Positions 1 through 64,000 of a stretch of DNA of 64,000 nucleotides are shown here, piece after piece. The notes beneath the pieces were generated by a model. The model ran no database searches. It was not told the DNA's origin and was given only the letters and a program-made list of their open reading frames with translations. The stretch lies in assembly GCA_014297435.1 (NCBI GenBank), contig JACOQA010000001.1, positions 215,796 to 279,795 on the forward strand, in the 5' to 3' direction. Origin of the DNA: Candidatus Nanohaloarchaea archaeon. GTDB lineage: Archaea; Nanohalarchaeota; Nanosalinia; Nanosalinales; Nanosalinaceae. The position numbers were made by a program, and so were the translations under genes. Within the stretch, counting starts at the first letter, position 1, and every line of letters starts with the position of its first letter.

Positions 1-137
1 GTAGCAGACCGGTCAAAAAGCATTAAAGCCCCGAAAAATAGTATTCCGGCAATTGTAGACCCGGTCTGATTCATTATCCTTGCGTTTGATTCTGAAACGC
101 TGTCAAGCCTGTTTGTTATCTTGTCAGTAATCTTCAT
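1..137 (-). CDS. Partial small membrane protein, cut by left window edge
   Basis: Reading the minus strand from an ATG at 137 gives 45 open codons that continue past the window edge. The first ~25 residues are polar, with Lys, Asp, Ser and Asn. They are followed by a hydrophobic stretch (GSTIAGILFFGALMLF) that looks like a membrane segment. A purine-rich AGGTG lies about 13 nt upstream of the ATG and could serve as a ribosome binding site. No family can be named from this fragment. Confidence 0.5.
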   Translation of the reverse strand, partial: MKITDKITNRLDSVSESNARIMNQTGSTIAGILFFGALMLFDRSA

Positions 138-400
138 GGGTTCGCCAGCACCTTTTGATTTGAGTATTAGGTAATTTACGGGAAAGGTCTTATCATTCTT
201 TAACGTATTTGATTGGGTTGTTGAGAATGCGGTTTTAGTACAATCATAATTTGTAGGTTGTTAGAACGAGACAGATTAGTAGAAAAATAGGTTATTAACC
301 TGTTAAACATTCTAAGTAGCAGAGCGATGATTTTGGGATGAAAGAGTATCCGTGCCGTGATGCATTTAACTTTTACTAAAGAATAACAACGTGTGATAAT

Positions 401-994
401 ATGGCAGAAAACACTACACCACTTTCAATGAAATCATCAGATGTTTATGCAGAAGGGGAAGTTTCACCGTCAAAAGCAGAACACGTAATGACAACACTAA
501 CGAAAGGAAGTGTTGGAGTTGAATATGACGGTCCAGGAGCACTGGAGGACAAAGAGTTAGTTGAACCAGAAGATGCAGTGGATGTTCTCAATACAGCACT
601 AGGATACAGCTCACAGATGACTCCGGATGAACAACTAGAGAGACGGCAACTGATGGAAGAACTAGGATTCGACAACTCAACATATGGAAGCGGATCAGTC
701 GTCCAAGAACTTGTAGAAGGTCATGGCAAACAAGGAGCCGATACTCCGGTGTATCTGATGGCTGCTTTTGATGAAGAATTGGCAGATAAGGAGTCAGGGA
801 TAGCCTCAGAATACGCGGTTGTAGTTGACGACCTTCAAACCGCAGTTAGATCAACCCAAGAAGATTTTGAAGCCAACCTAAAATTCACGGGAAACATGCT
901 AGGCGAATCAACAAGCCAACGAGATGTGCAAGAATACGCTAGAACCGTCGGCGGAGAACTAAGCGAAGCTTACCAGACAATAGCCGACTTATAG
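401..994 (+). CDS. Hypothetical acidic soluble protein
   Basis: This 197-residue protein is strongly acidic and has no signal peptide, membrane segment or cysteine. The second half (about 100-197) looks mainly helical. I recognise no catalytic motif or family. The ATG at 401 follows a T/A-rich TATA-like element (TTTAACTTTTA, 365-375) at the distance expected for a leaderless transcript, which supports this start. It stands alone, upstream of a minus-strand tRNA. The composition matches the salt-adapted character of the rest of the window. The 263 nt to its left hold only this promoter as far as I can see. Confidence 0.75.
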   Translation: MAENTTPLSMKSSDVYAEGEVSPSKAEHVMTTLTKGSVGVEYDGPGALEDKELVEPEDAVDVLNTALGYSSQMTPDEQLERRQLMEELGFDNSTYGSGSVVQELVEGHGKQGADTPVYLMAAFDEELADKESGIASEYAVVVDDLQTAVRSTQEDFEANLKFTGNMLGESTSQRDVQEYARTVGGELSEAYQTIADL

Positions 995-1071
995 ATAAAG
1001 AAAAAACCCAACTTCATTTTTACTTTCTTCCTATCTGTAGAATGTGAAGACAATATAGTTCAGTACAGGTT

Positions 1072-1146
1072 TGGACTCTCCGGGATTTGAACCCGGGGCC
1101 TTCTGCTTGCGAAGCAGATGCTCGTCCCAAGCTGAGCTAAGAGCCC
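1072..1146 (-). tRNA. tRNA-Ala (anticodon CGC)
   Basis: The minus strand folds as a complete cloverleaf: a 7-bp acceptor GGGCTCT/AGAGTCC, D-stem GCTC/GAGC, anticodon stem TCTGC/GCAGA around loop TTCGCAA (anticodon CGC), and T-arm CCGGG-TTCAAAT-CCCGG. The third acceptor pair is G-U, which is the universal identity determinant of alanine tRNA and supports the assignment. There is no intron at 37/38. CCA is not encoded. It reads GCG codons. Confidence 0.96.
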
Positions 1147-1185
1147 TTCCCTCCAAAAAGGAGATGATGTAGAAAAGTTAAAAAC

Positions 1186-1806
1186 TCAGTTCTGGTCTTC
1201 CTGGATCTCCAGAGGTAATTCTTTGTCTTCACGGATTCCGGTAGTCATCACAAGTTTGAGACCTTCTTTGACCGAGATGTCTACATCCTCTACGTTGTCT
1301 TCTTCAGCGATTATTAGGTGTCCGGCTGTAGGATTGGGGCTTTGTGGTATGAAGATGTTGATTTTTTCTCCAAGTTCCTCGGGGGAGTCTCCTGTTACAA
1401 ATCCTATGCTTTCGATACCTTCTCTAGGATATTCTACTAGTACGACGCGCTGGTACCTGCTTTTTTCCACCATAGAGTTAGCAAGATGTCTGACAGAGAA
1501 ATAGATTGTTCTTACTAGTGGTATGAGGTTGATGGCTCTTCCTCCGCCGCCCAGTATTCTTCTTCCAAAGGTGCTGGCTGCTAATAGACCTATGAAAGTC
1601 ACAAGTGTGATTATTGTAAGCCCGGTTAGTAGTTGTGCTACTAGTTCTATGTTTGCCGTATACCGAGCTAGACCTAGGTTGATAACTATAGGGTTGATAA
1701 TGCCCAGAGCCCAGGTGAAAACAAGTTTTAGAACGAATATTGTAACAGCTAAAGGAGCTAGAATTATTGCGCCGGTGATAAACGAGTTTTTGAGCTTGTA
1801 TCTCAT
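1186..1806 (-). CDS. DUF502 family membrane protein
   Basis: This 206-residue protein has two hydrophobic segments (about 9-35 and 55-80), then a conserved soluble part containing the family-typical stretch PLVRTIYFSVRHL. This matches the DUF502 family, membrane proteins widespread in bacteria and archaea with no established biochemical role. The length is normal for the family. The C-terminus is acidic. It lies 38 nt downstream of a small two-helix membrane protein on the same strand, so the two may be co-transcribed from the promoter near 2056. The family call is firm, but no function can be given. Confidence 0.88.
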   Translation of the reverse strand: MRYKLKNSFITGAIILAPLAVTIFVLKLVFTWALGIINPIVINLGLARYTANIELVAQLLTGLTIITLVTFIGLLAASTFGRRILGGGGRAINLIPLVRTIYFSVRHLANSMVEKSRYQRVVLVEYPREGIESIGFVTGDSPEELGEKINIFIPQSPNPTAGHLIIAEEDNVEDVDISVKEGLKLVMTTGIREDKELPLEIQEDQN

Positions 1807-1844
1807 GCTAACAACAGGTCTTTTCTATGGTATAAACCTTGTGT

Positions 1845-2030
1845 TCAGCTCGAATGTTTTGAGTAGTATTTTGAAACAATACTTACAAGAACAACCATCA
1901 ATGTCGCGAAAACAATTAAACCCTCTACTAGACCGATAGTAGTGATGGCTACAGCTGTTAAAACCATTATAGACAAGTTCAGGATGGAGAATACAGCGAA
2001 AAGTTTGGTCGCCCTGCGGTCGATCTCCAT
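1845..2030 (-). CDS. Small two-helix membrane protein
   Basis: The protein has 61 residues from the ATG at 2030. A TTG five codons upstream is also in frame, but the ATG fits the TATA box at 2054-2059 (about 27 nt) for a leaderless message. Two hydrophobic helices, about residues 10-30 and 33-52, are flanked by basic residues (RR near the N-terminus, KYYSK near the C-terminus). This suggests a hairpin with both ends in the cytoplasm. No family is recognised. It is probably co-transcribed with the DUF502 gene downstream. Confidence 0.65.
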   Translation of the reverse strand: MEIDRRATKLFAVFSILNLSIMVLTAVAITTIGLVEGLIVFATLMVVLVSIVSKYYSKHSS

Positions 2031-2053
2031 ACTCAATAAAAACAAGTCCGGGG

Positions 2054-2059
2054 TTTAAA
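2054..2059. promoter_or_regulatory. Shared palindromic TATA box for divergent genes
   Basis: TTTAAA sits inside GGGTTTAAATC. Its centre is about 29 nt before the ATG at 2086 on the plus strand and about 27 nt before the ATG at 2030 on the minus strand. Both distances fit archaeal TATA-to-start spacing for leaderless transcripts, so one symmetrical element may serve both genes. Confidence 0.5.
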
Positions 2060-2085
2060 TCTCTACAGCTAAATAATAGGGAAAT

Positions 2086-2292
2086 ATGAGTTTGTTACAC
2101 GCAGCAATCGGTTTTTTCGCCGGAACATTCGTAGGTCTTGGGCTATCAGTGCTCTACATTAGGTGGAAAATAAGGTCCCAGCTCGGCGCCATGCAGCAGC
2201 AGATGGACTCGATGTTTGAAGCAACAGAAGCGATGAACGATTCTTTTGATGATATCGAGGAAGCTGATTTTGAAGAAAAAGAAGAGGAGTAG
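2086..2292 (+). CDS. Small single-pass membrane protein with acidic tail
   Basis: The protein has 68 residues: an N-terminal hydrophobic helix (about 5-27), a basic patch (RWKIRSQ), then an amphipathic and finally very acidic tail ending in a run of Glu. The charge pattern suggests the N-terminus outside and the tail in the cytoplasm. The overall look is like small YneF/YtxH-type membrane proteins, but the similarity is too weak for a family call. It starts from the divergent promoter at 2056. Its stop lies 4 nt before the stop of the convergent DUF378 gene. Confidence 0.65.
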   Translation: MSLLHAAIGFFAGTFVGLGLSVLYIRWKIRSQLGAMQQQMDSMFEATEAMNDSFDDIEEADFEEKEEE

Positions 2293-2296
2293 AGAG

Positions 2297-2530
2297 CTAT
2301 TCCATCTCCGATATCTTGTAGCCGAACCAGATCTGGTAGAGACCTGAAAGCCCTACAAGCAGGTAAACTGTTGCCTCAAGCGTCCCTTCCATAACGTCTC
2401 CAAACAGCATGGCTACAAGGTTCCAGTTGCTCTCGAAGAAGTATCCTAGGCCGATAAGACCCCAGTTCAAGGCACCTATAATCACAAGGGTCAGGGTTGC
2501 CCAGTCTAGGAAGTTCAAGTTTCTATTCAT
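2297..2530 (-). CDS. DUF378 family membrane protein
   Basis: This 77-residue protein carries the DUF378 signature: an N-terminal LDWATLTLVIIGALNWGLIG segment, then a second hydrophobic helix ending VYLLVGLSGLYQI. Members are small two-helix membrane proteins found in bacteria and archaea, with no known activity. The length is typical. An AGGTGATC sequence about 10 nt upstream of the ATG is a good Shine-Dalgarno match, so this gene probably has a leader rather than a leaderless start. It is convergent with the small acidic-tailed membrane protein at 2086. Confidence 0.9.
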   Translation of the reverse strand: MNRNLNFLDWATLTLVIIGALNWGLIGLGYFFESNWNLVAMLFGDVMEGTLEATVYLLVGLSGLYQIWFGYKISEME

Positions 2531-2595
2531 AAAGTTTGATCACCTGTGAGGTTTTCCTACTTCCCGAGTTATAAGCAACGCTGTACTCTATCTAA

Positions 2596-2958
2596 CTATT
2601 TCCCGTTTTCAAGTCTTTCAGCGGTCTTCTCCATCTCATCAGAGATTGAGTGAAGCTGCTCGATGAAAGCCTCTGTCTTCGCATTGTACTGCTCGTCGAT
2701 CTCAATGTTTCTCAACGATTTACGTACATGAGCCTCTTTTACCTTCGCCATCATCTCTGCATCGTCCATAGTCTGGTCGATAATCTCGTCCAGAAGCTCG
2801 GAGAGAACACAGTTTATGACGTGTGGAACATCTCCGTCTAGTGTCTGTTCCTCGTCCATGTTTTCTCTTAGAAGTCGTGCGATCCTCCCCTCAGATAATG
2901 CAAGATCGGAGTTTTCCAGCTGACCGTAGTTGTCAGGTACAAGCTTCTCTAAATTCAT
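2596..2958 (-). CDS. Hypothetical helical protein
   Basis: This 120-residue protein is mostly alpha-helical by composition and has no membrane segment. Its middle (VINCVLSELLDEIIDQTM, followed by EMMAKVKEAHVRKSLRNIEID) has a heptad-like pattern of hydrophobic residues. The C-terminal 40 residues could form a coiled coil. I recognise no family. It lies 23 nt downstream of another helical minus-strand gene (2982-3425), so the two are probably one transcript. Confidence 0.65.
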   Translation of the reverse strand: MNLEKLVPDNYGQLENSDLALSEGRIARLLRENMDEEQTLDGDVPHVINCVLSELLDEIIDQTMDDAEMMAKVKEAHVRKSLRNIEIDEQYNAKTEAFIEQLHSISDEMEKTAERLENGK

Positions 2959-2981
2959 AGAACTGTATGGAGAAGAAAAAT

Positions 2982-3425
2982 TTAAACGGGTTCAGTCTTG
3001 AATCCACCGTTCCCGTTTCTCCAGTTCTTCTCATTCCTCTCCAAAGGATCTGCTATTATCTCATCATCAGTCATTTCATAACACTCAAGTATAAAGTCGG
3101 CTCTAACGTCTGTATAATTTTCGTAGACCTCCTTCGCCGATTCCCGAACATCTTGAGCTTTAACACCATCTCTGGGAGATTCAAGGTGATCGGAGACATC
3201 TTTAAGCTTATTAATTATACTACTTAGTTGTCTCATTCTTTCCTCTGTCGCAATAAGTGTTTCAGCCGCTTTATCGGTTTCCTCGCAGTACTGTCCTGTT
3301 TCAACTCCTGTCGTCTCCTTGTACTGTTCCAAGGTATCAAGATATGTGTTGAAGACATGTTCTGCGATACCGAGTTCGGCTTTTGCTGTCTCAACTTTGC
3401 TGTATAGCTCTGAGATGTCCGTCAA
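2982..3425 (-). CDS. Hypothetical coiled-coil protein
   Basis: This 147-residue acidic, helical protein has three stretches of likely coiled coil (about 3-45, 50-85 and 95-125) and no membrane segment. The start is a TTG at 3425, supported by GGGTCC some 6 nt upstream and a TATA-like TTATTTAAC about 40 nt upstream. No ATG or GTG closer to the promoter fits as well. It precedes another helical hypothetical gene by 23 nt, suggesting a two-gene operon. No family is recognised. Confidence 0.6.
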   Translation of the reverse strand: MTDISELYSKVETAKAELGIAEHVFNTYLDTLEQYKETTGVETGQYCEETDKAAETLIATEERMRQLSSIINKLKDVSDHLESPRDGVKAQDVRESAKEVYENYTDVRADFILECYEMTDDEIIADPLERNEKNWRNGNGGFKTEPV

Positions 3426-3493
3426 GTGTAGGACCCTTCGAAGTCTTGGTTTGGATCAAGTTAAATAATTTAGGGCGAAAAGTCAGGTTACAA

Positions 3494-3568
3494 GCCCGAA
3501 TGGTGTAGTCTGGCCAATCATTTTGCCCTCTCGAGGCAAAGACCCGAGTTCAAATCTCGGTTCGGGCA
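3494..3568 (+). tRNA. tRNA-Glu (anticodon CTC)
   Basis: A full cloverleaf is visible: acceptor GCCCGAA/TTCGGGC, anticodon stem TTGCC/GGCAA with loop CTCTCGA (anticodon CTC), and T-arm CGAG-TTCAAAT-CTCG followed by A73. The D-arm sequence GTGTAGTCTGGCCAATCAT is very like archaeal tRNA-Glu and tRNA-Asp. There is no intron and no encoded CCA. It reads GAG codons. Confidence 0.95.
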
Positions 3569-3668
3569 TGGTTCATATAGTTAAACACTCTCCGGTTATA
3601 GTTTCTAAACTTTATGCTCCTGGCAGCTTCCTAGAAATGAAAAGAAAAAGATTTGATGCGGATTTCTG

Positions 3669-4598
3669 TTAACCCTCAAATAGTTCGTTGATTTCGTCCC
3701 TGTGTCTCTTGGTCTCGAATGTTCCTGTTCCGGCAGTTTTCTGAATCTCTTTCTTATTCATATCGGTCTCGTTTTCCAGTATTACCGATGATACGATTCT
3801 AGGATCTTTGCCAGAGATTGTGAGGTTCATTAGATCTTCCTCATAATCGTCCGGAACTCTTTCTGAAAGTATCTCTGCTGTTTTTTCAGCACCTAGCCCG
3901 TCTTCGCCATACATCAGGTCTTGAATCTGTCGGTTCGGCACAAATGAAACGCCCTCCTCTTTCAGACCTTCATCATTCACGAAAAACTCTATTGCTTGAG
4001 AAGTCTTCTTAGGCTCAGAAGACGAAGCAATTTTGTCCGCAAACACTCCGGAATGTTTTTCAATAGCCTTAGCAGCCTCTTTAGGTTTATTGCTACTGTA
4101 AATTTCGTCTCTAAATTCTTCCCCGGCTATTTCTTCTGCTTCAAGGTATTTTTCTACTCTTGAAGCATTTCTAGCTACGCGGGAGTTACTTGCGTTGAAA
4201 ACTTCTGCAGCTTCGTCAGGCGTGTTTTCCGTCAAAACACTGTAGATTCCTGCAGTATATGTTTTTGCTTTCCCGCCGTCTTCTTCGATATGGTTGTCGA
4301 TTAAGGTATGGAATTTTTCAGGAACTAATGCCTTATATCCTTCTACAACGTCTGAATTATCTTCGCCGTAGCCTAGTGCTTCACCTGTTTCTCTTACTGT
4401 TACTGGAGTTACTCCTGCCTTATCAGCAGCCTCCTTCTGATTTAGGTCTTCTTCATAGTGTAGCACGGCACCAATAGCTCCGGAGGCTTTTCTACCTGAA
4501 GCCACAGCATCGTATACTTCTTGCTCATAGCCTTCGGGTATGTTTTCTAACGTCTCGTCTGGTATCAACTGTCGAACCTTGTTTTCATCTAGACCCAT
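3669..4598 (-). CDS. TFB-like protein built of degenerate cyclin/TFIIB repeats
   Basis: The protein has 309 residues from the ATG at 4598. This start is chosen over upstream codons because a strong TATA box lies about 27 nt away. Residues ~25-75 contain a TFIIB core-type helix-turn-helix: SGRKASGAIGAVL, then NQKEAADKAGVTPVTVRE, matching the second cyclin repeat of TFB. Residues ~252-305 repeat the pattern (SGKDPRIVSSVIL, NKKEIQKTAGTGTFETK). Two weaker copies appear at ~90-150 and ~160-210. There is no N-terminal zinc ribbon, so it cannot recruit polymerase like a standard TFB. It could be a DNA-binding regulator derived from TFB. The repeat call is by eye. Confidence 0.6.
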   Translation of the reverse strand: MGLDENKVRQLIPDETLENIPEGYEQEVYDAVASGRKASGAIGAVLHYEEDLNQKEAADKAGVTPVTVRETGEALGYGEDNSDVVEGYKALVPEKFHTLIDNHIEEDGGKAKTYTAGIYSVLTENTPDEAAEVFNASNSRVARNASRVEKYLEAEEIAGEEFRDEIYSSNKPKEAAKAIEKHSGVFADKIASSSEPKKTSQAIEFFVNDEGLKEEGVSFVPNRQIQDLMYGEDGLGAEKTAEILSERVPDDYEEDLMNLTISGKDPRIVSSVILENETDMNKKEIQKTAGTGTFETKRHRDEINELFEG

Positions 4599-4623
4599 GA
4601 TAATTACTCTACCGTAACAAAAA

Positions 4624-4631
4624 TTTATAAA
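4624..4631 (-). promoter_or_regulatory. TATA box of the TFB-like gene
   Basis: TTTATAAA, read on the minus strand within GAATTTATAAATTT, is a near-ideal archaeal TATA box. Its centre lies about 28 nt upstream of the ATG at 4598, implying a leaderless transcript and fixing that start codon. Confidence 0.65.
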
Positions 4632-4669
4632 TTCTTTTTCAGAAGTAGAAGAGAAAAAATGAGTCAATT

Positions 4670-6271
4670 CTAGTCTTTTTTCTCAAACCTCACTGACTGG
4701 TTTTCTCCAATCTCTATCTTGTTTACTAATTCTCCGTTCTCCATAACGACTACGTTCCATACTCCTTCAGTTGTTTCTCCTGAGGTCTGGTTGCCTTCTG
4801 TTGGTGTTCCGTTCTCAACTTCTTCGTTCTGTAGGAAGTCAATGATCTGCTGATCTGTTTCAGCGTTTATGACGTCGCCGCTCTGTGCATTGACGAATGA
4901 GGTAAATGCTATTCCGGCGGAGTCAAGCGGAACCACTCTGACCTGCCAGTAGAGCTGGTCGTTAACAACCACGGGGATTGGCTCTGAAGGTTTGAAACCG
5001 GTTTGAACGTTTTCGCTGGAGCTTGATATGTCCGCCCAGTTCACCTTCGAGTTCGCCTTCCTTACGTAGTTGGTTGCTTTGTTTGCTCCTAGAAGCGCCT
5101 CACTTCTGTTAAGCTTTAGTACGGAGTAGTCTCCGGTATCTGCATCGATCGTCCAGATCTGGAAGAGTCCCTGAGCGTTTCCGTAAGGTTCGGCTGCTAC
5201 GAAAAGTTTCACGCCTTCTTGTGTCAGGATCGTGAACGGCTGATCGTTTCCTACCCCTGGAACTCCAGCAACTTCCAACTGATCTCTGTGCGTAAACCAG
5301 GCGTTGATAATACCGTTCTTGTAAGCTAAAGAACTTACCTTCTTTTTCGCTAGGTCGTAAGGATAGAGTCTCTGGTCTTGAAGCACTTCGTTCTGTCTTG
5401 CTTCTTCAGGTTCCAGAAAGTCGATGTTTCCTTCAGGGTTTACCAGTGCGACTCCAGACCAGTCAGGTGTCGTGTAGAATATTGGCGAGTCGAAGTGGAA
5501 CTCGTAGTCCTTGTAAGGAACTGCGATGTAGGTCTTTCCATCGTGTTCGATGTTGATAGGATCTTCGTACTTAACCCAGTACTTCTCTTTCTTCAAACGC
5601 CACATCACGTTGTCGGTTACTCCCATTCCAAGTCCTGCTTCCATTTCGTCCTCCGTGTAGCTGATTCTCTTGTTCTGGGTTGTCATGTCTACGAAGGTTG
5701 CTCCTTTCTGCTCCAACGCAAAGTAGTTGTAGAGTCCGTCAGGTTTTTTCGGCATCGACCAGTAAGGCGTTCCGTTATCCGAGATAGAGATATCTGCGTC
5801 GCCTAAAGTATATCTAGGTGTTTGGAGAGAGTTTGATGCGTACTCCTCTGCAACCGATTTAGGTAGGACGCGTGGTCTCTGCGGGTCGATATCCGGCAAA
5901 CTCTGCAATTTGTTAGCGTTATCCTGAACTTCTCCTGCGAGTTCCTCCATCTCAAAAGCGTTTGAGAGAGGCATTCCAAATACTAGTAGAGGCACTAGTA
6001 GTACTGAGATCCCTAGAAGCCATACGTTGGCTCTTCCTGCATCGAACTGTTCTTCGGAGTCAAGTGCTTGTAGTTTTTCAGCAAGAGTCTTTCCTGCTAT
6101 CGCAACTCCGAGTACTGTTAGACCAGCTACCTGCAGCAGATACGGGTTTGAATATATGCCGATCAGCATGCCATGTAGCCATGGTCTGAAGAAGTAGGTC
6201 AGACCTCCGAGGATAATTATTGGTGTTAGCAAACCGATTATTTTTCCGGCTTCAAGCTCTTTTAGTTTCAT
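4670..6271 (-). CDS. Large membrane-anchored extracytoplasmic protein
   Basis: The protein has 533 residues. Three or four hydrophobic helices lie in the first ~105 residues (about 11-28, 43-60 and 84-104). A large hydrophilic domain of about 400 residues follows, rich in aromatic residues and beta-type patterns. Motifs seen include YWVKYEDP, SPIFYTTPDWSG and LLGANKATNYVRKA. The tail (about 485-533) is low-complexity with Thr, Gly and Glu. The domain is probably outside the cell. I cannot assign a family. A TATA-like AATAAAAC about 27 nt upstream of the ATG (6295-6302) and TAGGT just before it support the start. It ends 2 nt from the upstream end of the TFB-like reading frame. Confidence 0.7.
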   Translation of the reverse strand: MKLKELEAGKIIGLLTPIIILGGLTYFFRPWLHGMLIGIYSNPYLLQVAGLTVLGVAIAGKTLAEKLQALDSEEQFDAGRANVWLLGISVLLVPLLVFGMPLSNAFEMEELAGEVQDNANKLQSLPDIDPQRPRVLPKSVAEEYASNSLQTPRYTLGDADISISDNGTPYWSMPKKPDGLYNYFALEQKGATFVDMTTQNKRISYTEDEMEAGLGMGVTDNVMWRLKKEKYWVKYEDPINIEHDGKTYIAVPYKDYEFHFDSPIFYTTPDWSGVALVNPEGNIDFLEPEEARQNEVLQDQRLYPYDLAKKKVSSLAYKNGIINAWFTHRDQLEVAGVPGVGNDQPFTILTQEGVKLFVAAEPYGNAQGLFQIWTIDADTGDYSVLKLNRSEALLGANKATNYVRKANSKVNWADISSSSENVQTGFKPSEPIPVVVNDQLYWQVRVVPLDSAGIAFTSFVNAQSGDVINAETDQQIIDFLQNEEVENGTPTEGNQTSGETTEGVWNVVVMENGELVNKIEIGENQSVRFEKKD

Positions 6272-6344
6272 ACCTAGTTATTGTAGGTAAGGATGTTTTA
6301 TTCTTCCGGAAAGATTATTGAACTTATCAGTTCATTCATGAGTT

Positions 6345-7103
6345 ATGATTCTTGACAAGATACTTTTTAGCACATCAATCTACTTCCAGACAATAAGGTT
6401 TGGAGCTGCTTTTATCCTCGGAATGTTGTTCACGCGGGCGGTGCTGATGCCTGTCTCCGGACGGCTTTTCTCTAAAAGACCGGGCAAGAAAGCAGAGCAC
6501 TCCGCAGAAAACATAACAGGGCTTCTAGGCATATTCGTAACTGTAGTTCTATCTTTACAGGTAGGAGGGTTCGGTAACCTTCTGACACTTGTAGGAACTA
6601 TAGCAGCTGCGGCAACAGTAGCTATCGGATTCGGTATGAGAGATCAAGTTTCTAGTGTGATCGCAGGATTCTTCCTCTACACAGACAATCCGTTCCTCAG
6701 AGGCGACTACATCAAGGTAAACGAAACAGAGGGAAGAGTGAAAGAAATTAATTTGAGGACAACAGTTCTCAACGGTCATAACTCGGAAAAACAGATAGTT
6801 CCAAACAGCATCCTGACTACAAACAACGTCAAGAACTTTACGAAAGCCGAGAGAACCAAGCTAAGCCTTGAGTTTAAAGGAGAAGCTTCGGAAGAATTCG
6901 AGCAGAAAATCCTTGACATAATTAAAGAGGAGGAAGAGATTCTTGGAAGACCTGAACCTGAAATTGTCTATACAGGTTTAGATGATGGAAAACCTGTTAT
7001 GCAGGTTCATTCCTGGGTAAAAGAATCCGCTGACTACAGAAAAATACGTTCAAACGTTTACAGAAAAATCGCCCCACTTATCGAAGATAAAGAAGAGGAG
7101 TAG
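6345..7103 (+). CDS. Small-conductance mechanosensitive channel (MscS family)
   Basis: The protein has 252 residues. Three hydrophobic helices precede the conserved pore-lining segment, about residues 70-105 (GTIAAAATVAIGFGMRDQVSSVIAGFF). The MscS beta domain follows, with GDYIKVNETEGRVKEINLRTT and the IVPNS motif, then a short C-terminal alpha/beta domain. Members open under membrane tension and release solutes on osmotic downshift, which suits a halophile. It is about 30 residues shorter than E. coli MscS. A second, smaller MscS-like gene lies at 50815-51351. The gene runs into msrA, 31 nt downstream, and may share its transcript. Confidence 0.92.
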   Translation: MILDKILFSTSIYFQTIRFGAAFILGMLFTRAVLMPVSGRLFSKRPGKKAEHSAENITGLLGIFVTVVLSLQVGGFGNLLTLVGTIAAAATVAIGFGMRDQVSSVIAGFFLYTDNPFLRGDYIKVNETEGRVKEINLRTTVLNGHNSEKQIVPNSILTTNNVKNFTKAERTKLSLEFKGEASEEFEQKILDIIKEEEEILGRPEPEIVYTGLDDGKPVMQVHSWVKESADYRKIRSNVYRKIAPLIEDKEEE

Positions 7104-7134
7104 TCTTTAACCCTGTCAATGAACATGTTTAGGT

Positions 7135-7683
7135 ATGAGTCTGGAGAAAGCAAGTTTCGGAATGGGATGTTTCTGGAGTCCTGAAGCCTTATTTGGATCG
7201 ACCAAAGGCGTTAAGAGGACTAAAGTAGGTTACTCGGGAGGCGAAAAGGATGATCCCGACTACCACCACTTAGGAAGACACACAGAAACCGTTCAGATAG
7301 AGTTTGATCCTGAGATAATCTCTTACGATGAACTTCTCGAGATATTCTGGGGCAACCATGATTTCGGTGAGAAAAGGAAGGATCAGTACCGTTCTGTAAT
7401 ATTTTTCCACTCCGAATCTCAGAGGAAGAAGGCTGAAGGATCGATGAGAGAGAATACAGAGACAGATCTGGAGCCGATGACTGTTTTCTACGATGCGGAG
7501 AACTACCACCAAAAGTTTAGACTAAGGCATTCTCCTTTGGCAGACTTCTTTGATAGTCCTGAGGAGATCAAGAGTTCGGAACTGGCTGCTAGATTAAACG
7601 CATTTGCGGGGGGAAAACTCACCAAGAAAGAGCTGGACGAATTAATCGAGTTGCCTGCCGAGATAGCTCAGAAGCTTGACTGA
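7135..7683 (+). CDS. msrA: Peptide methionine-S-sulfoxide reductase MsrA
   Basis: The protein has 182 residues and carries the MsrA signature GMGCFWSPE with catalytic Cys12, then VGYSGG, HTETVQIEFDP and FWGNHDF. It reduces the S-epimer of oxidised methionine in proteins and free methionine, using a thiol reductant. The length is within the family range. I see no clear C-terminal resolving cysteines, so the recycling step may use an external thiol. A superoxide dismutase at 34.3 kb is another oxidative-stress gene in the window. The start at 7135 is a normal ATG just before the conserved N-terminal strand. Confidence 0.95.
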   Translation: MSLEKASFGMGCFWSPEALFGSTKGVKRTKVGYSGGEKDDPDYHHLGRHTETVQIEFDPEIISYDELLEIFWGNHDFGEKRKDQYRSVIFFHSESQRKKAEGSMRENTETDLEPMTVFYDAENYHQKFRLRHSPLADFFDSPEEIKSSELAARLNAFAGGKLTKKELDELIELPAEIAQKLD

Positions 7684-7687
7684 AAAC

Positions 7688-7695
7688 CTATATAC
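7688..7695 (+). promoter_or_regulatory. TATA box of the DUF389 gene
   Basis: CTATATAC lies about 28 nt upstream of the GTG at 7720. It overlaps the msrA stop region, suggesting the DUF389 gene has its own leaderless transcript starting near the GTG. Confidence 0.5.
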
Positions 7696-7719
7696 ATAGG
7701 TTCGTCTCAATTCTAGACT

Positions 7720-8904
7720 GTGAAACGCATAGAGGTCACAATTCCCAAGAAGAATGAACAGGACGTCTTGGAAGTACTGGAGGATCGTGATCATACCGCA
7801 ACGGTCATAGAGGCTGAAAAAGACGGTGAAGATATTGTCAGATGTGAATTTGTACAGGACTCGGCTGAAGTCGACGAGGTAATACAGGATCTAAAAGACA
7901 TTAAGGAGATTGATTCAGGCGATCTTACGGTAGAGCTTATAGAGCAAAAGGCCTACGTTGAGAAAGGTAAAAGAAGGAAAGGCGGAAGTTCCTCTATCTC
8001 TGCGAATGAAATGTATTCGAAGGCTTTTGATTTCTCCAGTTTTGACGTTAAGTCCTGGTCTTTGATCGGTCTGGCATCCGCAATAGCGGTTATGGGGCTT
8101 GCTGCCGAGAACTTAATCGTTGTTATAGGCGCTATGGTTATTGCTCCGATGCTAGGTCCTTTTATGTCAAGCTCTTTCGGACTTGTTATTGGGGACAGAA
8201 AGATAATAAGACAGAGCATGGTTTACGGGGCAGGAAGTATACTGATGGCTGTAATATTTTCAGCAATAATTTCACTTCCTTTTAATATAGAAACGAATAG
8301 TTTGATATCTTTGATAGCAGATCCGGGATTCACCACAGTCCCTCTCTCACTCTTTGTAGGAAGCGCTTCCGCGGTTGCCTTTTCAACAGAGGCAAGAGAA
8401 ACTTTAGCAGGCGTAGCTGTCGCAATCGCTTTAGTGCCGCCATCAGCTGTTGCAGGAATAGCTATCTCAGCTTTAAACTTTGATTTGATGTTTCATGTAT
8501 CTCTTGTAATTCTGAGCAACGTCATGGCATTAATACTTGCCGGATCTGTTACTTTCAAGCTTCTTGGAGTGTCGCCAGCAACTTACTACCGTAAAAAGGT
8601 TTCAAAGGATAAGATGAGGAAGGCAGTAGCAGTATCAGGTATTTCGCTTGTTTTGATAGGGGGGATTGTCGGCTTTCTTTCCTATCAAGATCTCCAGGAA
8701 TCTAGACAGGTCGAGACAGTTCAGAAAAATTTAGATGAGAGATTTGGTCAGAGACTTCTTTCTAGTGATGTGGAAGGTAACTCTGATTCTTTGGAGGTTA
8801 CATCTGTAGTTGTTGAATCGAGTGTTAACTCGACAGAGCTAGAGGAGAGTTTGGAGTCGAATACTGGTGTAGAGGTAGACCTTAATTTCTATACTGTTTC
8901 TTAA
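7720..8904 (+). CDS. DUF389 / TIGR00341 family membrane protein
   Basis: The protein has 394 residues from a GTG start. The N-terminal ~100 residues form a soluble acidic domain with an ACT-like feel (IEVTIPKK, VIEAEKDGEDIVRCEF). A central region of about six helices follows, with the family motif VIGAMVIAPMLGPFMSSSFG. The C-terminal soluble domain comes after the last helix near 310-325. This matches TIGR00341 proteins, which are common in halophilic archaea; the function is unknown, though transport has been suggested. Its TAA stop shares a 4-nt TTAA with the convergent gene at 8901. The GTG start is supported by the TATA box 28 nt upstream. Confidence 0.9.
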   Translation: MKRIEVTIPKKNEQDVLEVLEDRDHTATVIEAEKDGEDIVRCEFVQDSAEVDEVIQDLKDIKEIDSGDLTVELIEQKAYVEKGKRRKGGSSSISANEMYSKAFDFSSFDVKSWSLIGLASAIAVMGLAAENLIVVIGAMVIAPMLGPFMSSSFGLVIGDRKIIRQSMVYGAGSILMAVIFSAIISLPFNIETNSLISLIADPGFTTVPLSLFVGSASAVAFSTEARETLAGVAVAIALVPPSAVAGIAISALNFDLMFHVSLVILSNVMALILAGSVTFKLLGVSPATYYRKKVSKDKMRKAVAVSGISLVLIGGIVGFLSYQDLQESRQVETVQKNLDERFGQRLLSSDVEGNSDSLEVTSVVVESSVNSTELEESLESNTGVEVDLNFYTVS

Positions 8905-9260
8905 ATTCCGGGTATGCCTATTGCTCCGAAACTAGCGAGGTTAAAGGCTCCAAGTATGTAGAATATTATAATTACGGTAAACCATGCAATAACTGAGATT
9001 AGGATGGCTGAGAAAAGACCTCCTTCATAACGCGCATTAATGAAACCAAGCCAGATTAGGAACGCAAGTAAAGGACCTAGTAGCGGGATCCATCCAAGGA
9101 AAAAACCTGCAATTGACCATACTAGCCCTCCGATTAATGCTGTAAGAAGGGCATAGCTGAAGTCGTCCTCGCCAGTTACCAGTTTTGCACCGGTGTAGAT
9201 GCCCAGTGTGCCTATAGCGAGACTGACGGCGAAGACGACGAGCGAATCAATCAGAGACAT
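8901..9260 (-). CDS. Small polytopic membrane protein
   Basis: This 119-residue protein is almost entirely hydrophobic, with about four helices: roughly 3-27, 36-58, 60-78 and 84-112. Gly-rich and Pro-rich kinks (GWIPLLGPLLAFLIWLG) separate them. There is no signal peptide and no recognisable family. The start is an ATG at 9260. Its stop overlaps the stop of the DUF389 gene by 4 nt in a tail-to-tail arrangement. The proximity of two membrane genes is not evidence of a joint function. Confidence 0.7.
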   Translation of the reverse strand: MSLIDSLVVFAVSLAIGTLGIYTGAKLVTGEDDFSYALLTALIGGLVWSIAGFFLGWIPLLGPLLAFLIWLGFINARYEGGLFSAILISVIAWFTVIIIFYILGAFNLASFGAIGIPGI

Positions 9261-9306
9261 AGTAATGTTTTATTTGGTGTTTGATTAAAGGTTTTGTTGG
9301 TTTATC

Positions 9307-9573
9307 TCACTCTGAACGCTTCTCAATCACTAGAACGGTTTCTTTAGCATGCTCTATTATCTTCAAAGGGTTGTTTTCTACATCTACAAAACTGTTCTTA
9401 CGTTCATGTATTTTTCCGTAAGTTTCTCTAGAGAGGCTTAGATGCATTAATCCGCCATTTGAACGATAAACAAGCTCGTAAAAGTAAAGCTCTGTCACTA
9501 TATCTACAACGTATCGATTATCGTACCTCTTAGATTTCTGTTTTCTGAACTCAAGTTCAAGTATGTCAGACAT
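9307..9573 (-). CDS. Hypothetical small protein
   Basis: This 88-residue protein has near-neutral charge, richer in Lys/Arg than most neighbours. It has a beta-rich middle (RYVVDIVTELYFYELVY, GLMHLSLSRETYGKI) and no membrane segment or cysteine. A nucleic-acid-binding role is possible from the composition but cannot be shown. It starts at an ATG at 9573, 46 nt upstream of the next minus-strand gene. No family is recognised. Confidence 0.55.
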   Translation of the reverse strand: MSDILELEFRKQKSKRYDNRYVVDIVTELYFYELVYRSNGGLMHLSLSRETYGKIHERKNSFVDVENNPLKIIEHAKETVLVIEKRSE

Positions 9574-9655
9574 CTGTCGCTGGTTGAATCATTTCGTTAA
9601 CTGGTTTTGAAGCCGATAATTCTTTTTGAGGGCTGAGTCCGACTAAAGTCTTGTT

Positions 9656-10267
9656 ATGGAGAAGAAAATCCTAGTAACTATTGCCGCTATATCGATTCTT
9701 GCCGCACCTGTAGCTGCTGACTTTCAAACCAACTATTCATCAAGTTACAGTTATTCTACATCAAGTAACGATCCGAATCAGTCATGGAGCTTCCAAATAC
9801 AAAAAATAGGTGCTTCATGTTCCAACAGCTCGAAAACATTGAGGAACGTAAAGTTCCACGAAGAAGGAGTGAGTTTTGAGGGTGCGCTCGAAGTTCCTAC
9901 TCCCTGTAGAATGCTGGAAGCGGACATAGAACAAACCGGCAACAGGACTTTTGCGTTAAAAATAGATTCAGAGCCGACCAAGATGCCGTGCACGCAGTGT
10001 GTAGGACAGATAAACTATAAACTCTCATTTAATTCTTCCCAACCTTATAAGCTGCGTCCATACCACAAAGGAAAGGTGGTGGAGACCTTTGAACATCCGG
10101 ATTTTGATAATGAATCCCGTGAATTCAACCAAACATCGATAACGCCATTAAACCAAACCTCGCTCGATGATCAAACTAATGCGGTTGAAGAGATAGACGC
10201 AGATAATACTGAGAGAAGAATGAGCGTTTTTGAAGGATTCTTGAATTGGTTCGGGGGTCTCTTCTAG
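9656..10267 (+). CDS. Secreted, sequon-rich surface protein
   Basis: The protein has 203 residues. A classical signal peptide (KK, then a hydrophobic core, then AAPVAA before Asp22) marks it as exported. The mature part carries eight N-x-S/T sequons, which suggests heavy N-glycosylation of an extracellular protein. It has four cysteines, two of them in a CTQC pair near residue 121, which could form disulfides. The last ~15 residues (GFLNWFGGLF) are hydrophobic and aromatic and might act as a weak membrane anchor. No family is recognised. Its TAG stop shares CTAG with the stop of ychF. Confidence 0.7.
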   Translation: MEKKILVTIAAISILAAPVAADFQTNYSSSYSYSTSSNDPNQSWSFQIQKIGASCSNSSKTLRNVKFHEEGVSFEGALEVPTPCRMLEADIEQTGNRTFALKIDSEPTKMPCTQCVGQINYKLSFNSSQPYKLRPYHKGKVVETFEHPDFDNESREFNQTSITPLNQTSLDDQTNAVEEIDADNTERRMSVFEGFLNWFGGLF

Positions 10268-11457
10268 TTGCTTGAGACAATTTCTATAACGTCTCTATGT
10301 TCTAGTTCGTGGTCTGAGCCGATCTGACGGTTCTCTCTACAATCAATTCCATGCAGGAAACCTTCTCCAAGATCTGAGTGAATCGTGAAGGCAAAGTCCT
10401 CCGCAGTTGACTCTTCGGGGACAAGGAAGCAATCAGGAAGAATATTTCCATGTTCGTCTCCTAGACCATCAGCTCCTCCGGGGAATACTGCCATAACTCC
10501 AAGCTCATCAAACAGAGCGGTCTCAAGAGCTTTTTGGACTCCTGTTCCTCCATATTCGTCCATAAAGTTTCTTATTTTTTCTAGACCTTCATGTTTCTTC
10601 TCTGGTATATCCTCAAGAACCTCAAAGTCTTTTTCACCTGGATGGTAATCTACAATATCTTTTTCTGCCGCATTCTTCAACGCCTTTTCAGCGTGGGCTG
10701 ATGATGGAACGATCTCTAAGTGTTCGTATTCCGGATCAGTGGTGATCTCCTCGAAATTTTCTCTAGCTTTCTCCGTATCCATCTTGTTAGCAGTAATAAT
10801 CATAGGCTTCGTCTCCTTCCTGATCTTCCTCGCCAACTCTTCTCTATCATTTTCATCCCATGTATCCGGATCTAGATCAAGATCGAGCGATAAAATTATC
10901 TGTTTAATCTCGTTCTTATTTGTTTTAAATGCAGACATCTGTTCTGCCAGCTCTTCCTCAAGCTTTACGTCTTGAGGTCCTTTCTTAGATTCGTAGCGTT
11001 CGATTCCTTTTTCGAGAATCTCTAAGTACCACATGTCGAGTTCTTCTTCTAGAAAATCGATGTCTTTTCTTGGATCGTGACCTTCAGTAGGTTCTCCTTC
11101 AATATCGGTCTCTCCAGAGAAGTCCACTATATGAATAAGGACATCAGCCTCGTTAAGATCGGTAAGGAACTTGTTGCCGAGACCTTTACCCTCGTGTGCC
11201 CCGGGAATTAGTCCTGCAACGTCTACAAGCTTGACTGGAACGTAACGTGTTCCGTGGTTACAGTAACCGACTCTTGGATCACATTCCTCGTCGAAGTCTG
11301 GTGCAGCGCACTGCACGCGTACGTATGCTTCGCCGACAGAAGGATCTATAGTTGTAAAAGGGTAGTTTCCTTCATCGACTGAGTTCATGGTTGCTGCATT
11401 GAAGAACGTTGATTTTCCGACTGAGGGCTTTCCGACAAGCCCGATTTTGTAAGGCAT
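10264..11457 (-). CDS. ychF: YchF-type translation-associated GTPase/ATPase
   Basis: This 397-residue protein has the motifs GLVGKPSVGKST (G1), the switch threonine in YPFTTIDP, DVAGLIPGAHEGKGLG (G3) and NKMD (G4), plus the archaeal insertion CDPRVGYCNHGTRYVPV. It ends in a TGS domain (about 310-397). This is the Obg-related YchF family, associated with ribosomes. The G4 box keeps a canonical Asp, unlike the NxxE of ATP-using bacterial YchF, so GTP use is plausible. It begins at an ATG at 11457 with a TATA-like TTTTAAG about 27 nt upstream. Confidence 0.95.
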   Translation of the reverse strand: MPYKIGLVGKPSVGKSTFFNAATMNSVDEGNYPFTTIDPSVGEAYVRVQCAAPDFDEECDPRVGYCNHGTRYVPVKLVDVAGLIPGAHEGKGLGNKFLTDLNEADVLIHIVDFSGETDIEGEPTEGHDPRKDIDFLEEELDMWYLEILEKGIERYESKKGPQDVKLEEELAEQMSAFKTNKNEIKQIILSLDLDLDPDTWDENDREELARKIRKETKPMIITANKMDTEKARENFEEITTDPEYEHLEIVPSSAHAEKALKNAAEKDIVDYHPGEKDFEVLEDIPEKKHEGLEKIRNFMDEYGGTGVQKALETALFDELGVMAVFPGGADGLGDEHGNILPDCFLVPEESTAEDFAFTIHSDLGEGFLHGIDCRENRQIGSDHELEHRDVIEIVSSN

Positions 11458-11479
11458 ATACTCGAACTGATTTTGAAAG

Positions 11480-11487
11480 CTTAAAAG
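11480..11487 (-). promoter_or_regulatory. TATA box of ychF
   Basis: On the minus strand CTTTTAAGC is centred about 27 nt before the ychF ATG, as expected for a leaderless archaeal message. Confidence 0.45.
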
Positions 11488-11542
11488 TCGGTTCAGAATA
11501 TTATCGGTTCGCCCTTAAAGCTCGTCCCGTAACCATTTACGT

Positions 11543-11908
11543 ATGCGAAAGTTCAAACTCCCGGGGAGAGATCCTTCAAGACCCAGACTCGACGAAAAGG
11601 ACATCGAGTTGATCAAGAAGCAAGGGATCGACAAGATCAAAGAGATTTCTGAGGTGATGGTGGAGGATAAACTAGTCAACGGAAAAGAGATTCCTCGTGG
11701 AGGTAACCCGGTCTACAAGGCTATGCATGCCTGTAATGTTTCGAATCGAGGAGAGCTTGAAGGAGCGCATAGAATTAGAAAGGATAGGGAGCTGAAACAG
11801 AGCGACATTAACTCAATTGTCAACGTTATAATGCGCTGGATCGTTAGAGAATACAACTTCTACATGGAAGAAGAGAAAGAGAAACAAAAAAGCCTTCAGG
11901 AATTCTAA
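11543..11908 (+). CDS. Hypothetical basic/helical protein
   Basis: The protein has 121 residues. The N-terminus is basic (MRKFKLPGRDPSRPR), followed by helical segments and a conserved-looking central stretch GGNPVYKAMHACNVSNRGELEGAHRIR. The last helix is charged (EEEKEKQ). There are no membrane segments. The positive N-terminus contrasts with the acidic proteome and hints at RNA or DNA contact, but I recognise no family. It is divergent from ychF (86 nt between starts) and convergent with hisS. Confidence 0.65.
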   Translation: MRKFKLPGRDPSRPRLDEKDIELIKKQGIDKIKEISEVMVEDKLVNGKEIPRGGNPVYKAMHACNVSNRGELEGAHRIRKDRELKQSDINSIVNVIMRWIVREYNFYMEEEKEKQKSLQEF

Positions 11909-11951
11909 GGCTTTTCCCAACGAAAAATGATTGTGAAGAAGTCTAGAGTGA

Positions 11952-13253
11952 TTAGATGAAGTTCTCTGACTTCAGGTGCTCGATTATCTCATCTTTCCCG
12001 ATCTCCTCTTCCTCACCAGATTCCATGTGCTTCACAGTCACTTGATCGTTTTCAAGATCTCTTTCTCCAACTATAAGAACACGTTTTGCATTTATGTCGT
12101 CAGCGTAACCTAGTTGGGAGCCGAACCCTCTTCCGACCAAGTCGGTCTCCACAGACAGACCTTTCTCTCTCAACTTGACCCCATAATCAAGGGCGACATC
12201 TCTTACTGAGTCAGAGACTGAGAGAACGTAGACATCTGTCTCAACCTCTTTCAGAGGGTACCGATCCTCCTTCTTCAGCAGTTCGATAGTAGTGGAGTAA
12301 CCGAATGCGAAACCTACTGCAGGAACTTCTCTGTCTCCGAATTGACCGACAAGTTCATCGTAGCGACCCCCGCCAAATAGAGCTCTAAGTTCTCCTTCAG
12401 AGTCGAAGGCCTCGAACACAAGACCGGTGTAGTAAGCCAGACCTCTTACAATCGAAAGATCGAACCGGCACATATCTGCAACACCGTAGGCTTCAAGAGC
12501 TTCACCAAGGCTTTCCATCCGGTTAACAGAGTCTTGAACCTCTTCCGGAGCTTTTTCTCTTAACTCATCTATCTGATCAAGTATAGGTCCGGAAATATCC
12601 GTCAGCTCGTCCACCTGCTCAGCGTCCTCTCGTGAAAGACCTCTTTCCCCAAGATCGTCTAGGAACTCCTCACGGGAAAGCTTCTCCTTGTCATCAACCA
12701 CTTTCATAGCTTCCTCGGTTTTCTCGATTCCATGTGATTCGAGAATTGACTCAAGGAGTTCCCGGTCGTTTATCAGAAACTTCACGCGGTTATCCAGATC
12801 AAGTTTCCGGTAGATAGTCGCTGCTGCCGCGATGATCTCTGCATCTGTCTCCACAGACTCAACTCCGAAGATATCGAAGTCTCCCTGCAGGAATTCTCGG
12901 TCACGACCTCTCGTGACATCTTCATACCTCCATCTCTTGGAAGTATTGTACCACTTCACCGGAGTTTTGAGATCCTTCCTCTTCTGGATCAGCCTTGCTC
13001 TTGTCGGAGTTTGCTCCGGAACCAGCGTTATCTCGTTATCTCCTTTGTCTGTAAAGGCATACATTTCATCTGTAACTGAGTCCTCCTCTTTTTCTGTCCA
13101 GAGTTCCTGTCTCTCGATGCTTGGCGGTTCGATTTGCCTAAAACCAAACTCCTCCGCAGTCTCCTCTACTGTTTCGATCAGGTGTTTCCATGTTGCCCAT
13201 TCATTAGGGTAACGATCGTAGGTACCTTTCAGACTCTCCAGATTGATTGCCAT
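11952..13253 (-). CDS. hisS: Histidyl-tRNA synthetase
   Basis: This 433-residue class II synthetase charges tRNA-His. Visible signatures are motif 2 (KRWRYEDVTRGRDREFLQ, residues ~107-124), the HisA region RGLAYYTGLVFE and GGRYDELVGQFG with the following PAVGFAFG (motif 3). The C-terminal ~95 residues form the anticodon-binding domain (VYVLSVSD, RVLIVGERDL). The length is normal. The N-terminal LKGTYD is the usual start region, fixing the ATG at 13253. It lies 15 nt downstream of the 266-residue hypothetical gene on the same strand, with a TATA-like CTATTTAAG in the gap. Confidence 0.97.
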   Translation of the reverse strand: MAINLESLKGTYDRYPNEWATWKHLIETVEETAEEFGFRQIEPPSIERQELWTEKEEDSVTDEMYAFTDKGDNEITLVPEQTPTRARLIQKRKDLKTPVKWYNTSKRWRYEDVTRGRDREFLQGDFDIFGVESVETDAEIIAAAATIYRKLDLDNRVKFLINDRELLESILESHGIEKTEEAMKVVDDKEKLSREEFLDDLGERGLSREDAEQVDELTDISGPILDQIDELREKAPEEVQDSVNRMESLGEALEAYGVADMCRFDLSIVRGLAYYTGLVFEAFDSEGELRALFGGGRYDELVGQFGDREVPAVGFAFGYSTTIELLKKEDRYPLKEVETDVYVLSVSDSVRDVALDYGVKLREKGLSVETDLVGRGFGSQLGYADDINAKRVLIVGERDLENDQVTVKHMESGEEEEIGKDEIIEHLKSENFI

Positions 13254-13268
13254 TTTTAACTAGTCCTC

Positions 13269-14069
13269 TTAAATAGGGCTTTTATCCGAGTTTTTATACT
13301 GGTTTTGAGTTCTTTCAAACCTTCCAAGCCGGCTGGTCATTCCCTCCACAGCTTCGTAGTCAAGCCCTACATCTTCAGCTGAACTGCCGGAAACGAACAT
13401 GTAGACGCCGGCAACCTCTTCAGGTGTTTCTGCCAGCAACTCTTCCTCCTCACCGAAATCAGCGAAGTCGGAAAAAGAGATGTAATCGGGATCGGAGCCC
13501 CAGTACCTCTCAGCGGCTGTTTTCCCAACCGATTGAAACTCATCGGGCAGCAGAACAGTCTCCGGCACTACATTCAGATCTGTGTTCATTACTCCCCATT
13601 TCACCTCGTCGCCATACGTCTCCTCAAGCCGATAACCTTTTTCTTCGACAGTTTCCTCGATCAGTTCTTCAAATGGCCTATCGATCTCATCTTCTGTGTA
13701 GTTTCCTTCTACTAGCCAATCAAAGCCTTGGTAGAACCTGTCCGGGTTGAAAGCTAGAGGGTTCTGATCGAAGGACTGGATTTTTACGTCTCTGAAGCTT
13801 GTCTCGGTAAAAACAGGTCTGTTGAAAGCTCGACCGGTATCCTTGAAACTGACGCAGTCAAGTTTCACAACCGCCCTTTCAATCCAGTGACGGTTCAAAC
13901 CGGTATTTGCATAAATCTTTCCCACGCCGTTCAGGACGTCCAGTATGTAATCTTTATCGTATTCTTCGGGTAATTCCTCTCTTAAGGCTGTTCCGGCATT
14001 TCTGCCTTTCTCCGGAACCCCGATAACAGACTCATTTGTCACGGAGAACTGCCTCCAGTACTTCTCCAT
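13269..14069 (-). CDS. Hypothetical partner of AbrB-type regulator
   Basis: The protein has 266 residues from the ATG at 14069; a TTG one codon upstream is less likely. It is soluble and acidic, with several Trp and aromatic residues and no membrane segment. Stretches such as NGVGKIYANTGLNRHWIERAV and DFADFGEEEEL are not diagnostic. Its start lies 38 nt inside the upstream AbrB-like gene, implying translational coupling. That gene order (antitoxin-like DNA binder, then an overlapping larger gene) resembles toxin-antitoxin operons, but the protein shows no known toxin fold, so this is only a suggestion. Confidence 0.65.
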   Translation of the reverse strand: MEKYWRQFSVTNESVIGVPEKGRNAGTALREELPEEYDKDYILDVLNGVGKIYANTGLNRHWIERAVVKLDCVSFKDTGRAFNRPVFTETSFRDVKIQSFDQNPLAFNPDRFYQGFDWLVEGNYTEDEIDRPFEELIEETVEEKGYRLEETYGDEVKWGVMNTDLNVVPETVLLPDEFQSVGKTAAERYWGSDPDYISFSDFADFGEEEELLAETPEEVAGVYMFVSGSSAEDVGLDYEAVEGMTSRLGRFERTQNQYKNSDKSPI

Positions 14070-14295
14070 CAAAGCTGAACTCTTTCACATCTTTGATGTC
14101 TGAAACAATTTCCAGGGCCTCAGATTTTGATGAAACCTTTTCTCTAACTACTCTGGTAGACCGGAGTGCAATTGAAACCCTGTCTCCTTTTTTCAGGTTA
14201 AATTTGTCTCTGATTCTAGCAGGGGCCGTTATACGGCCTTTAGAATCTATTTTGCCTGAAAAAGATACGCCAGAGCTGCATGTGAACCCGGTCAC
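14032..14295 (-). CDS. AbrB/MazE/SpoVT-type DNA-binding protein
   Basis: This 87-residue protein has a swapped-hairpin AbrB signature at residues ~12-42: GKIDSKGRITAPARIRDKF, then LKKGDRVSIAL. Such proteins bind DNA as dimers and act as transition regulators or antitoxins. The remainder (45-87) is acidic and helical and could bind a partner. The start is a GTG at 14295. The reading frame overlaps the start of the next gene (13269-14069), strongly suggesting a two-gene unit. The family is clear; whether it is an antitoxin is inferred only from gene order. Confidence 0.85.
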   Translation of the reverse strand: MTGFTCSSGVSFSGKIDSKGRITAPARIRDKFNLKKGDRVSIALRSTRVVREKVSSKSEALEIVSDIKDVKEFSFDGEVLEAVLRDK

Positions 14296-14437
14296 CCTTG
14301 GTTGATCGGATCTGTGAGCTAGAATTATCTAGAAGATTTTGAGAGCTATTCGAAACTTGTTCGTCTTCCCTGTCCAGGGAGATGATCGTATCCACCTTGC
14401 ATTAGTGATCGCCTATCCACCAAAAAATCACTGAAGG

Positions 14438-14446
14438 TATATAAAT
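14438..14446 (+). promoter_or_regulatory. TATA box upstream of 14537 gene
   Basis: TATATAAAT is a strong TATA match. It predicts transcription from about 14469, leaving a leader of roughly 50-70 nt before the gene at 14537. That is unusually long for this window. Confidence 0.5.
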
Positions 14447-14536
14447 ACAAGTGGTATATGGGTGGGAGAATCGGTCTGTTAGTCGTTGTGAACGATTACA
14501 CGAATCGATAAAAGGCAGTTGAACGCCGAGAGTTAC

Positions 14537-14965
14537 ATGCAGTTCGGCATGAGAAGCTTCAAGGCCTCCAAACCGATCGATGAATATCGGGAGTTCAGAG
14601 AGGTCTACGCAGAGTTGACATCCTCTTTAATCCAGCACGGTTTCGATTTTGACGCCCGACCCAAGTTCGATGAGGACGAAAGACATAGCTCGGTCTGTAT
14701 ATACGGCGACGACTTCAGGTTTGAAATCGACTATTACCCTGTGGAAGCCCATTTCGATTCATGGCGCGAACAGCTGGATGCCGAATCATGGGCAACCCTT
14801 GAAGCGGATCTCAGAGTTTCTAAAGATCTAAGCTCTGCTAGAGAGTACATGGAGTCCAACTTCGGCACCGATAACCTGGAGGAGAGTGACGAATCTCTCA
14901 AAGAGTATGTTGAGAGAAGATTTGAGAAGCTGGAGCGAACGTTCGACGGACTCGGAACTAACTAA
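14537..14965 (+). CDS. Hypothetical acidic protein
   Basis: The protein has 142 residues from the ATG at 14537; an in-frame TTG at 14519 would add six residues. It is acidic, with a beta-rich centre (SSVCIYGDDFRFEIDYYPVEAHF) flanked by helices, and a C-terminal helix that may be a coiled coil (LKEYVERRFEKLERTF). No membrane segments and no recognisable family. It precedes the membrane hydrolase gene at 14989 by 23 nt, suggesting co-transcription from the TATA box at 14438. Confidence 0.6.
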   Translation: MQFGMRSFKASKPIDEYREFREVYAELTSSLIQHGFDFDARPKFDEDERHSSVCIYGDDFRFEIDYYPVEAHFDSWREQLDAESWATLEADLRVSKDLSSAREYMESNFGTDNLEESDESLKEYVERRFEKLERTFDGLGTN

Positions 14966-14988
14966 AACACCGGAGTGAAACCGGAACC

Positions 14989-15459
14989 ATGGGAGACTTC
15001 TCTGAACATGTCCTGTTCGGAATGCTGTCAGCCTCGGTCGCGTTCTACCTCGTAAGCGACTTCGTCAACCTGACCGGTGCAGAGACAGTGATGGCGGGAA
15101 CCATGCTTTTCATAGGATCGGTACTTCCTGACATAGATCACAAAAACTCTTACGTGCATAGAGCCGCAAAAGCAACTCTAAGTATTTCAACAGGAATTTT
15201 CTTGGCTTTGCTTGCTCCTTTCGGTGTAAAAGACAGATTTCTGCTTGGAATGGCAGGTTTTACAGCCGTGTACATAGGTTTCTCCATGTTGAAGATGAAG
15301 CACCGGGGTTTCACTCACTCAATTCTTTTCGCTTTCACAGTCACCATGCTTGTCGCCGCTTTCGGTCTTTACTCGGCTTCAACGCTTGCCCCGGCCGTAG
15401 CTGTAATGCTGGGAATAAGCTCCCACTTGATACTTGACGGAGAGTTCAAGCTCCGTTAG
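14989..15459 (+). CDS. YdjM-like (DUF457) membrane-bound metal-dependent hydrolase
   Basis: This 156-residue protein has about four transmembrane helices. The conserved polar residues of the LexA-binding/YdjM family are present: GSVLPDIDHKNS (about 43-54), KHRGFTHSI (about 104-112) and GISSHLILDGEF near the C-terminus. These His/Asp residues are thought to bind metal at the membrane face. The family is common in bacteria and haloarchaea, with poorly defined substrates. The length is typical. Its stop shares a TTAG with the stop of the convergent MBF1 gene. Confidence 0.87.
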   Translation: MGDFSEHVLFGMLSASVAFYLVSDFVNLTGAETVMAGTMLFIGSVLPDIDHKNSYVHRAAKATLSISTGIFLALLAPFGVKDRFLLGMAGFTAVYIGFSMLKMKHRGFTHSILFAFTVTMLVAAFGLYSASTLAPAVAVMLGISSHLILDGEFKLR

Positions 15460-15905
15460 TTTATGTCTGCGACGTCTTCCATCGTCGCTTTTCTGGAGTC
15501 AGCGTCGTCGTTTCTGGAGTAGTCAGCGACCTCAGGATTGGTGTAGAGCTTGATATCGAACTTCTTCGATATCTTTTTCGCCAGAGGCTTGTCGGGCTTT
15601 AACTGTTCCTGCTCAAGCTTTTTGAGAAGTGATTCTTTCTCGTTTATATCCTCTGCGACCTCTGCGATTGAAAGCTGCTTTGATTCACGTGCTTTCTTGA
15701 TCTTCTCGCCGTAACCGTTGACGAGAACGTCTTTGCTCGATGATTTCTTCTTTCTTTTTTTCTTTTTCCTCTTCTTGCTGCTTGAAGATGAGCCTACTTC
15801 ATCACCCATCGATGCACATGATTCGCAGGTCTTGAGGATTGTTCCCTCGATTTTAACTTTCTTCAGAGAATCTGCTTCTTGTCCACATAGTTCACACGAT
15901 GACAT
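15456..15905 (-). CDS. Archaeal multiprotein bridging factor MBF1 homologue
   Basis: The protein has 149 residues. The N-terminal zinc ribbon has CELC and CESC pairs (residues 4-7 and 27-30). A very basic Ser/Lys linker follows (SSSSSKKRKKKKRKKK), then a Cro/C1-type helix-turn-helix at about 66-120: YGEKIKKARESKQLSIAEVAEDINE. This is the archaeal MBF1 architecture. Archaeal MBF1 has been linked to translation/ribosome association rather than classical coactivation. The basic linker stands out in this acidic proteome and fits nucleic-acid binding. Confidence 0.92.
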   Translation of the reverse strand: MSSCELCGQEADSLKKVKIEGTILKTCESCASMGDEVGSSSSSKKRKKKKRKKKSSSKDVLVNGYGEKIKKARESKQLSIAEVAEDINEKESLLKKLEQEQLKPDKPLAKKISKKFDIKLYTNPEVADYSRNDDADSRKATMEDVADIN

Positions 15906-16034
15906 TCTTGGTTCACGGATATATAGTCGCTAAGTTGTGTTTGTACTAACGTCAAACTCTTTCCCGAGGTTTAATACCTTTACGCCGCATCGGAAACATT
16001 TTAAATCAAAAACCAATTTATCTCCTACAAATGG

Positions 16035-16040
16035 TTTAAA
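16035..16040 (+). promoter_or_regulatory. TATA box of carbonic anhydrase
   Basis: TTTAAA within GGTTTAAAC is centred about 27 nt before the ATG at 16065, giving a leaderless transcript. Confidence 0.5.
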
Positions 16041-16064
16041 CATTTTGTCCTTCTCGTAAATTTT

Positions 16065-16748
16065 ATGTCGGATATAGAGACACTTTTACGTTCCAATTTA
16101 GAACATTCGGAAAACTTCGAAGACTGCTTTGATGATTTACAGGACTCTCAGTTGCCACACTCTGTAACTTTATGTTGTTCTGACTCAAGAGTACTCCAGG
16201 ATCATGCATGGGGCAACGATCAACCAGGTGAAATATTTACGGTAAGTAACATCGGAAACAGAACTTACCAAAAAACAGAAAATGGTGAAACGCCTTCGGG
16301 AGATGTTCTGTATCCAGTTGTCCATACTGATACCGACAATATTGTTGTCATGGGTCACACGGGATGCGGTGCTGTAACGGCAACTTATGATTCTTTAACA
16401 GGTAGTCTTGAAGGAGAAGAACCCGAGGGAATAGAGTACTGTGTAGGGCTTCTCGAATCAAGACTTGAAGAAGGAGTAGATGAGCTCCCTGAAGGACTTG
16501 AAAGACCAGAAGCTATTAACAGGCTTGTAGAATACAACGTTGACCGACAGGTAGAGTTCCTTGATGAGTCAGAAGAGGTTCCAGATGATGTCAATGTTTA
16601 CGGTGTTGTCTATGACTTTCAGGATGTCTACTCTGGTTCGAGAGGCGAGATCCACCTTATCAACGTAGATGGAGAGAACAAAGTAGAGGACTTAAAGGAT
16701 TCTTATCCTGAGGTACAGGACAGGGTTGAAAGACTCTGGGAGTACTAA
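16065..16748 (+). CDS. Beta-class carbonic anhydrase
   Basis: This 227-residue enzyme interconverts CO2 and bicarbonate. The zinc site is visible: Cys38-x-Asp40-x-Arg42 in CCSDSRV, and His98-x2-Cys101 in MGHTGCGA. The Asp-Arg dyad is intact. The helical region between (NIGNRTYQ) and the C-terminal part (VYGVVYDFQDVYSG) also match the beta-class fold. No signal peptide, so it should be cytoplasmic. The high Asp/Glu content suggests a salt-adapted enzyme. It stands as a single gene, followed by a T-rich stretch. Confidence 0.94.
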   Translation: MSDIETLLRSNLEHSENFEDCFDDLQDSQLPHSVTLCCSDSRVLQDHAWGNDQPGEIFTVSNIGNRTYQKTENGETPSGDVLYPVVHTDTDNIVVMGHTGCGAVTATYDSLTGSLEGEEPEGIEYCVGLLESRLEEGVDELPEGLERPEAINRLVEYNVDRQVEFLDESEEVPDDVNVYGVVYDFQDVYSGSRGEIHLINVDGENKVEDLKDSYPEVQDRVERLWEY

Positions 16749-16751
16749 AAC

Positions 16752-16792
16752 TATTTCTCTCCTCTTTCCTAATTTTTCCTAAATTATTTGAC
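16752..16792 (+). terminator. T-rich probable terminator after carbonic anhydrase
   Basis: Immediately after the stop is a pyrimidine-rich stretch with several T-runs (TTTCTCTCCTCTTTCC, AATTTTTCC). Archaeal RNA polymerase commonly terminates at such runs. No strong hairpin is seen. Confidence 0.35.
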
Positions 16793-16814
16793 TTCAAGAA
16801 CGATATTATACAGC

Positions 16815-17069
16815 ATGGGACGGGGGATGTATCTTTACAGAGGGGAAATGGATGAAACCGAGTTCGGGAATCTACAAGAAAAAATACTCAAGGAATATGG
16901 TATGTAGAAAGGGGTTGACTATTAAATTGGTGATGAACCAGATAATCCTAAACTAGGTATGAATCCAGATGATCCGGAACTGAAGGTAGACGTTGTCCCC
17001 TTGAGTCTAACAGTACCTTATTACGGCGAAGAAGATGTACTTGAAGCCTTTGGAAATCTAACGGATTGA
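16815..17069 (+). pseudogene. Possible decayed small gene with two in-frame stops
   Basis: One reading frame runs from ATG 16815 to TGA 17067 but is broken by TAG at 16905 and TAA shortly after. The segments look coding: MGRGMYLYRGEMDETEF before the stops and MNPDDPELKVDVVPLSLTVP after them (ATG at 16959), both acidic like real genes here. It could be one gene inactivated by point mutations or two genuine microproteins of 30 and 36 residues. No family is recognised. It lies in a 353-nt gap between the carbonic anhydrase and the ArsR-like gene. Confidence 0.3.
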
Positions 17070-17101
17070 TTCTCTCTATATCGGTTTCAAATGAAACGGA
17101 T

Positions 17102-17644
17102 TTATTCCCCGAGTTTCCTCATAGTGTAACCATAAACGAAGCTAACCATTGATATTCCAAAGAGTCCTAGAGCTAGGAATAGGAACAGATCTGCGGATAC
17201 AAGTCCGCTTTCGGAAGCTTTCTGCGCCTTTTCTGCTGTATCCATAGCTCCCATTTGGTTCATCGTAGTCATGGCAGAGGCTGCTTCCTCCTGAGCTTTC
17301 TGCTTTCCAAGCTGTGTGAACGAATAAGTCCCTATGCCTAACGCGGCAATTCCTGAAATCGCTGAGCCGGTAAGTGAGAACTTGACTTTTCTTTCTTTTC
17401 CGTTTACTATCGTTTCAGCTTTTCTCGTAGGCTTGTAAACCACTCGCTTCCGTCCATCTTTCTCGTCTTTTTCGACGAGTTCTGCTTCGTGAAGCTTTGT
17501 CAGGTGAGAGGAGACAGTTGACTTGGACTTGCCTATCTCATTACTTATGCTGGTAGGTGTTGCGTCTTTCTCCATTACGCTGTTTAGTATCCTGATCCTT
17601 GTTGGTGAGGAGAGTGCTTTAACGGCGTTGAAGTCAAGTTCCAT
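17102..17644 (-). CDS. Membrane-anchored ArsR-like winged-helix regulator
   Basis: The protein has 180 residues. Residues ~5-75 form an ArsR/MarR-type winged helix (VKALSSPTRIRILNSVME, then SISNEIGKSKSTVSSHLTKL and a basic wing GRKRVVYKPT). Two hydrophobic helices follow at ~90-110 and ~150-172, with an Ala/Met/Gln-rich linker between. DNA-binding domains tethered to the membrane are common in haloarchaea. A perfect 9-bp inverted repeat just upstream of its TATA box suggests that it binds its own promoter. The ATG at 17644 is well supported by that promoter. Confidence 0.85.
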   Translation of the reverse strand: MELDFNAVKALSSPTRIRILNSVMEKDATPTSISNEIGKSKSTVSSHLTKLHEAELVEKDEKDGRKRVVYKPTRKAETIVNGKERKVKFSLTGSAISGIAALGIGTYSFTQLGKQKAQEEAASAMTTMNQMGAMDTAEKAQKASESGLVSADLFLFLALGLFGISMVSFVYGYTMRKLGE

Positions 17645-17667
17645 GATCTAAACTTTCTTAGGGTATC

Positions 17668-17677
17668 TTTTATTTTT
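17668..17677 (-). promoter_or_regulatory. TATA box of ArsR-like regulator
   Basis: An A/T-rich AAATAAAAGA read on the minus strand lies about 27 nt before the ATG at 17644. It is adjacent to the inverted-repeat operator. Confidence 0.4.
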
Positions 17678-17685
17678 CATATCTG

Positions 17686-17709
17686 TTTGTTCGAGTTGAG
17701 TCGAACAAA
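17686..17709. promoter_or_regulatory. Perfect inverted-repeat operator
   Basis: TTTGTTCGA (17686-17694) and TCGAACAAA (17701-17709) are exact inverted copies separated by GTTGAG. The site ends about 10 nt upstream of the regulator's TATA box, over the BRE position. That is where a bound dimer would block transcription factor B or assist it. Confidence 0.6.
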
Positions 17710-17854
17710 TTTTTGTAGGTCGCTGAACCTGTTTTTATGTGTTGCCATAGGTGTGAGCTGGTATTAACTCTTCTCGACCTTGTTTTTAAGGGTTTCGGCG
17801 AGAACCCGGTTTTTAGACCTTAGTAGTAAAGATTTCAGGGAGTATCGCCCGTAC

Positions 17855-17864
17855 CTATAAAAAA
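17855..17864 (+). promoter_or_regulatory. TATA box of histone-like gene
   Basis: CTATAAAAAA lies about 39 nt before the ATG at 17898. This leaves a leader of some 12 nt that contains the Shine-Dalgarno-like GGTGATC (17885-17891). Confidence 0.5.
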
Positions 17865-17897
17865 GAGGCTTCATAATGTTTCCTTGGTGATCAGAAC

Positions 17898-18065
17898 ATG
17901 GTAGACGTACTTAAGAAGTCTGGCGTCCGTGACGCAGCTGACGGAGTCAACGTAGGCTCCGATTTCTATGAAGCTCTAGACGACGAGGTAAAGGACCTTG
18001 TAGAAAGAGCAGTAGAAAGAGCACAGGAAAACGGACGAAAGACCGTCAAGGCAAGAGACGTTTAA
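17898..18065 (+). CDS. Short histone-fold protein
   Basis: A 55-residue protein starting MVDVLKKSGVRDAADG. The segment VGSDFYEALDDEVKDLVERAVERAQENGRKTVKARDV matches the central helix, loop and DNA-contact end (RKTVKARDV) of archaeal histones. In those proteins the central long helix is followed by R-K-T-V-x-x-x-D. The first helix is short and lacks the usual RVS region of HMfB-type histones, so it resembles the short DUF1931-like group. It would dimerise and bind DNA or act as a non-histone regulator. A ribosome site GGTGATC lies 6 nt upstream of the ATG. Confidence 0.75.
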   Translation: MVDVLKKSGVRDAADGVNVGSDFYEALDDEVKDLVERAVERAQENGRKTVKARDV

Positions 18066-18136
18066 AATACGTTCTCTAGCTTTCTAATTTCAACTGTTTC
18101 CCTTTTTATTTTCACGAAGAAAGAAAATTAAATGTA

Positions 18137-18352
18137 TTAGAGCTCTTCGCCCCTTCTCTCGACTTCATCCAGGTACATTTCGATCTCCTGAAGTGCTTCC
18201 CTTAACTCTTCAACGGTCTCAATATTCTCTATAGGCAATCTACCTAGGTCTCCCTCGTTAATAGTGATTACAGCTTTTCCATCATCAGCCTCTACCTTAA
18301 ATTCGAGGACATCATGAGGTCCTTCTTTGAATTCGTGTAAGATCTCGTTCAT
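18137..18352 (-). CDS. Hypothetical small acidic protein
   Basis: This 71-residue acidic protein has a beta hairpin-like N-terminal half (DVLEFKVEADDGKAVITIN) and a helical, Glu-rich C-terminal half (TVEELREALQEIEMYLDEVERR). No family is recognised. It follows the phosphohexomutase gene by 3 nt on the same strand, so it is the last gene of the sugar-nucleotide operon. Confidence 0.65.
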   Translation of the reverse strand: MNEILHEFKEGPHDVLEFKVEADDGKAVITINEGDLGRLPIENIETVEELREALQEIEMYLDEVERRGEEL

Positions 18353-18355
18353 AAA

Positions 18356-19690
18356 CTATACAGTTTTCGAGACGGTTTTATGGTTTCCGGGAACCTTCGA
18401 TCTTATTCTCTCCAGAAGCTTCTCCATCTCCTCTTCATCTTCACCCTCTAATGTGACACGGACTATTGGCTCCGATCCAGAAGATCTTATCTTCGCTTCA
18501 ACCTGCTCTTTTCGGATTATAACAGTATCAAGCTTTCTATTGACAGTTCCTTCAGTCTCTATATCTTCTATTTTATTCACGGCTTCGTGCTTCTGGTCTG
18601 TTTCAAGGTTTTTCTTGGATATCTTTCTCTGAGGCAGTTTCTCCTGCATCAGGGAAAGCCTTTCATCCTTTTCAATTAGTAGTCCTGCTACTACAGCTGT
18701 GAAGAGACAGCCACTGTCATAGGGCGTGAAATTCGAGTCCATTAAGTGACCGTTAGGCTCTCCTCCAAAAACCGTTTCCCCGTCTGTAAGTATGTCACCT
18801 ACCTCGACGTGCTTTACCTTGTCTTTTCCAACTACTTCCTCGATAAGCCCGCTTGAATTTATTGTGCAGATAATTTTACTGGAGAACTCGAGATACTTGG
18901 CGCCAAGAAGCGCTAAGGTGTGGTCTCCAGGAATATACTCCCCCTTTTCATTTACAAAAACAGCTCTGTCAGCATCCCCGTCTGTTGCAACACCCATGTC
19001 GGCGTCTGAACTCTCTACTCTTTTCTTAAGACTCTTTATATTTTCTTTTTCGGGTTCAGGAGATCTTTCTGGGAATTTGTGATGAATATTTTCATTTACG
19101 GTTTCGACTTCGGCGCCCAGTTCCACCAGTATTTCTGGAAGGAACGGCGCAGAAACTGAGTGACCGGGATCAACTACAATCTTCAGCCCTTTCAAATCAT
19201 CTTCGAAAATTTGGTTATAACGCGCTATTACTCCGTTTATGTACTCTCTACCGAGATCTTTTTGTCGAATTTCGCCTTCCGCTGATTCATAATCCTGATT
19301 TTTGTATAGTTTCTCTAGCTGCTGTTTTTTCTTTCCGTGAAGTATTTTTCCGGTTTGATCCAGGGCTTTGACTCCTCCGAAGTTAGGGGGCATATGTGAG
19401 GCTGTGATGTTGGCGCCTCCATCAAAATTCTTCTTATTGACCATGTATGATATCATGTCGGTGGTAGCGATACCTACTTGGGTTACCGTACATCCTCCAT
19501 CTTTCAATCCTTTGCTAAGTTGTCTGTAGAAACGTGGTGAGGATTCTCTACCGTCTCGACCAACAACTATGTTTCCGGTGTTGTTATAGAAGTGTGCGAG
19601 TGCTCGTCCCAGTCTGTAGATTTTTTCGGAGTTGATTTCCTCTGGCACTTTACCCCTTATATCGTATCTTCGGAACAGTTCGTCTGTCAT
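18356..19690 (-). CDS. Phosphomannomutase/phosphoglucomutase family (alpha-D-phosphohexomutase)
   Basis: This 444-residue enzyme moves a phosphate between C1 and C6 of a hexose phosphate (glucose, mannose or glucosamine; the substrate is not decidable). It shows the four domain signatures: the catalytic serine loop NITASHMPPNFGG (residues ~94-106), metal-binding VATDGDADRAVF (about 234-245), the sugar-selective GGEPNGH loop (about 304-310) and the phosphate-binding SSGSEPIVRVT near the C-terminus. The GEPNGH loop with Asn deviates from the more common GEXSGH/S. It sits downstream of two nucleotidyltransferases, so it probably supplies their sugar-1-phosphate. Confidence 0.92.
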   Translation of the reverse strand: MTDELFRRYDIRGKVPEEINSEKIYRLGRALAHFYNNTGNIVVGRDGRESSPRFYRQLSKGLKDGGCTVTQVGIATTDMISYMVNKKNFDGGANITASHMPPNFGGVKALDQTGKILHGKKKQQLEKLYKNQDYESAEGEIRQKDLGREYINGVIARYNQIFEDDLKGLKIVVDPGHSVSAPFLPEILVELGAEVETVNENIHHKFPERSPEPEKENIKSLKKRVESSDADMGVATDGDADRAVFVNEKGEYIPGDHTLALLGAKYLEFSSKIICTINSSGLIEEVVGKDKVKHVEVGDILTDGETVFGGEPNGHLMDSNFTPYDSGCLFTAVVAGLLIEKDERLSLMQEKLPQRKISKKNLETDQKHEAVNKIEDIETEGTVNRKLDTVIIRKEQVEAKIRSSGSEPIVRVTLEGEDEEEMEKLLERIRSKVPGNHKTVSKTV

Positions 19691-19739
19691 TCCTGCATTC
19701 GATTAGTCGGTGGACGAACATTAAAGTCTATGTGCCTAT

Positions 19740-20258
19740 CTATAGATGTTTCTTCGCATATGTTTCTTTGTTCTTCTCGATCTTATCTACAAGATCTTTC
19801 ATCCCCATCTCACTTCTCTTGAATAGAATGCCTGAGACATCCACTCTGTCAAGCTCTTCTTGAGTATCATCAACCAGCACATCAATATCATGAATTTCTT
19901 TCGACCTATCCTGAACAATGAAGAAATCGCTGAAATACTTTAGAGCACCAGAGTTCTCCAGTTTCTTTCTCTGGAATTTAGGATCTCCTCTAGTAACTAT
20001 AACCTTCTCATGGTCAAGTTTATCTAGCTGTTTCACATCACTGAAAAGAAAGTTATCGGCGTTCTCAAGTTCTGAAAGAAGTGTTTCAGGTTTTACTCCT
20101 AGAATATCCGCATGCTCCCTGAAATCATAACCTTCATGGTTTCTAGCTTTAGAATAAGTTTCCGAGAAACGGGAAAACCTGCTCTCAAGTTCTTCTTTAA
20201 ACGCATCTGTATCGAACAACACCCGGTCAAAGTCAACGCCAATCCTCAATGGTTTCAC
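19740..20258 (-). CDS. HAD-superfamily hydrolase
   Basis: The protein has 172 residues. HAD motif I is GVDFDRVLFDTD with Asp9 and Asp11, motif II is VTRGD, motif III contains the lysine near KKLENSG, and motif IV is VLVDDTQEEL. This gives a complete phosphohydrolase active site with a small helical cap. The start is a GTG at 20258, lying 26 nt inside the upstream GlmU-like gene, so translation is probably coupled. In this operon it may dephosphorylate a sugar phosphate intermediate; that is inferred from context. Confidence 0.85.
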   Translation of the reverse strand: MKPLRIGVDFDRVLFDTDAFKEELESRFSRFSETYSKARNHEGYDFREHADILGVKPETLLSELENADNFLFSDVKQLDKLDHEKVIVTRGDPKFQRKKLENSGALKYFSDFFIVQDRSKEIHDIDVLVDDTQEELDRVDVSGILFKRSEMGMKDLVDKIEKNKETYAKKHL

Positions 20259-21453
20259 CGTCCTTCAATAATGTGTTGTCAGCTATGTTCTGCGTCACTT
20301 TTTCGTTGCTGTCAGTTGCAGCTCTGAAACCTATCTTTCTCCCAGGTTTGATCGTGGAGTTAACACCGATCTTGACTTCGGACGCTATTATGCTTCCGAG
20401 CTTTTTTCTACCTGTATCGTACATTTCACCTTTCACTTTCATTTTAACGTTTTCCGAATCGTTTCTCAGGTTCGCGGTTTTTGCTCCAGCACCTAGATTC
20501 ACCTTTTTCCCGATGTAGGAATCTCCGATGTAGTTAAAGTGAGGGATGCCGGTTTTCTCTCCTATTATAGAGTTCTTCACTTCAGACTTTCCGACATCAA
20601 CATCTTCTTCAAGAACCGTTCTAGGTCGGATGTAAGCCCCAGGACCTACTTCACAGCCTGACTTCACTACAGCAGGACCTTCTATAACAGAGTTAGAATC
20701 TATTTTAGCACCTTCTTCGATTATCACTTTGCCTTTTATCTCGGCTGAATCAGCAACATCACCTCCTATGCTGGTTTCATTGATTTGTTCAGGTAACAGG
20801 ACTTCGTTTGCCTCGATCAGCTGCCATGGATAGCTGCATGGAAGCCATCTGTCCGCTTCAACACACCTAACCTCTTCATCTTCTATATACTGGTTGAGGG
20901 CGTCAGTAATCTCATACTCTCCTCTTTCAGACTTTTCAACTTTCTCAAGCAGCTCGAAGAATCTTTCCTCAACAAAGTAACAACCTATATTTACCATGTC
21001 TGATTTAGGGTTGTCGGGCTTCTCCTCCACATCGATTATTTCCCCGTCTTCAATGTCGAATACCCCAAAATTTTCAGGCTTGTCCGCTTTTTTGGCAAGT
21101 ATAGCCGAGTCGTTATCTAGAACTTCTCTGACTGATTCACCGTAGATATCATCGCCGTTCAGGATCAGAGTCCTTCCATCAACCTCTTCTTTAGCCTGTA
21201 GTGCTGCATCAGCTGTACCCTGAGCTTTATCCTGCTCAACTATCTTTATCCCGGACTTTTCGCCGTAAAGTTTCTCAAACTCCTCTATCATATAGCCAGC
21301 TACAATTACAACCTCGTCAACTTTATCCTTGATTAGCTCTATATTGTGTTCGATTATGGGTTTACCTGCCACGGGTAGAAGAGGTTTTGGTGTATCACGG
21401 GTTAGGGGTCTCATCCGGGTTCCTTCTCCCGCTGCCAGTATAACGGCTTTCAT
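20233..21453 (-). CDS. Bifunctional sugar-1-phosphate nucleotidylyltransferase/acetyltransferase (GlmU-like)
   Basis: The protein has 406 residues from the ATG at 21453; an upstream TTG would add four residues. The N-terminal ~230 residues are a nucleotidyltransferase (KAVILAAGEGTRMRPLT, KPLLPVAGKPII, LILNGDD). The C-terminal ~170 residues form a left-handed beta-helix with hexapeptide repeats and the acetyltransferase-type stretch NYIGDSYIGKKVNLGAGAKTAN. This is the archaeal bifunctional arrangement that makes UDP-GlcNAc or dTDP-sugars from the 1-phosphate. It lies between a second nucleotidyltransferase and the HAD gene. Confidence 0.92.
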   Translation of the reverse strand: MKAVILAAGEGTRMRPLTRDTPKPLLPVAGKPIIEHNIELIKDKVDEVVIVAGYMIEEFEKLYGEKSGIKIVEQDKAQGTADAALQAKEEVDGRTLILNGDDIYGESVREVLDNDSAILAKKADKPENFGVFDIEDGEIIDVEEKPDNPKSDMVNIGCYFVEERFFELLEKVEKSERGEYEITDALNQYIEDEEVRCVEADRWLPCSYPWQLIEANEVLLPEQINETSIGGDVADSAEIKGKVIIEEGAKIDSNSVIEGPAVVKSGCEVGPGAYIRPRTVLEEDVDVGKSEVKNSIIGEKTGIPHFNYIGDSYIGKKVNLGAGAKTANLRNDSENVKMKVKGEMYDTGRKKLGSIIASEVKIGVNSTIKPGRKIGFRAATDSNEKVTQNIADNTLLKDGETIEDWR

Positions 21454-21512
21454 TATGAATTCCAAGCGCCACGAAATACTTTATGAGTTAAGGTTGGTTT
21501 CATGAAGTCAAT

Positions 21513-22613
21513 TCACTTACTTATCTCGGATAGATCTGTTCTGGCATCCGGGACGAACTTCACGCCGTAGATAGAGTTGTTGACTTCTATGAAGCTTCTT
21601 GGACCGATAAATGACTCTCTTATTGAGGTGTTTGACTTGATGTCGGACTCCTCACCGATCACGGACTGTTCGACAACAGTTGAAGAATCCACAATATTTT
21701 CCTCGAAAAGAAGGGAAGATTCGACGTTGCAAGAGCGTAGCTGGCAGCCCTTGGAAACTGTGGAATCCGAAACAACTGCGTTGGGTCCTAAAATCGCACT
21801 CTCTCCTATATAGCAAGATCCCTCGACAACTGTCCCTGGCTTAATTTCAGCGCCTTCTTCCACCACAGCTTCTCCCAGTATCTCGACGTTTTCATGAACT
21901 TCCGCATTCCCATCTATCTTGGTTTCACTGATCTCTTTGTTTCTCATCACTCTGTCGGCTTCCCAGAGCTTTCTAGGCGATCCGATATCGATCCAATAAT
22001 CCTCAGCGAGCTCAAACCTTGCTTCACCCTTTTCAATTATCATCTCGACAGCTTCAGTAAGATCTTTTTCAGATCCCATATCGTCTAAATATTCGAAGAC
22101 AGAAGGTTTGAAAGCGTAAATGCCCGTATTCACAAGCGTGTTTTCTGGGTTTTCAGGTTTTTCTTTGATTGAGTCAATTTTATCGTTCGTAATGCTTAGA
22201 ACTCCGAATTTTCTGGGACTTGAGCTCTCTTTACTCAGAACAGTTACTTCTGAGTCAGAGCTTTCATGTTTCTCTATTAGAGATTTCAGATTATTCTCTG
22301 AGGTTGCGACATCGCCGTTTACAACCAGAAAATCGTCTTCGATAAAGTTGCATTCCTCTACTGCCGATCCTGTGCCTTCTATCTCTTCCTGCGTAACTAT
22401 GTTTACATCTGTGAACTCGCCGAACTCTTCACGGAACATCTCCTCCCGGTAATTTGTAACAAGATAAATATCGTCTATTCCTGATGATTTCAGTTTTCTG
22501 ACGAGATGTTTGACCAATGGCTGACCCATCACAGGCATCAAACCTGTAGGTTTCGATTCAATTAGTGGGAAAAGCGAGTCTTCTTTCTTCGCACACGGGA
22601 TAACGGCTTTCAT
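21513..22613 (-). CDS. NDP-sugar pyrophosphorylase with hexapeptide-repeat tail
   Basis: This 366-residue protein is a diverged paralogue of the next gene. The start, MKAVIPCAKKEDSLFPLIES, replaces the usual GxGTR(L/M) loop of the family with AKKEDSLFPL, so the phosphate-binding arginine is not in its normal place. KPTGLMPVMGQPLVKHL, LVVNGD and VNTGIYAFKP are conserved. The C-terminal ~130 residues have hexapeptide-type repeats (AVVEEGAEIKPGTVVEGSCYIGESA). It may have altered activity or a regulatory role. It overlaps the oxidoreductase gene by 4 nt (ATGA). Confidence 0.85.
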   Translation of the reverse strand: MKAVIPCAKKEDSLFPLIESKPTGLMPVMGQPLVKHLVRKLKSSGIDDIYLVTNYREEMFREEFGEFTDVNIVTQEEIEGTGSAVEECNFIEDDFLVVNGDVATSENNLKSLIEKHESSDSEVTVLSKESSSPRKFGVLSITNDKIDSIKEKPENPENTLVNTGIYAFKPSVFEYLDDMGSEKDLTEAVEMIIEKGEARFELAEDYWIDIGSPRKLWEADRVMRNKEISETKIDGNAEVHENVEILGEAVVEEGAEIKPGTVVEGSCYIGESAILGPNAVVSDSTVSKGCQLRSCNVESSLLFEENIVDSSTVVEQSVIGEESDIKSNTSIRESFIGPRSFIEVNNSIYGVKFVPDARTDLSEISK

Positions 22614-23860
22614 CCTGCCAAAGTCTCAGAACCTTCAGCTTCAATAAGCTTTCCATCATCCACAACCATAGACTTCAGTTTGTCGTTCGCTTTCTCAACC
22701 TCTTCCATGTAGTCGCCGCCAATATTCTCTTTGATGTTGAAAATCGCTTCCATGAAAATATCTGTTTCTTTCTCCACTTCTTCAGGTTCTTTATCTCCTA
22801 CAGCTTCCAAGATCGCTTTCTCAAGAACTCTCCAAAGTTGGTCATGCATAAAGTATTCTGTTTCTATTTCTTCACCTGTATCTAGGTCGAATAGCTTGTT
22901 GTGGAGAAGATCGCCTGCCAAATTTTTGTCTCCTTCGATTACCACTAGTCTTGCTTCTTCGTCTACATAGGCGGTTCCTTCAAGGTGGGAGAAACCTCTT
23001 TCGAAAGGTCGATGTCCTGTTTTCTCTTCTATCCTTTTAGCTTCCATCAGTAGTTCTTGGCTGAGACCGAACCAGCTTGAATGCATCTTTACTTTCATGT
23101 CGCTAGAATTAAATTCTGCCTGTGTTACTGCTGTTGCTGTTTCCTCGTCTATATTCTCTGTTCTCCCGCCATGGATGGACATCAGGCGGTCGGAGTTCAT
23201 TTTTGCAGGCATTAAGTGATCTGTTTCTACTTTTTCTAATTCCATTTCTGTCTCTCCCGGTGTTTTCTCTAAAAAGTCTAGAATGTAGGCTTTGTGAACC
23301 ATTTTGTCAAGTACATCGCCGCCCTTGACTCCTGCACGTTTCATGGGTTCGAGAGCTTTTTCAACGCCCACTGAGCTTTCTCTGTAGGTTCTTATCTCAT
23401 CAACTTCTCTCACTAAATCAGTCATTTTCTTTATGACTGGGCTTTCTCTCTCTATGAAGTCGGTTTTCCACATCACCCGTTCGTTTTCCGCCAGTCTTTT
23501 CTCTTCCAGGTGTTGGTCTCGGGTCAGAGAGGCAGGTTTTTCGGCTAGGTGGAAGAATCCGTGTCTTATCGACTTCATGACGTGTTCGGGGTGTGTCTCT
23601 GTAGGACCGGAGTCGTAGATCATGACTTTTTCGTGTTTCTCTGCCTCTTCGTACATCTCCTCTGGATCTTGGAATGTCTGTATATCGATTCCGTTGGCTT
23701 CTGCGAACTTTTCGGCTTTTTCAAGCCTCTCAAAGTCGGTATCGCATACGGCCTCGATCTCTACGTCGACATCCTCGAATTTTCTGCTCATTCTCACAAG
23801 TTTTTCAAATCCGTACCGACCAAAGCTTCCTACTCCGATCTGAAATATTTTGATTCTCAC
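22610..23860 (-). CDS. Gfo/Idh/MocA-type oxidoreductase
   Basis: The protein has 416 residues from a GTG at 23860. The N-terminal Rossmann fold starts IKIFQIGVGSFGRYG (about 3-17), followed by AVCDTDFERLEKAEKFAE and the EKPASLTRDQ motif (Glu-Lys-Pro, about 112) that marks the Gfo/Idh/MocA family, whose members use NAD(P) to oxidise or reduce sugars. The C-terminal ~250 residues should form the substrate domain. The GxGxFG loop differs slightly from the usual GxGxxG. It heads the sugar-nucleotide operon, so an NDP-sugar or related substrate is likely. Confidence 0.85.
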   Translation of the reverse strand: MRIKIFQIGVGSFGRYGFEKLVRMSRKFEDVDVEIEAVCDTDFERLEKAEKFAEANGIDIQTFQDPEEMYEEAEKHEKVMIYDSGPTETHPEHVMKSIRHGFFHLAEKPASLTRDQHLEEKRLAENERVMWKTDFIERESPVIKKMTDLVREVDEIRTYRESSVGVEKALEPMKRAGVKGGDVLDKMVHKAYILDFLEKTPGETEMELEKVETDHLMPAKMNSDRLMSIHGGRTENIDEETATAVTQAEFNSSDMKVKMHSSWFGLSQELLMEAKRIEEKTGHRPFERGFSHLEGTAYVDEEARLVVIEGDKNLAGDLLHNKLFDLDTGEEIETEYFMHDQLWRVLEKAILEAVGDKEPEEVEKETDIFMEAIFNIKENIGGDYMEEVEKANDKLKSMVVDDGKLIEAEGSETLAG

Positions 23861-23996
23861 AATAGATTCTTTCGAATACCTCTGTATAAAAACAGTTGTT
23901 CAAGTTGCATCGAGGCTTAATCTGTTTGAGCTTTTAGGTCCGGACAACAGACGAGTATTTAAACATTTAGTCACTAGTTAGTTAAAGGGGGATAAG

Positions 23997-24644
23997 ATGA
24001 GTTCTGAGGTTTATCCAGACTGGGAAATAGTTCCTGGCTTTAAAGAGGAGAGTGGTAAAGAAGGGTCGAAAACCGTTACTCTTAGGCTTTACGATGAATC
24101 AGATAGGGACGACCATCACCAAGATCTATTGGACTTCCAGAAGGATATAGTGGAGTTAGATATCGCTTCTAAGACAGATGTATATACTGCCGCAATCGCC
24201 AGACAAACAGGTGTAAGCTCTGTTGTATCTCAGTACATAAGAGACGTTATGTCGGATGCTTCTCAAGTTCAGTCAAATGTTGACGGTGAAGACCTTTCAA
24301 GAAACTTTATGAAAGCGTTTTCCGTTGTTAGAGAGCTTGATTACTGGAGTAAAGCCTATGAGGGCATGACAGGAAAGTCTTATCTTTCCAGAAGTGTAGA
24401 TGATTTTCTAGAAGACTACAATAACCAGGAATTCTTGGAGAGCGTAGAAGAAAACGAGGATCATTTAGAAGAATATGCAAAGGACCTAAGAGATCTTGTT
24501 CACCAGGCTGAAGATGTTAACCGGGTACTATTTAACGGTAACTGGGACGACAGAGTCAAACAAGACGTCGAGAGAATGCAGATGGAACTAGAAGATTTCA
24601 AAAATCCATATCTTCTTGGTCTCAGGATGAAGACGGGCGTATAG
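23997..24644 (+). CDS. Hypothetical helical protein
   Basis: This 215-residue acidic protein is helical after a short beta-rich N-terminus (GSKTVTLRLYDES). There are no membrane segments. The region around 50-85 (DVYTAAIARQTGVSSVVSQYIRDVM) hints at a helix-turn-helix, but the match is weak. An unusually good Shine-Dalgarno site (AGGGGGAT) lies 5-6 nt upstream of the ATG, and a TATTTAAAC box lies about 40 nt upstream. Unlike most genes here it should therefore have a leader. It stands just ahead of the L10e gene. No family is recognised. Confidence 0.65.
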   Translation: MSSEVYPDWEIVPGFKEESGKEGSKTVTLRLYDESDRDDHHQDLLDFQKDIVELDIASKTDVYTAAIARQTGVSSVVSQYIRDVMSDASQVQSNVDGEDLSRNFMKAFSVVRELDYWSKAYEGMTGKSYLSRSVDDFLEDYNNQEFLESVEENEDHLEEYAKDLRDLVHQAEDVNRVLFNGNWDDRVKQDVERMQMELEDFKNPYLLGLRMKTGV

Positions 24645-24663
24645 ACTGCCAAAACTCCTACCC

Positions 24664-24671
24664 TATTTAAA
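24664..24671 (+). promoter_or_regulatory. TATA box of L10e gene
   Basis: TATTTAAA predicts a start near 24694, leaving a short leader with GAGGT (24696-24700) about 10 nt before the ATG at 24711. Confidence 0.5.
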
Positions 24672-24710
24672 ACTTAACTTCCAGCGTTTCTACAAGAGGT
24701 TTTCAAAACA

Positions 24711-25232
24711 ATGGGAGACAGACCTGCACGAATCTACAGGGAACATCCTGGTCAGCCATACACCAGGAAGTCCCAGCAAGGAAAAGACAACTACATCAAG
24801 GGAGCTCCGGCTCCAAGAGTAACCCAGTACGAACAGGGAGCCAAAAAGAAAGAGTTCCAGAAAAAAGTGGTAATGAGAATTGGGGAAGACTGCAACGTAA
24901 GATCCGAGGCACTAGAAGCCGGGAGGGTTGCAGCCAACTCCCACCTATCAAAGGTAATGGATCCTGAAGAGGATTACTTCCTTCAGATCAGACCTTACCC
25001 TCACCACGTTCTGAGATACCACCCTCTGGCTGGTGTTGCACAGGCAGACCGTTACTACGAAGGTATGCGTAAGCCTTTCGGACGACCGATCGGAAGAGCA
25101 GCAATCGTCGACAAAGACCAGATTCTCTACGAGATTAATGTCGATGAAGGTGACGTTCAGGAAGCCAAGAAGGCTCTGGAGCGTGCTAACCACAAGATGC
25201 CGGTACCATGCCGGGTACTTGTAGAAGAGTAG
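24711..25232 (+). CDS. rpl10e: Large-subunit ribosomal protein L10e (uL16)
   Basis: This 173-residue protein begins with the universal archaeal start GDRPARIYREHPGQPYTRK. It continues with ALEAGRVAANSHLSK, FLQIRPYPHHVLRYHP and MRKPFGRPIGRAA, which are signatures of the L10e/L16 family that binds near the A-site and peptidyl-transferase region of the 50S subunit. The length is typical. Even in this acidic proteome it keeps many Arg/Lys. It is expressed from its own TATA box and leader, and a T-rich stretch after the stop probably ends the transcript. Confidence 0.98.
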   Translation: MGDRPARIYREHPGQPYTRKSQQGKDNYIKGAPAPRVTQYEQGAKKKEFQKKVVMRIGEDCNVRSEALEAGRVAANSHLSKVMDPEEDYFLQIRPYPHHVLRYHPLAGVAQADRYYEGMRKPFGRPIGRAAIVDKDQILYEINVDEGDVQEAKKALERANHKMPVPCRVLVEE

Positions 25233-25234
25233 AT

Positions 25235-25262
25235 TCTTCTCAATTTCCTTTTTTCCCTTAAC
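25235..25262 (+). terminator. T-rich probable terminator after L10e
   Basis: TTCTCAATTTCCTTTTTTCCC follows the L10e stop directly. It is a T-run of the kind at which archaeal RNA polymerase terminates, with no hairpin. Confidence 0.35.
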
Positions 25263-25292
25263 TATTAATTCGAGTAAAACCCGTTCTTTCCC

Positions 25293-26858
25293 ATGGTAGA
25301 GTGGAAAGGAAAACTCGAAGGAGATGTAGGAGAGAAAGCTTCCCTACTGGACAGGATTGATGCATTTCCGGTACCCAACTTCTTTGTTATAACTCCAGAT
25401 GAAGTATCTCAATTATTCAAAGACGTTAGAGACCATGAACGTGTGCTTAACGCGCAAGTTAAGGGAGAGGTTAAGAACGATATTAAAGACGCTTACGAGG
25501 ATATCGGGATGAGCTCCGAGGTCAGAACGGCTGCTGGCAGAGCTAAAAATCTTGTGGGGGGACAGAGAAACAATCAACTAGTATCTATAAGGATTTCAGG
25601 TCGAGGACAGTACGAATACAGACTAAATATAGGTTCCTCCAATCTTTTCCGCTCAATCAAGGAAGTCGCAGCATCCTACTATGAAGAGAACGATGATGAT
25701 CCTTCTATCATAGTCCAGAAAATGGTTGAAGCGGACTACTCAGGAGCTGCGATCGACTCGAACAGGAGAAGCATACTCGAGGTCGTCGAAGGTCTAGGAA
25801 AGTCTCTTGAAGAAGGAATATCAACGCCACACCTCTACATGGTCGAAAGAAACGAAGTTATAGAAAAAAGGAAAGCGGAAAGACAGCTTAAAGTCACTAG
25901 AAATCCGATTAACGGTGATGAGAAACGGAAAAATACGGAGCCTAGGAGCATGCCTTTCTCGGATCAAGAGGTCGAAGAGTTATTTGAGAAGATTTCGAGC
26001 TCAGGTATGAACCTCAAGTTCGCCTATAAGAGAGGAGACTTCCATATTGTCGATGTGTGGAGAGGAAACCCCGAGATCGCACAGAACGGTTTAAACGGTG
26101 TAAGAGTTTCAAATGGCGCTATAAGTGGAAAGGTAGGCAGAGATATCGAGTTTTCGGATGCCACTATACCTTCTGGTCAGTACGACAAAGCTTTGATCTC
26201 CCGGAAAGGAGGTTACAGCTCGAGAGATGCAGAAAAAGCACGAGAAAAAGAAAAACCTGCGATATTCAGCTTTAACGGAGAACTTGAGAACGGACAACAA
26301 ATAGAAATTTCGGAGAGCTCGGTTAAGGTAAAGCAGAAAAACAGTTCGAAGCTCCAGGATATTAACCCGTTTAGCTCCGGCAAAACAGAGCAAAAAACCG
26401 AGAGAACTCCGGAAGAAGACAATGACGAGGAAAGAGTTGAGGAAAAAATAAATATTAATGCTACAGAAGTTCTGCCAATAAACCCTTCAAGAGGCAGAGG
26501 CTTACATCTTTCTCCGCCCTATGGGAAGGGCTTTACGCTTGGTAACTCAGGTAAAGGGAATGTAGATAGGCAGGGATATGTTAATTCTTTCCGTGAGCTG
26601 TTCGCTTTCGAAAATGAAAATCTTATCTTCGATACTCGTGGTCTTGAACCAGAAGGTTTGTTGAACGCTATAGAGTACATCGAGGCAGATCTGAAGATTC
26701 TTGTGGTCGACAATCCATCGCCTGAGTTGCTTCAAAAAGCCGTAGAGGAAGACTTCGACGTGATAGCTGCGGAAGAAAGAACGATTAACTCGGTTAAGAG
26801 AAAGGTGGCACGAGCCGAGAAGAAGTTTATGATCGACCGTCTCCGTGATCTGGACTAA
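25293..26858 (+). CDS. PEP-synthase-like ATP-binding protein without the PEP/His domains
   Basis: The protein has 521 residues. The first ~200 resemble the ATP-grasp-like N-terminal domain of PEP synthase/PPDK: EKASLLDRIDAFPVPNFFVIT, SIRISGRGQY at the family's R-S-S position, and IIVQKMVEADYSGAA (about 142-156). The swivelling His domain and PEP-binding barrel are absent. After a low-complexity acidic linker (about 340-390) a C-terminal alpha/beta domain (LKILVVDNPSPELLQKAVEE) follows, which I cannot name. The family relation is likely; the activity is unknown. It could be a stand-alone phosphotransferase or a binding protein. Confidence 0.65.
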   Translation: MVEWKGKLEGDVGEKASLLDRIDAFPVPNFFVITPDEVSQLFKDVRDHERVLNAQVKGEVKNDIKDAYEDIGMSSEVRTAAGRAKNLVGGQRNNQLVSIRISGRGQYEYRLNIGSSNLFRSIKEVAASYYEENDDDPSIIVQKMVEADYSGAAIDSNRRSILEVVEGLGKSLEEGISTPHLYMVERNEVIEKRKAERQLKVTRNPINGDEKRKNTEPRSMPFSDQEVEELFEKISSSGMNLKFAYKRGDFHIVDVWRGNPEIAQNGLNGVRVSNGAISGKVGRDIEFSDATIPSGQYDKALISRKGGYSSRDAEKAREKEKPAIFSFNGELENGQQIEISESSVKVKQKNSSKLQDINPFSSGKTEQKTERTPEEDNDEERVEEKININATEVLPINPSRGRGLHLSPPYGKGFTLGNSGKGNVDRQGYVNSFRELFAFENENLIFDTRGLEPEGLLNAIEYIEADLKILVVDNPSPELLQKAVEEDFDVIAAEERTINSVKRKVARAEKKFMIDRLRDLD

Positions 26859-26885
26859 AAAAGATTCCGTACCATTCTACTTTTT

Positions 26886-27893
26886 ATGACAGAACAGGAA
26901 AACCCGGAGAGGGAACAGTACAATTACGAAAGTCTAGACGAAATTCTTGAAGAAGTCAAGAAGGAAGACTACGACAAAGTAGGTTTACAGGGTCCTGACG
27001 GAATCAAACCTGAATTGATCGAGATAGCTGACGAACTTAGAGAACACGATATTGAACCTGTAATGGTTGGTGCCTCAACTTTCGGAGCCTGTGGAATAGC
27101 CAACGAGAAAGTTGAACGGATGGGTGCTGATGCACTTATCCACGTAGGACATACAAGATTTCTTCACCCGGAGAAAGCCGATATGAAAGACTTCGATGTC
27201 TACTATCTCCCTTACAGGGAAGACAGGGACCTCATGGGAGTTCTGGAAGAACATTATGAGGAGATCGAAGCTGAAAAGGTCGGTCTCGTCGGCGTAACTC
27301 AGTACATGGACCGTGCGGATAAAGCACGAGAATTTCTACGTGATAAAGGCTTCGAAGTAGTTGAAGGGAAGACTGGCTTAAGAACAACTGAGCCGGGACA
27401 GGTATTAGGTTGTGATGCAGGAGCTGCACACAATATTGCGCACAAGGTCGATGCGTTTGTATTCCTTGGTTCAGGACACTTCCATCCATCCCAGGTCTCG
27501 GAGACAGGGAAGGAAGTGTACGTTGTTGATCCCTACGAAAAGCATATCTGGGTTGAACCAGCAAACAGCTTGGGGGATGAGATGCAGGCTGAAATAGCCC
27601 GTGTTATGAAGCACAAGGATAAGAAGAAGTGGGGTATAGTAACCTCTTCGAAGAAAGGTCAAAACTACATGCGGGCAGTAGAGATTGCGAAAGAGAAGCT
27701 AGAGGAGCATGGTAAAGAGGTCTACATCTTTGTTGAAGACAGAATTTTCGAGTCTGACTACAAAGGTTATGGGATTGATATCTACGTTAACTGTGCCTGT
27801 CCACGTATGACTAAGGACTGGAGGGATCTAGCTTTTGTCTCTCCTAAGGCACTTGATGCTCTGGACGAGGTTGAAGAAATGGAAACAAAATAG
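26886..27893 (+). CDS. dph2: Diphthamide synthase Dph2 (2-(3-amino-3-carboxypropyl)histidine synthase)
   Basis: This 335-residue enzyme performs the first step of diphthamide formation on elongation factor 2, using SAM and a 4Fe-4S cluster. Three separated cluster cysteines are visible in TFGACGIA (residue ~62), LGCDAGAA (about 177) and NCACPR (about 302). The N-terminal KVGLQGPDGIK and the VGHTRF segment are conserved in the archaeal family. The length is typical. It starts 27 nt after the PEP-synthase-like gene and is probably on the same transcript. Confidence 0.95.
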   Translation: MTEQENPEREQYNYESLDEILEEVKKEDYDKVGLQGPDGIKPELIEIADELREHDIEPVMVGASTFGACGIANEKVERMGADALIHVGHTRFLHPEKADMKDFDVYYLPYREDRDLMGVLEEHYEEIEAEKVGLVGVTQYMDRADKAREFLRDKGFEVVEGKTGLRTTEPGQVLGCDAGAAHNIAHKVDAFVFLGSGHFHPSQVSETGKEVYVVDPYEKHIWVEPANSLGDEMQAEIARVMKHKDKKKWGIVTSSKKGQNYMRAVEIAKEKLEEHGKEVYIFVEDRIFESDYKGYGIDIYVNCACPRMTKDWRDLAFVSPKALDALDEVEEMETK

Positions 27894-27917
27894 TGTTACG
27901 TCTTTCCAACAACAAGT

Positions 27918-27926
27918 TATTTATTT
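27918..27926 (+). promoter_or_regulatory. TATA box of kinase-like gene
   Basis: TATTTATTT lies about 29 nt before the ATG at 27951, giving a leaderless start. Confidence 0.4.
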
Positions 27927-27950
27927 ACTAATTTACAATATATCTAGTAT

Positions 27951-28709
27951 ATGAGTATGGATCCTTTGCTTGAGAGATCCGAAGAAAATCTTCTTAGGGA
28001 GGACGAAAGACTTCTCCAACGCGACGACACAAAAGTTGGTGAGGGCGCCAACACATCAGCACACAGGAACCATTACAACCAGATAATCAAGTCAAGACCT
28101 TACGATCCGGAAAGCGATGACGCAGGTATGAATCCTTCTGAAAAAGAAAATCTACTTAAACAGCTTGATAGAGCAGTATGGACCGACGTGGGAAAAAGAG
28201 AAGTTGATGCACCCTTCGAGTACATGCTCGTGAGGATGGAAAGAGGTATAGAGCACGCGGAGGCTGTAGATAGGTACAGTCCTAATGTGGACCAGCTTGT
28301 GGCTGAGGATCTCGATATGTTCTTTGATATGCGTGAGGAAGGCGTAACTTATAGGGACTTCAAACCCGATAATATAGGTTACTTCCCAGGAGACGGTGAC
28401 TGCCAAGGATTCTGGAGCGACCCCGATAGCTACAACTGGGAAACTGTTGTTGCAAGACCGATTGATGTCATGGACGAAGGACTGAAAAGGGAGGAAAACC
28501 TTTCAAACACGGAAATGGCTAAAGTACTCGACATATACATTGGAGATGTTCCGGGAGAAGAGGGAATCGTAGATTTATACACTGTCTCGACCGAAGATGC
28601 TGAAAGAGCTGTTCTCAACTACCTCGGATTGGATGGAGAAGTAACCGGCGACCCATACATGGACATGAGGCGTGTTTTCCACAAAGAAGGCACGATTAAA
28701 TCTAATTAG
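27951..28709 (+). CDS. Protein-kinase-like protein, divergent
   Basis: The protein has 252 residues. A glycine-loop-like KVGEGANTSAHR (29-39) precedes a possible ATP lysine (IIK, 45-47). EYMLVRMERG (91-100) resembles a kinase hinge. YRDFKPDNIG (135-144) matches the catalytic loop, with Asp137, Lys139 and Asn142. PIDVMDEG (171-178) stands where DFG would be, with Asp173. It is short and lacks an obvious large C-lobe, as in lipopolysaccharide- or RIO-like kinases. A phosphoesterase gene follows 63 nt downstream. The kinase call is from motifs only; the substrate is unknown. It is acidic, so it is a native-looking gene. Confidence 0.6.
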   Translation: MSMDPLLERSEENLLREDERLLQRDDTKVGEGANTSAHRNHYNQIIKSRPYDPESDDAGMNPSEKENLLKQLDRAVWTDVGKREVDAPFEYMLVRMERGIEHAEAVDRYSPNVDQLVAEDLDMFFDMREEGVTYRDFKPDNIGYFPGDGDCQGFWSDPDSYNWETVVARPIDVMDEGLKREENLSNTEMAKVLDIYIGDVPGEEGIVDLYTVSTEDAERAVLNYLGLDGEVTGDPYMDMRRVFHKEGTIKSN

Positions 28710-28772
28710 CGAATTATAAGGTTGAAATCAATTAAAATAATTGCTTTATTGTGAAAAGATAAACTAGTTTCG

Positions 28773-29459
28773 ATGACTGTATACGCGCTGGGAGACTACC
28801 ATGGTAGAAGCATAGAAGGTTTTATCGAGAACGAGCAACCTTTTGAAGGAGACCTTATACTATCGACAGGAGACTTCGATAATGTAGAAGTAATCCACGA
28901 AATTCTTGAACTAAAGCAGGATACGGAGTTTATAGATGTAGGCGCCAACCACGATCACGCCATGCTTGAGAGAAAACCGATCACCTCCGGAACGCTTGAA
29001 GCACAAGAATATAGCTTTCAAGAACTGGCTGAAGAGCTCAACAGGGATGACCAGGCTAGACGCTATTTACAGGATCTTGTCGCAAATCCTGTAAGGGAGT
29101 TCAGCCTAGGAGACATGAGTGGTGTTCTGGTTCACGGTGGTCTAGATGGTCATATTCAAAGCCCGCGGACGCCTGAGAACGTGAAAAAGCTCTGGTATCG
29201 TCTCTGGGATGATGAAGATTACAGGAAAAACTTCAGCGCCATGGATAGAAATAATTACGATTTGATGGTAAGAGGTCATGATCACCGGAGGGAGCATGTA
29301 TTAAGTCCGGATACCTTTGATTTGGAGTACGGTACAGGTGATAAAACCTATGATCTAGGGCAAGAGGGCTTCCACCTAATCACTCACGGTTCCTGGTATG
29401 AAGGAGATTATGCCGTAATAGACGAGCAAGAAGAGACTCTTGAATTCAAAAGTATCTAG
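28773..29459 (+). CDS. Calcineurin-like metallophosphoesterase
   Basis: This 228-residue protein shows metal ligands in order: GDYHG (Asp-x-His), LSTGDFDN (Asp), ANHDH (Asn-His-Asp), VHGGLDGH and VRGHDHRR. These define the calcineurin-like fold. No signal peptide, so it is cytoplasmic. Substrates in the family include phosphoproteins, cyclic nucleotides and Ap4A-type molecules. It directly follows the kinase-like gene, making a kinase/phosphatase pair plausible, though a dinucleotide substrate is also possible. Its stop shares CTAG with the stop of the FAD oxidoreductase. Confidence 0.88.
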   Translation: MTVYALGDYHGRSIEGFIENEQPFEGDLILSTGDFDNVEVIHEILELKQDTEFIDVGANHDHAMLERKPITSGTLEAQEYSFQELAEELNRDDQARRYLQDLVANPVREFSLGDMSGVLVHGGLDGHIQSPRTPENVKKLWYRLWDDEDYRKNFSAMDRNNYDLMVRGHDHRREHVLSPDTFDLEYGTGDKTYDLGQEGFHLITHGSWYEGDYAVIDEQEETLEFKSI

Positions 29460-30643
29460 CTCCAATAACTCTTTTCGAGCAATTTCTCCCGGTTTTTAAC
29501 TGCCTCCTTTTCCCTAATTATTTTTTTCAGCTCTTCCTGACCTCGTGTATAACCAATCATAACAGCTCCAACAAGCTTGTCGTCTCTGAAGAAAAGCCTT
29601 CTATAATGGTTCTCTTCTTCGTAGTTTTTCGAGACAGGTTCTCCAGACCAGTCGCCTATCGCTAAAAACTGTGCCTGGAAATGACCTACTCCGTAAGTAT
29701 TAACGAAATCAAAGTCTTCTTCCTTTCCAGCCATGTTCTCTCCGGCTGTTTCACCCATTGCTTCTGAGTGATCCCATGATCCGTTGAATGTTCTCTTTTC
29801 GAAAACCGGTGAGTAATACTCTACCATGTTTCCTGCCGCATAGACATTGTTAATAGATGTCTCGAGCTGTTCGTTTGTTTTCAACATTTCGTATTCGTTT
29901 TTCTCAGCTTCAAGAATATCGGAGTTAGGATTCTGACCTATCGCGACCGCCATAGAGTCGCACTCGTATCTTTCACCTTTACTGTCGACTACGACCTTTA
30001 CATTCGAGTCTTCGGATTCGATCTCCTCAACCTCAGAGTTGGTTAAAACGTTTACTCCTTTTTCCTCCATCTTCTTGTGTATTATTTCGGCTCCATCTTT
30101 GTCGAGACCTCTCTGCCACCAGTTGTCACCTCTTATAAGGTAGTATGTCTCTGTGTCGTTTTCTGCGTACGCCATAGCAAGGTCGATACCTAGTAGTCCG
30201 CCGCCTACAACTACTGCTTTTTCGGATTCTTCTGCCGCTTTCTTTATGTGTTCGGCATCTCCCATCGTCCACATGTAGTGGAGATTGTCGAAATCTTCGT
30301 CCTGCGGAAGTTTCTTCGGTGAGCCTCCTGTTGCAACCAGAAGTCTATCGTAACCGAACCTGTCTCCGTCGCTAGTTTCCACTTGGTTGTTCTCAGGTAG
30401 AACTTGTTTAATCTCGGTCTCTAAGTGGAGCTGGATGTCTCTCTTGTCGTACCAGTTTTCATCGTGTAGACGTGTGTACTGTTTAGGTAAAGATCCTTTC
30501 ATGTAGGTCTTCAGCATGATCCGGTTGTACAGAGGATCTGTTTCATCGGTCAGGACGTGGATTTCTGCGTCTTCATCCTTTTTTCTTATCTCCTCCGCTG
30601 CGGTGGCTCCGGCTACACCGTCTCCAATTATGACGTGTTTCAT
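29456..30643 (-). CDS. FAD/NAD(P)-dependent oxidoreductase (nitrite-reductase/NADH-oxidase-like)
   Basis: The protein has 395 residues from the ATG at 30643; an in-frame GTG at 30691 is less likely because the Rossmann strand begins right after the ATG and a TATA-like TTATAAT lies 27 nt upstream. MKHVIIGDGVAGATAAEEIRK binds FAD and AVVVGGGLLGIDLA (about 141-154) binds NAD(P)H. VYAAGNMVEYYS is the second FAD site. The fold matches the rubredoxin reductase/NirB N-terminal family. There is no redox-active CxxC. The natural electron acceptor is not evident. Confidence 0.88.
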   Translation of the reverse strand: MKHVIIGDGVAGATAAEEIRKKDEDAEIHVLTDETDPLYNRIMLKTYMKGSLPKQYTRLHDENWYDKRDIQLHLETEIKQVLPENNQVETSDGDRFGYDRLLVATGGSPKKLPQDEDFDNLHYMWTMGDAEHIKKAAEESEKAVVVGGGLLGIDLAMAYAENDTETYYLIRGDNWWQRGLDKDGAEIIHKKMEEKGVNVLTNSEVEEIESEDSNVKVVVDSKGERYECDSMAVAIGQNPNSDILEAEKNEYEMLKTNEQLETSINNVYAAGNMVEYYSPVFEKRTFNGSWDHSEAMGETAGENMAGKEEDFDFVNTYGVGHFQAQFLAIGDWSGEPVSKNYEEENHYRRLFFRDDKLVGAVMIGYTRGQEELKKIIREKEAVKNREKLLEKSYWS

Positions 30644-30665
30644 GTGGCAGGTTTCGGAACGAAAG

Positions 30666-30673
30666 ATTATAAC
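30666..30673 (-). promoter_or_regulatory. TATA box of FAD oxidoreductase
   Basis: TTATAAT on the minus strand is centred about 27 nt from the ATG at 30643. Confidence 0.4.
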
Positions 30674-30697
30674 TTCCGGCAAAAGTTGCACTCTAAC

Positions 30698-30704
30698 ATA
30701 TAAA
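30698..30704 (+). promoter_or_regulatory. TATA box of Nudix gene
   Basis: ATATAAA, within ACATATAAAC, lies about 37 nt before the ATG at 30738 on the plus strand. It forms a divergent promoter pair with the oxidoreductase. Confidence 0.45.
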
Positions 30705-30737
30705 CTCTATTTAGTTCGTCCAAATCAATTCGACCCT

Positions 30738-31556
30738 ATGGCTTCATCTACACCCTTGGTATGTAATGGGAAAGAACCCTACTGCCGGGAAAATGTCGAG
30801 GAGATTCTAGATCTAAACTTTATACAGACGGAAGAGCGGTGGGAACCACGATATCTAGAAGGCACGGAGGAGGTCGAAAAAAATATTGAGGAGTACAGGA
30901 ATAATGTTGTCGAACAGGATCCAACAAAACACGATGGCAAACTACCTTTCATAAAACATATAGAGAGGTACAGTGGTCACATGGACGTGTACCTTGGTGA
31001 AACCACATTTTCGGAATACATGCACGCCGTACAGTCACCTACAGTGGTAGGAAGAACTGTTACTTCTGATAACAAACTTCTGATGGGTGTAAGAGGAGAG
31101 GATGTCTCAAGTGAACACGGCAAAATAGCTTTTCCTGGAGGATTTATCGATATGTATGAGGAACCTCTTGAGGCGGTAAAGAGAGAGGTTGAAGAAGAGA
31201 TATCTCCTGAAATCGATATAGAGTCGACAGAACTACTGGGATTTGTTTATCCTGATGTCAATCAAACCGATGGTTCTTTGGTTGATGATCCTCAGCCACC
31301 TGTCTTCATGTACGATGTCTTCATCGATCGGGATATGCAGGAGGTCAGACAGGCATACACGGGAGATGAATTTGAAGAACTTGAATTTATTGAACCGGCT
31401 GAACCTGTAGAATCTGGAAAGTTCTCGCCCAACAGTCGAAGAACTTTGAAAGCAGGCAGATGTGGTATAGCAACGCAGCCACAGGAACCGCTCGAAGCAT
31501 CACGGAATGGCTTGAGATCCGGTCTCAAGGCTGTAGGAAACTACCTCGTACCATGA
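30738..31556 (+). CDS. Nudix hydrolase
   Basis: The protein has 272 residues from the ATG at 30738; the open frame extends upstream, but the TATA box at 30698 excludes the earlier starts. The Nudix box is complete at about residues 138-160: G-x5-E-x7-REVEEEI (GGFIDMYEEPLEAVKREVEEE). Enzymes of this superfamily hydrolyse nucleoside diphosphates linked to another group. An N-terminal ~110-residue extension (FIQTEERWEPRYL and YSGHMDVYLGETTF) resembles the leader domain of larger NADH- or thiamine-diphosphate-type Nudix proteins. The substrate is unassigned. Confidence 0.88.
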   Translation: MASSTPLVCNGKEPYCRENVEEILDLNFIQTEERWEPRYLEGTEEVEKNIEEYRNNVVEQDPTKHDGKLPFIKHIERYSGHMDVYLGETTFSEYMHAVQSPTVVGRTVTSDNKLLMGVRGEDVSSEHGKIAFPGGFIDMYEEPLEAVKREVEEEISPEIDIESTELLGFVYPDVNQTDGSLVDDPQPPVFMYDVFIDRDMQEVRQAYTGDEFEELEFIEPAEPVESGKFSPNSRRTLKAGRCGIATQPQEPLEASRNGLRSGLKAVGNYLVP

Positions 31557-31595
31557 CCTCTAGTTTTTAAACCGGCTTCACCAAAAAAATTCTTT

Positions 31596-32360
31596 GTGGT
31601 ACTAGAGCTTTTTCTCATTTGCTCTGCTGTACTAGTGGGCGCTGTAATGAAAGGTTTGAACGGCTTTGGATATGCCGTAATTGCAACATCCATCCTTTCG
31701 TTCTTTTTACCGGCTTCAGAAGCTGTTGTGGTGGTAATAATTCCTTTAATGGCGGCACAACTCGATCTGGTTTTTGAACTAGATTCATCATCTTTCAAGA
31801 GGTGTTTCAAGCGGTTTTACCCTTATATCTTCTCTGCTATGGCCGGCACATTCCTGGGTGTGCTTATGCTCAACAGGGTGTCTGAAAGATTTGTTGCAGC
31901 AGGTCTTGGAGTTTTCATAATTTTGTTCAGTGTTTCAAGAACTGGCTACGGAGATAAGATCTCTGAAATAATATCCGATAAATGTTTCGAGGAAAAAACC
32001 GTTTTTAAGACAGTTTTAGGATTTATTTCAGGCCTAATATTCGGTTCAACTAACATAGGTGTTCAGGTGGTCGCATACCTCGAATCACTTGAACTTGATA
32101 GAGAACTGTTCATCGGCGTCCTCGCTATGTTTTTCCTGTTTATCTCCGGTCTCAGAGTAGTCATGTCGTTTACTTTGGGTTTATACAGTTCGGGCAACAT
32201 GCTCCTGATCTCGGCACTTGCGGCACTGCCCGGATTAGCAGGTATTGCTATAGGGCAGAGGATGGCTGGCTTTATTGATGAAGACCGACTTGAGAAAATA
32301 ACGCTACTGATGCTTTTCTTGGTTGGATTACGTCTATTATCTAAGGCATTTATTGTTTAA
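31596..32360 (+). CDS. TauE/SafE-type membrane transporter
   Basis: The protein has 254 residues from a GTG at 31596, supported by a TATA box TTTTTAAA about 27 nt upstream (31564-31571). It has seven or eight hydrophobic helices in two similar halves. VGAVMKGLNGFGYAVIATSI (about 13-32) and FGSTNIGVQVVAYLESL are the TauE/SafE repeat signatures. The family exports or imports sulfite, sulfonates or related anions; the actual substrate is unknown. The length is typical. Confidence 0.86.
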   Translation: MVLELFLICSAVLVGAVMKGLNGFGYAVIATSILSFFLPASEAVVVVIIPLMAAQLDLVFELDSSSFKRCFKRFYPYIFSAMAGTFLGVLMLNRVSERFVAAGLGVFIILFSVSRTGYGDKISEIISDKCFEEKTVFKTVLGFISGLIFGSTNIGVQVVAYLESLELDRELFIGVLAMFFLFISGLRVVMSFTLGLYSSGNMLLISALAALPGLAGIAIGQRMAGFIDEDRLEKITLLMLFLVGLRLLSKAFIV

Positions 32361-32376
32361 ACCGCTCGTTTGGTAC

Positions 32377-32892
32377 ATGAATCCGTTAAATGGAAATGTT
32401 GGAAAGGTTGATGAGGTCGCAGAACTACTGGAAGAAAACGGGTACACAGTGGAGGCCACCCGGGCTTTTCTAGAACGAAGAAACGAACATCCTGTATACG
32501 GTGAGACAGCAACCGAAGCAGTACAAGGACTTCTCGAGGACGATGATACCTCCTTCTCAATAAACATGGATGTCTATCCGGAAGGCGTTACAGACAAGAA
32601 AGGCAAAGTCACGATCTTTTATACTCCCGAAAAAGATTACTTTGACGTCCAGAGCGTCAGACCTTCCAACGAGATTGAAGACACTCAAGGGCTCGAACAT
32701 CTTGCACAAACACGTCCGGAACAACTAGGATCAGAAAATAACAGGATCGTACTCAACCAAATTCCTGAAGATGCAATATTTGAGATGGATCGGGTAGACG
32801 CAACAATAGAAATACTGCTAATGGATGCAGGATACAGAGTCCAAGTCGGAAACAACTACGTAGACAACCCGGCCGTTAAAGACTTTCCCTAG
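32377..32892 (+). CDS. Hypothetical acidic protein
   Basis: The protein has 171 residues from the ATG at 32377, chosen because the frame upstream lies within the transporter gene. It starts 16 nt after the transporter stop and so is probably co-transcribed. It is acidic and soluble, with a helical N-terminus (VDEVAELLEENGYTVEAT) and a beta-rich middle (KGKVTIFYTPEKDYFDVQSV). A two-alpha-helix/beta pattern near each end could be an internal repeat (EENGYTVE and MDAGYRVQ). No family is recognised. Confidence 0.65.
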   Translation: MNPLNGNVGKVDEVAELLEENGYTVEATRAFLERRNEHPVYGETATEAVQGLLEDDDTSFSINMDVYPEGVTDKKGKVTIFYTPEKDYFDVQSVRPSNEIEDTQGLEHLAQTRPEQLGSENNRIVLNQIPEDAIFEMDRVDATIEILLMDAGYRVQVGNNYVDNPAVKDFP

Positions 32893-32959
32893 TATTCACT
32901 CAAAAATCAGGGTTCGATATGGTTTAAAAGAATTTACGTTTAATTCAACGATACAGGAT

Positions 32960-33034
32960 GCGGAGCTGGTGTAGTCTGGCCCATCATATCACCCTGTCAC
33001 GGTGATGACCCGGGTTCAAATCCCGGGCTCCGCG
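32960..33034 (+). tRNA. tRNA-Asp (anticodon GTC)
   Basis: The acceptor is GCGGAGC/GCTCCGC, the anticodon stem ATCACC/GGTGAT with loop CTGTCAC (anticodon GTC), and the T-arm CCGGG-TTCAAAT-CCCGG. Discriminator G73 fits aspartate. There is no intron. The 3' end is followed within 14 nt by the stop of a LAGLIDADG endonuclease gene on the other strand. Confidence 0.96.
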
Positions 33035-33047
33035 CTCTAATGTTCTC

Positions 33048-33818
33048 TCAAGGCACTTTACCATCAAATAGCTTCTTTAATTGCTTTTTAGGATGCCTCG
33101 GCTTTATTTTAGTTAGAAATTCTTCTACTTCATCTCCGGTTATGTATGTTCTGTACATGTCTCTACAGTTTTCTCGCTTGTCTATAAAGCGGTAAGTGTT
33201 GTGTTCTAGATTAAAATCTGATAGTAAGTTCTCCGTAGTTTCCGCGAGTGGCTTACTAATGGTATTAAAAATTAGTCGTTTCTGATTTAGATCTAGATGA
33301 CCATCTGTGTCTATAAGCCCTCTCAAAAATCCTTTTTTGAACTCTTTGCTGATTTCATTTTGCTTTAGGTGTATTGAAGCTGTTTTGTCTTTTTTGTCCC
33401 AATCTAGGTGTTTTGAGAAGAATTTGTAGATTACCTTGGATTCGTACCGCAGTCTAAGTCGGTTGAACTCTTTTTGTTTGAGTGTTAGCGGTTCTTTGTT
33501 TAATTTTTCTGTTAGCAGTTCTTGGACTTCTTCCCAGTAATTGTCGTTTATGTTAAGGGTGATAGTTATGCGGTACTTGTGATTAGCTTTTTCGTGGTAA
33601 AAGTTTCCGTCTCCTGCGAATATTCCGCATAGCTCTCCTTTAAACTCTTCACATTCAGGTATCTCTGGCTGGTTCTCCTTCTGTTTCTGCCCTACCTCTT
33701 TCCGGAAATGGTAATAGACAGTTGATTTAGGTATTTTTAGTTCTTGTTTTATTTTGTTGACTGATTTGCCGTCTGAAGCCATTTTCCGGATACTTTTGAT
33801 TTCTTTCTCGGAGACCAT
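33048..33818 (-). CDS. Free-standing LAGLIDADG homing endonuclease with N-terminal HTH
   Basis: The protein has 256 residues. Residues 1-40 form a helix-turn-helix (MASDGKSVNKIKQEL, IPKSTVYYHFRK) like those of Hin/resolvase-type recombinases. Two LAGLIDADG motifs follow, GELCGIFAGDG (61-71) and LRGLIDTDG (about 165-173), as in single-chain endonucleases. Such enzymes cut long DNA targets and spread their genes. It is not inside an intron or intein; it stands 13 nt from tRNA-Asp. It is Lys/Asn-rich and not acidic, unlike the neighbours, suggesting recent transfer. A TATA box (33841-33846) drives a leaderless transcript. Confidence 0.88.
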   Translation of the reverse strand: MVSEKEIKSIRKMASDGKSVNKIKQELKIPKSTVYYHFRKEVGQKQKENQPEIPECEEFKGELCGIFAGDGNFYHEKANHKYRITITLNINDNYWEEVQELLTEKLNKEPLTLKQKEFNRLRLRYESKVIYKFFSKHLDWDKKDKTASIHLKQNEISKEFKKGFLRGLIDTDGHLDLNQKRLIFNTISKPLAETTENLLSDFNLEHNTYRFIDKRENCRDMYRTYITGDEVEEFLTKIKPRHPKKQLKKLFDGKVP

Positions 33819-33840
33819 TACTTACTGAAAATGGATGTTC

Positions 33841-33846
33841 TTTAAA
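33841..33846 (-). promoter_or_regulatory. TATA box of LAGLIDADG gene
   Basis: TTTAAA is centred about 26 nt before the ATG at 33818. A small inverted repeat CGTCA/TGACG (33856-33872) lies immediately upstream. Confidence 0.4.
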
Positions 33847-33892
33847 TCGCTTCAGCGTCAGTTCATTTGACGGCTCTGTAAAAAAGATCTTT

Positions 33893-34168
33893 TTAATCAG
33901 CCTTCCTTTTTAGTCGTGCGTAAGCACGAACATTTTCAGACTCGCCATATTTGTTAGTGTCGACAGCTTGAAGATTTCCTCGGTATGCGAACCATGAGGG
34001 ATTTTTCTCTACGTCATCAAATTTTCTAAAGTCTGGAAGTAATATTTTTTCTACTGCTTCAAGACCGGTTTCGGTTGTCTCATCCAGTTCAGGTATATCA
34101 ATATTGGAGGCGAAGTTTTCGAGTAAATCCTCATCTAGGGTGTAGCCGACGGTTTCTTCGTAACTCAT
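33893..34168 (-). CDS. Hypothetical small protein
   Basis: This 91-residue protein is acidic in its first two thirds (YTLDEDLLENFASNIDIPELDETTE) and basic at the end (YARLKRKAD). No membrane segment or cysteine. It lies between the homing endonuclease and superoxide dismutase on the same strand, 87 nt from the dismutase start. No family is recognised. The start is an ATG at 34168. Confidence 0.55.
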   Translation of the reverse strand: MSYEETVGYTLDEDLLENFASNIDIPELDETTETGLEAVEKILLPDFRKFDDVEKNPSWFAYRGNLQAVDTNKYGESENVRAYARLKRKAD

Positions 34169-34255
34169 ACTTCTGTAATTGTATTAGTAAGTAATAAGTC
34201 AGTATCTAAGGTATTACTCTGTAATAAAAAAGAAAAATAGGGGAACTAATTAGGC

Positions 34256-34858
34256 TTAGATTTCGAGGTCTGAGACCTTCAAGAACCGTTCTCCAGCTTC
34301 ATCCCAATCAACTACATCGAAGAAAGAGTCGATGAAATCTCCTCTCTCCGGTCCGTAGTCGTGGTAGTAGCTGTGTTCCCAGACATCCAAAGCAAGGACT
34401 GGGTGTGCGCCCCATACCGCATGTTCATCGTGCTTGTCAACAGCAACGTTGTGAAGCTCATCTTCACGTGGGATGTAGACTAGTAGAGCCCATCCTGAAG
34501 CGCTTGAAGCTGCGGCCTTGAACTCTTTCTTCCAGTTCTCGTAACTGCCGAAGTCCTCCTCTATCTTCTGCATTAATTCTCCTTCGGGCTTTCCCCCTCC
34601 ATTGGGACTCATGTTTTTCCAGAAACGCTCGTGTAGTACGTTACCTGAGAAATTGTGTGTGAAGTTAGTTAGAATTGCGCCTGTATCGGAGTAATCATCG
34701 TTTTCTCTCTGTTCTTTCAGCCTTTCTTCGGCCTTGTTCGCACCGTTGACGTAGCCTTGGTGGTGGACATCGTGGTGCCACTCCATCACTTTTCTTGAGA
34801 TCGCCGTTTCCAAAGCATCGTAGTTGTAAGGTAGTTCTACAAGTTCGTATTCAGCCAT
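34256..34858 (-). CDS. sod: Superoxide dismutase (Fe/Mn type)
   Basis: The protein has 200 residues from the ATG at 34858. A GGTGA ribosome site 8 nt upstream favours this over the in-frame codon 12 nt earlier. Metal ligands are in WHHDVHHQGYVNG, LHERFWKNM and the C-terminal DVWEHSYYHDYG. This gives the complete three-His/one-Asp site of Fe/Mn dismutases. Acidic as in haloarchaeal SOD. The metal (Mn or Fe) cannot be told apart from the sequence alone. It removes superoxide in the cytoplasm. Confidence 0.95.
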   Translation of the reverse strand: MAEYELVELPYNYDALETAISRKVMEWHHDVHHQGYVNGANKAEERLKEQRENDDYSDTGAILTNFTHNFSGNVLHERFWKNMSPNGGGKPEGELMQKIEEDFGSYENWKKEFKAAASSASGWALLVYIPREDELHNVAVDKHDEHAVWGAHPVLALDVWEHSYYHDYGPERGDFIDSFFDVVDWDEAGERFLKVSDLEI

Positions 34859-34973
34859 TCTTAGTTTCACCTAATAAATAGAATTATTGGTTCTAGGATT
34901 ATGTACGTTTACGTTCCTATCAGGTAACCTTTCGAGTTCTTAAAGAAATATAAGAGGAAGAAAAAAGGGTCCT

Positions 34974-35603
34974 TTAAGGGGCGGTTGTGTTAGCTGTCCC
35001 GTTAGCCATCCTCTGTCTCATCTGCTGAATCTGCTTAGCGCGCTGAATCTGCTGATCTATCGGAGCGCCCTGGAAGAGGTACTTACCGTCCTTTGATACA
35101 AAGTAAGGTTGACTTACTTCCTCCGTCTGGTTGGTCCTAGGATTTACCTGGGAGACGTTGACTGTTGCCTGGTAAACGCCGCTAACCTCTTTCATATCTA
35201 CTACTTCTGCTTCTGAACCAGTTACTTCTAGGAGTTCATTCAGAGAATTTCTGGCGTCCTGCATACTACCTGAATCTGTCATAGATGCTGCTCCAAGCCC
35301 CCCGATAAGTCCGATTACGATACCGATGATTGCTCCTCCGGCTAGAACTGCTTCTGGGGAGTAGGATCCTAGAAGTCCGTTACTTGTTTCTTCTTCGATC
35401 TCCTCCGCTACTTCATCCAGTTCCTCGGGTTCTTCAGTATCGGTTGCCTTTGATTCTAGGAAGTCCTTGATGGTCTTCCTGTCTTTACCTTCTTTTTCGA
35501 GGTCGAGGAGCTTTCCGTAGTCAGGGTTTTTAAGATCCCTGATGGACTGCTTCACGTCCTCGACGTCGTTATCAAGTATATCTCCATAGTCGTCGTCCGT
35601 CAT
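34974..35603 (-). CDS. Acidic single-pass membrane protein with C-terminal extracytoplasmic domain
   Basis: The protein has 209 residues from the ATG at 35603; TTTTTAAAAA at 35626-35635 is a TATA box at the right spacing. The N-terminal ~75 residues are very acidic. A Gly-rich hydrophobic helix (LAGGAIIGIVIGLIGGLGAA) follows, and then a domain with YQATVNVSQV and PYFVSKDGKYLFQG. The latter resembles the region found before the thioredoxin domain in Dsb-like proteins, but no CxxC is present. The tail is Gln-rich (RAKQIQQMRQRM). A fold-level guess of a substrate-binding domain is weak. Confidence 0.6.
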   Translation of the reverse strand: MTDDDYGDILDNDVEDVKQSIRDLKNPDYGKLLDLEKEGKDRKTIKDFLESKATDTEEPEELDEVAEEIEEETSNGLLGSYSPEAVLAGGAIIGIVIGLIGGLGAASMTDSGSMQDARNSLNELLEVTGSEAEVVDMKEVSGVYQATVNVSQVNPRTNQTEEVSQPYFVSKDGKYLFQGAPIDQQIQRAKQIQQMRQRMANGTANTTAP

Positions 35604-35625
35604 GTAATCCAAGAGGGGCAAGGAC

Positions 35626-35635
35626 TTTTTAAAAA
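35626..35635 (-). promoter_or_regulatory. TATA box of 34974-35603 gene
   Basis: TTTTTAAAAA is centred about 27 nt before the ATG at 35603. Confidence 0.4.
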
Positions 35636-35712
35636 ATATTTGAGGTATAGATGGTTCTAAGCATACTATTCTCGAGTAAAAAATCTCTTTTTTGAGGGAA
35701 AAAGGTGGTTTT

Positions 35713-35910
35713 TTATGCGAAGATTTCGTCCTTCCAGTTGCCCTGGTCGGTTTCTTCGGCTTCATCAGAGTCTCCTACGTCCTGGTAGGTTTCGTATTCT
35801 CTGATGCATTTGGAGCATTTGTTGATTCCTTGGTGCTCCTTGATCTCGACCTCTTGGTCGAACTCGTTTTCAACTTCCTCCCTCGTCCTTCCACAGACCT
35901 TACACTTCAT
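35713..35910 (-). CDS. Small zinc-ribbon-like protein
   Basis: This 65-residue protein has CKVC near the N-terminus (residues 3-6) and CSKC (32-35), giving a four-cysteine zinc site, followed by an acidic C-terminus (SDEAEETDQGNWKDE). It resembles small haloarchaeal CPxCG-type zinc-finger proteins, though the cysteine spacing differs. It may bind nucleic acid or a protein partner. It lies upstream of the acidic membrane protein. Confidence 0.65.
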   Translation of the reverse strand: MKCKVCGRTREEVENEFDQEVEIKEHQGINKCSKCIREYETYQDVGDSDEAEETDQGNWKDEIFA

Positions 35911-36145
35911 AATAATGTTGTTATTTGATAGTAAATGTTTTATAGCTTGGGTTGGATCCCTGCACCTCCAGCCAGAATTTAATGAAAGAACGTTCAGATA
36001 TCAAATAAAGATGTTAAAAGCAGTAAATCGTTTTAAATTACCTTTAAACAGAAATTCCATACCTGAAAATCATTATTAGCTTTGTTTTACTACTTAAACA
36101 CTATCTAGCAAGGGTCTTTTAATCTAAGGGTTGTCTGTTTAGGTG

Positions 36146-36235
36146 ATGAGGAAGTGCGTGAAAAAAGGATGTAGCAATGTAACTATGTTCGGTCTTTGCA
36201 ACGAACATACGAGTGAAAGAGTCCAGAAGTTTTAG
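36146..36235 (+). CDS. Zinc microprotein (29 residues)
   Basis: A short frame, MRKCVKKGCSNVTMFGLCNEH, then TSERVQKF, has the ligand order Cys4, Cys9, Cys18 and His21 and a basic charge. The upstream AGGTG overlaps a possible GTG start. Its TAG stop overlaps the stop of the zinc-ribbon microprotein on the other strand by 4 nt, the same tail-to-tail overlap seen elsewhere in this window. Coding status is not proven. Confidence 0.4.
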   Translation: MRKCVKKGCSNVTMFGLCNEHTSERVQKF

Positions 36236-36330
36236 GGATCGGAGCAATCACGCACAAAACCACAATTAAAACATTTCAACTCGCACGCAACAAATTCTGA
36301 CATCTTTCCGCCGCAGTTCCAGCACTCCAT
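36232..36330 (-). CDS. Zinc-ribbon microprotein (32 residues)
   Basis: Reading on the minus strand, an ATG at 36330 lies 2 nt after the ferredoxin stop. It gives a protein with CWNCGG (Cys3, Cys6), then Cys16, CFNCGF (Cys20, Cys23) and a final Cys29. The two CxNCG knuckles are a classic zinc ribbon. The tight spacing suggests translation coupled to the ferredoxin gene. Small CxxCG proteins are widespread and often missed in haloarchaea. Confidence 0.55.
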   Translation of the reverse strand: MECWNCGGKMSEFVACELKCFNCGFVRDCSDP

Positions 36331-36332
36331 AT

Positions 36333-36638
36333 CTAGATCCACTCAGGTTCCGAAATCTTGACGTCTCCGTAAACTTTAGCTTGACAGCTCAAACGGAAAG
36401 GTCCTTCGAGTACTTCTTCGCCTTGGAAACGTTTCAAGGTGTTTTCCTCATCCTTCTGTCGAGGCGAAAGGTTATCCATTCCTTCCTCGACCTTCACTCT
36501 GCATGTAGTACAGTTGCAGAAGCCGCCGCAGGCATGAAGCCATTCAACTCCGCCTTCGAGTAATGCATTGAGAATATCTTGTCCGTCTTCAGCTTCAACC
36601 TCATCGCCTCTATCGACAACTTCGATTTTGTGTGTCAT
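36333..36638 (-). CDS. 2Fe-2S ferredoxin (adrenodoxin-like)
   Basis: This 101-residue protein has the cluster loop LHACGGFCNCTTCRV with ligands Cys37, Cys43 and Cys46 (C-x5-C-x2-C, adrenodoxin spacing) and a fourth in RLSCQAK near residue 84. An extra Cys41 sits inside the loop. The remainder, NLSPRQKDEENTL and KVYGDVKI, fits the beta-grasp fold. It is a soluble one-electron carrier; its partner could be the FAD oxidoreductase at 29.5-30.6 kb, but this is a guess. Followed 2 nt later by a zinc-ribbon microprotein. Confidence 0.9.
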   Translation of the reverse strand: MTHKIEVVDRGDEVEAEDGQDILNALLEGGVEWLHACGGFCNCTTCRVKVEEGMDNLSPRQKDEENTLKRFQGEEVLEGPFRLSCQAKVYGDVKISEPEWI

Positions 36639-36743
36639 ACTTCGAATGTTCTGTCTAAAATTGAAATAACGAGGGGTGAAACGACCAAAAATAACTCGAG
36701 ACTTCTATCCAATAGATAGAAAGAGAGGAGGGTTGGGTTTTTT

Positions 36744-37919
36744 CTAGAGAACCAGTGAGAGGAACATAGTTCCTAGAAGCAGGATCCAGCCTAGGATCGA
36801 GAAAGCATCTAAAACACTTCTCGAGCCTTCTCCTGCAAACTTCTCCAGTACGGCGTCAACAGTCCATCCTCCGTCAAGCGGTTTCAAAGGAAGCATGTTG
36901 AACATTCCGATCAGGAAGTTGAGGAATCCGACCGTAAGCAGCAGGTTGTTAAACCAGTTTAGTATTCCTGAGTAACCGGAGTAAGCGGATTTCATTACCT
37001 GTGTCTGACCTATGTTTACTCCCATGTAACCTCCCTGTTCGCCTTCCTTGTTTACGGTCTGGAATGTGAAGTTGCCTTCGGAGCTCCAGATATTTACCGT
37101 GTCATTAACCTCTAAATCTGAGGCAGCGTTCTCCAGATCTTCTAAGGTTTCTATATCTTGTCCGTTGATCTGGTTGATAGTTCCGTTATCCATTCCGGCG
37201 TCCATAGCAGGGTAACCCTGTTGAGCGTCGTAAAAAACTCCTGACGGAACTGTGAGGAACGCGGTAAATGCAAGACTGCCGCCAAGGAATAGCGCTGCTG
37301 TAAGATAGTTCGCGAAGCTTCCTGCACAAAGCACCTTAATTCTCTGTTTCCAGTTGCCTTGGTGCCAGTGTCCTTCAACATCTTCATCGACATCTGCGCC
37401 TGGAAGCATTCCCTCGCCCTTAGGTTCTACGAAAGCTATCGGGAAGATTCCCATTATTCCCCAGCCAACCGAGTTAAGCTCGAAGTCCTCAGCTCTGGCA
37501 ACGATACCGTGGGAGAACTCGTGGACTATCATCAGTACTGCGATACTTGCTATCCAGTACTCGACTGGAATAAATGAGACTCCGGGGTTGAACTGGTTTT
37601 CAGCTACTATTCCCGGAAGGATTAGTGAAGGTCCGTTCTGAAGGCTCTGGGTCTGAAAGATGTCGAAGAATGTGTACCCTACCAGAGCCAGGGAACCGAA
37701 GATCGAGATTATTCCTGTCAAGACGCCAGCCCACCCATATGCGTTCCAGAAACGTGGAAACCTTTTGGCGGTTCTATCGATAAAGGATATACCGCGCTGT
37801 GTACGGCGGTAAAAAATTATGAAGTGTCTCTGGACTTTTTCCCGGTCAAGCCACAGGAATGCTGCGAGACCGGCGGTAAACAGTACGAAGAATATTAGCC
37901 TTGGATTAGCATCTATCAT
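36744..37919 (-). CDS. Site-2 protease family intramembrane metalloprotease
   Basis: This 391-residue membrane protein has the zinc motif MIVHEFSHGIV and the distal NMLPLKPLDGGW motif that supplies the Asp ligand. A PDZ-like domain (NGTINQINGQDIETLED) lies between them. Several hydrophobic helices surround them, at about 5-22, 60-85, 120-145, 195-220 and 335-360. The family cleaves transmembrane substrates to release regulators or to process surface proteins. The length and order match the archaeal group. A rhomboid protease lies at 44.5 kb; the two may act on the same surface substrates. Confidence 0.92.
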   Translation of the reverse strand: MIDANPRLIFFVLFTAGLAAFLWLDREKVQRHFIIFYRRTQRGISFIDRTAKRFPRFWNAYGWAGVLTGIISIFGSLALVGYTFFDIFQTQSLQNGPSLILPGIVAENQFNPGVSFIPVEYWIASIAVLMIVHEFSHGIVARAEDFELNSVGWGIMGIFPIAFVEPKGEGMLPGADVDEDVEGHWHQGNWKQRIKVLCAGSFANYLTAALFLGGSLAFTAFLTVPSGVFYDAQQGYPAMDAGMDNGTINQINGQDIETLEDLENAASDLEVNDTVNIWSSEGNFTFQTVNKEGEQGGYMGVNIGQTQVMKSAYSGYSGILNWFNNLLLTVGFLNFLIGMFNMLPLKPLDGGWTVDAVLEKFAGEGSRSVLDAFSILGWILLLGTMFLSLVL

Positions 37920-37972
37920 ATATTCTTAGTTCGGGCAGGTGATGTTTAAAACTGGACCGACTTCGTCAGCTT

Positions 37973-38830
37973 ATGGAGTCTGCAGATCTTCATATGCATA
38001 CAACTGCTTCTGACGGAACTGACTCAGTAGATGAAAGAGTTGAACAGGCTAAAGAAAACGGTATTAGGTGTATTGCGGTGACCGATCATGACGCCATCCC
38101 GGACGAATTGAATAATCAGGTCGAAAAAAGAAGTGGCGTGGAAGTCATTACGGGTTCTGAGATAAAATGTGAAGTCGATGGCGAGAAGATTGAGATTCTT
38201 GCATATTTCATAGATCCGGAAGAAGACTCGACTAACAAAATTTTCAAGCAGCTTAAGAAAAACAGGCAAAACCGTATGAAGGAAATGGTCAGAAAACTTG
38301 ACTCGGAGATCAGGGAAGACATTCGGTATCAAGACGTAGTCAGTCGGGCGGATGGAACCGTTGGTAGACCGCATCTCGCAAAGACTCTGGAGGAGAAGAG
38401 CGTAGTCAAAACTTCTGAGGAAGCTTTTGAAAAACTGATTGGCTCTAAACATGAGGCATATGTTGAAACACCAAAAATACCGGCAGAGAAAGTTATCAAT
38501 CTGGTTCACGAAGCAGGAGGCGTCACATCCCTCGCACATCCGGGAAGATCTCTGGAGAAAGAGGAAGCGTTTGAGAAAGTGAAAAAATTGAAACAAGCGG
38601 GTTTGGATGCTATAGAGGTTGAATATACGTACCAGCAGAAGATTGAGCGGGACTCCTTCACAATTCACTTCGCTGAAGATTATGCTAGACAGATAGCAGA
38701 TAGGTTAGACTTATTGAAGACGGGAGGGACCGACTGCCACGGCTCAAACTCTGAAAAATTCAATATAGGAGATGTAACCATACCATACAAGAGAGTTGAG
38801 AAGCTCAGATCCAGAGCTTCAGGTCTGTAA
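37973..38830 (+). CDS. PHP-domain phosphoesterase
   Basis: This 285-residue protein has the four PHP motifs: DLHMHTTASDG (6-16), VTDHDAIP, SLAHPGRS and TDCHGSNS. This matches the YciV/RNase AM and TrpH-like group that acts on 3',5'-nucleotides or RNA 5' ends; the substrate here is not known. The metal-binding His and Asp are intact. The start is an ATG at 37973. It precedes lysS by 33 nt, likely in one transcript. Confidence 0.9.
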   Translation: MESADLHMHTTASDGTDSVDERVEQAKENGIRCIAVTDHDAIPDELNNQVEKRSGVEVITGSEIKCEVDGEKIEILAYFIDPEEDSTNKIFKQLKKNRQNRMKEMVRKLDSEIREDIRYQDVVSRADGTVGRPHLAKTLEEKSVVKTSEEAFEKLIGSKHEAYVETPKIPAEKVINLVHEAGGVTSLAHPGRSLEKEEAFEKVKKLKQAGLDAIEVEYTYQQKIERDSFTIHFAEDYARQIADRLDLLKTGGTDCHGSNSEKFNIGDVTIPYKRVEKLRSRASGL

Positions 38831-38863
38831 AACCCTATTAAAGTTGAGTTCTAATCCGGTTCT

Positions 38864-40471
38864 ATGAGTCAAGATCAAAGACCTCTTTTCTGGTCGGACC
38901 AGTTAGCGTTCGGAGTAACGCAGAAATATCCTGACCGAGAAACATACGTATGCGCCTCGGGTATCTCTCCCTCAGGGATCGTACACGCCGGAAACTTCAG
39001 AGAAATTATAACAACTGATTTTGTCGTCAAATCCCTCAAAAACAGGGATGAGAAAGTCAGGTTCATCTACTCGTGGGACGACTATGACCGTTTCAGAAAG
39101 GTTCCCGCAAATGTTCCTGACGAGTTCGAAAAACATATTGGAAAGCCTGTTTCTAAAGTCCCTGATCCGGAAGGATGTCACGACTCATACGCAGAACACT
39201 TCGAATCGCAGCTTGAGGAAGAGCTCGAGGACATGCATATGGATATCGAGTTCATCCGGCAGACACCTAAGTTCGAGAACGGAGACTATGCTGATTTAAT
39301 CAAGAAGGCGATGAAAAATAGGCAGGAAATCAAAGAAATACTGGACAAATACAGGAAAGAGCCTAAGGAAGAACCTTACTATCCTCTAAGTGTTTACTGT
39401 ACTGAGTGCGGTAAGGACTTTACGGAAGTAAGGGATTACAACGGCGAATACACAGTAACTTACTACTGTAATGAATGTGGTACAGAAGAAGAGCTGAACT
39501 TCAAGGAAGAAGGAAATGTCAAGCCGCCTTGGAGAATAGATTGGCCGATGCGATGGGAGTATGAAGAGGTTGATTTCGAACCTGCAGGAAAAGAACACTC
39601 TGCGGCAGGAGGTTCTAGAGATACAGGAAACGAACTGGCGGAGAAGATTTTCGATAAAGAGCCGCCCGTCCACCAGATGTACGAGTTTGTCACGAAGGAT
39701 GGCGGAAAGATCTCCTCAAGCTCAGGAGAGGATGTCTTCACAATCTCTGAACTGAAGAAGGTTTACAGCCCTGAGATGATCAGATTTCTGTTCTCAAACA
39801 CGAAGCCGAACAAATCGTTCGAAATTCCTTTCGTTGATGAGGAAATCTTCCAGCGATACGAGAAGTTCGACAAGATTGAATCAGCTTACTTTAACCCTGA
39901 GAAAATGGAGAACGACAGGAAAAGAAAGCACTGGAAGCGAGTGTATGAGATGGCGATGGTAGAGATACCTGAAGAAGAACCTGTCAGGATTCCTTTCAAA
40001 CAGGCATCGTTCATCGCACAGACAGTTCCTGAAGAGAAATGGGAGACCAAAGGCTTCGAGTCTCTTAGAAGGACTGGACATCTTCCGGATGAACTCTCCG
40101 AAGAAGACAAGCAAAGAACTCTGGACAGGCTTGAGAGAGCGAAGAACTGGGCAAGAGACTATGCGCCGGAGGATTATGTCTACGAAATAAACAACGAGAT
40201 TCCAGAGGAAGTTAGAGAGGAACTTTCTCGGGAAGAAAGAGAGGCAGCGATTAAGCTTGCTAAGATGCTGGAAACCGAGGAATGGAAGGATCAGGATGAC
40301 CTTGATGGAAAGATCTTTGATGTGAAGGAGGAAACGGAGCTCGGAACCGGTGAGTTCTTTAACGCGATGTACAAGGTTATCCTTTCAAGAGAGAGCGGTC
40401 CAAGGCTTTCAAGGCTGATCATCTCGATCGGAGCCAAGGGTTCGGCAGAGATCTTGAGACAGGCGGAGTAG
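38864..40471 (+). CDS. lysS: Lysyl-tRNA synthetase, class I
   Basis: This 535-residue archaeal-type class I enzyme charges tRNA-Lys. It contains SGIVHAGN (in place of HIGH, residues ~31-38) and a KISSSSG signature (in place of KMSKS). Between them a zinc knuckle (CTECGKDF, then CNECG) lies at about 186-215. The C-terminal part is the alpha-helix cage that binds the anticodon. Class I LysRS is the usual archaeal form. The window shows no class II lysS. Confidence 0.96.
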   Translation: MSQDQRPLFWSDQLAFGVTQKYPDRETYVCASGISPSGIVHAGNFREIITTDFVVKSLKNRDEKVRFIYSWDDYDRFRKVPANVPDEFEKHIGKPVSKVPDPEGCHDSYAEHFESQLEEELEDMHMDIEFIRQTPKFENGDYADLIKKAMKNRQEIKEILDKYRKEPKEEPYYPLSVYCTECGKDFTEVRDYNGEYTVTYYCNECGTEEELNFKEEGNVKPPWRIDWPMRWEYEEVDFEPAGKEHSAAGGSRDTGNELAEKIFDKEPPVHQMYEFVTKDGGKISSSSGEDVFTISELKKVYSPEMIRFLFSNTKPNKSFEIPFVDEEIFQRYEKFDKIESAYFNPEKMENDRKRKHWKRVYEMAMVEIPEEEPVRIPFKQASFIAQTVPEEKWETKGFESLRRTGHLPDELSEEDKQRTLDRLERAKNWARDYAPEDYVYEINNEIPEEVREELSREEREAAIKLAKMLETEEWKDQDDLDGKIFDVKEETELGTGEFFNAMYKVILSRESGPRLSRLIISIGAKGSAEILRQAE

Positions 40472-40540
40472 GAGTTTTAAGATCTCTCCGATTGTTTTCA
40501 CGTACAATTTTTTCTTTTCTAGGATTAGGACATCAAACCT

Positions 40541-40550
40541 TTTTAATTTT
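40541..40550 (+). promoter_or_regulatory. TATA-like box of 40570 gene
   Basis: TTTTTAATTT lies about 25 nt before the ATG at 40570, supporting a leaderless start. Confidence 0.4.
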
Positions 40551-40569
40551 TACTACCAAATAACAACAT

Positions 40570-41667
40570 ATGGCTAATAATCAGGCAAATGAATTCGAGA
40601 GGCAAAAAGAAAGGAGGTTTGAAGACATAGACGAAGACTTCAGTCTAATAAGTGAAGACGGCAAGAAGAAGATGGAGGAAATTGATGAAAGGAAAGCCAG
40701 AATAACTGAATCAAACGGCCTCTTTTCACAAAATTACTCGGAAGTAGAGCAAATTATAGATACGCTGACGCCATCAAGACTTAATGAAGAACGGTTTATA
40801 GATCTGGCTGTGGTTGCAAACTCCGATAGCAACAACCTTGATCAAGTTAAAGATGTCCTAAAAGAGAATTACGGAAGAAACAAAGAATCAGTAAGGAATA
40901 CTATAGAGAGGTTTAACGAGGAAGATCTGGTTGAATCCGGACAGACAACGCCCAAAGGCGACGTCGCCAGAGAACTTACTGAAGAACTAGTTGTTGCAGA
41001 ACTCGATAATACTTCAGATATAGAGGACAGGCTCTACTCTGCAGCACTTGAACCTTTCGGACTTGAAGATACTGAATCAAACAGGGATATCCTTGCCTCC
41101 GTAATTAACGAAAACGCTATCTCCGAAATCGATGAACTGGCTGAAGCAGCCGAGGCCAAAAAACAGAGAGAAGCGGCTCAAAATGCCGCATCCATGGCAT
41201 CAGGTTTCAATAGCGGTAAAGCTTATGTTTTTGAAGTAATAGCAGAAAATGATGAGCCAATTATCGGAAGCCAAGCAATAAACGTCGTGGAACAGTCTCG
41301 TCTAGACTATGTAGAAGTGAATCGATCGACAGCAAGAACCCAGCTAGCTGATTGGGTGGATCAAGGACTTCTCAACGTCACTGATGACGGATATGAGACT
41401 ACAGAAAAGGGCGACAGAGTCTACGGGATATTCAAAGGCGCAGCAAAGGACCTTGCTTCGACCCAAGAACGGATTGAAGATTATACAGACCTAATGAGTA
41501 AGAGGGTTGATCAGAAAGAAGTTAGAGACCAGAGCTACATGGAAGAGACCGAGGAGCTTGATAACGCACTTGCACTGGTTGGAGAGGAGAAACTTGATCT
41601 AGATAAGTACTCAACAGTATCCAAGTATGTCTCCAAGGATCTAGAGGTAGAAGTCCCTAAAATCTAA
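40570..41667 (+). CDS. Hypothetical protein with winged-helix-like regions
   Basis: This 365-residue, acidic, helical protein has no membrane segment. Two regions look like winged helices: around 97-140 (SVRNTIERFNEEDLVESGQTTPKGDVARELT) and around 230-285 (STARTQLADWVDQGLLNVTDDGYETTEKGDRVYG), where a helix is followed by a DGYxxTxKG hairpin. It could be a DNA-binding regulator. It is flanked by lysS and a P-type ATPase. No family is assigned. Confidence 0.6.
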   Translation: MANNQANEFERQKERRFEDIDEDFSLISEDGKKKMEEIDERKARITESNGLFSQNYSEVEQIIDTLTPSRLNEERFIDLAVVANSDSNNLDQVKDVLKENYGRNKESVRNTIERFNEEDLVESGQTTPKGDVARELTEELVVAELDNTSDIEDRLYSAALEPFGLEDTESNRDILASVINENAISEIDELAEAAEAKKQREAAQNAASMASGFNSGKAYVFEVIAENDEPIIGSQAINVVEQSRLDYVEVNRSTARTQLADWVDQGLLNVTDDGYETTEKGDRVYGIFKGAAKDLASTQERIEDYTDLMSKRVDQKEVRDQSYMEETEELDNALALVGEEKLDLDKYSTVSKYVSKDLEVEVPKI

Positions 41668-41788
41668 AATAGAGTTTCAATCACTTATCTATTTCTCCTA
41701 TTTTCCGGTATGATGGCGTTACGCTCTAATCTCAAGTACATGGTTGCCTTGACTTACGCGTTTTTCCGGGAATTGTTTTTTTATTAAA

Positions 41789-44470
41789 GTGTCTGAAAAT
41801 ACAGATATAATGCCGCAACATAGTAAGTCTCTGGAAGAAGTTTACTCGGACCTCGGAACTTCAGAGGAAGGCTTAAGCAGTGAAGAAGCAGAAAAAAGCC
41901 TTGAGGAAAACGGTGAGAACCGAATAGAAAGCGATGATACAACCTCAGCATGGAGGATACTTCTTAGCCAGTTCCAGGATAACCTAATCTACCTGTTGTT
42001 TGCGGCCGGTATACTATCGTTGGGCATAGGGTTAGTCCCGGGCCACAGCCCTGAATACAGGGAGGCTGGCGTAATACTACTTATACTATTGGCAAACGGT
42101 TTCTTTGGTTTTATACAGGATTACAGAGCGGAGAAATCTATCCAGGCTTTGAAGAAAATGTCCACGCCTGGTGCAACAGTCAAGCGTGATGGGAAAAAAG
42201 TGGAAATAGATTCAACCGAGATTGTTCCCGGAGATATTATTTACCTGGAGCAGGGTGACGCTGTTCCTGCTGATGCAAGGATAATCGAGGCAGAATCACT
42301 TTCAACAGACGAGTCCGCTTTGACCGGCGAAAGCCAAGAAGTTTCGAAACAAGCTGGCACTGTCTCGGATGATTCAGCGCTAGCAGACCGCGACAACATG
42401 GTATTTATGAACACCCACGTTGTGAAGGGTAGAGGCAAAGCTGTTGTAACTGCTACAGGCATGGATACCGAGGTAGGAGATATCGCTGAAGAGCTGGAAG
42501 ATGCTGAAACAGAGAGGACGCCATTCCAGCAGGAGGTCGATGCCATGGGTAAGAAGATCGGCATGCTTGTAATAGGTATTATTTCCCTTGTGGCGGTGAT
42601 CCAGGCAGTTCTTACCGGGGCCGATGTTATCACTATTCTTCTGCTTGCGATTGGACTTTCGGTTGCTGCGATACCCGAGTCGTTACCCGCAATCGTTACC
42701 TTGACGCTTGCGTTAGGTTCTCGGAAACTGTTGAAGAAAGATGCTCTGGTAAGACGGCTTCCTGTTGTTGAAGCACTTGGCTCTGTGAACTATATTGTAA
42801 CCGATAAGACCGGTACCTTGACAGAAGGAACCATGACTGTGGAGAATCTTTACTACCAGGGCGAAGAGTTCGATGTTGGAGGCACTGGTACAGCAATAAA
42901 CGGAGACTTCAGACGTAACGGTCATGAGACCGATTCAGAGTACCTGGAACCGCTTCTTGAGTGTGGTGTATACTGTAACAACGCCGAGAAACTTGAGGAT
43001 GGGTTTAGAGGTGAACCTACAGAGGTTGCCTTACTTGTGGCAGGTATGAAGGCAGGAATCGAGGAAAATGATGAACGACAGAGAAGTGTACCCTTCTCCT
43101 CTGAAAGAAAGCGGATGACCATAGTTAAAGATAATACTGCCTACATGAAGGGTGCTCCTGAAACTGTACTCGAAAGATGCGATCGTATTCTGCTAGATGG
43201 TGAGAAAAAAGAGCTTACAGAAGAGAGAAAGCAGGAAGTACTAGATAGAAACCATCAAATGGCTAGAGATGCGTTAAGAGTTCTTGGATTCGCCCAGAAG
43301 CAGGTAGAGGATCCTGAGATGGATGAGGATGAGCTTGAGTCAGAACTAGTTTTCTTAGGTCTTCAGGGAATGATGGATCCTGCGCGTGGTGAGGTTAAGG
43401 AAGCAGTGGAGGACTGCCGAACCGCAGGCATCGGTGTAGTAATGGCTACAGGTGATAATATTGAGACGGCGAAGGCTATAGGAAAGGAGCTAGGCTTCAA
43501 TCCTAAGGGCGCGATGAGAGGTCCAGAGATTGAGGAGTTGTCCGATGAAGAGCTTCAAAAGAAAGTCACAGAGGTTGAGATCTTCGCACGTGTTTCACCA
43601 CAGCACAAGGTAAGAATACTACAGGCACTACAGGATCAAGGATACAACGTTGCGATGACAGGAGATGGGGTTAACGATGCTCCAGCTCTAAAGAACTCGG
43701 ATGTCGGTGTTGCCATGGGTCAGAGAGGTACGGATGTTGCGAAGAAAAGCAGCGACATGGTCTTGCAGGACGACAACTTTGTTACGATCAGGGATGCAAT
43801 TGCAGAAGGAAGAGCTATCTTTGATAACATTAGAAAGGTGACTAACCAGCTTCTCTCAACAAACTCGGGAGAGGTTATGTTCGTCTTTATCGGAACACTT
43901 ATAGGAGGATTGTTCTTCCCTGAGTACTTCTCTGAAGGTGACTCGGTTGTATTAACTGCTTTGATGATTTTATGGGTTAACTTTGCTTCTGACGGTCCTC
44001 CGGCGATCGCGCTTGGGAAGGATCCGAAAGTCGAAGGTATTATGGAGAGGGATCCTAGGGGCAGAGATGAACCAATACTTGATAAGAAGATTCTATCGAT
44101 GATAGCAGTTACAGGACCTCTTGCAGCTATTATCATGTTGCCGGTGTTCTTCCTGAACATCGATAACTTTGCCTACGCACAGACCATGTTGTTCATGGCA
44201 CTGGCGTTCTTCGAGATAATGATGTTCCAGGTTATCAGAAGAGACTATGGCCTTAGACTTAAACAGAACGTTTACTTGATTGCGGCGATACTCTTCGCGT
44301 CGATGACGCACCTGGCAATACTTTACACACCGCTTTCCGATCTTTTCAAGACCGTTCCGCTTCAGCCACACCACTGGGCTCAGGTAGCGATCGCACTTGG
44401 AGTTTTCACCGTGCTCGAGTACGGTTTCAGGAGGCTGCTATCCCGTAAGTTCGGTAACCGTGTCGAGTGA
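41789..44470 (+). CDS. P-type cation-transporting ATPase (P2, Ca2+/Na+ pump-like)
   Basis: This 893-residue integral membrane pump starts at a GTG. Motifs: TGES in the actuator domain, DKTGTLTEG with phosphorylated Asp339, and GDGVNDAPAL in the hinge. AAIPESLPAIV in the fourth membrane helix and FASDGPPAIALG resemble SERCA/PMR1-type calcium pumps. The N-terminal cation ATPase domain (EEVYSDLGTSEEGLSSEEAE) is present. Both Ca2+ and Na+ are possible ions; the usual PEGLP is PESLP here. It uses ATP to export cations. The rhomboid gene follows 30 nt later. Confidence 0.95.
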   Translation: MSENTDIMPQHSKSLEEVYSDLGTSEEGLSSEEAEKSLEENGENRIESDDTTSAWRILLSQFQDNLIYLLFAAGILSLGIGLVPGHSPEYREAGVILLILLANGFFGFIQDYRAEKSIQALKKMSTPGATVKRDGKKVEIDSTEIVPGDIIYLEQGDAVPADARIIEAESLSTDESALTGESQEVSKQAGTVSDDSALADRDNMVFMNTHVVKGRGKAVVTATGMDTEVGDIAEELEDAETERTPFQQEVDAMGKKIGMLVIGIISLVAVIQAVLTGADVITILLLAIGLSVAAIPESLPAIVTLTLALGSRKLLKKDALVRRLPVVEALGSVNYIVTDKTGTLTEGTMTVENLYYQGEEFDVGGTGTAINGDFRRNGHETDSEYLEPLLECGVYCNNAEKLEDGFRGEPTEVALLVAGMKAGIEENDERQRSVPFSSERKRMTIVKDNTAYMKGAPETVLERCDRILLDGEKKELTEERKQEVLDRNHQMARDALRVLGFAQKQVEDPEMDEDELESELVFLGLQGMMDPARGEVKEAVEDCRTAGIGVVMATGDNIETAKAIGKELGFNPKGAMRGPEIEELSDEELQKKVTEVEIFARVSPQHKVRILQALQDQGYNVAMTGDGVNDAPALKNSDVGVAMGQRGTDVAKKSSDMVLQDDNFVTIRDAIAEGRAIFDNIRKVTNQLLSTNSGEVMFVFIGTLIGGLFFPEYFSEGDSVVLTALMILWVNFASDGPPAIALGKDPKVEGIMERDPRGRDEPILDKKILSMIAVTGPLAAIIMLPVFFLNIDNFAYAQTMLFMALAFFEIMMFQVIRRDYGLRLKQNVYLIAAILFASMTHLAILYTPLSDLFKTVPLQPHHWAQVAIALGVFTVLEYGFRRLLSRKFGNRVE

Positions 44471-44500
44471 AGTTTAAACCTGAGGAACCAAACGAGGTTT

Positions 44501-45118
44501 ATGGATTCCAAGTTCAGGTTCGTTGCACTCCAGCTCTGCACGGTGCTAGGCTTGGTCTACTTTTTACAGGCTTCGACAGGTTTTAACCCGGGATTTAACG
44601 CCTCTGCTTCCCCTTTCTACAAGTTCTTTACCTCTGTACTGGGTCATTCAGGTCTCGAGCATCTTCTGAATAATCTGTTCTTCCTTGGACTTTTCGGCTC
44701 AATCTACGAGCGTTACACCTCCGGTAAACTATTTCTGTTTACTTTCCTGGTTTCCGCACTACTCGCAAATATTTCGGCCTTTGTGTTCTTCCCTTCCAGC
44801 TATATTATCGGTGCTTCGGGTGGAGCTATGGGAGTTCTCGCAGCTTTAGCGGTTTACAGACCTAAACAGATCGGTCTGGCTTTAGGAGTTCCTCTTCCTA
44901 TGTGGGCTGTATTCATAATTTATACTTTGATCCAGTTCGCCGGTCTAACAGGGAGTACGAACACAGCTTATGAAGCACATCTGTTGGGCATGGTTTCCGG
45001 AGGTTTAATCGGATACAGGTTGAGGGAGGAGGATCTTCTTAGTTCAGATGGGGGTCAGGATGAACAGGACGAATGGCGGGAAAGAATACGTGAATGGGAA
45101 GATCGCTGGATGATGTAG
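44501..45118 (+). CDS. Rhomboid-family intramembrane serine protease
   Basis: The protein has 205 residues and about six helices. The catalytic dyad is in IIGASGGAMGVL (Ser) and AYEAHLLGMVSGGLIGY (His), both in membrane helices. The N-terminal GHSGLEHLLNN resembles the GHxxxxHxxxN rhomboid signature. Length and topology fit the six-helix core. The C-terminal ~30 residues are acidic and cytoplasmic. It cleaves transmembrane substrates. It starts 30 nt after the cation ATPase gene. Confidence 0.93.
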   Translation: MDSKFRFVALQLCTVLGLVYFLQASTGFNPGFNASASPFYKFFTSVLGHSGLEHLLNNLFFLGLFGSIYERYTSGKLFLFTFLVSALLANISAFVFFPSSYIIGASGGAMGVLAALAVYRPKQIGLALGVPLPMWAVFIIYTLIQFAGLTGSTNTAYEAHLLGMVSGGLIGYRLREEDLLSSDGGQDEQDEWRERIREWEDRWMM

Positions 45119-45164
45119 AGATTTCTGATATTTTACACGATTGCTGAATTAACTGAAAAGTGAA

Positions 45165-45256
45165 GGGTGGGTCGAAGCGCGAGGCTTCCAGACCCGACCC
45201 GCTCCGCAATTTTCGGCGGAACTATTGGTTGTCAACCCCGGTTTACGGGGTCAAGT
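45165..45256. other. GC-rich structured element, possible ncRNA
   Basis: Three consecutive hairpins stand in a GC-rich island in an AT-rich gap. The first (45165-45200) pairs GGGTC-GAAGC with GCTTC-CA-GACCC, extended by GGGT/ACCC. The second pairs TCCGC with GCGGA (45203-45220), and the third pairs CCCCG with CGGGG (45236-45250). It sits between two convergent genes, so it might be a terminator, but three GC-rich stems are more than archaeal termination needs. It matches no tRNA, 5S, SRP or RNase P signature I could find. Strand unknown. Confidence 0.4.
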
Positions 45257-45283
45257 CCTAATTGAATAGTAAACGTTAACAGG

Positions 45284-46000
45284 CTAACGATTCAGCAGTC
45301 GGAGACTTTCCGGATCAAAAGTCAGTTCGGCGGCATTCTGCTCCAGCCAATCCTTTGAACTCCGGTGATCAGGGTGAAGTTCTTCTACGAGGACCCAGAA
45401 TTCCTCGCCATGATTCATATGTACGAGGTGGGCAACTTCATGTGCTACAACATAGTCAACGACCCTTTGAGGTCCAAGAACCAGCCGCCAGTTGAAGTTG
45501 AGGTTCTTCTTGCGTGAACAGCTACCCCAGCGAGTGGTTTGATCCCTAACAAAAATCTTCTCATAATCTTCTGCTATCCTGTCAGTGTATAGATCCGACT
45601 TGTATTCGAAGATGTTTCTGGCTTCATCTTTCAGAACCTGTTTCAACCGGTATTTCACTGAGGTACGCTCCACTAGGTGCTCTGCTAGAAGGATATCATC
45701 GTCTACCTTACCGGTTTTTCTACTTTCGATCCTGATCTCCTTCTGTTCGCCGAGCACTCTCCAGTTCTCGCCCTCCATAAACAGTCTTTTCGGTATCTTC
45801 TCACGGTATTTCTCGTGGTCTTTACGTATTCTTAATACCCAGTTCTTCTTCCGTTTTAGAAGATTCTCGGCTTTAAGTGCCGATTTCTCAGGGATTACAA
45901 CCTCGAAGTAAGTCTTCTTCGACCGGATGTTAGGCTTTTGGGCTTTCGAACTGGTTCTAGTGGTGTAACGTACTGTCTCTCCGTCGAGTTCCAGCCTCAC
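45284..46000 (-). CDS. YgjP-like metallopeptidase (DUF45)
   Basis: The protein has 238 residues from a GTG at 46000. WGSCSRKKNLNFNWRLVLGP is the family signature (about 158-177). YVVAHEVAHLVHMNHGEEFW (about 185-204) carries HEVAH plus the third His, giving a gluzincin/SprT-type zinc site. The N-terminal half (about 1-130) is a beta-rich extension. A second member lies at 56641-57357, where it accompanies a type I restriction operon. This copy is a lone gene. Substrate unknown. Confidence 0.9.
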   Translation of the reverse strand: MRLELDGETVRYTTRTSSKAQKPNIRSKKTYFEVVIPEKSALKAENLLKRKKNWVLRIRKDHEKYREKIPKRLFMEGENWRVLGEQKEIRIESRKTGKVDDDILLAEHLVERTSVKYRLKQVLKDEARNIFEYKSDLYTDRIAEDYEKIFVRDQTTRWGSCSRKKNLNFNWRLVLGPQRVVDYVVAHEVAHLVHMNHGEEFWVLVEELHPDHRSSKDWLEQNAAELTFDPESLRLLNR

Positions 46001-46506
46001 AAAAGACAGGTTTCCTGCCGACCGATTTTAAACCACGAGCTTTTTCCTGTATAGACGAACTTTTTTAAACCCGTCGCCATAATGTAACGATATGAGTCAC
46101 AAAGCCAGAATCTCAACGAAGTTTTCAGGAAGAGCTGCAGCAGTGACTCGGATCTCTACTTATCTAAATACACAGTATTTCTCCAAGCTATTTACCACGT
46201 ATATGTGACGCGTGGAAAGTAGGCTGGGAAATCCTGGCCGGCTTCTCAACTCAGGGAAGCACGGGCAAAAGGACTCAACCGAAAAACAACCGATCTCTTA
46301 CTTCCAGACAAAAATACAACTTAAAGAACTATTCAAACAACCTAAAGCTCCAGCTATAACGCTTCAAGATAAAAAGAGGACGTCAAGCCATGAAAAACAC
46401 GAAAAATTCAGAAGGTGATTCCATGTAAACCCACTAATTCAATTTCTATTTTTTCCAAAAATTCTCGCATTAATTGATTCTGAAACTAAATTAATTGAAA
46501 TAAGAA
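46001..46506. other. Gene-poor region with small basic frame and hairpins
   Basis: This 506-nt gap has no confident gene. A 38-codon frame (ATG 46092 to TGA 46206; MSHKARISTKFSGRAAAVTR, then a Thr/Tyr-rich end) is basic and Ser/Thr-rich, unlike the neighbours. A second basic frame (46212-46418, GTG start) is also unlike them. Between them, 46228-46273 forms hairpins: GCTTC/GAAGC extended by GCC/GGC, and GGCTGG/CC-TGGCC. T-rich tracts fill the right end. The region could encode a small RNA or a small basic protein. I cannot decide. Confidence 0.3.
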
Positions 46507-46905
46507 TTAGAGAGGGTTGAAGTCTCTCCCATCATCGTCATCCTCGAAGTAATCATCTACATCCCGTTCATCATTGTTACTCTCTTCTGAATCTTGTCTC
46601 TTGCTTGATCCTCTGTTGTTCTGAGTTCTACTGGATTCCTGTCTGTTGGAATGTCTTTTCTGGTTATCTGACTCTTGTTTCTGTCTTCTCTGCTGTCGTT
46701 GTTTTTGTCTCTGCTGCGTCTGTTCCTGTTGCTGGTTCTGCATGTTTTCGATCATCCGGTCTGTGTCGATACCTGCGTCCTCTAATGCTTGCATATGTCT
46801 CTGTAGTTGTGAGTTAACAATCTGTAGGATTCTAGATAACTCTTTTTTCTCATGCATAAGTGTTTCTACGGCGCCCTTGTGTTTTCCGATCTGTTCGTCG
46901 GTCAT
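46507..46905 (-). CDS. Coiled-coil protein with Gln/Arg-rich low-complexity tail
   Basis: The protein has 132 residues. The first ~55 form a helix typical of a coiled coil (LSRILQIVNSQLQRHMQAL). The middle is dominated by Gln, Arg and Lys (QQQEQTQQRQKQRQQRRQKQ), then Asn/Ser/Arg, and the last ~20 residues are almost all Asp/Glu. This switch from strongly basic to strongly acidic suggests an RNA-binding or condensate-forming protein. No family is recognised. Confidence 0.65.
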   Translation of the reverse strand: MTDEQIGKHKGAVETLMHEKKELSRILQIVNSQLQRHMQALEDAGIDTDRMIENMQNQQQEQTQQRQKQRQQRRQKQESDNQKRHSNRQESSRTQNNRGSSKRQDSEESNNDERDVDDYFEDDDDGRDFNPL

Positions 46906-47111
46906 ACAAAAGTATTGAATGCGCCGGAGGTTTAAAAATAAGGAAACCTCGTCGATGCCGGACTAAACCAAGTTCTGCTTTACCGCATCGTTCCCAGTAG
47001 TTACCACAGCTTTATCGAATTATTTGTTTCAATATTAAACAGGATTTATAGTCCAGCGCACCTGAGGGATTTCTTGAGTAATTTAACTTTTCAGTTCAAC
47101 ATGTTCCTAAA

Positions 47112-47531
47112 ATGGTAATGGAAAGCATCAGATCAGCCCTTAACTACCCTGGGGAAATGTATACGGACAAAAAGACCACTACATTGAATGGTGCGGACGC
47201 ACTGGATTTTGCTGAAGAACTGGAAGAAAACACTACAACGATACAGCTTTATACTGACGATACGATCAGTGGCACTGTCGACTACATAACCCGGCTGGAC
47301 GAAAGTAGAGATGAAAAAAACGTGTATGAGGTCGATATAGAGAGGTTCTCTAACAGAGATGAGCCATTCACATGGGTGAGGATGGAAGCTGAATTACCTA
47401 GTACGGAGAAAATAGATGAACTTCCGGAAGCACCGTTCCAGCAACCAAAACTTCTGTCAGAACCTCTGGAAGTGATAATACATGGAGAATCCCCTTACAG
47501 CTGGCAGGAAACGGTTGAAAAACTAATCTAA
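47112..47531 (+). CDS. Hypothetical acidic protein
   Basis: The protein has 139 residues; the ATG at 47112 or the one at 47118 could be the start. It is acidic with beta-rich patterns (TTTIQLYTDDTISGTVDYI, KNVYEVDIERF) and no membrane segment. No family is recognised. It is one of a run of orphan acidic genes between 47.1 and 50.8 kb. Confidence 0.6.
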   Translation: MVMESIRSALNYPGEMYTDKKTTTLNGADALDFAEELEENTTTIQLYTDDTISGTVDYITRLDESRDEKNVYEVDIERFSNRDEPFTWVRMEAELPSTEKIDELPEAPFQQPKLLSEPLEVIIHGESPYSWQETVEKLI

Positions 47532-47664
47532 ACATAAGCAAGGCACGCAATCAAATTTGGGGGATTTAAGGGAATTGCGTGAGCGTTCTCTCCAAAGTCG
47601 GCTACCTTACGATATTGGATGAGGGCAGTGGACAGACTAATTTTCCAATAAATTTCTACTGGTT

Positions 47665-48801
47665 TCATATACCGGCTAAAAGCGAGGCGATGAAACCTAT
47701 CGATAGGAAAGTAGCCATAGCTGACCCTATCGTCACGAAGACGAACGTAAGCAGGATTCTTCCGACCTGGTTGTTCCAAAGTTCTCTGTAGCTATCTATC
47801 TTTGTTATTGTTTCTAGTTCACCTACTTTTGGTGGGTAGAACTTGGCTTCGCTGTAACCTGCGACCATGCCAGCGCCCAGTGCCGGATCTAGAGAAGTTA
47901 GAGGCGCTGCCAGGAAAGATATTAGCCAAGTCAGTGGGTGTGATCGAGCGATTACCGCTCCTAAACCTGCAAGCACTCCATTTGAAAGTATCCAGAAACT
48001 CAGTCCTTGTAGACCGGTCGAGTAATCTATCTGAGTAAAACTATATCCAAGACCTAGGATAACAAACGTTGGGATTCCATATTTCGCGATTTTCATCCAG
48101 GGAATACGATTAGTTGAATCAAGCTGTTCAACACTCTCTTTCTTCTCTGACTCAAGTATTTCAGCGATACCTTCCAGGTGTGCTGCGCCAACAACCACTA
48201 CAGCATGATTGAAGTCGTTTTCAAGTGTTTTTTCGGACATGAAACGGTTTCTTTCGTCCAGAAATACTTCTGAAAGCTTGGGGAACTGGTTTTCAAGCTC
48301 TGTTACAAGCGAATCGATAATATTCTCGTCCTTTATCTCCTCTACATCTAAGTCGATCTCATCCATGTAGAACAAGGTCAAAAGCTTCATCTTCTCCCAG
48401 AGAGACAACTCGGATCTTACACGTGAAAAAGTCTCGCTTATATCCCTGTCAACCAAAGCATAATCTATTTCTTTCTCCTCTGCCTTTTGAACGGCGGAAA
48501 GCATTTCTTCGCCAGGCTTAACACCTTGTTCCATTCCTATTCTTCTCTGGTAGATCGAAAGAAGGAGGTTTATGAAAAGTATAGAGCCTTTACCCTGTCT
48601 CAGGGCTTCCGCCACGTTCATATCCTTCCATCCTGACTCATCCCTAAGCGATTCGAACCGGTTCTCGTCCAGTTCTACACAGACAAGATCGGGATCGACC
48701 TCATCAATAGTGTTCTCGACTTCATCCTTGGATTCGGATGATACGTGTGCCGTGCCTACTAAAGTGACTTTTCTGTCTCCGAGATCTACTTCACGCCTCA
48801 C
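47665..48801 (-). CDS. TraB/PrgY-like family protein with C-terminal membrane helices
   Basis: The protein has 378 residues from a GTG at 48801. VTLVGTAHVSSESKDEV (about 10-26), DLVCVELDENRFESL and the downstream VVVGAAHLEGI are TraB signatures: paired histidines with a Glu, as in pheromone shutdown protein TraB/PrgY. The C-terminal ~140 residues have four or five hydrophobic helices. Archaeal members are common, but their activity is unproven; a membrane-bound metallopeptidase has been proposed for the family. The length is typical of the archaeal form. Confidence 0.88.
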   Translation of the reverse strand: MRREVDLGDRKVTLVGTAHVSSESKDEVENTIDEVDPDLVCVELDENRFESLRDESGWKDMNVAEALRQGKGSILFINLLLSIYQRRIGMEQGVKPGEEMLSAVQKAEEKEIDYALVDRDISETFSRVRSELSLWEKMKLLTLFYMDEIDLDVEEIKDENIIDSLVTELENQFPKLSEVFLDERNRFMSEKTLENDFNHAVVVVGAAHLEGIAEILESEKKESVEQLDSTNRIPWMKIAKYGIPTFVILGLGYSFTQIDYSTGLQGLSFWILSNGVLAGLGAVIARSHPLTWLISFLAAPLTSLDPALGAGMVAGYSEAKFYPPKVGELETITKIDSYRELWNNQVGRILLTFVFVTIGSAMATFLSIGFIASLLAGI

Positions 48802-48855
48802 ACAAAAATTCCAGGGCTGGAGGCTTTTATACTCTTTAACAGTATACTGCGTGTC

Positions 48856-49419
48856 CTAGTAGGTGTTGTCAGGATCTTCCGGTAGAGAATCGTACTCAAA
48901 GCTATCGGATATTTCGTCAGAAAACGAACTTATTCTTTTACTCATCACTGCTTGTCGGGTGGGTACTTTGATATCTAGGTGCTGATAATCTTCGGGAACG
49001 TCTAAAGTGTCCTCGTATTGCCCGAACCCTATACTGATTGAGAGACCGTCCGGTCTGTTAAACCTTTCAGGATCCATTCTCTGGAAGAAAGGATGGTTAA
49101 CTTCTTCAGTAAACTCTTCATGGTCTTCAACGATATACAGGTCGAGAATAAATGGTTGTTCGTCAAGATCTTCTCTCTCCGTAAAGCTTTCTTCCCCGAC
49201 ATGCAGCTCTAACTCATGATCGTAATCTGCCATTAGTTCATCTAGTTGTCTAAGAGAGTCTGAGAAACGGGCTGATTCAACTATCTCATCCCATCTAGAC
49301 GGATCTGCTTCAAGATCTCCGTGATAATGCGCAACACCTTCTTCGTCCGTCGCCATATCATAGAGATCGTTCAATTCATCCCCTGATTCCTCTTCATCAA
49401 AATAATCGTCAGCCGTCAT
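48856..49419 (-). CDS. Hypothetical highly acidic protein
   Basis: This 187-residue protein starts with a very acidic tract (DYFDEEESGDELNDLYD). A central beta-type stretch (PFILDLYIVEDHEEF) is followed by LSISIGFGQYEDTLDV. No membrane segments or cysteines. No family is recognised. It is on the same strand as the adjacent 49465-50307 gene, 45 nt apart, and may share its transcript. Confidence 0.6.
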   Translation of the reverse strand: MTADDYFDEEESGDELNDLYDMATDEEGVAHYHGDLEADPSRWDEIVESARFSDSLRQLDELMADYDHELELHVGEESFTEREDLDEQPFILDLYIVEDHEEFTEEVNHPFFQRMDPERFNRPDGLSISIGFGQYEDTLDVPEDYQHLDIKVPTRQAVMSKRISSFSDEISDSFEYDSLPEDPDNTY

Positions 49420-49464
49420 TCTCCTATCCCCCCCTGTATTCGTTATTGGTGTTGAAGAAATAAA

Positions 49465-50307
49465 TTAGTAGAGGTTTGCCCTTCCCGTATCATGGTCGGA
49501 CAAGGCCTCGACACGGACCTCTATACCGTCTTCAGTCTCTCTATAGTTTTTGTTGATGACGATAGATACGTCGTCATCGGTTCCTGAAACCCGGAACTTG
49601 TAGTGGTTACCGCAATCCCTCATAGGGGTTCTCGGTATACCGGGTTGAGACTCATTGTTGGGATTAAAATCTTCCTCGTACTCGACCAAGAACTCAGCTA
49701 TCTCGTCAAGTTCTTGAAGGAGGCTTCCTGCAGCGGTCGCATCGTTGAATACGTTGTTTCCTTCAACCCTGTCGAACCCGACAAATGTAACATCTCCTTC
49801 AGGCACGGTGTAGCTTCCTTCTTCTACCATGTCAGAGTAGATGTCGGTTGGTCTCTCAAGCCCTATGTCCATAGTCTCTCTTTTTTCGTTTGGTTCTTTG
49901 CCGAATTCTGATTCTAGGGTTTCGGCTATTGCGGCGTGGTGTCCGGCAGCCATCAGGTCTCTGTCTGAGGTTGAGACTCTCCCATAGGGATCGACGATGC
50001 TTAGGTTGCCATCTGTTCCTATCGCTCCTATTATGTATGTTGATTTTCCTTCGACGCCGTCATAAACATCTATTGTTCCGTTGTCGAGATCAAGTCCAAC
50101 TCTCTGAACTCTTTCTGCTTCTGGAGCTTCGAACTCTTCGTTGACGATGTCCCAGGATTCTCTATTTGCTTGCCCTGGTTCGAGTTCTTGAAGTCCTTCT
50201 TCGAGGTCTTCAGCTGTAGCTACTTCTACCGGCGGTATCTCAACTTCCGGGTTCAGAAGTACAGCTTCCTCGTCTTCGTCCGGGCTATCTACTGCAGTCC
50301 ATCCCAT
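49465..50307 (-). CDS. Hypothetical acidic protein
   Basis: The protein has 280 residues. Part of the middle reads as a beta-propeller- or sandwich-like repeat (VGLDLDNGTIDVYDGVEGKSTYIIGAIG is too long to quote as one motif; the core is DNGTIDVYDGVEG). The C-terminal end has VSGTDDDVSIVINKNYRETEDGIEV only in short, beta-like pieces. There is one cysteine, in DCGNHYKF. No membrane segments, no family. The start is an ATG at 50307. Confidence 0.6.
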   Translation of the reverse strand: MGWTAVDSPDEDEEAVLLNPEVEIPPVEVATAEDLEEGLQELEPGQANRESWDIVNEEFEAPEAERVQRVGLDLDNGTIDVYDGVEGKSTYIIGAIGTDGNLSIVDPYGRVSTSDRDLMAAGHHAAIAETLESEFGKEPNEKRETMDIGLERPTDIYSDMVEEGSYTVPEGDVTFVGFDRVEGNNVFNDATAAGSLLQELDEIAEFLVEYEEDFNPNNESQPGIPRTPMRDCGNHYKFRVSGTDDDVSIVINKNYRETEDGIEVRVEALSDHDTGRANLY

Positions 50308-50386
50308 ATGTTGTTATTAGATGGTAGTATTTTTATTGTTTTTGTTTTGATGTTCGGTTATCACAAAAATCTTGGGAAACATATAA

Positions 50387-50818
50387 TTGAAAGTGAGCGA
50401 TTACCAGATCCACTTCCTGAAATCAGAAAACTACATCCAAACCGTAGAAGTAGATCAGGAAAAGTTCGAACAACTAGGACTAGAAGGAAAAATGGGGGAG
50501 GAAGAAAGCTACTTTAACTTCAGATCCGGGTTCGATCCATTGGAACACCCTGATCTCGGGATTGATGGCTACAGCATTCTTGAAGCAGCTTACGAGGAAA
50601 ATCCACGTCTGCTTACTTCCGCAATAACTGACGAAAAACTAGAAGATATTTACGATAATATTGATGACAAAGTTGAGGACTTGAACCCTAAAGACATTTT
50701 TGAGGTAGCAGAGACATTTGACACGGTCGTAGCCTCAAACATCGAAAAATCGGAGCTAGGAGAGCTAGATAGAGGAGATTTCCTCGAAAGAGTTCACGTA
50801 GTTTACGAAAGAAGCTAG
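50387..50818 (+). CDS. Hypothetical acidic protein (start uncertain)
   Basis: The protein has 143 residues if it begins at the TTG at 50387; a GTG at 50393 is also possible, and the ATG at 50492 would remove 35 residues. The sequence is acidic and helical (LEDIYDNIDDKVEDLNPKD). No family is recognised. Its stop shares CTAG with the stop of the convergent MscS-like gene. An ATATAAT near 50381-50388 overlaps the TTG, which makes the TTG doubtful as start. Confidence 0.55.
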   Translation: MKVSDYQIHFLKSENYIQTVEVDQEKFEQLGLEGKMGEEESYFNFRSGFDPLEHPDLGIDGYSILEAAYEENPRLLTSAITDEKLEDIYDNIDDKVEDLNPKDIFEVAETFDTVVASNIEKSELGELDRGDFLERVHVVYERS

Positions 50819-51351
50819 TTTTTCAGCGTCCAGCGCTGCTCTACCTCACTGTTACCTACAACAAGCAAACCGTTCTCGGTTTCAATCCTCGACTTCCTCA
50901 GACCAACATCTCGGATAACCCCTTCGCCATCCTTCAAACTGACTCTATCTCCCTGACTGAAATCCCCGTCTTTGATAAGGTAGTAGCCGGCTACTGCATC
51001 TGCAACCATATCTTTTACAGCGAAAGCTACTCCTAGAGCTATGAAACCTGTTGCAGTTCCAAGACTAGCTGCAATCTCACCCATACCCAGGATTTTGAAC
51101 AAGGTTAGTGCGGCACCAAACCAGAGAAAGGTCGATAAAATAACAGATCCGAACTCTGCGATAGGTCTCTGATCTTCAGGCAATGTTTTCCTCAAACTTC
51201 TTCGAACTAGACCAGAAATCAGTTTTATTCCAATGTAGGCGGTTAATAGGAATAAAATGCCGGAGATTACAGATGGCATTGATCCAGTAATTCCAGCGAA
51301 AAGACGGTTGAGGACTTCCTCGAAAGTTTTTGATGCCCCTGATAACAGCAT
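50815..51351 (-). CDS. MscS-like small channel protein
   Basis: The protein has 178 residues. Three hydrophobic helices are followed by the pore-type segment ASLGTATGFIALGVAFAVKDM (about 96-116) and the beta-domain (GDRVSLKDGEGVIRDVGLRKSR). It ends just after the beta domain (VVGNSEVEQRW), so the C-terminal alpha/beta cage of MscS is missing. Such short forms can still form channels. It is smaller than the copy at 6345-7103. Confidence 0.83.
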   Translation of the reverse strand: MLLSGASKTFEEVLNRLFAGITGSMPSVISGILFLLTAYIGIKLISGLVRRSLRKTLPEDQRPIAEFGSVILSTFLWFGAALTLFKILGMGEIAASLGTATGFIALGVAFAVKDMVADAVAGYYLIKDGDFSQGDRVSLKDGEGVIRDVGLRKSRIETENGLLVVGNSEVEQRWTLKN

Positions 51352-51480
51352 AATAACAATTTATGTCCCAGTTGAATAAAAGTAGGTCTGTTCTTCAGAC
51401 TCATAGCTTAGCATCAGCTAGATATTTCAAACAGATGGATTTACTCCAGTAAAAATCTTAGAATTGAGCCAGTAGAAATG

Positions 51481-52494
51481 CTAGGTAAACTCCTTTATCG
51501 TGGCTTTTTCCTTTCTTAAGTTTCCTTGGATGCTTTCCGCCACAGCCTTAGCCAGGTTTACAGGGACTGCATTTCCAATCATCTTGTATCCGTCTCTGAC
51601 TTTGTCATATTTCAGGTTGAAATCGTCAGGGAATGTCTGGAGTTTGGCAGCTTCACGGATACTGTACCTGCGGTACTTGTCCTCATGACCTTCTTTGAAC
51701 TTCCAGTTATCCTTCTCTATCTTGGTCATCTTTGGTGCTTTAGGATGTATTTTTTGATGCCTTGCGTTCGCTTGAACCGTGTAAGCGGGTTCATCCCAGG
51801 ATCTTACCCTGTTTCTGGACATGTATCTCGAGGAGTAACCTCCAACATAGTGTTCGTGGTTAGGAAGCTCTAAATCTTCCAAGTCGTGAGGTTCCCCTTC
51901 AGTAGGTTTGGATTCTGGCATGCCTCTTAAGACTTCCTGACCCATTTTCTCATCACTGCCTTCAGGGAACTCATAATCAAAATCAATATCCTCCCGAATT
52001 CCCACAATTATTACTCTCTTCCTTTCTTGGGGAACGCCATAGTAAGAAGCGTTCATCTTTTTGTACTTAACATCGTAGCCAATCTCCTTAAATTTCTCAA
52101 TAATCTCTTTGAATTCTTCTATATTACTTTTAGATATAATGCCAGGCACGTTTTCGGCTACAAAGAATTTTGGCTTCTTGTGTTCGATAATCTCTATATA
52201 ATTGTAGAAAACAGCGCCTCTTTCATCTTCACTTCCTCTAAGGTGGTTACCTGCTAAAGACCAGCTTTGACAAGGCGGTCCTCCTATTATACCGTCGCAG
52301 TCAGGCAGAGAATCGTAATCCAGTTCTCTTATGTCTTCTACCTCTAACTCTGTTTCATGATTCTCGTCATAAGTCTCTTTCAAGAATTCGGCATAATCTG
52401 TGGCAAATACTATGTCGTACCCTGCTTTCTTGAATCCTAGGTCAAGACCGCCACATCCTGAAAACAGAGATATAATTTTGTCTCCTTCCTCCAT
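51481..52494 (-). CDS. DNA cytosine-5 methyltransferase
   Basis: The protein has 337 residues. Motif I is SLFSGCGGLDLGF (residues 9-21), motif IV GGPPCQSWS holds the catalytic Cys, motif VI is AENVPG, motif VIII is QERKRVIIVG, and motif X is GNAVPVNLAKAV. The target-recognition region lies around 225-270. It is the modification partner of the restriction gene directly upstream (52499-53380; 4 nt gap), probably protecting GGCC-type sites, judging from the partner's family. Confidence 0.95.
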   Translation of the reverse strand: MEEGDKIISLFSGCGGLDLGFKKAGYDIVFATDYAEFLKETYDENHETELEVEDIRELDYDSLPDCDGIIGGPPCQSWSLAGNHLRGSEDERGAVFYNYIEIIEHKKPKFFVAENVPGIISKSNIEEFKEIIEKFKEIGYDVKYKKMNASYYGVPQERKRVIIVGIREDIDFDYEFPEGSDEKMGQEVLRGMPESKPTEGEPHDLEDLELPNHEHYVGGYSSRYMSRNRVRSWDEPAYTVQANARHQKIHPKAPKMTKIEKDNWKFKEGHEDKYRRYSIREAAKLQTFPDDFNLKYDKVRDGYKMIGNAVPVNLAKAVAESIQGNLRKEKATIKEFT

Positions 52495-52498
52495 GATC

Positions 52499-53380
52499 CT
52501 ACACTATCACTTCAAACATTAAAGCATTTATTCTGTTGGCAGGATTCTCTGGATCTGGTATATCTATCTCCTCGACTCTGACGTCTTCACTCTCTCTAAC
52601 CTTTTGTTTCTTATCTTCAGGCAGTTTATCAAACTTTGAAATCCGCATAACTACGAAAAGTGGCTGTCCATTTTCGATCTTAGCTTTATAATCGTCTATG
52701 TGCTGTGAGAAATAATTTGCGGGATGTGACATTATCCACATTCCTCTGATCCGGAGTTTGGTTCTTCCTAAGGGATCTGTTTCATGAACCTTTCCGATTT
52801 CATTCGTGTCAGAACTTAAGTTACCGTAGTTAAGTTCTCCGACCGCTTCCGTAATTTTTTCCGAGAGGTTTTCCGATAATTTTCTGTAAATACTGTCTGG
52901 AGCAGACCAACAATCGCCATAGACCATCCACATGAAGTCTAGGTCGCTTTCTCCTCTAGGAACTCTACCTAATGTGTAGACTAAATCTTTTTCCTCCCAG
53001 CCCCCGATATCATTTTCACAGTTTCTACAGGCTTCAGTTATTCTTTCATAAGAGCTGCTAAGTTTTTGGTGAGGGTGAGAGCTATTAAGCTGTATTGAAC
53101 CAGCTTTTGAAGTTGTCTTCTTTACTTCAAATGCCTCTCCTCCTTCGATCATAAAGTCGGGAGGGTGGTTCTTGTTTCCTAACCACGAAAAATGCTTGGA
53201 GTATTCCTTTTCTTTTTCATCCTTGGTTTCTTTGTCAAATGAACCGCAAAATAGATCCATGTTGAAGTATTCAAGTCGGTCTCCTACCCTGTTTATCCTG
53301 TTAGTGCTGGAGTAAATTTCCGACATACTCCGGTTTTCCATTTCTGAATAGTTAATTATAGCATCAAGGATATCTACCAT
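52499..53380 (-). CDS. NgoPII-like type II restriction endonuclease
   Basis: The protein has 293 residues. RINRVGDRLEYFNMDLF, then GNKNHPPDFMIEGGEAFEVKKTTSK, match the NgoPII family; the last piece is a PD-(D/E)xK site with Asp in PPDF and Glu-Val-Lys-Lys. NgoPII-type enzymes cut GGCC, so GGCC is the predicted target; the exact site is an inference. The gene is AT-rich and Lys-rich, less acidic than neighbours, consistent with horizontal transfer with its methyltransferase, 4 nt downstream. Confidence 0.82.
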   Translation of the reverse strand: MVDILDAIINYSEMENRSMSEIYSSTNRINRVGDRLEYFNMDLFCGSFDKETKDEKEKEYSKHFSWLGNKNHPPDFMIEGGEAFEVKKTTSKAGSIQLNSSHPHQKLSSSYERITEACRNCENDIGGWEEKDLVYTLGRVPRGESDLDFMWMVYGDCWSAPDSIYRKLSENLSEKITEAVGELNYGNLSSDTNEIGKVHETDPLGRTKLRIRGMWIMSHPANYFSQHIDDYKAKIENGQPLFVVMRISKFDKLPEDKKQKVRESEDVRVEEIDIPDPENPANRINALMFEVIV

Positions 53381-53652
53381 AAAGGTATGTTTTAGGACTG
53401 CTAATAAGAAAGTTAAGAGTCAATTAGACAGTTTAAACCGACACCTGCTCAAATGACCAGACCTACTAAAAATTAAGTGAAGCACCAGATTAATTTATTG
53501 ATTACAAGTAACATATTGTGGGCTCAGGAAGGTCTGGTCGGGATCGTGGAGGCTTCGAAGCTTGAGAACAATATTAGTGAGCTGTTATTGGAGAAGATTT
53601 CTCTCTAAAACAAACCATGTTGTTTTTATCATTTGCACATAGCAAATTACAC
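53381..53652. other. Gap before the nuclease gene
   Basis: The gap holds A/T-rich sequence and a weak open frame (GTG 53477 to TAA 53606, 43 codons) whose second half is acidic (VEASKLENNISELLLEKIS). I do not call it a gene. No repeat or RNA was seen. Confidence 0.25.
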
Positions 53653-54837
53653 ATGGGGGTCTTGGGTCCACTTAAACGCAACGCCGAAGAGCTGGAAGAG
53701 CTGAAAGAAACTTATTCCGGTATGATCGGCATGACTAAAGAGAACTTGGAAAGGTACGCAGGTGCTATTCTCAACGACCGACACGACCTTATGGATGAAG
53801 AGGATCCTTTCTTCTTCCTGGTATGGAGAGACGATGACGTCATGGATATCAGCTCCATAGAAGAGCTGGAAAAGGAGATAGAAAACCTAGAGATGCTTAA
53901 AGAGGACGTCTCACTGAGCGCTTTGAGCGGGAAGTACGCCGAAATATTTGCGAAAAAGAAAGACGTTGAACCTGATTACGAAAACCCATTAGAAAGCTAC
54001 GGGGAACTAGATGAGGTTGAAAACCAGCTGGAAAATCTTCATGAATCTATAGACAGTAAGATAGTTGAACAGTTCGATCTTGATCAGGACAGAGCCGAAC
54101 AGGAATACGATATGGTTGATTACAAAGTCCTGGAGATATTCTACACCTTTTCCGACCACATTACCGCACTTCCTATACCTGAAGCAATAACCGAAGCAAA
54201 ACAGAACATCAAACATGAAAAAGAAAATCTTCTTGCAAAGGCTGTGGATGAACACAGAGAACATAAAGAAAGCATAGAGCACAAATATGAACGAACCGAG
54301 ATCCCTCTGGAACCTGTTGACTGGGAGCAGGTCGTTGAAGAAGAAAAAATCAAAGACTTCATGGATATCTCAGACATGCCTACCGTGACCTACGGCGACA
54401 CCCTTCACTTGATGATGGAGCAGAAAGCCGAAGACATCGAAGGCGTCGAACCGGAGTACCCGCTTCACTTCCTTAACAAGGGAAGGAGCAAAGATGTGGA
54501 CAGGGAAACTAGAATCGATAACACCTTGCGACCTGACGCGGTGGACGACCTATTTGTCTACGAGTTCAAGCACTTACCTAAAAAGCAGAAAGAGTTCCTC
54601 GAGCAGAACGGGGAAGTCGAGATGAACGGCAAACACAAGGAAAATGTAGAACAGGTAAACATGTACTTGAACGAACTAGATCTGCCGGCAGGAATGCTCG
54701 TCTACATCTCATCCGATATGGAAATAAAAGAGTACGTGGTGGAAAGATTCGACGAAAGAGACGGGGAAAACGGTTACAGTGAATTCATACACGAGCGAGA
54801 GGATTACAACTTCGAAACCATCGGTTCAAAACTTTAA
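53653..54837 (+). CDS. Coiled-coil RecB/Cas4-type PD-(D/E)xK nuclease
   Basis: The protein has 394 residues from the ATG at 53653; an ATG 12 codons earlier is less likely. Residues ~1-235 are acidic, helical and coiled-coil-like (ESIDSKIVEQFD, KHEKENLLAKAV). Residues ~245-340 hold the nuclease site: GDTLH (His252), RPDAVDD (Asp295), YEFKHL (Glu304 and Lys306) and VEQVNMY (Gln334 and Tyr338). Thus all four RecB-family motifs, including QxxxY, are present. It is upstream of the HExxH gene and next to the type II restriction pair. It is likely a defence nuclease; no CRISPR array is nearby. Confidence 0.68.
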   Translation: MGVLGPLKRNAEELEELKETYSGMIGMTKENLERYAGAILNDRHDLMDEEDPFFFLVWRDDDVMDISSIEELEKEIENLEMLKEDVSLSALSGKYAEIFAKKKDVEPDYENPLESYGELDEVENQLENLHESIDSKIVEQFDLDQDRAEQEYDMVDYKVLEIFYTFSDHITALPIPEAITEAKQNIKHEKENLLAKAVDEHREHKESIEHKYERTEIPLEPVDWEQVVEEEKIKDFMDISDMPTVTYGDTLHLMMEQKAEDIEGVEPEYPLHFLNKGRSKDVDRETRIDNTLRPDAVDDLFVYEFKHLPKKQKEFLEQNGEVEMNGKHKENVEQVNMYLNELDLPAGMLVYISSDMEIKEYVVERFDERDGENGYSEFIHEREDYNFETIGSKL

Positions 54838-54871
54838 AAACCAATAATTACACGAATAAGAGGAGAAGAGC

Positions 54872-55987
54872 ATGAAACAATTTTTAGAAGACTTTAAAAA
54901 CCAGGTAAGACAAGAGGCAGAGGATTACCTCACTCAAGAAGGCTTGATCCCTTTAATGATGCCTGAGATAGAGGTTGAGGTAAATCCGGAAACCCGAGAG
55001 ATGGTGTATGAACCGGACGAAAATATTTACAAGGAGGCTTCCGAGAAAGTTCAGGAAATGACTGCTGAGGAAATTCTGGATGAAGCGGAAGAAACTGAGT
55101 TTGAGAACTCAGAACCAGTTTCACAAGATGATAATATATCTACGAAAGGTCATTTCTCCCCGGGAACTGGTGAAGCAGATGCCGAAATAACTGTCAACCT
55201 TACACCTTTCGACCTCTTACCATACAGAACCAGTTCAGCAGGAACTTATAGTGGCTGGGCGAACGATAACCTGGAACAGGAACCTGAAAGTATAGTTAAT
55301 CAGTTGGAAGGCTCAGTCGATCTTTGCCCGGCAAGTAGTGCTGCAGAAACGATTTTCTTCACGTTACAGCAAGAAGCGGAACTCAAACAAAACAAGCCTT
55401 CAGAAATTCCAGACCCAGTCAAAAAGATCTACAAACAAGTGGTTGAGAATCAAAAGGAGGAGGCAGTTGCTACAGGAGTTCATGAAGCCGCCCATGCCAA
55501 GTTTAACGAAGATTATGACTTTAAGTTTCCAGATCTTTCGGATAAAGAGATAGAGCGGATAATGGAGTGTATCCAAAATCAGAGAGAAGGATATGGGTTA
55601 GTCGATGATGAGCTAAATAGTCAGTGGATAGATGCTATAGAGAAAGTTGCAGGTGAGGACGAAGCACGGCAGTATAGAGAGTTCATCCGGTTAAGTGGAG
55701 TTGATGAGGTCTACGCCAGACTGGTCGAGCAGAGCTACAGAAAAAGCGATATCACAGACTTGGATAGAGATGATCTGTATGAGGAAGGAAGTTCCTGGGG
55801 TGAGGCTGGCTATGAATCATTCAATCCTTTCACTATTGAGGAGGGTGATCCTGCCCGGGTCTCAGGAGTCAAAGTAGAAAGACTTAGAGACTATGTGGTG
55901 GAAAATGGTCTTGACTCTGTCCTGAAAATGTCTTCAAGGCAGTTATTGGATCAGTTTTATGATGAAGAATCTGAGTCCGACGTTTAA
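54872..55987 (+). CDS. Putative zinc metallopeptidase (HExxH)
   Basis: This 371-residue acidic protein has no membrane segment. GVHEAAHAKFNED (His204, Glu205, His208) is a gluzincin-type HExxH motif. The sequence further on (ERIMECIQNQREG, then EVYARLVEQSY) is helical and offers Glu residues as a third metal ligand. The N-terminal ~190 residues are acidic and beta/helix mixed, with the region PGTGEADAEITVNLTPF. A strong ribosome site (GAGGAG, 54857-54868) precedes the ATG. It follows the nuclease gene by 34 nt and probably shares its transcript. Family unrecognised. Confidence 0.65.
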   Translation: MKQFLEDFKNQVRQEAEDYLTQEGLIPLMMPEIEVEVNPETREMVYEPDENIYKEASEKVQEMTAEEILDEAEETEFENSEPVSQDDNISTKGHFSPGTGEADAEITVNLTPFDLLPYRTSSAGTYSGWANDNLEQEPESIVNQLEGSVDLCPASSAAETIFFTLQQEAELKQNKPSEIPDPVKKIYKQVVENQKEEAVATGVHEAAHAKFNEDYDFKFPDLSDKEIERIMECIQNQREGYGLVDDELNSQWIDAIEKVAGEDEARQYREFIRLSGVDEVYARLVEQSYRKSDITDLDRDDLYEEGSSWGEAGYESFNPFTIEEGDPARVSGVKVERLRDYVVENGLDSVLKMSSRQLLDQFYDEESESDV

Positions 55988-56041
55988 TCACTAGGGATAT
56001 AATTATAATGGTGGGAAAAACGAGGGGGTGGAGAGGTCTTT

Positions 56042-56362
56042 TTAGACCTCTTTAGCTTTCTCTAATGTCTCCTCCAGATCAACGTTCTTCCTTAAACAGA
56101 ACGCCTCAAAGTTTTCCGGTTCGTAAACCAGTTCAAGGGCGTCGGCTTGGAAATAACCGTCCACGTCAGGATCTGTATCGATGATTCGAACACTCATGTA
56201 ATCTTCAGTGGTTTCATCTCTGCCGTAAGGACCATACTTGATGTCCAGCTCCTCAATCCTTCTGAAGGTCTCATCTACGTCGAAGCATAGCTCGTCCTCG
56301 ATTGTTTCGACGTACTCCTGGTTGTTTTCGACCAGTAATTGCTGCATGGAACTCACCTCCAA
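56042..56362 (-). CDS. Hypothetical acidic protein
   Basis: This 106-residue acidic protein has a helical N-terminus (LLVENNQEYVETIEDELCFD) and a mixed C-terminus (LELVYEPENFEAFCLRKNVDLEET). No membrane segment. An AGGTGAG site lies close upstream of the ATG. No family is recognised. It is convergent with the HExxH gene, 54 nt apart, and is downstream of the type I restriction operon on the same strand. Confidence 0.6.
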   Translation of the reverse strand: MEVSSMQQLLVENNQEYVETIEDELCFDVDETFRRIEELDIKYGPYGRDETTEDYMSVRIIDTDPDVDGYFQADALELVYEPENFEAFCLRKNVDLEETLEKAKEV

Positions 56363-56640
56363 GACTATAAACAGGTCTCAAGACGAACGGAGGTTTTACG
56401 TAAAAACTGTGAGGGTTAGTTGAACTTGGAATGCATAGAAAAACGTCCACCTCCTAGAAATTGCTGAATCCGGTTAAAACATGTTCTGGGCGGCGGAAAA
56501 ACGTCCACCTTTAGTTCTCAGCTGGAAGTGGTCGTACATAGGTGTAAATGCGAGTTTAGTGTTTATAAAATCGGTTTTTCGCAGAAAAATTCTACACGAG
56601 GACGGGCAGATTGTAAGCTATACGAAAATTTGCTTGAGGC
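56363..56640. repeat. Gap with 15-bp direct repeat
   Basis: GAAAAACGTCCACCT occurs at 56438-56452 and again at 56496-56510, 58 nt apart. I see no other gene in this 278-nt gap. The copies could be binding sites or remnants of a duplication. There are only two, without regular spacing, so this is not a CRISPR. Confidence 0.5.
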
Positions 56641-57357
56641 TTACGATGAAAAGGCATCTAATTTTTCCTTACTGAAGACAAGTTTAGAACTGTTTTCTGA
56701 AAGCCATCTATTTGATTTCTTGTAGTTCGGATATATTTCTCTCACACGGGACCAGAATTTTTCGTTATGATTCTGCTCCTCCAGATGAACTAGTTCATGC
56801 ACTACCACGTATTCTAGGACATGTTCTGGACCTAGAATTAGCCGCCAATTAAAATTGAGGTTTCCTCGGCTTGAACAGCTTCCCCATCTAGTCTCTTGAT
56901 CTCTTATAAATACTCTATCGTATTCCTCAGATACTTGATCCGAATATTTCTCAACTCTTTCCTCAACTATTCTTCGGCACTCCTCCCGCAACAACTTTTC
57001 TAACTGATCCTCTAGAGAGGTTCTATTCACCAAATGTTCGGCGAGATAAACTTTGTCCGAAACTTTGTTCGACCGTCTTTTCTCTATCGTTATCTCTTTT
57101 TTATCACCTAATAACGAGATTTTTCCACCTTCCTCCAAGTTTCTGTCCGGGATCTTTCGCTTAAACCTTAGGAACTCTTTTCTCTTCTTCAAAACCCAAT
57201 CCTTTTTCTTTACAAGAAGGTCTTCAGAGTTCTCTTCAGCTTCTTCAGGGAGAACAACGGTAAAGTTTCCTAGTTTATGGTCAATTCTAGGTCTTGAAGC
57301 CTCTTCACTTACTCGAACCTCATAGGGAACTTTCATTCCTTCAATTTTGGTTTCCAT
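56641..57357 (-). CDS. YgjP-like metallopeptidase in a restriction operon
   Basis: The protein has 238 residues from the ATG at 57357, which lies 17 nt inside hsdR. Signature WGSCSSRGNLNFNWRLILGP, then YVVVHELVHLEEQNHNEKFW (HELVH plus the third His), as in the paralogue at 45284-46000. YgjP/DUF45 genes often follow hsdR in type I restriction operons. Here translation is probably coupled to hsdR. The role may be to process or regulate the restriction complex. Substrate unknown. Confidence 0.9.
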   Translation of the reverse strand: METKIEGMKVPYEVRVSEEASRPRIDHKLGNFTVVLPEEAEENSEDLLVKKKDWVLKKRKEFLRFKRKIPDRNLEEGGKISLLGDKKEITIEKRRSNKVSDKVYLAEHLVNRTSLEDQLEKLLREECRRIVEERVEKYSDQVSEEYDRVFIRDQETRWGSCSSRGNLNFNWRLILGPEHVLEYVVVHELVHLEEQNHNEKFWSRVREIYPNYKKSNRWLSENSSKLVFSKEKLDAFSS

Positions 57358-60337
57358 CTTCCTCACGGTTCTTAAGTATGATATTGACGGTTTCAGTAAG
57401 GAAATCATCTTCCTCCTTTATGACCGCGGTCTTGCTTCGTTCGGAAAGTTCCAAAAGAACTTCTTTCCTTACATCCTTCCTTAGCTTCCTTTCGACCGAT
57501 TTGAAGTCTAAGTGTTTTGTCCGGTCGAAGATATTTCTAGCTATTTCTTCTGATTCTTCCTCTGAAAAACTATCGGAGTAAGCATCCTCAAACAGTTTGA
57601 AAAGGGCGAATGTAACTTTGTCCATGTTTTTCCGATCTTTCTCCGATTCAATCTCTTCCTTCTCTTCCTCAACTTCTTCGTACTTTTCAATTGCTTCTTC
57701 GGAGCTTATTTCATCGTTCTTCCAGTCATTTATAATCTGCTTTACTCTATCGCTCAAGGACTCGAACGCCGGGTTTTGCTGGGCTTTTATCTCAATATTC
57801 TCTTCGAGTACAGCCCCTTCAGCAGCCGCACTGTAGTCGGGGTCTGTATCTTCGACATGCTTTACTTCCGGAGACCCAATTTCGTAGCTCACCTCTTCCT
57901 CTTCAGTATCTATCCTTTCGACTTCCATATGTTTCTCAAGGATCTCTTTCGTTTTTTCACGTACATCGCCTAAAAGCCTTCCTTGTTGCGGTCTAACTCC
58001 TCTCTCCAGTTCTTTAAATTCAAAGTAGATATCGTTTAAAATCTGCCATTTGGTGATAACTTCGTCTTCCCCCAGCTTTTTGTGAGGCTGAACCGACTCG
58101 AAGATATCCTCGGCTTCTGAGAACCTTTCGAGGAAGCATGACGCCATCTCATCGTCTTTTCTCAAGGCTGCGACAGCGGTCTGAACTGTCTCAGGGTCGT
58201 TCCTGAAACGGATGTCGAAGAGATCGATCAGTTCATCGACCAAGTCCAGGAACTCATCAGCCAACTGGTCTGTCTCTTTCAAGCCGTTCTGGATGACTTC
58301 AAACTCTTCGTATTGAAGGGCTTCGTTCGGGTTGTCAAACACTCCTGCGAAGTCTACTATCTCTCCGTTCTGCTTTCCTGCCATCGGTCTGTTCGTTCTG
58401 GCGATAGCCTGAAGCAGGTTGTGGTTGGCTATTGACTTATCCAAGTAGAGTGTTTTGAGTACAGGTGCGTCGAAACCGGTCAAAAGCTTGTCGCATACGA
58501 CAAGAAGCTTTAGCTCGCTTTCCTGCTCTTTAAACTTGTCGACTATATCTCTCTCATCTTCGTCAGAGCGTATATACTTGGTCATGAAGTCTTTGTCATC
58601 TCCATCACCAGATATAATTGCTTCGACCTCGTCTTCATCCCTGTACTTCCTTAATTCATCAGCGTAGAGAGCTGCCGCCTCTCTTGAAGGAGTGACAATC
58701 ATTCCTTTCATTCTGATAGGCTCAACTTTCTCTTCAAAGTGTTCAAGGATCTTTCTAACAACTTTCTCCATCCTAGGTCTTAGCTCTGCGAGATCGGACT
58801 CTTTAACGTATTTTCTGAGAATTTCCTGTTGTTTCTGTAGAGGGAGGTCGCCAAACTCTCCCTCGAACTCTCGATCAAGCATATCTTCGGGAACATCCTC
58901 CCACTCAACACTTTCCCTAGTGAAAGTGACTTCTGTAATAACTCCATCCCTCTGACCTTCCTCGATCGAGTAACGGTGGATGTAGTCCTCGTTTTCAGGG
59001 GAAAATTCTTTGAACGTATTCCTACCTTCTTTCCCATCTTCAACTACGGGTGTACCGGTAAAACCGAAGTAGAATGCTTCAGGGAGGGCGTTCATCAATT
59101 TACTGCCAAGCTTGCCTTCCGTAAAACGGTGAGCTTCGTCAACATAAACTACGGACTCTCCTTCAGGATCTGCTTCAATATTCGAGTCGACGTCTTCAAA
59201 CTTCTGGATCGTGGTCAAAACCAGCTGGTTCTGGTTTTCCTCAAGTATTTTTTCCAGGTCTTTAATGGTATCGGCGACATCGAAGAGAGGGAAGCCTATA
59301 TCATGTAGATCGTCGCTCATCTGTTCCTCCAGCTTCTTTCTGTCGACCACTATAATTTGTTGTCTGTCCTGGACGTTCGGCGACTTCTTCGCTTTATGCG
59401 CCGCAAACATCATGGTAAAAGATTTTCCGGAGCCCTGTGTGTGCCAGACAAGACCTTTCCGTGGTTCACCTTTTCTCAGTCTTTCAACCATCCGGTTTGA
59501 AGCCTGGAACTGCATGTAACGCGGAACAATCTTTCCTTCATCCGAGTAAAACACGTAGTACTTGAAAAGATCCATAAGTTTCTGCGGCTGGAAAAGATCA
59601 GTCATAGCGTCTTGAACCTCTTTCTCCATCTCCCCCTCAAATTCTTCGGATCTCCAAGGGAAGTAGAATTTTTGAGGTGAGTCAGTCGCAGCGTATCTAA
59701 ACCTCATACCATCGCTTACGACGTTGAATAGGTTGGGGACGAACATTCTCTGGGCGTGTTCCTGGTACTGATCCATCTCGTTCATCGCTTTCTGGACGGT
59801 TGAGCTAGGTCCTACGTTCTTCAGTTCGAACTGTACGATAGGAATCCCGTTTACCAGAAGGGTGATGTCGGGTCTGACGGATTTCTTCCTCTCGAACTGG
59901 AACTGGTTGACCGCGACGAAATCGTTCTTCTCCATCAGCTCTTTAGTGTTTCTCTCGTCTTCAGGGAAGTGGATTAGATTAATGTACTCGCTTTTTTCCT
60001 CGCCGTTTTCATCTATCACGGTGTGGCTTACACCGTCTCTCAACTTCTCGTAGAACTCTTCGTTCGCATCTAGAAGGTTTTCGGCACCCATGTTCCTCTT
60101 CAGGTTGTCAACGATCTCTTGGGCGTCCTCCTTCGAAACATTCTGGTTTAACTCGATAATTTTTTCCTTCAGATAGTTCCAGTAAACCGCTTCATCCCTG
60201 CTTCTGTCGTACTTTTCGTCGAGCTGAGATGCGCCCCATTCTCCCTTAGTTTTAGGGTTTCCATAAACGGTCCAGCCAACCTCTTCCAAGTAGTTTAGTA
60301 TCTTCGCTTCAACGCCGCCTTCAGTAGTTTTTTGCAC
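57341..60337 (-). CDS. hsdR: Type I restriction enzyme R subunit (HsdR)
   Basis: The protein has 998 residues from a GTG at 60337. The N-terminal PD-(D/E)xK nuclease is VRPDITLLVNGIPIVQFELKN in pieces: Asp in RPD and Glu-Leu-Lys. The helicase motor has TQGSGKSFTM (Walker A), VDEAHR and GFTGTPV, LLVVCDKLLTGFDAP, and QAIARTNRP (motif VI). The C-terminal ~170 residues are charged and helical. It translocates DNA and cuts it when the complex meets unmodified sites. It is co-transcribed with the upstream DUF2283 gene (11 nt gap). Confidence 0.95.
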   Translation of the reverse strand: MQKTTEGGVEAKILNYLEEVGWTVYGNPKTKGEWGASQLDEKYDRSRDEAVYWNYLKEKIIELNQNVSKEDAQEIVDNLKRNMGAENLLDANEEFYEKLRDGVSHTVIDENGEEKSEYINLIHFPEDERNTKELMEKNDFVAVNQFQFERKKSVRPDITLLVNGIPIVQFELKNVGPSSTVQKAMNEMDQYQEHAQRMFVPNLFNVVSDGMRFRYAATDSPQKFYFPWRSEEFEGEMEKEVQDAMTDLFQPQKLMDLFKYYVFYSDEGKIVPRYMQFQASNRMVERLRKGEPRKGLVWHTQGSGKSFTMMFAAHKAKKSPNVQDRQQIIVVDRKKLEEQMSDDLHDIGFPLFDVADTIKDLEKILEENQNQLVLTTIQKFEDVDSNIEADPEGESVVYVDEAHRFTEGKLGSKLMNALPEAFYFGFTGTPVVEDGKEGRNTFKEFSPENEDYIHRYSIEEGQRDGVITEVTFTRESVEWEDVPEDMLDREFEGEFGDLPLQKQQEILRKYVKESDLAELRPRMEKVVRKILEHFEEKVEPIRMKGMIVTPSREAAALYADELRKYRDEDEVEAIISGDGDDKDFMTKYIRSDEDERDIVDKFKEQESELKLLVVCDKLLTGFDAPVLKTLYLDKSIANHNLLQAIARTNRPMAGKQNGEIVDFAGVFDNPNEALQYEEFEVIQNGLKETDQLADEFLDLVDELIDLFDIRFRNDPETVQTAVAALRKDDEMASCFLERFSEAEDIFESVQPHKKLGEDEVITKWQILNDIYFEFKELERGVRPQQGRLLGDVREKTKEILEKHMEVERIDTEEEEVSYEIGSPEVKHVEDTDPDYSAAAEGAVLEENIEIKAQQNPAFESLSDRVKQIINDWKNDEISSEEAIEKYEEVEEEKEEIESEKDRKNMDKVTFALFKLFEDAYSDSFSEEESEEIARNIFDRTKHLDFKSVERKLRKDVRKEVLLELSERSKTAVIKEEDDFLTETVNIILKNREEDGNQN

Positions 60338-60348
60338 TTAGTAAACAC

Positions 60349-60654
60349 CTATGCTTTGGCGGCAGGATACCGGCTGGAGATAACGCTCTTAGAACTGTCG
60401 ATCTCAAGAACAAGCTCGACCTTAACAACTTCCTTATTCCTGGAGAACTCTATCTCGGCGCTGTCTATATTTTCCAATTCTTCTTTTGAGAGCGGGGTCT
60501 TGTGGGAGGCATCAACAACTTCCAAGCCTAAGAACTCTCCGTCGGAGTCAAGATCAAGTATGAAGCCGTCGAGCTCCAAGTTGGTCTCAAAGTCGTCGAA
60601 ATCTTCTCTTTCAACCACTAGAACATCGATTTCAGGTTTGTAGTCGATAATCAT
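60349..60654 (-). CDS. DUF2283-type small protein
   Basis: This 101-residue acidic protein fits the DUF2283 pattern: YKPEIDVLVVEREDF, then DGFILDLDSDGEFLGLEVVDAS, a beta-rich fold. Such proteins are often encoded beside DUF4258-type proteins as possible toxin-antitoxin pairs. Here it lies between a 96-residue gene and hsdR with gaps of 6 and 11 nt. Finding it inside a restriction operon is unusual. The family call is by signature only. Confidence 0.75.
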   Translation of the reverse strand: MIIDYKPEIDVLVVEREDFDDFETNLELDGFILDLDSDGEFLGLEVVDASHKTPLSKEELENIDSAEIEFSRNKEVVKVELVLEIDSSKSVISSRYPAAKA

Positions 60655-60660
60655 TTTAAT

Positions 60661-60951
60661 TCACGCTCTCCAGATACTCTTCACTAATATTTTGGTGCCT
60701 GGAACATTAAAGTATACCGGGACCTCAACCAGATTTTGTTTTAACTGGATTTTAACACGGTAGCTGTACTTGAAGTTAGGATCGCCTTGGTTGTTTTCTC
60801 TAACCTCCTCGAACTCGCAGCTCAAAATCTTCTCCTTTAGGTTCGAAACATCAACGTTTCTACGTTTTGCCCGCTCAAAAACATGCTGAACCAACTCAAT
60901 CCTCTCCGGATCACCTTCCTCGATTAGATCACAGAGTTCCTCAGGAGTCAT
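60661..60951 (-). CDS. Hypothetical 96-residue protein in restriction operon
   Basis: The protein has an N-terminal helical half (LCDLIEEGDPERIELVQHVFERAKRR) and a C-terminal beta-rich half (YSYRVKIQLKQNLVEVPVYFN, then TKILVKSIWRA). The end with alternating hydrophobic and basic residues resembles DUF4258/RelE-type small toxins, though no signature confirms it. It overlaps the upstream membrane gene by 11 nt and precedes the DUF2283 gene by 6 nt. Confidence 0.6.
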   Translation of the reverse strand: MTPEELCDLIEEGDPERIELVQHVFERAKRRNVDVSNLKEKILSCEFEEVRENNQGDPNFKYSYRVKIQLKQNLVEVPVYFNVPGTKILVKSIWRA

Positions 60952-61711
60952 CTTGATTGACCTCCTTTATTTCCTTCTCGGCTTCCTTTGGCATATCTGA
61001 AAACGAGCTTTTGATAGTATAATTTGATTTTTGAGCGTACTCGATAAGATCCAAAATTTCTTCTTCAGAGGGCTGTTCTACTGATCTAACTTTTGACTTA
61101 AAAATTCGTTTCAGGCCTTCCTCATTTGTAATAGATATCTCTTTCTTGTCCTCGTCAATCTTCCATCCTAAATACTCTTTATCTTCACAAACAACCTTCA
61201 TAGGAAGTTCCATAGCGCTGAGTTTCCCAAAGTAGACTGCTGAAAGCGAAATAGTGAAGAATGGCAGTAAAATAGAAATTAAAGCAAGCGAGAGAACTCC
61301 TTGAAGATAGAGAGTTGCAGGAATATACAGGCTGGATCCTACTACAAACATTAGAGAAATTTTCTGGAATGTAAAGCCAGAACTATCTTTTAGACTAAAT
61401 TCATTGGACATTTTCTTCAATTTTTTCGCGATGTAGTACAAAGCTATTGTGTTAAACAAAGCAAGAAATGCCGGAGCAAAGGAGTTCTCTGCTATCCAGA
61501 TAAGAGAAGAATTATACACGAAAACAGCGACACCAGCAGGAGCGCCTAAAGTCAAAGCCGAGAAAAGAGCACCTTCGATCAAAAAATCATCTTTAGAAAG
61601 ATGCTGAGTTCTTGCATCTGAAATCAAAAAACCAACAAAGTAAACCACAGCAAAACAGAAGGATCCAATGAAGGAAGCTCCAAAGATAAAGTTGAAATTG
61701 TCAAAAATCAT
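60941..61711 (-). CDS. Polytopic membrane protein in restriction operon
   Basis: The protein has 256 residues. About five hydrophobic helices lie in the first ~170 residues (around 9-32, 46-66, 70-95, 119-140 and 143-165), then a soluble C-terminal ~85 residues rich in Glu/Lys. No transporter or enzyme motif is seen. Its ATG overlaps the upstream coiled-coil gene's stop by 4 nt (ATGA), so their translation is coupled. Confidence 0.75.
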   Translation of the reverse strand: MIFDNFNFIFGASFIGSFCFAVVYFVGFLISDARTQHLSKDDFLIEGALFSALTLGAPAGVAVFVYNSSLIWIAENSFAPAFLALFNTIALYYIAKKLKKMSNEFSLKDSSGFTFQKISLMFVVGSSLYIPATLYLQGVLSLALISILLPFFTISLSAVYFGKLSAMELPMKVVCEDKEYLGWKIDEDKKEISITNEEGLKRIFKSKVRSVEQPSEEEILDLIEYAQKSNYTIKSSFSDMPKEAEKEIKEVNQDDS

Positions 61712-62265
61712 TCTTGACTTCCCTCATCCTCTGATTTATCTTCAGAGTTTTCAGACTCAGAAAACCTACCTCTAATTTTCCTGCCTGCAACTCTGAGGCC
61801 TTGCTCAATTTTATCATTAAAGCTCCTGCCAAACATAGCGCCCTGGAACAAGTTGAACGCCAAAAAGCCCAAGCTCAAAAGGCTAACACTGAACCAAAGT
61901 TGATACTTATTCACAGTTTTCTGATAAGAATCAATAAACTGATTATTGACAGTCTCAAACTTCTGATTTAAGATCTGAATTTCTGAAGAAGTCCTATTCA
62001 GCCGATACTCTATCTCCTCAACATCTTTCTTTGTAACATTACCGTTAAGCAATCTCCCATATCTTTCACTTAAATTCTGATTCCTCCGCTCCAACTGATC
62101 AATTTCATTCCTCAACTGCTCGATAGTTTTCTCCTTCTGGTCAATCTCAGCCTCAAGTTCAGGATTCCCAGTATCCATCATACTCGGGATCTGAGCAACT
62201 ACACTCAGCATCATAACCACAAAAATCAAAGATACAACAGCTTCAACAGGATCAGTACCTGCCAT
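61708..62265 (-). CDS. Coiled-coil membrane protein in restriction operon
   Basis: The protein has 185 residues. A membrane helix at about 9-25, a long coiled coil at ~33-105 (KEKTIEQLRNEIDQLERRNQNL), a second membrane helix at ~121-143 (LWFSVSLLSLGFLAFNLF) and an acidic C-terminal tail are visible. The coiled coil should lie outside the cell or in the periplasm-like space if the helices span the membrane. Similar organisation is seen in sensor or scaffold proteins. It follows hsdS by 6 nt. Confidence 0.75.
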   Translation of the reverse strand: MAGTDPVEAVVSLIFVVMMLSVVAQIPSMMDTGNPELEAEIDQKEKTIEQLRNEIDQLERRNQNLSERYGRLLNGNVTKKDVEEIEYRLNRTSSEIQILNQKFETVNNQFIDSYQKTVNKYQLWFSVSLLSLGFLAFNLFQGAMFGRSFNDKIEQGLRVAGRKIRGRFSESENSEDKSEDEGSQE

Positions 62266-62271
62266 AAACTC

Positions 62272-63678
62272 TCAGCCCTCCACCTCCACAACTTCATCCA
62301 AAACCCGTACATCCTCACCGGTACGGACACTCCCAGTCAACAAATCCTGCATAAGGCCTTTCTTCAAACGCTGAAGCTCCTCCTTCTCTTCCTTCTCTCT
62401 TTCAATTTTTTGATCCATTGAGTTGAGAGCGTCAGCTATTTTTCTCTGCTCTTCTATCTTAGGGACGTGGATTTTGAGAGTTTTTTGCTTTGTCAATCCA
62501 ATATAATCTCTCGTGCTCTGCTGGGAGTGCCCAGCCATTTCTTTCTGACAGAAGGAACTTCTGAAGAAATACTTCAGATATTCTGGATCTAGAGTTTCCT
62601 CATCGTTAATTCTGTAATATGTGACCTGAGGGCTTAACATTACTTTTTCTTTGTCTTCAGGCACCCGACCTACTCTCCCCACAGAACCTTTATGAGTCAA
62701 CAGAACATCTCCGGGCTCTGCAAATCCTTTTCTGAGATTTTCATAGGTCTCCTCTGAAATTTTCTTCGCATTTTCCCAATCTACGTGGCTATTCCAAACT
62801 GCGTCAGAAGTCACGAAAGGAATTCCTTCCTCAATGAAGTCTTCAGAAGTTGGATGTCTCTCTCCATGATTTCCATCCATAATTTTCTCTATGACTCCTT
62901 CATCTATCAGATCTCTAACTTGCTTAGAATCCCATTCTTCCGGGTATTTAGCAAATCTGGAATCTTCAAATTCTTCGTGGCTGTAGTATCCTTCTGTGAA
63001 GAGGTCCTGCATCAGGCCTTTCTTGACTCGCTGGGTTTGCTCGATGATTTCCTCCGTCTTACTGATTGCCTGATCCATATTGTAGAGAACAGAGGCGATC
63101 CGCCGCTGCTCATCTTTGGGAGGTAAAGCTACATCTAACTCGTTTCTGAAGACGCTGTAAGGGACTCTTTGTCTCCCAGTTGAACCTCTCATTCGAGAGA
63201 TTGCGTAATCTCTCACGACATAGGAATTTACAAGGTAGAAAAGGTACCATGGTACGAGTTTATCTTGATCTGGCGAAAGCACTATGAACTCTGTTGACCC
63301 TATCCCATATTCTGTGTCTATATCCTCTATGATCGCCCGTTTTCCATTCTCCGTGCAGGGAGTAATTCGTGGAAAAATAACATCATCTTCAGTGAACAAT
63401 TTTCCGCTGTAATCATCAGCATCTCTAATTCCTTCTATCGATGGATAGGGTAACTCTGTTTGTAGGTTATCCATTCCGATGTAGGTAATTTCTCCCTCAG
63501 CATCGTAAGATGGATTGACCTCGAAAATTTTTGTGCCGTCTACAAGAGACCATTCTTCAGCAACATTTTTCCAGACGAAAGAATCTTCCTTTGTCTCAAG
63601 GTCTTTAGATTCCTTCTCTTGATCGGAGCCAGAACTTCCAGAGCCCGAAATATCTCCGAGTGAGGCCTGGTTACTCAT
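62272..63678 (-). CDS. hsdS: Type I restriction enzyme S (specificity) subunit (HsdS)
   Basis: The protein has 468 residues. Two target-recognition domains are each followed by a conserved helix: DEQRRIASVLYNMDQAISKT (about 186-205) and EEQRKIADALNSMDQKIE near 415-435, both ending in KKGLMQDL. The two halves have different sequence, so the DNA target should be bipartite. The N-terminal 30 residues are Ser/Gly/Glu-rich and disordered. The ATG at 63678 overlaps the end of hsdM by 8 nt. Confidence 0.95.
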   Translation of the reverse strand: MSNQASLGDISGSGSSGSDQEKESKDLETKEDSFVWKNVAEEWSLVDGTKIFEVNPSYDAEGEITYIGMDNLQTELPYPSIEGIRDADDYSGKLFTEDDVIFPRITPCTENGKRAIIEDIDTEYGIGSTEFIVLSPDQDKLVPWYLFYLVNSYVVRDYAISRMRGSTGRQRVPYSVFRNELDVALPPKDEQRRIASVLYNMDQAISKTEEIIEQTQRVKKGLMQDLFTEGYYSHEEFEDSRFAKYPEEWDSKQVRDLIDEGVIEKIMDGNHGERHPTSEDFIEEGIPFVTSDAVWNSHVDWENAKKISEETYENLRKGFAEPGDVLLTHKGSVGRVGRVPEDKEKVMLSPQVTYYRINDEETLDPEYLKYFFRSSFCQKEMAGHSQQSTRDYIGLTKQKTLKIHVPKIEEQRKIADALNSMDQKIEREKEEKEELQRLKKGLMQDLLTGSVRTGEDVRVLDEVVEVEG

Positions 63679-64000
63679 AGTTCAAGGCCTCCATGTGTTC
63701 TTGCATCTGGTTTTCGATTTCCTCGCGTTCAGACTGGAGTTGGTGCAGCTTTTCTAGTTCTTCGCTTACTTCTATGTTTTCTTCGGGTTCGGTGGTGTCG
63801 ACGTAGAGGGCGATGTTGAGGTTGTAGTCGTTTTCGCGGATTTCTTCGAGGTCGACTACTCTGGAGACTCGTTCCTCTGTCTCCCAATTCCTGTATTTTT
63901 CTACGATTTCTTTGATTCCGTTTTCTGTGAGTTTGTTTTGGTTGCTGAGTTCTTCGTAGAAGTTTTCGTCGGCTGCGTGGATGAACTGTACCTGTCCTTC
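63671..64000 (-). CDS. hsdM: Type I restriction enzyme M subunit, C-terminal part (HsdM)
   Basis: The last ~109 codons of a larger gene end at TAA 63671 and continue past the right edge. The visible part contains the HsdM C-terminal signature VVDLEEIRENDYNLNIALYVDT, which in the family precedes the end. The remainder is coiled (LHQLQSEREEIENQM). The methylase catalytic core lies outside the window. It heads the type I operon. Confidence 0.88.
   Translation of the reverse strand, partial: EGQVQFIHAADENFYEELSNQNKLTENGIKEIVEKYRNWETEERVSRVVDLEEIRENDYNLNIALYVDTTEPEENIEVSEELEKLHQLQSEREEIENQMQEHMEALNYE

Follow-up and report, generated by a model that had tools for sequence, protein, structure and literature searches.

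In a nanohaloarchaeon, a very small halophilic archaeon, four extra genes separate hsdS from hsdR in a type I restriction–modification operon; two of them encode membrane proteins whose families recur in defense operons of other archaea. The four genes form three modules—a coiled-coil membrane protein (CC), a five-helix membrane protein (TM), and a two-gene pair encoding a 96-residue protein and a DUF2283 protein—and these modules are also found separately and in different combinations. We interpret them as an accessory cassette of separately inherited modules in the hsdS–hsdR slot that would back up or guard restriction, a reading to which we assign a probability of about 0.45. The operon lies at the edge of the analyzed window, a 64,000-nucleotide stretch that forms the terminal part of a 279,795-base contig; the host genome (G000) is 1.0 Mb.

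All genes of the operon are encoded on the minus strand and are transcribed in the order hsdM (cut), hsdS, CC, TM, the 96-residue gene, the DUF2283 gene, hsdR, and a YgjP-like metallopeptidase gene, with successive spacings of −8, +6, −4, −11, +6, +11, and −68 nt. In the preliminary description of this DNA, the hsdS–hsdR interval contained four additional genes spaced by −11 to +11 nt, and both the positions and the compactness hold: CC (185 aa) occupies 61708–62265, TM (256 aa) 60941–61711, the 96-residue gene 60661–60951, and the DUF2283 gene 60349–60654. The longest gap is 11 nt; a promoter within a coding region would still be possible. Hydropathy gives two helices for CC and five for TM, so the earlier claim of two genuine membrane proteins likewise stands.

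Gene identities were assigned from Pfam, PADLOC, and NCBIfam matches. hsdS (62272–63678; 468 aa) has two Methylase_S stretches (Pfam PF01420, 4.4e-22; PADLOC Specificity_I, 2e-72). hsdR (57341–60337; 998 aa, GTG start; TIGR00348, 473 bits) encodes intact nuclease and SF2 motor domains, with HSDR_N at residues 5–223 (4e-33), SWI2_SNF2 at 276–498 (4e-53), a Walker A motif (TQGSGKS), and a PD...E-x-K motif. The YgjP-like (SprT-type) metallopeptidase (56641–57408; Pfam PF01863, 3e-50) retains its HELVH motif, and its gene overlaps hsdR by 68 nt. A YgjP-like gene is found in the equivalent position in haloarchaeal and other archaeal operons; with many of the surveyed operons showing the same pairing, hsdR–YgjP would seem to be a standard component of this type I branch. 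Downstream of the YgjP-like gene lies a 106-aa acidic ORF (56042–56362) without a family match.

hsdM is cut because the window stops at the contig end, where its C-terminal 109 codons remain (63671–64000). A search of the same genome located the first 331 codons at the end of another contig (G000:C12:33605-34590), preceded there by a wHTH gene that overlaps hsdM by 4 nt. The two contigs must therefore join here, and the operon is complete except for about 54 hsdM codons absent between the two contig ends. It unites hsdM, in two pieces across the assembly gap, with hsdS and hsdR, and is probably active. Divergence within it is strongly uneven: relative to genome G019 (L022:13777-15261), HsdM is 95% identical, HsdR 75%, and HsdS about 35%.

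TM gave no match above cut-off to a named family in Pfam, PADLOC, NCBIfam, or PHROGs, and its family was delineated from relatives. G019 and G007, the latter a relative from the host's own order (HsdR 48% identical), encode, between hsdS and hsdR, a polytopic protein with the layout of TM. A survey of hsdR neighborhoods in 394 archaeal genomes added G256, whose slot protein links the others by BLAST. A position-blind profile search of the same 394 genomes yielded two standalone members (G258 and G371), and a second such search, covering 94 genomes from the family of G256, yielded three more. Two of these (G457 and G458) occupy exactly the hsdS–hsdR slot and share one base with hsdS. The third (G418; L138:7096-7956) is 85% identical to the G256 protein, has no hsd genes nearby, and adjoins the oxidoreductase-type gene that in G032 borders an hsd locus; given this neighbor, the locus is a probable relic of a deleted hsd operon.

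The family thus comprises nine members in about 480 archaeal genomes: six in the hsdS–hsdR slot, the probable relic, and the two standalone genes. The six operons come from two families of nanohaloarchaea and from a third, unrelated family of archaea, with the deepest slot members at about 20% identity. Recurrence of one family in one slot in five other genomes argues that the placement of TM is not due to chance, and the expectation that homologues of the membrane genes would be found beside restriction genes in other archaea is borne out. Restricting the count to members found blind to position leaves two of five in the slot plus the relic; the remaining two are standalone. Having no restriction genes nearby, these two members indicate that TM can function without restriction.

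We tested membership of the window protein with TM left out of the profile and with 1000 shuffles confined to 12-residue blocks so that the helix pattern is preserved. TM scored 30.3 bits against a profile of five other members, 19.6 bits against eight, and 15.4 bits against the two nanohaloarchaeal ones; no shuffle in 1000 reached any of these scores, and the best unrelated multi-helix decoy scored 1.8–3.2 bits. Without the nanohaloarchaeal members the score was 9.8 bits, reached by 6 of 1000 shuffles, which marks TM as a divergent member. Its link to the family comes mainly from its relatives in nanohaloarchaea and from its position. Two further candidates were discarded: a G046 match to the TM profile reflected hydrophobic helices only, with no shared architecture, and PomA, from a search of PDB sequences with the TM profile, had an E-value of 1.5 and was not meaningful.

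TM consists of five membrane helices followed by a soluble C-terminal domain of about 90 aa. In G019 the TM protein runs on into a RusA-like nuclease domain (DxDNxxK...DDSQI; Pfam RusA, E 0.045), with a second RusA-like gene adjoining the fused gene; a RusA-like gene (E 0.048) also separates hsdS from TM in G007. Together with a basic loop between helices 3 and 4, the fusion at the G019 C terminus suggests that the C-terminal domain of TM is cytosolic. An SH3/Sm-like barrel was sought in this domain, where TM relatives give weak matches to Hfq (E 0.08) and KOW (E 0.14); an AlphaFold model built from two sequences (pLDDT 44) was too poor for use. The RusA-like genes themselves (L022:9878-11858 and L023:155-1397, both in the hsdS–hsdR slot) have weak Pfam and PHROG matches.

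CC likewise matched no named family above cut-off in the same four libraries. Its layout by hydropathy is a helix at residues 9–27, a coiled coil, a helix at about 122–145, and a basic tail. Two homologues are firm: one from G127, at 53.5 bits against at most 26 for 1000 shuffles, and one from G109, at 43.5 bits against at most 25. Both lie within methyltransferase defense operons. The G127 gene directly follows hsdM, in a type I operon that also encodes a PIN protein and an OLD-like ATPase; the G109 gene (locus L129:4372-11457) overlaps the end of a DUF1156 methylase gene and is followed by ATPase_2 and DUF499 genes. In all three proteins the coiled coil is bounded by two hydrophobic ends and the C-terminal tail is basic; each also has an N-x-T sequon close to its best conserved part, although sequons can arise by chance. 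This combination suggests that the coil lies outside the cell and the tail inside. Coiled-coil matches of CC in Pfam and PADLOC (PbeC, DndD, and others) were driven by composition, and a coiled-coil protein near hsdR in G074 was rejected as a homologue (14.6 bits; 484 of 1000 shuffles equally high). TM and CC occur together in no other genome examined.

The remaining two genes, which the preliminary description had listed beside the membrane genes, proved to be a separate, mobile two-gene module, which recurs alone, in differing contexts, in two related genomes, G025 and G013. The DUF2283 protein scores 23.6 bits against PF10049 (cut-off 23). Judged by its size, its gene order, and a relative of the 96-residue protein that weakly matches DUF4258 (E 0.06), the module is probably a toxin–antitoxin system, with the 96-residue protein as probable toxin-like partner and the DUF2283 protein as probable antitoxin. 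A fold search with a model of the 96-residue protein returned NTF2/cystatin-like curved-sheet matches (Z at most 5.6) and no clear family; RelE/BrnT was not among the matches listed, an absence that carries no weight. The equivalent place in G019 is taken by an MNT–HEPN-like pair, in which the MNT partner alone is matched significantly by Pfam and the second gene is putatively HEPN.

To place the operon in a wider context, we surveyed 41 operons with readable hsdM, hsdS, and hsdR, mostly from archaeal genomes with a few plasmids and one viral contig. Gene calls were made by BLAST to this operon, inserts were ORFs of at least 80 aa, and helices were assigned by a simple hydropathy scan. Inserts were present in 23 of the 41 operons, and 12 carried at least one multi-pass membrane insert (at least two helices). 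Membrane proteins, which the preliminary description had considered unusual in type I operons, are thus regular in the slot, with this operon at the rich end. At least two helices were found in 14 of 63 insert ORFs vs. 31 of 263 flanking ORFs (Fisher P = 0.04). Homologous operons on haloarchaeal plasmids, belonging to the same HsdR branch, are mostly insert-free, hsdS and hsdR usually overlapping, which marks the slot as an optional accessory site. Its contents in other operons include HEPN–MNT pairs, OLD-like ATPases, and PIN-type proteins, all from classes with an established or proposed role as back-up effectors.

Evidence favoring the back-up or guard reading includes recurrence of TM in the slot, CC homologues beside methylases, and an optional slot that hosts known or proposed effector classes. 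With relatives in DNA-methylation defense operons of distant archaea, both membrane proteins look like real, interchangeable parts, and a membrane-located back-up or guard partner would be their most likely role. The cassette would be co-expressed with the restriction enzyme and supply a membrane-located second line, triggered or freed once restriction is blocked or overwhelmed, as in the logic of PrrC and EcoprrI; TM could act as membrane effector or sensor and contact the restriction complex or DNA through its cytosolic domain. Pfam and PADLOC searches recognized no effector, pore, or enzymatic domain in TM or CC, which counts against this reading, as do the two TM members away from restriction genes and the failure to find TM and CC together elsewhere.

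The membrane proteins might instead tether the restriction complex, or a nuclease partner, to the membrane on its cytosolic side, where incoming DNA would be inspected as it enters. The best hint is the RusA-like domain fused or adjacent to TM in G019 and G007: a DNA-acting domain on TM, next to a C-terminal domain predicted to be cytosolic, fits DNA work at the membrane. Yet the RusA matches fall below Pfam's cut-off, the RusA part is absent from the window operon and from the other TM family members, most homologous type I systems work without a membrane protein, and the conserved part of CC, if extracellular as predicted, cannot touch the enzyme; such a tether is a live alternative but, in our view, a less likely one. 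Nor do we favor the view that the junction merely tolerates insertions, with defense-island genes riding the hsd transcript and no joint action with the enzyme. Highly variable slot contents, a rate of multi-pass inserts only about twice that of the flanks, and the solitary occurrence of the 96-residue/DUF2283 pair and of two TM members all suit passengers, as does the low GC content of TM (0.37) and CC (0.40; window average 0.44, SD 0.03), which fits later acquisition. Random insertion is nevertheless an unlikely source of one family in one slot of six operons, the deepest of them at about 20% identity, and hardly accounts for CC beside two kinds of DNA methylase, which leaves the passenger explanation doubtful.

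Accessory genes inside type I operons have precedents. In the rlo/mlo loci of Campylobacter jejuni, extra genes intervene between hsdS and hsdR (and between hsdM and hsdS) within the operon (PMC4619093, PMC5183652); as same-strand ORFs between hsdS and hsdR, the genes described here fit the rlo definition, whereas the named example RloF (DUF262/GmrS) does not belong to a membrane protein family. The prrC gene is embedded in EcoprrI, and its product, freed upon phage attack (PMC3874165, PMC12707154), is thought to act when restriction is blocked; PrrC differs in being an anticodon nuclease, a domain that Pfam, PADLOC, and NCBIfam searches did not find in TM or CC. The HEPN–MNT and DUF4258-like/DUF2283 pairs, which are toxin–antitoxin-like, are two-gene mobile modules of the same slot, unrelated to both membrane proteins. 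Accessory genes in the type I slot are known; the two membrane families lie outside the named families of the libraries searched.

A further link runs to the DUF499/DUF1156 loci, presented in the available text of PMC12839542 as BREX-related defense systems. Their core machinery differs, but in G109 the CC homologue sits between the DUF1156 methylase and the ATPase and DUF499 genes. That available text describes no CC-type membrane component and uses the word "membrane" once; the G109 coiled-coil protein is possibly an unreported membrane part of such a system. A more general scheme, in which archaeal restriction and BREX-related systems share a five-helix anchor with a cytosolic domain and an outward-facing, receptor-like coiled-coil protein that couple restriction to the envelope—through inspection at entry or membrane killing upon failure—seems to us improbable and is offered as speculation.

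To our knowledge, restriction enzymes are regarded as soluble, stand-alone machines. That TM has retained its place in the operon at about 20% identity in nanohaloarchaea and an unrelated family of archaea, and that CC is shared by type I and DUF499/DUF1156 loci, suggests a membrane connection for part of DNA restriction in archaea.

CC and the 96-residue protein had no match in viral scans, and plasmid tblastn with the TM, CC, RusA-like, and 96-residue proteins gave none. HsdR scans identified one locus among genome contigs and, among viruses, one distant, insert-free operon. The hsdM–hsdS junction can also host membrane proteins: two archaeal type I operons (L087 and L082) carry eight-helix ORFs of 293 and 317 aa there, the eight-helix protein being weakly rhomboid-like (Pfam E 0.055).
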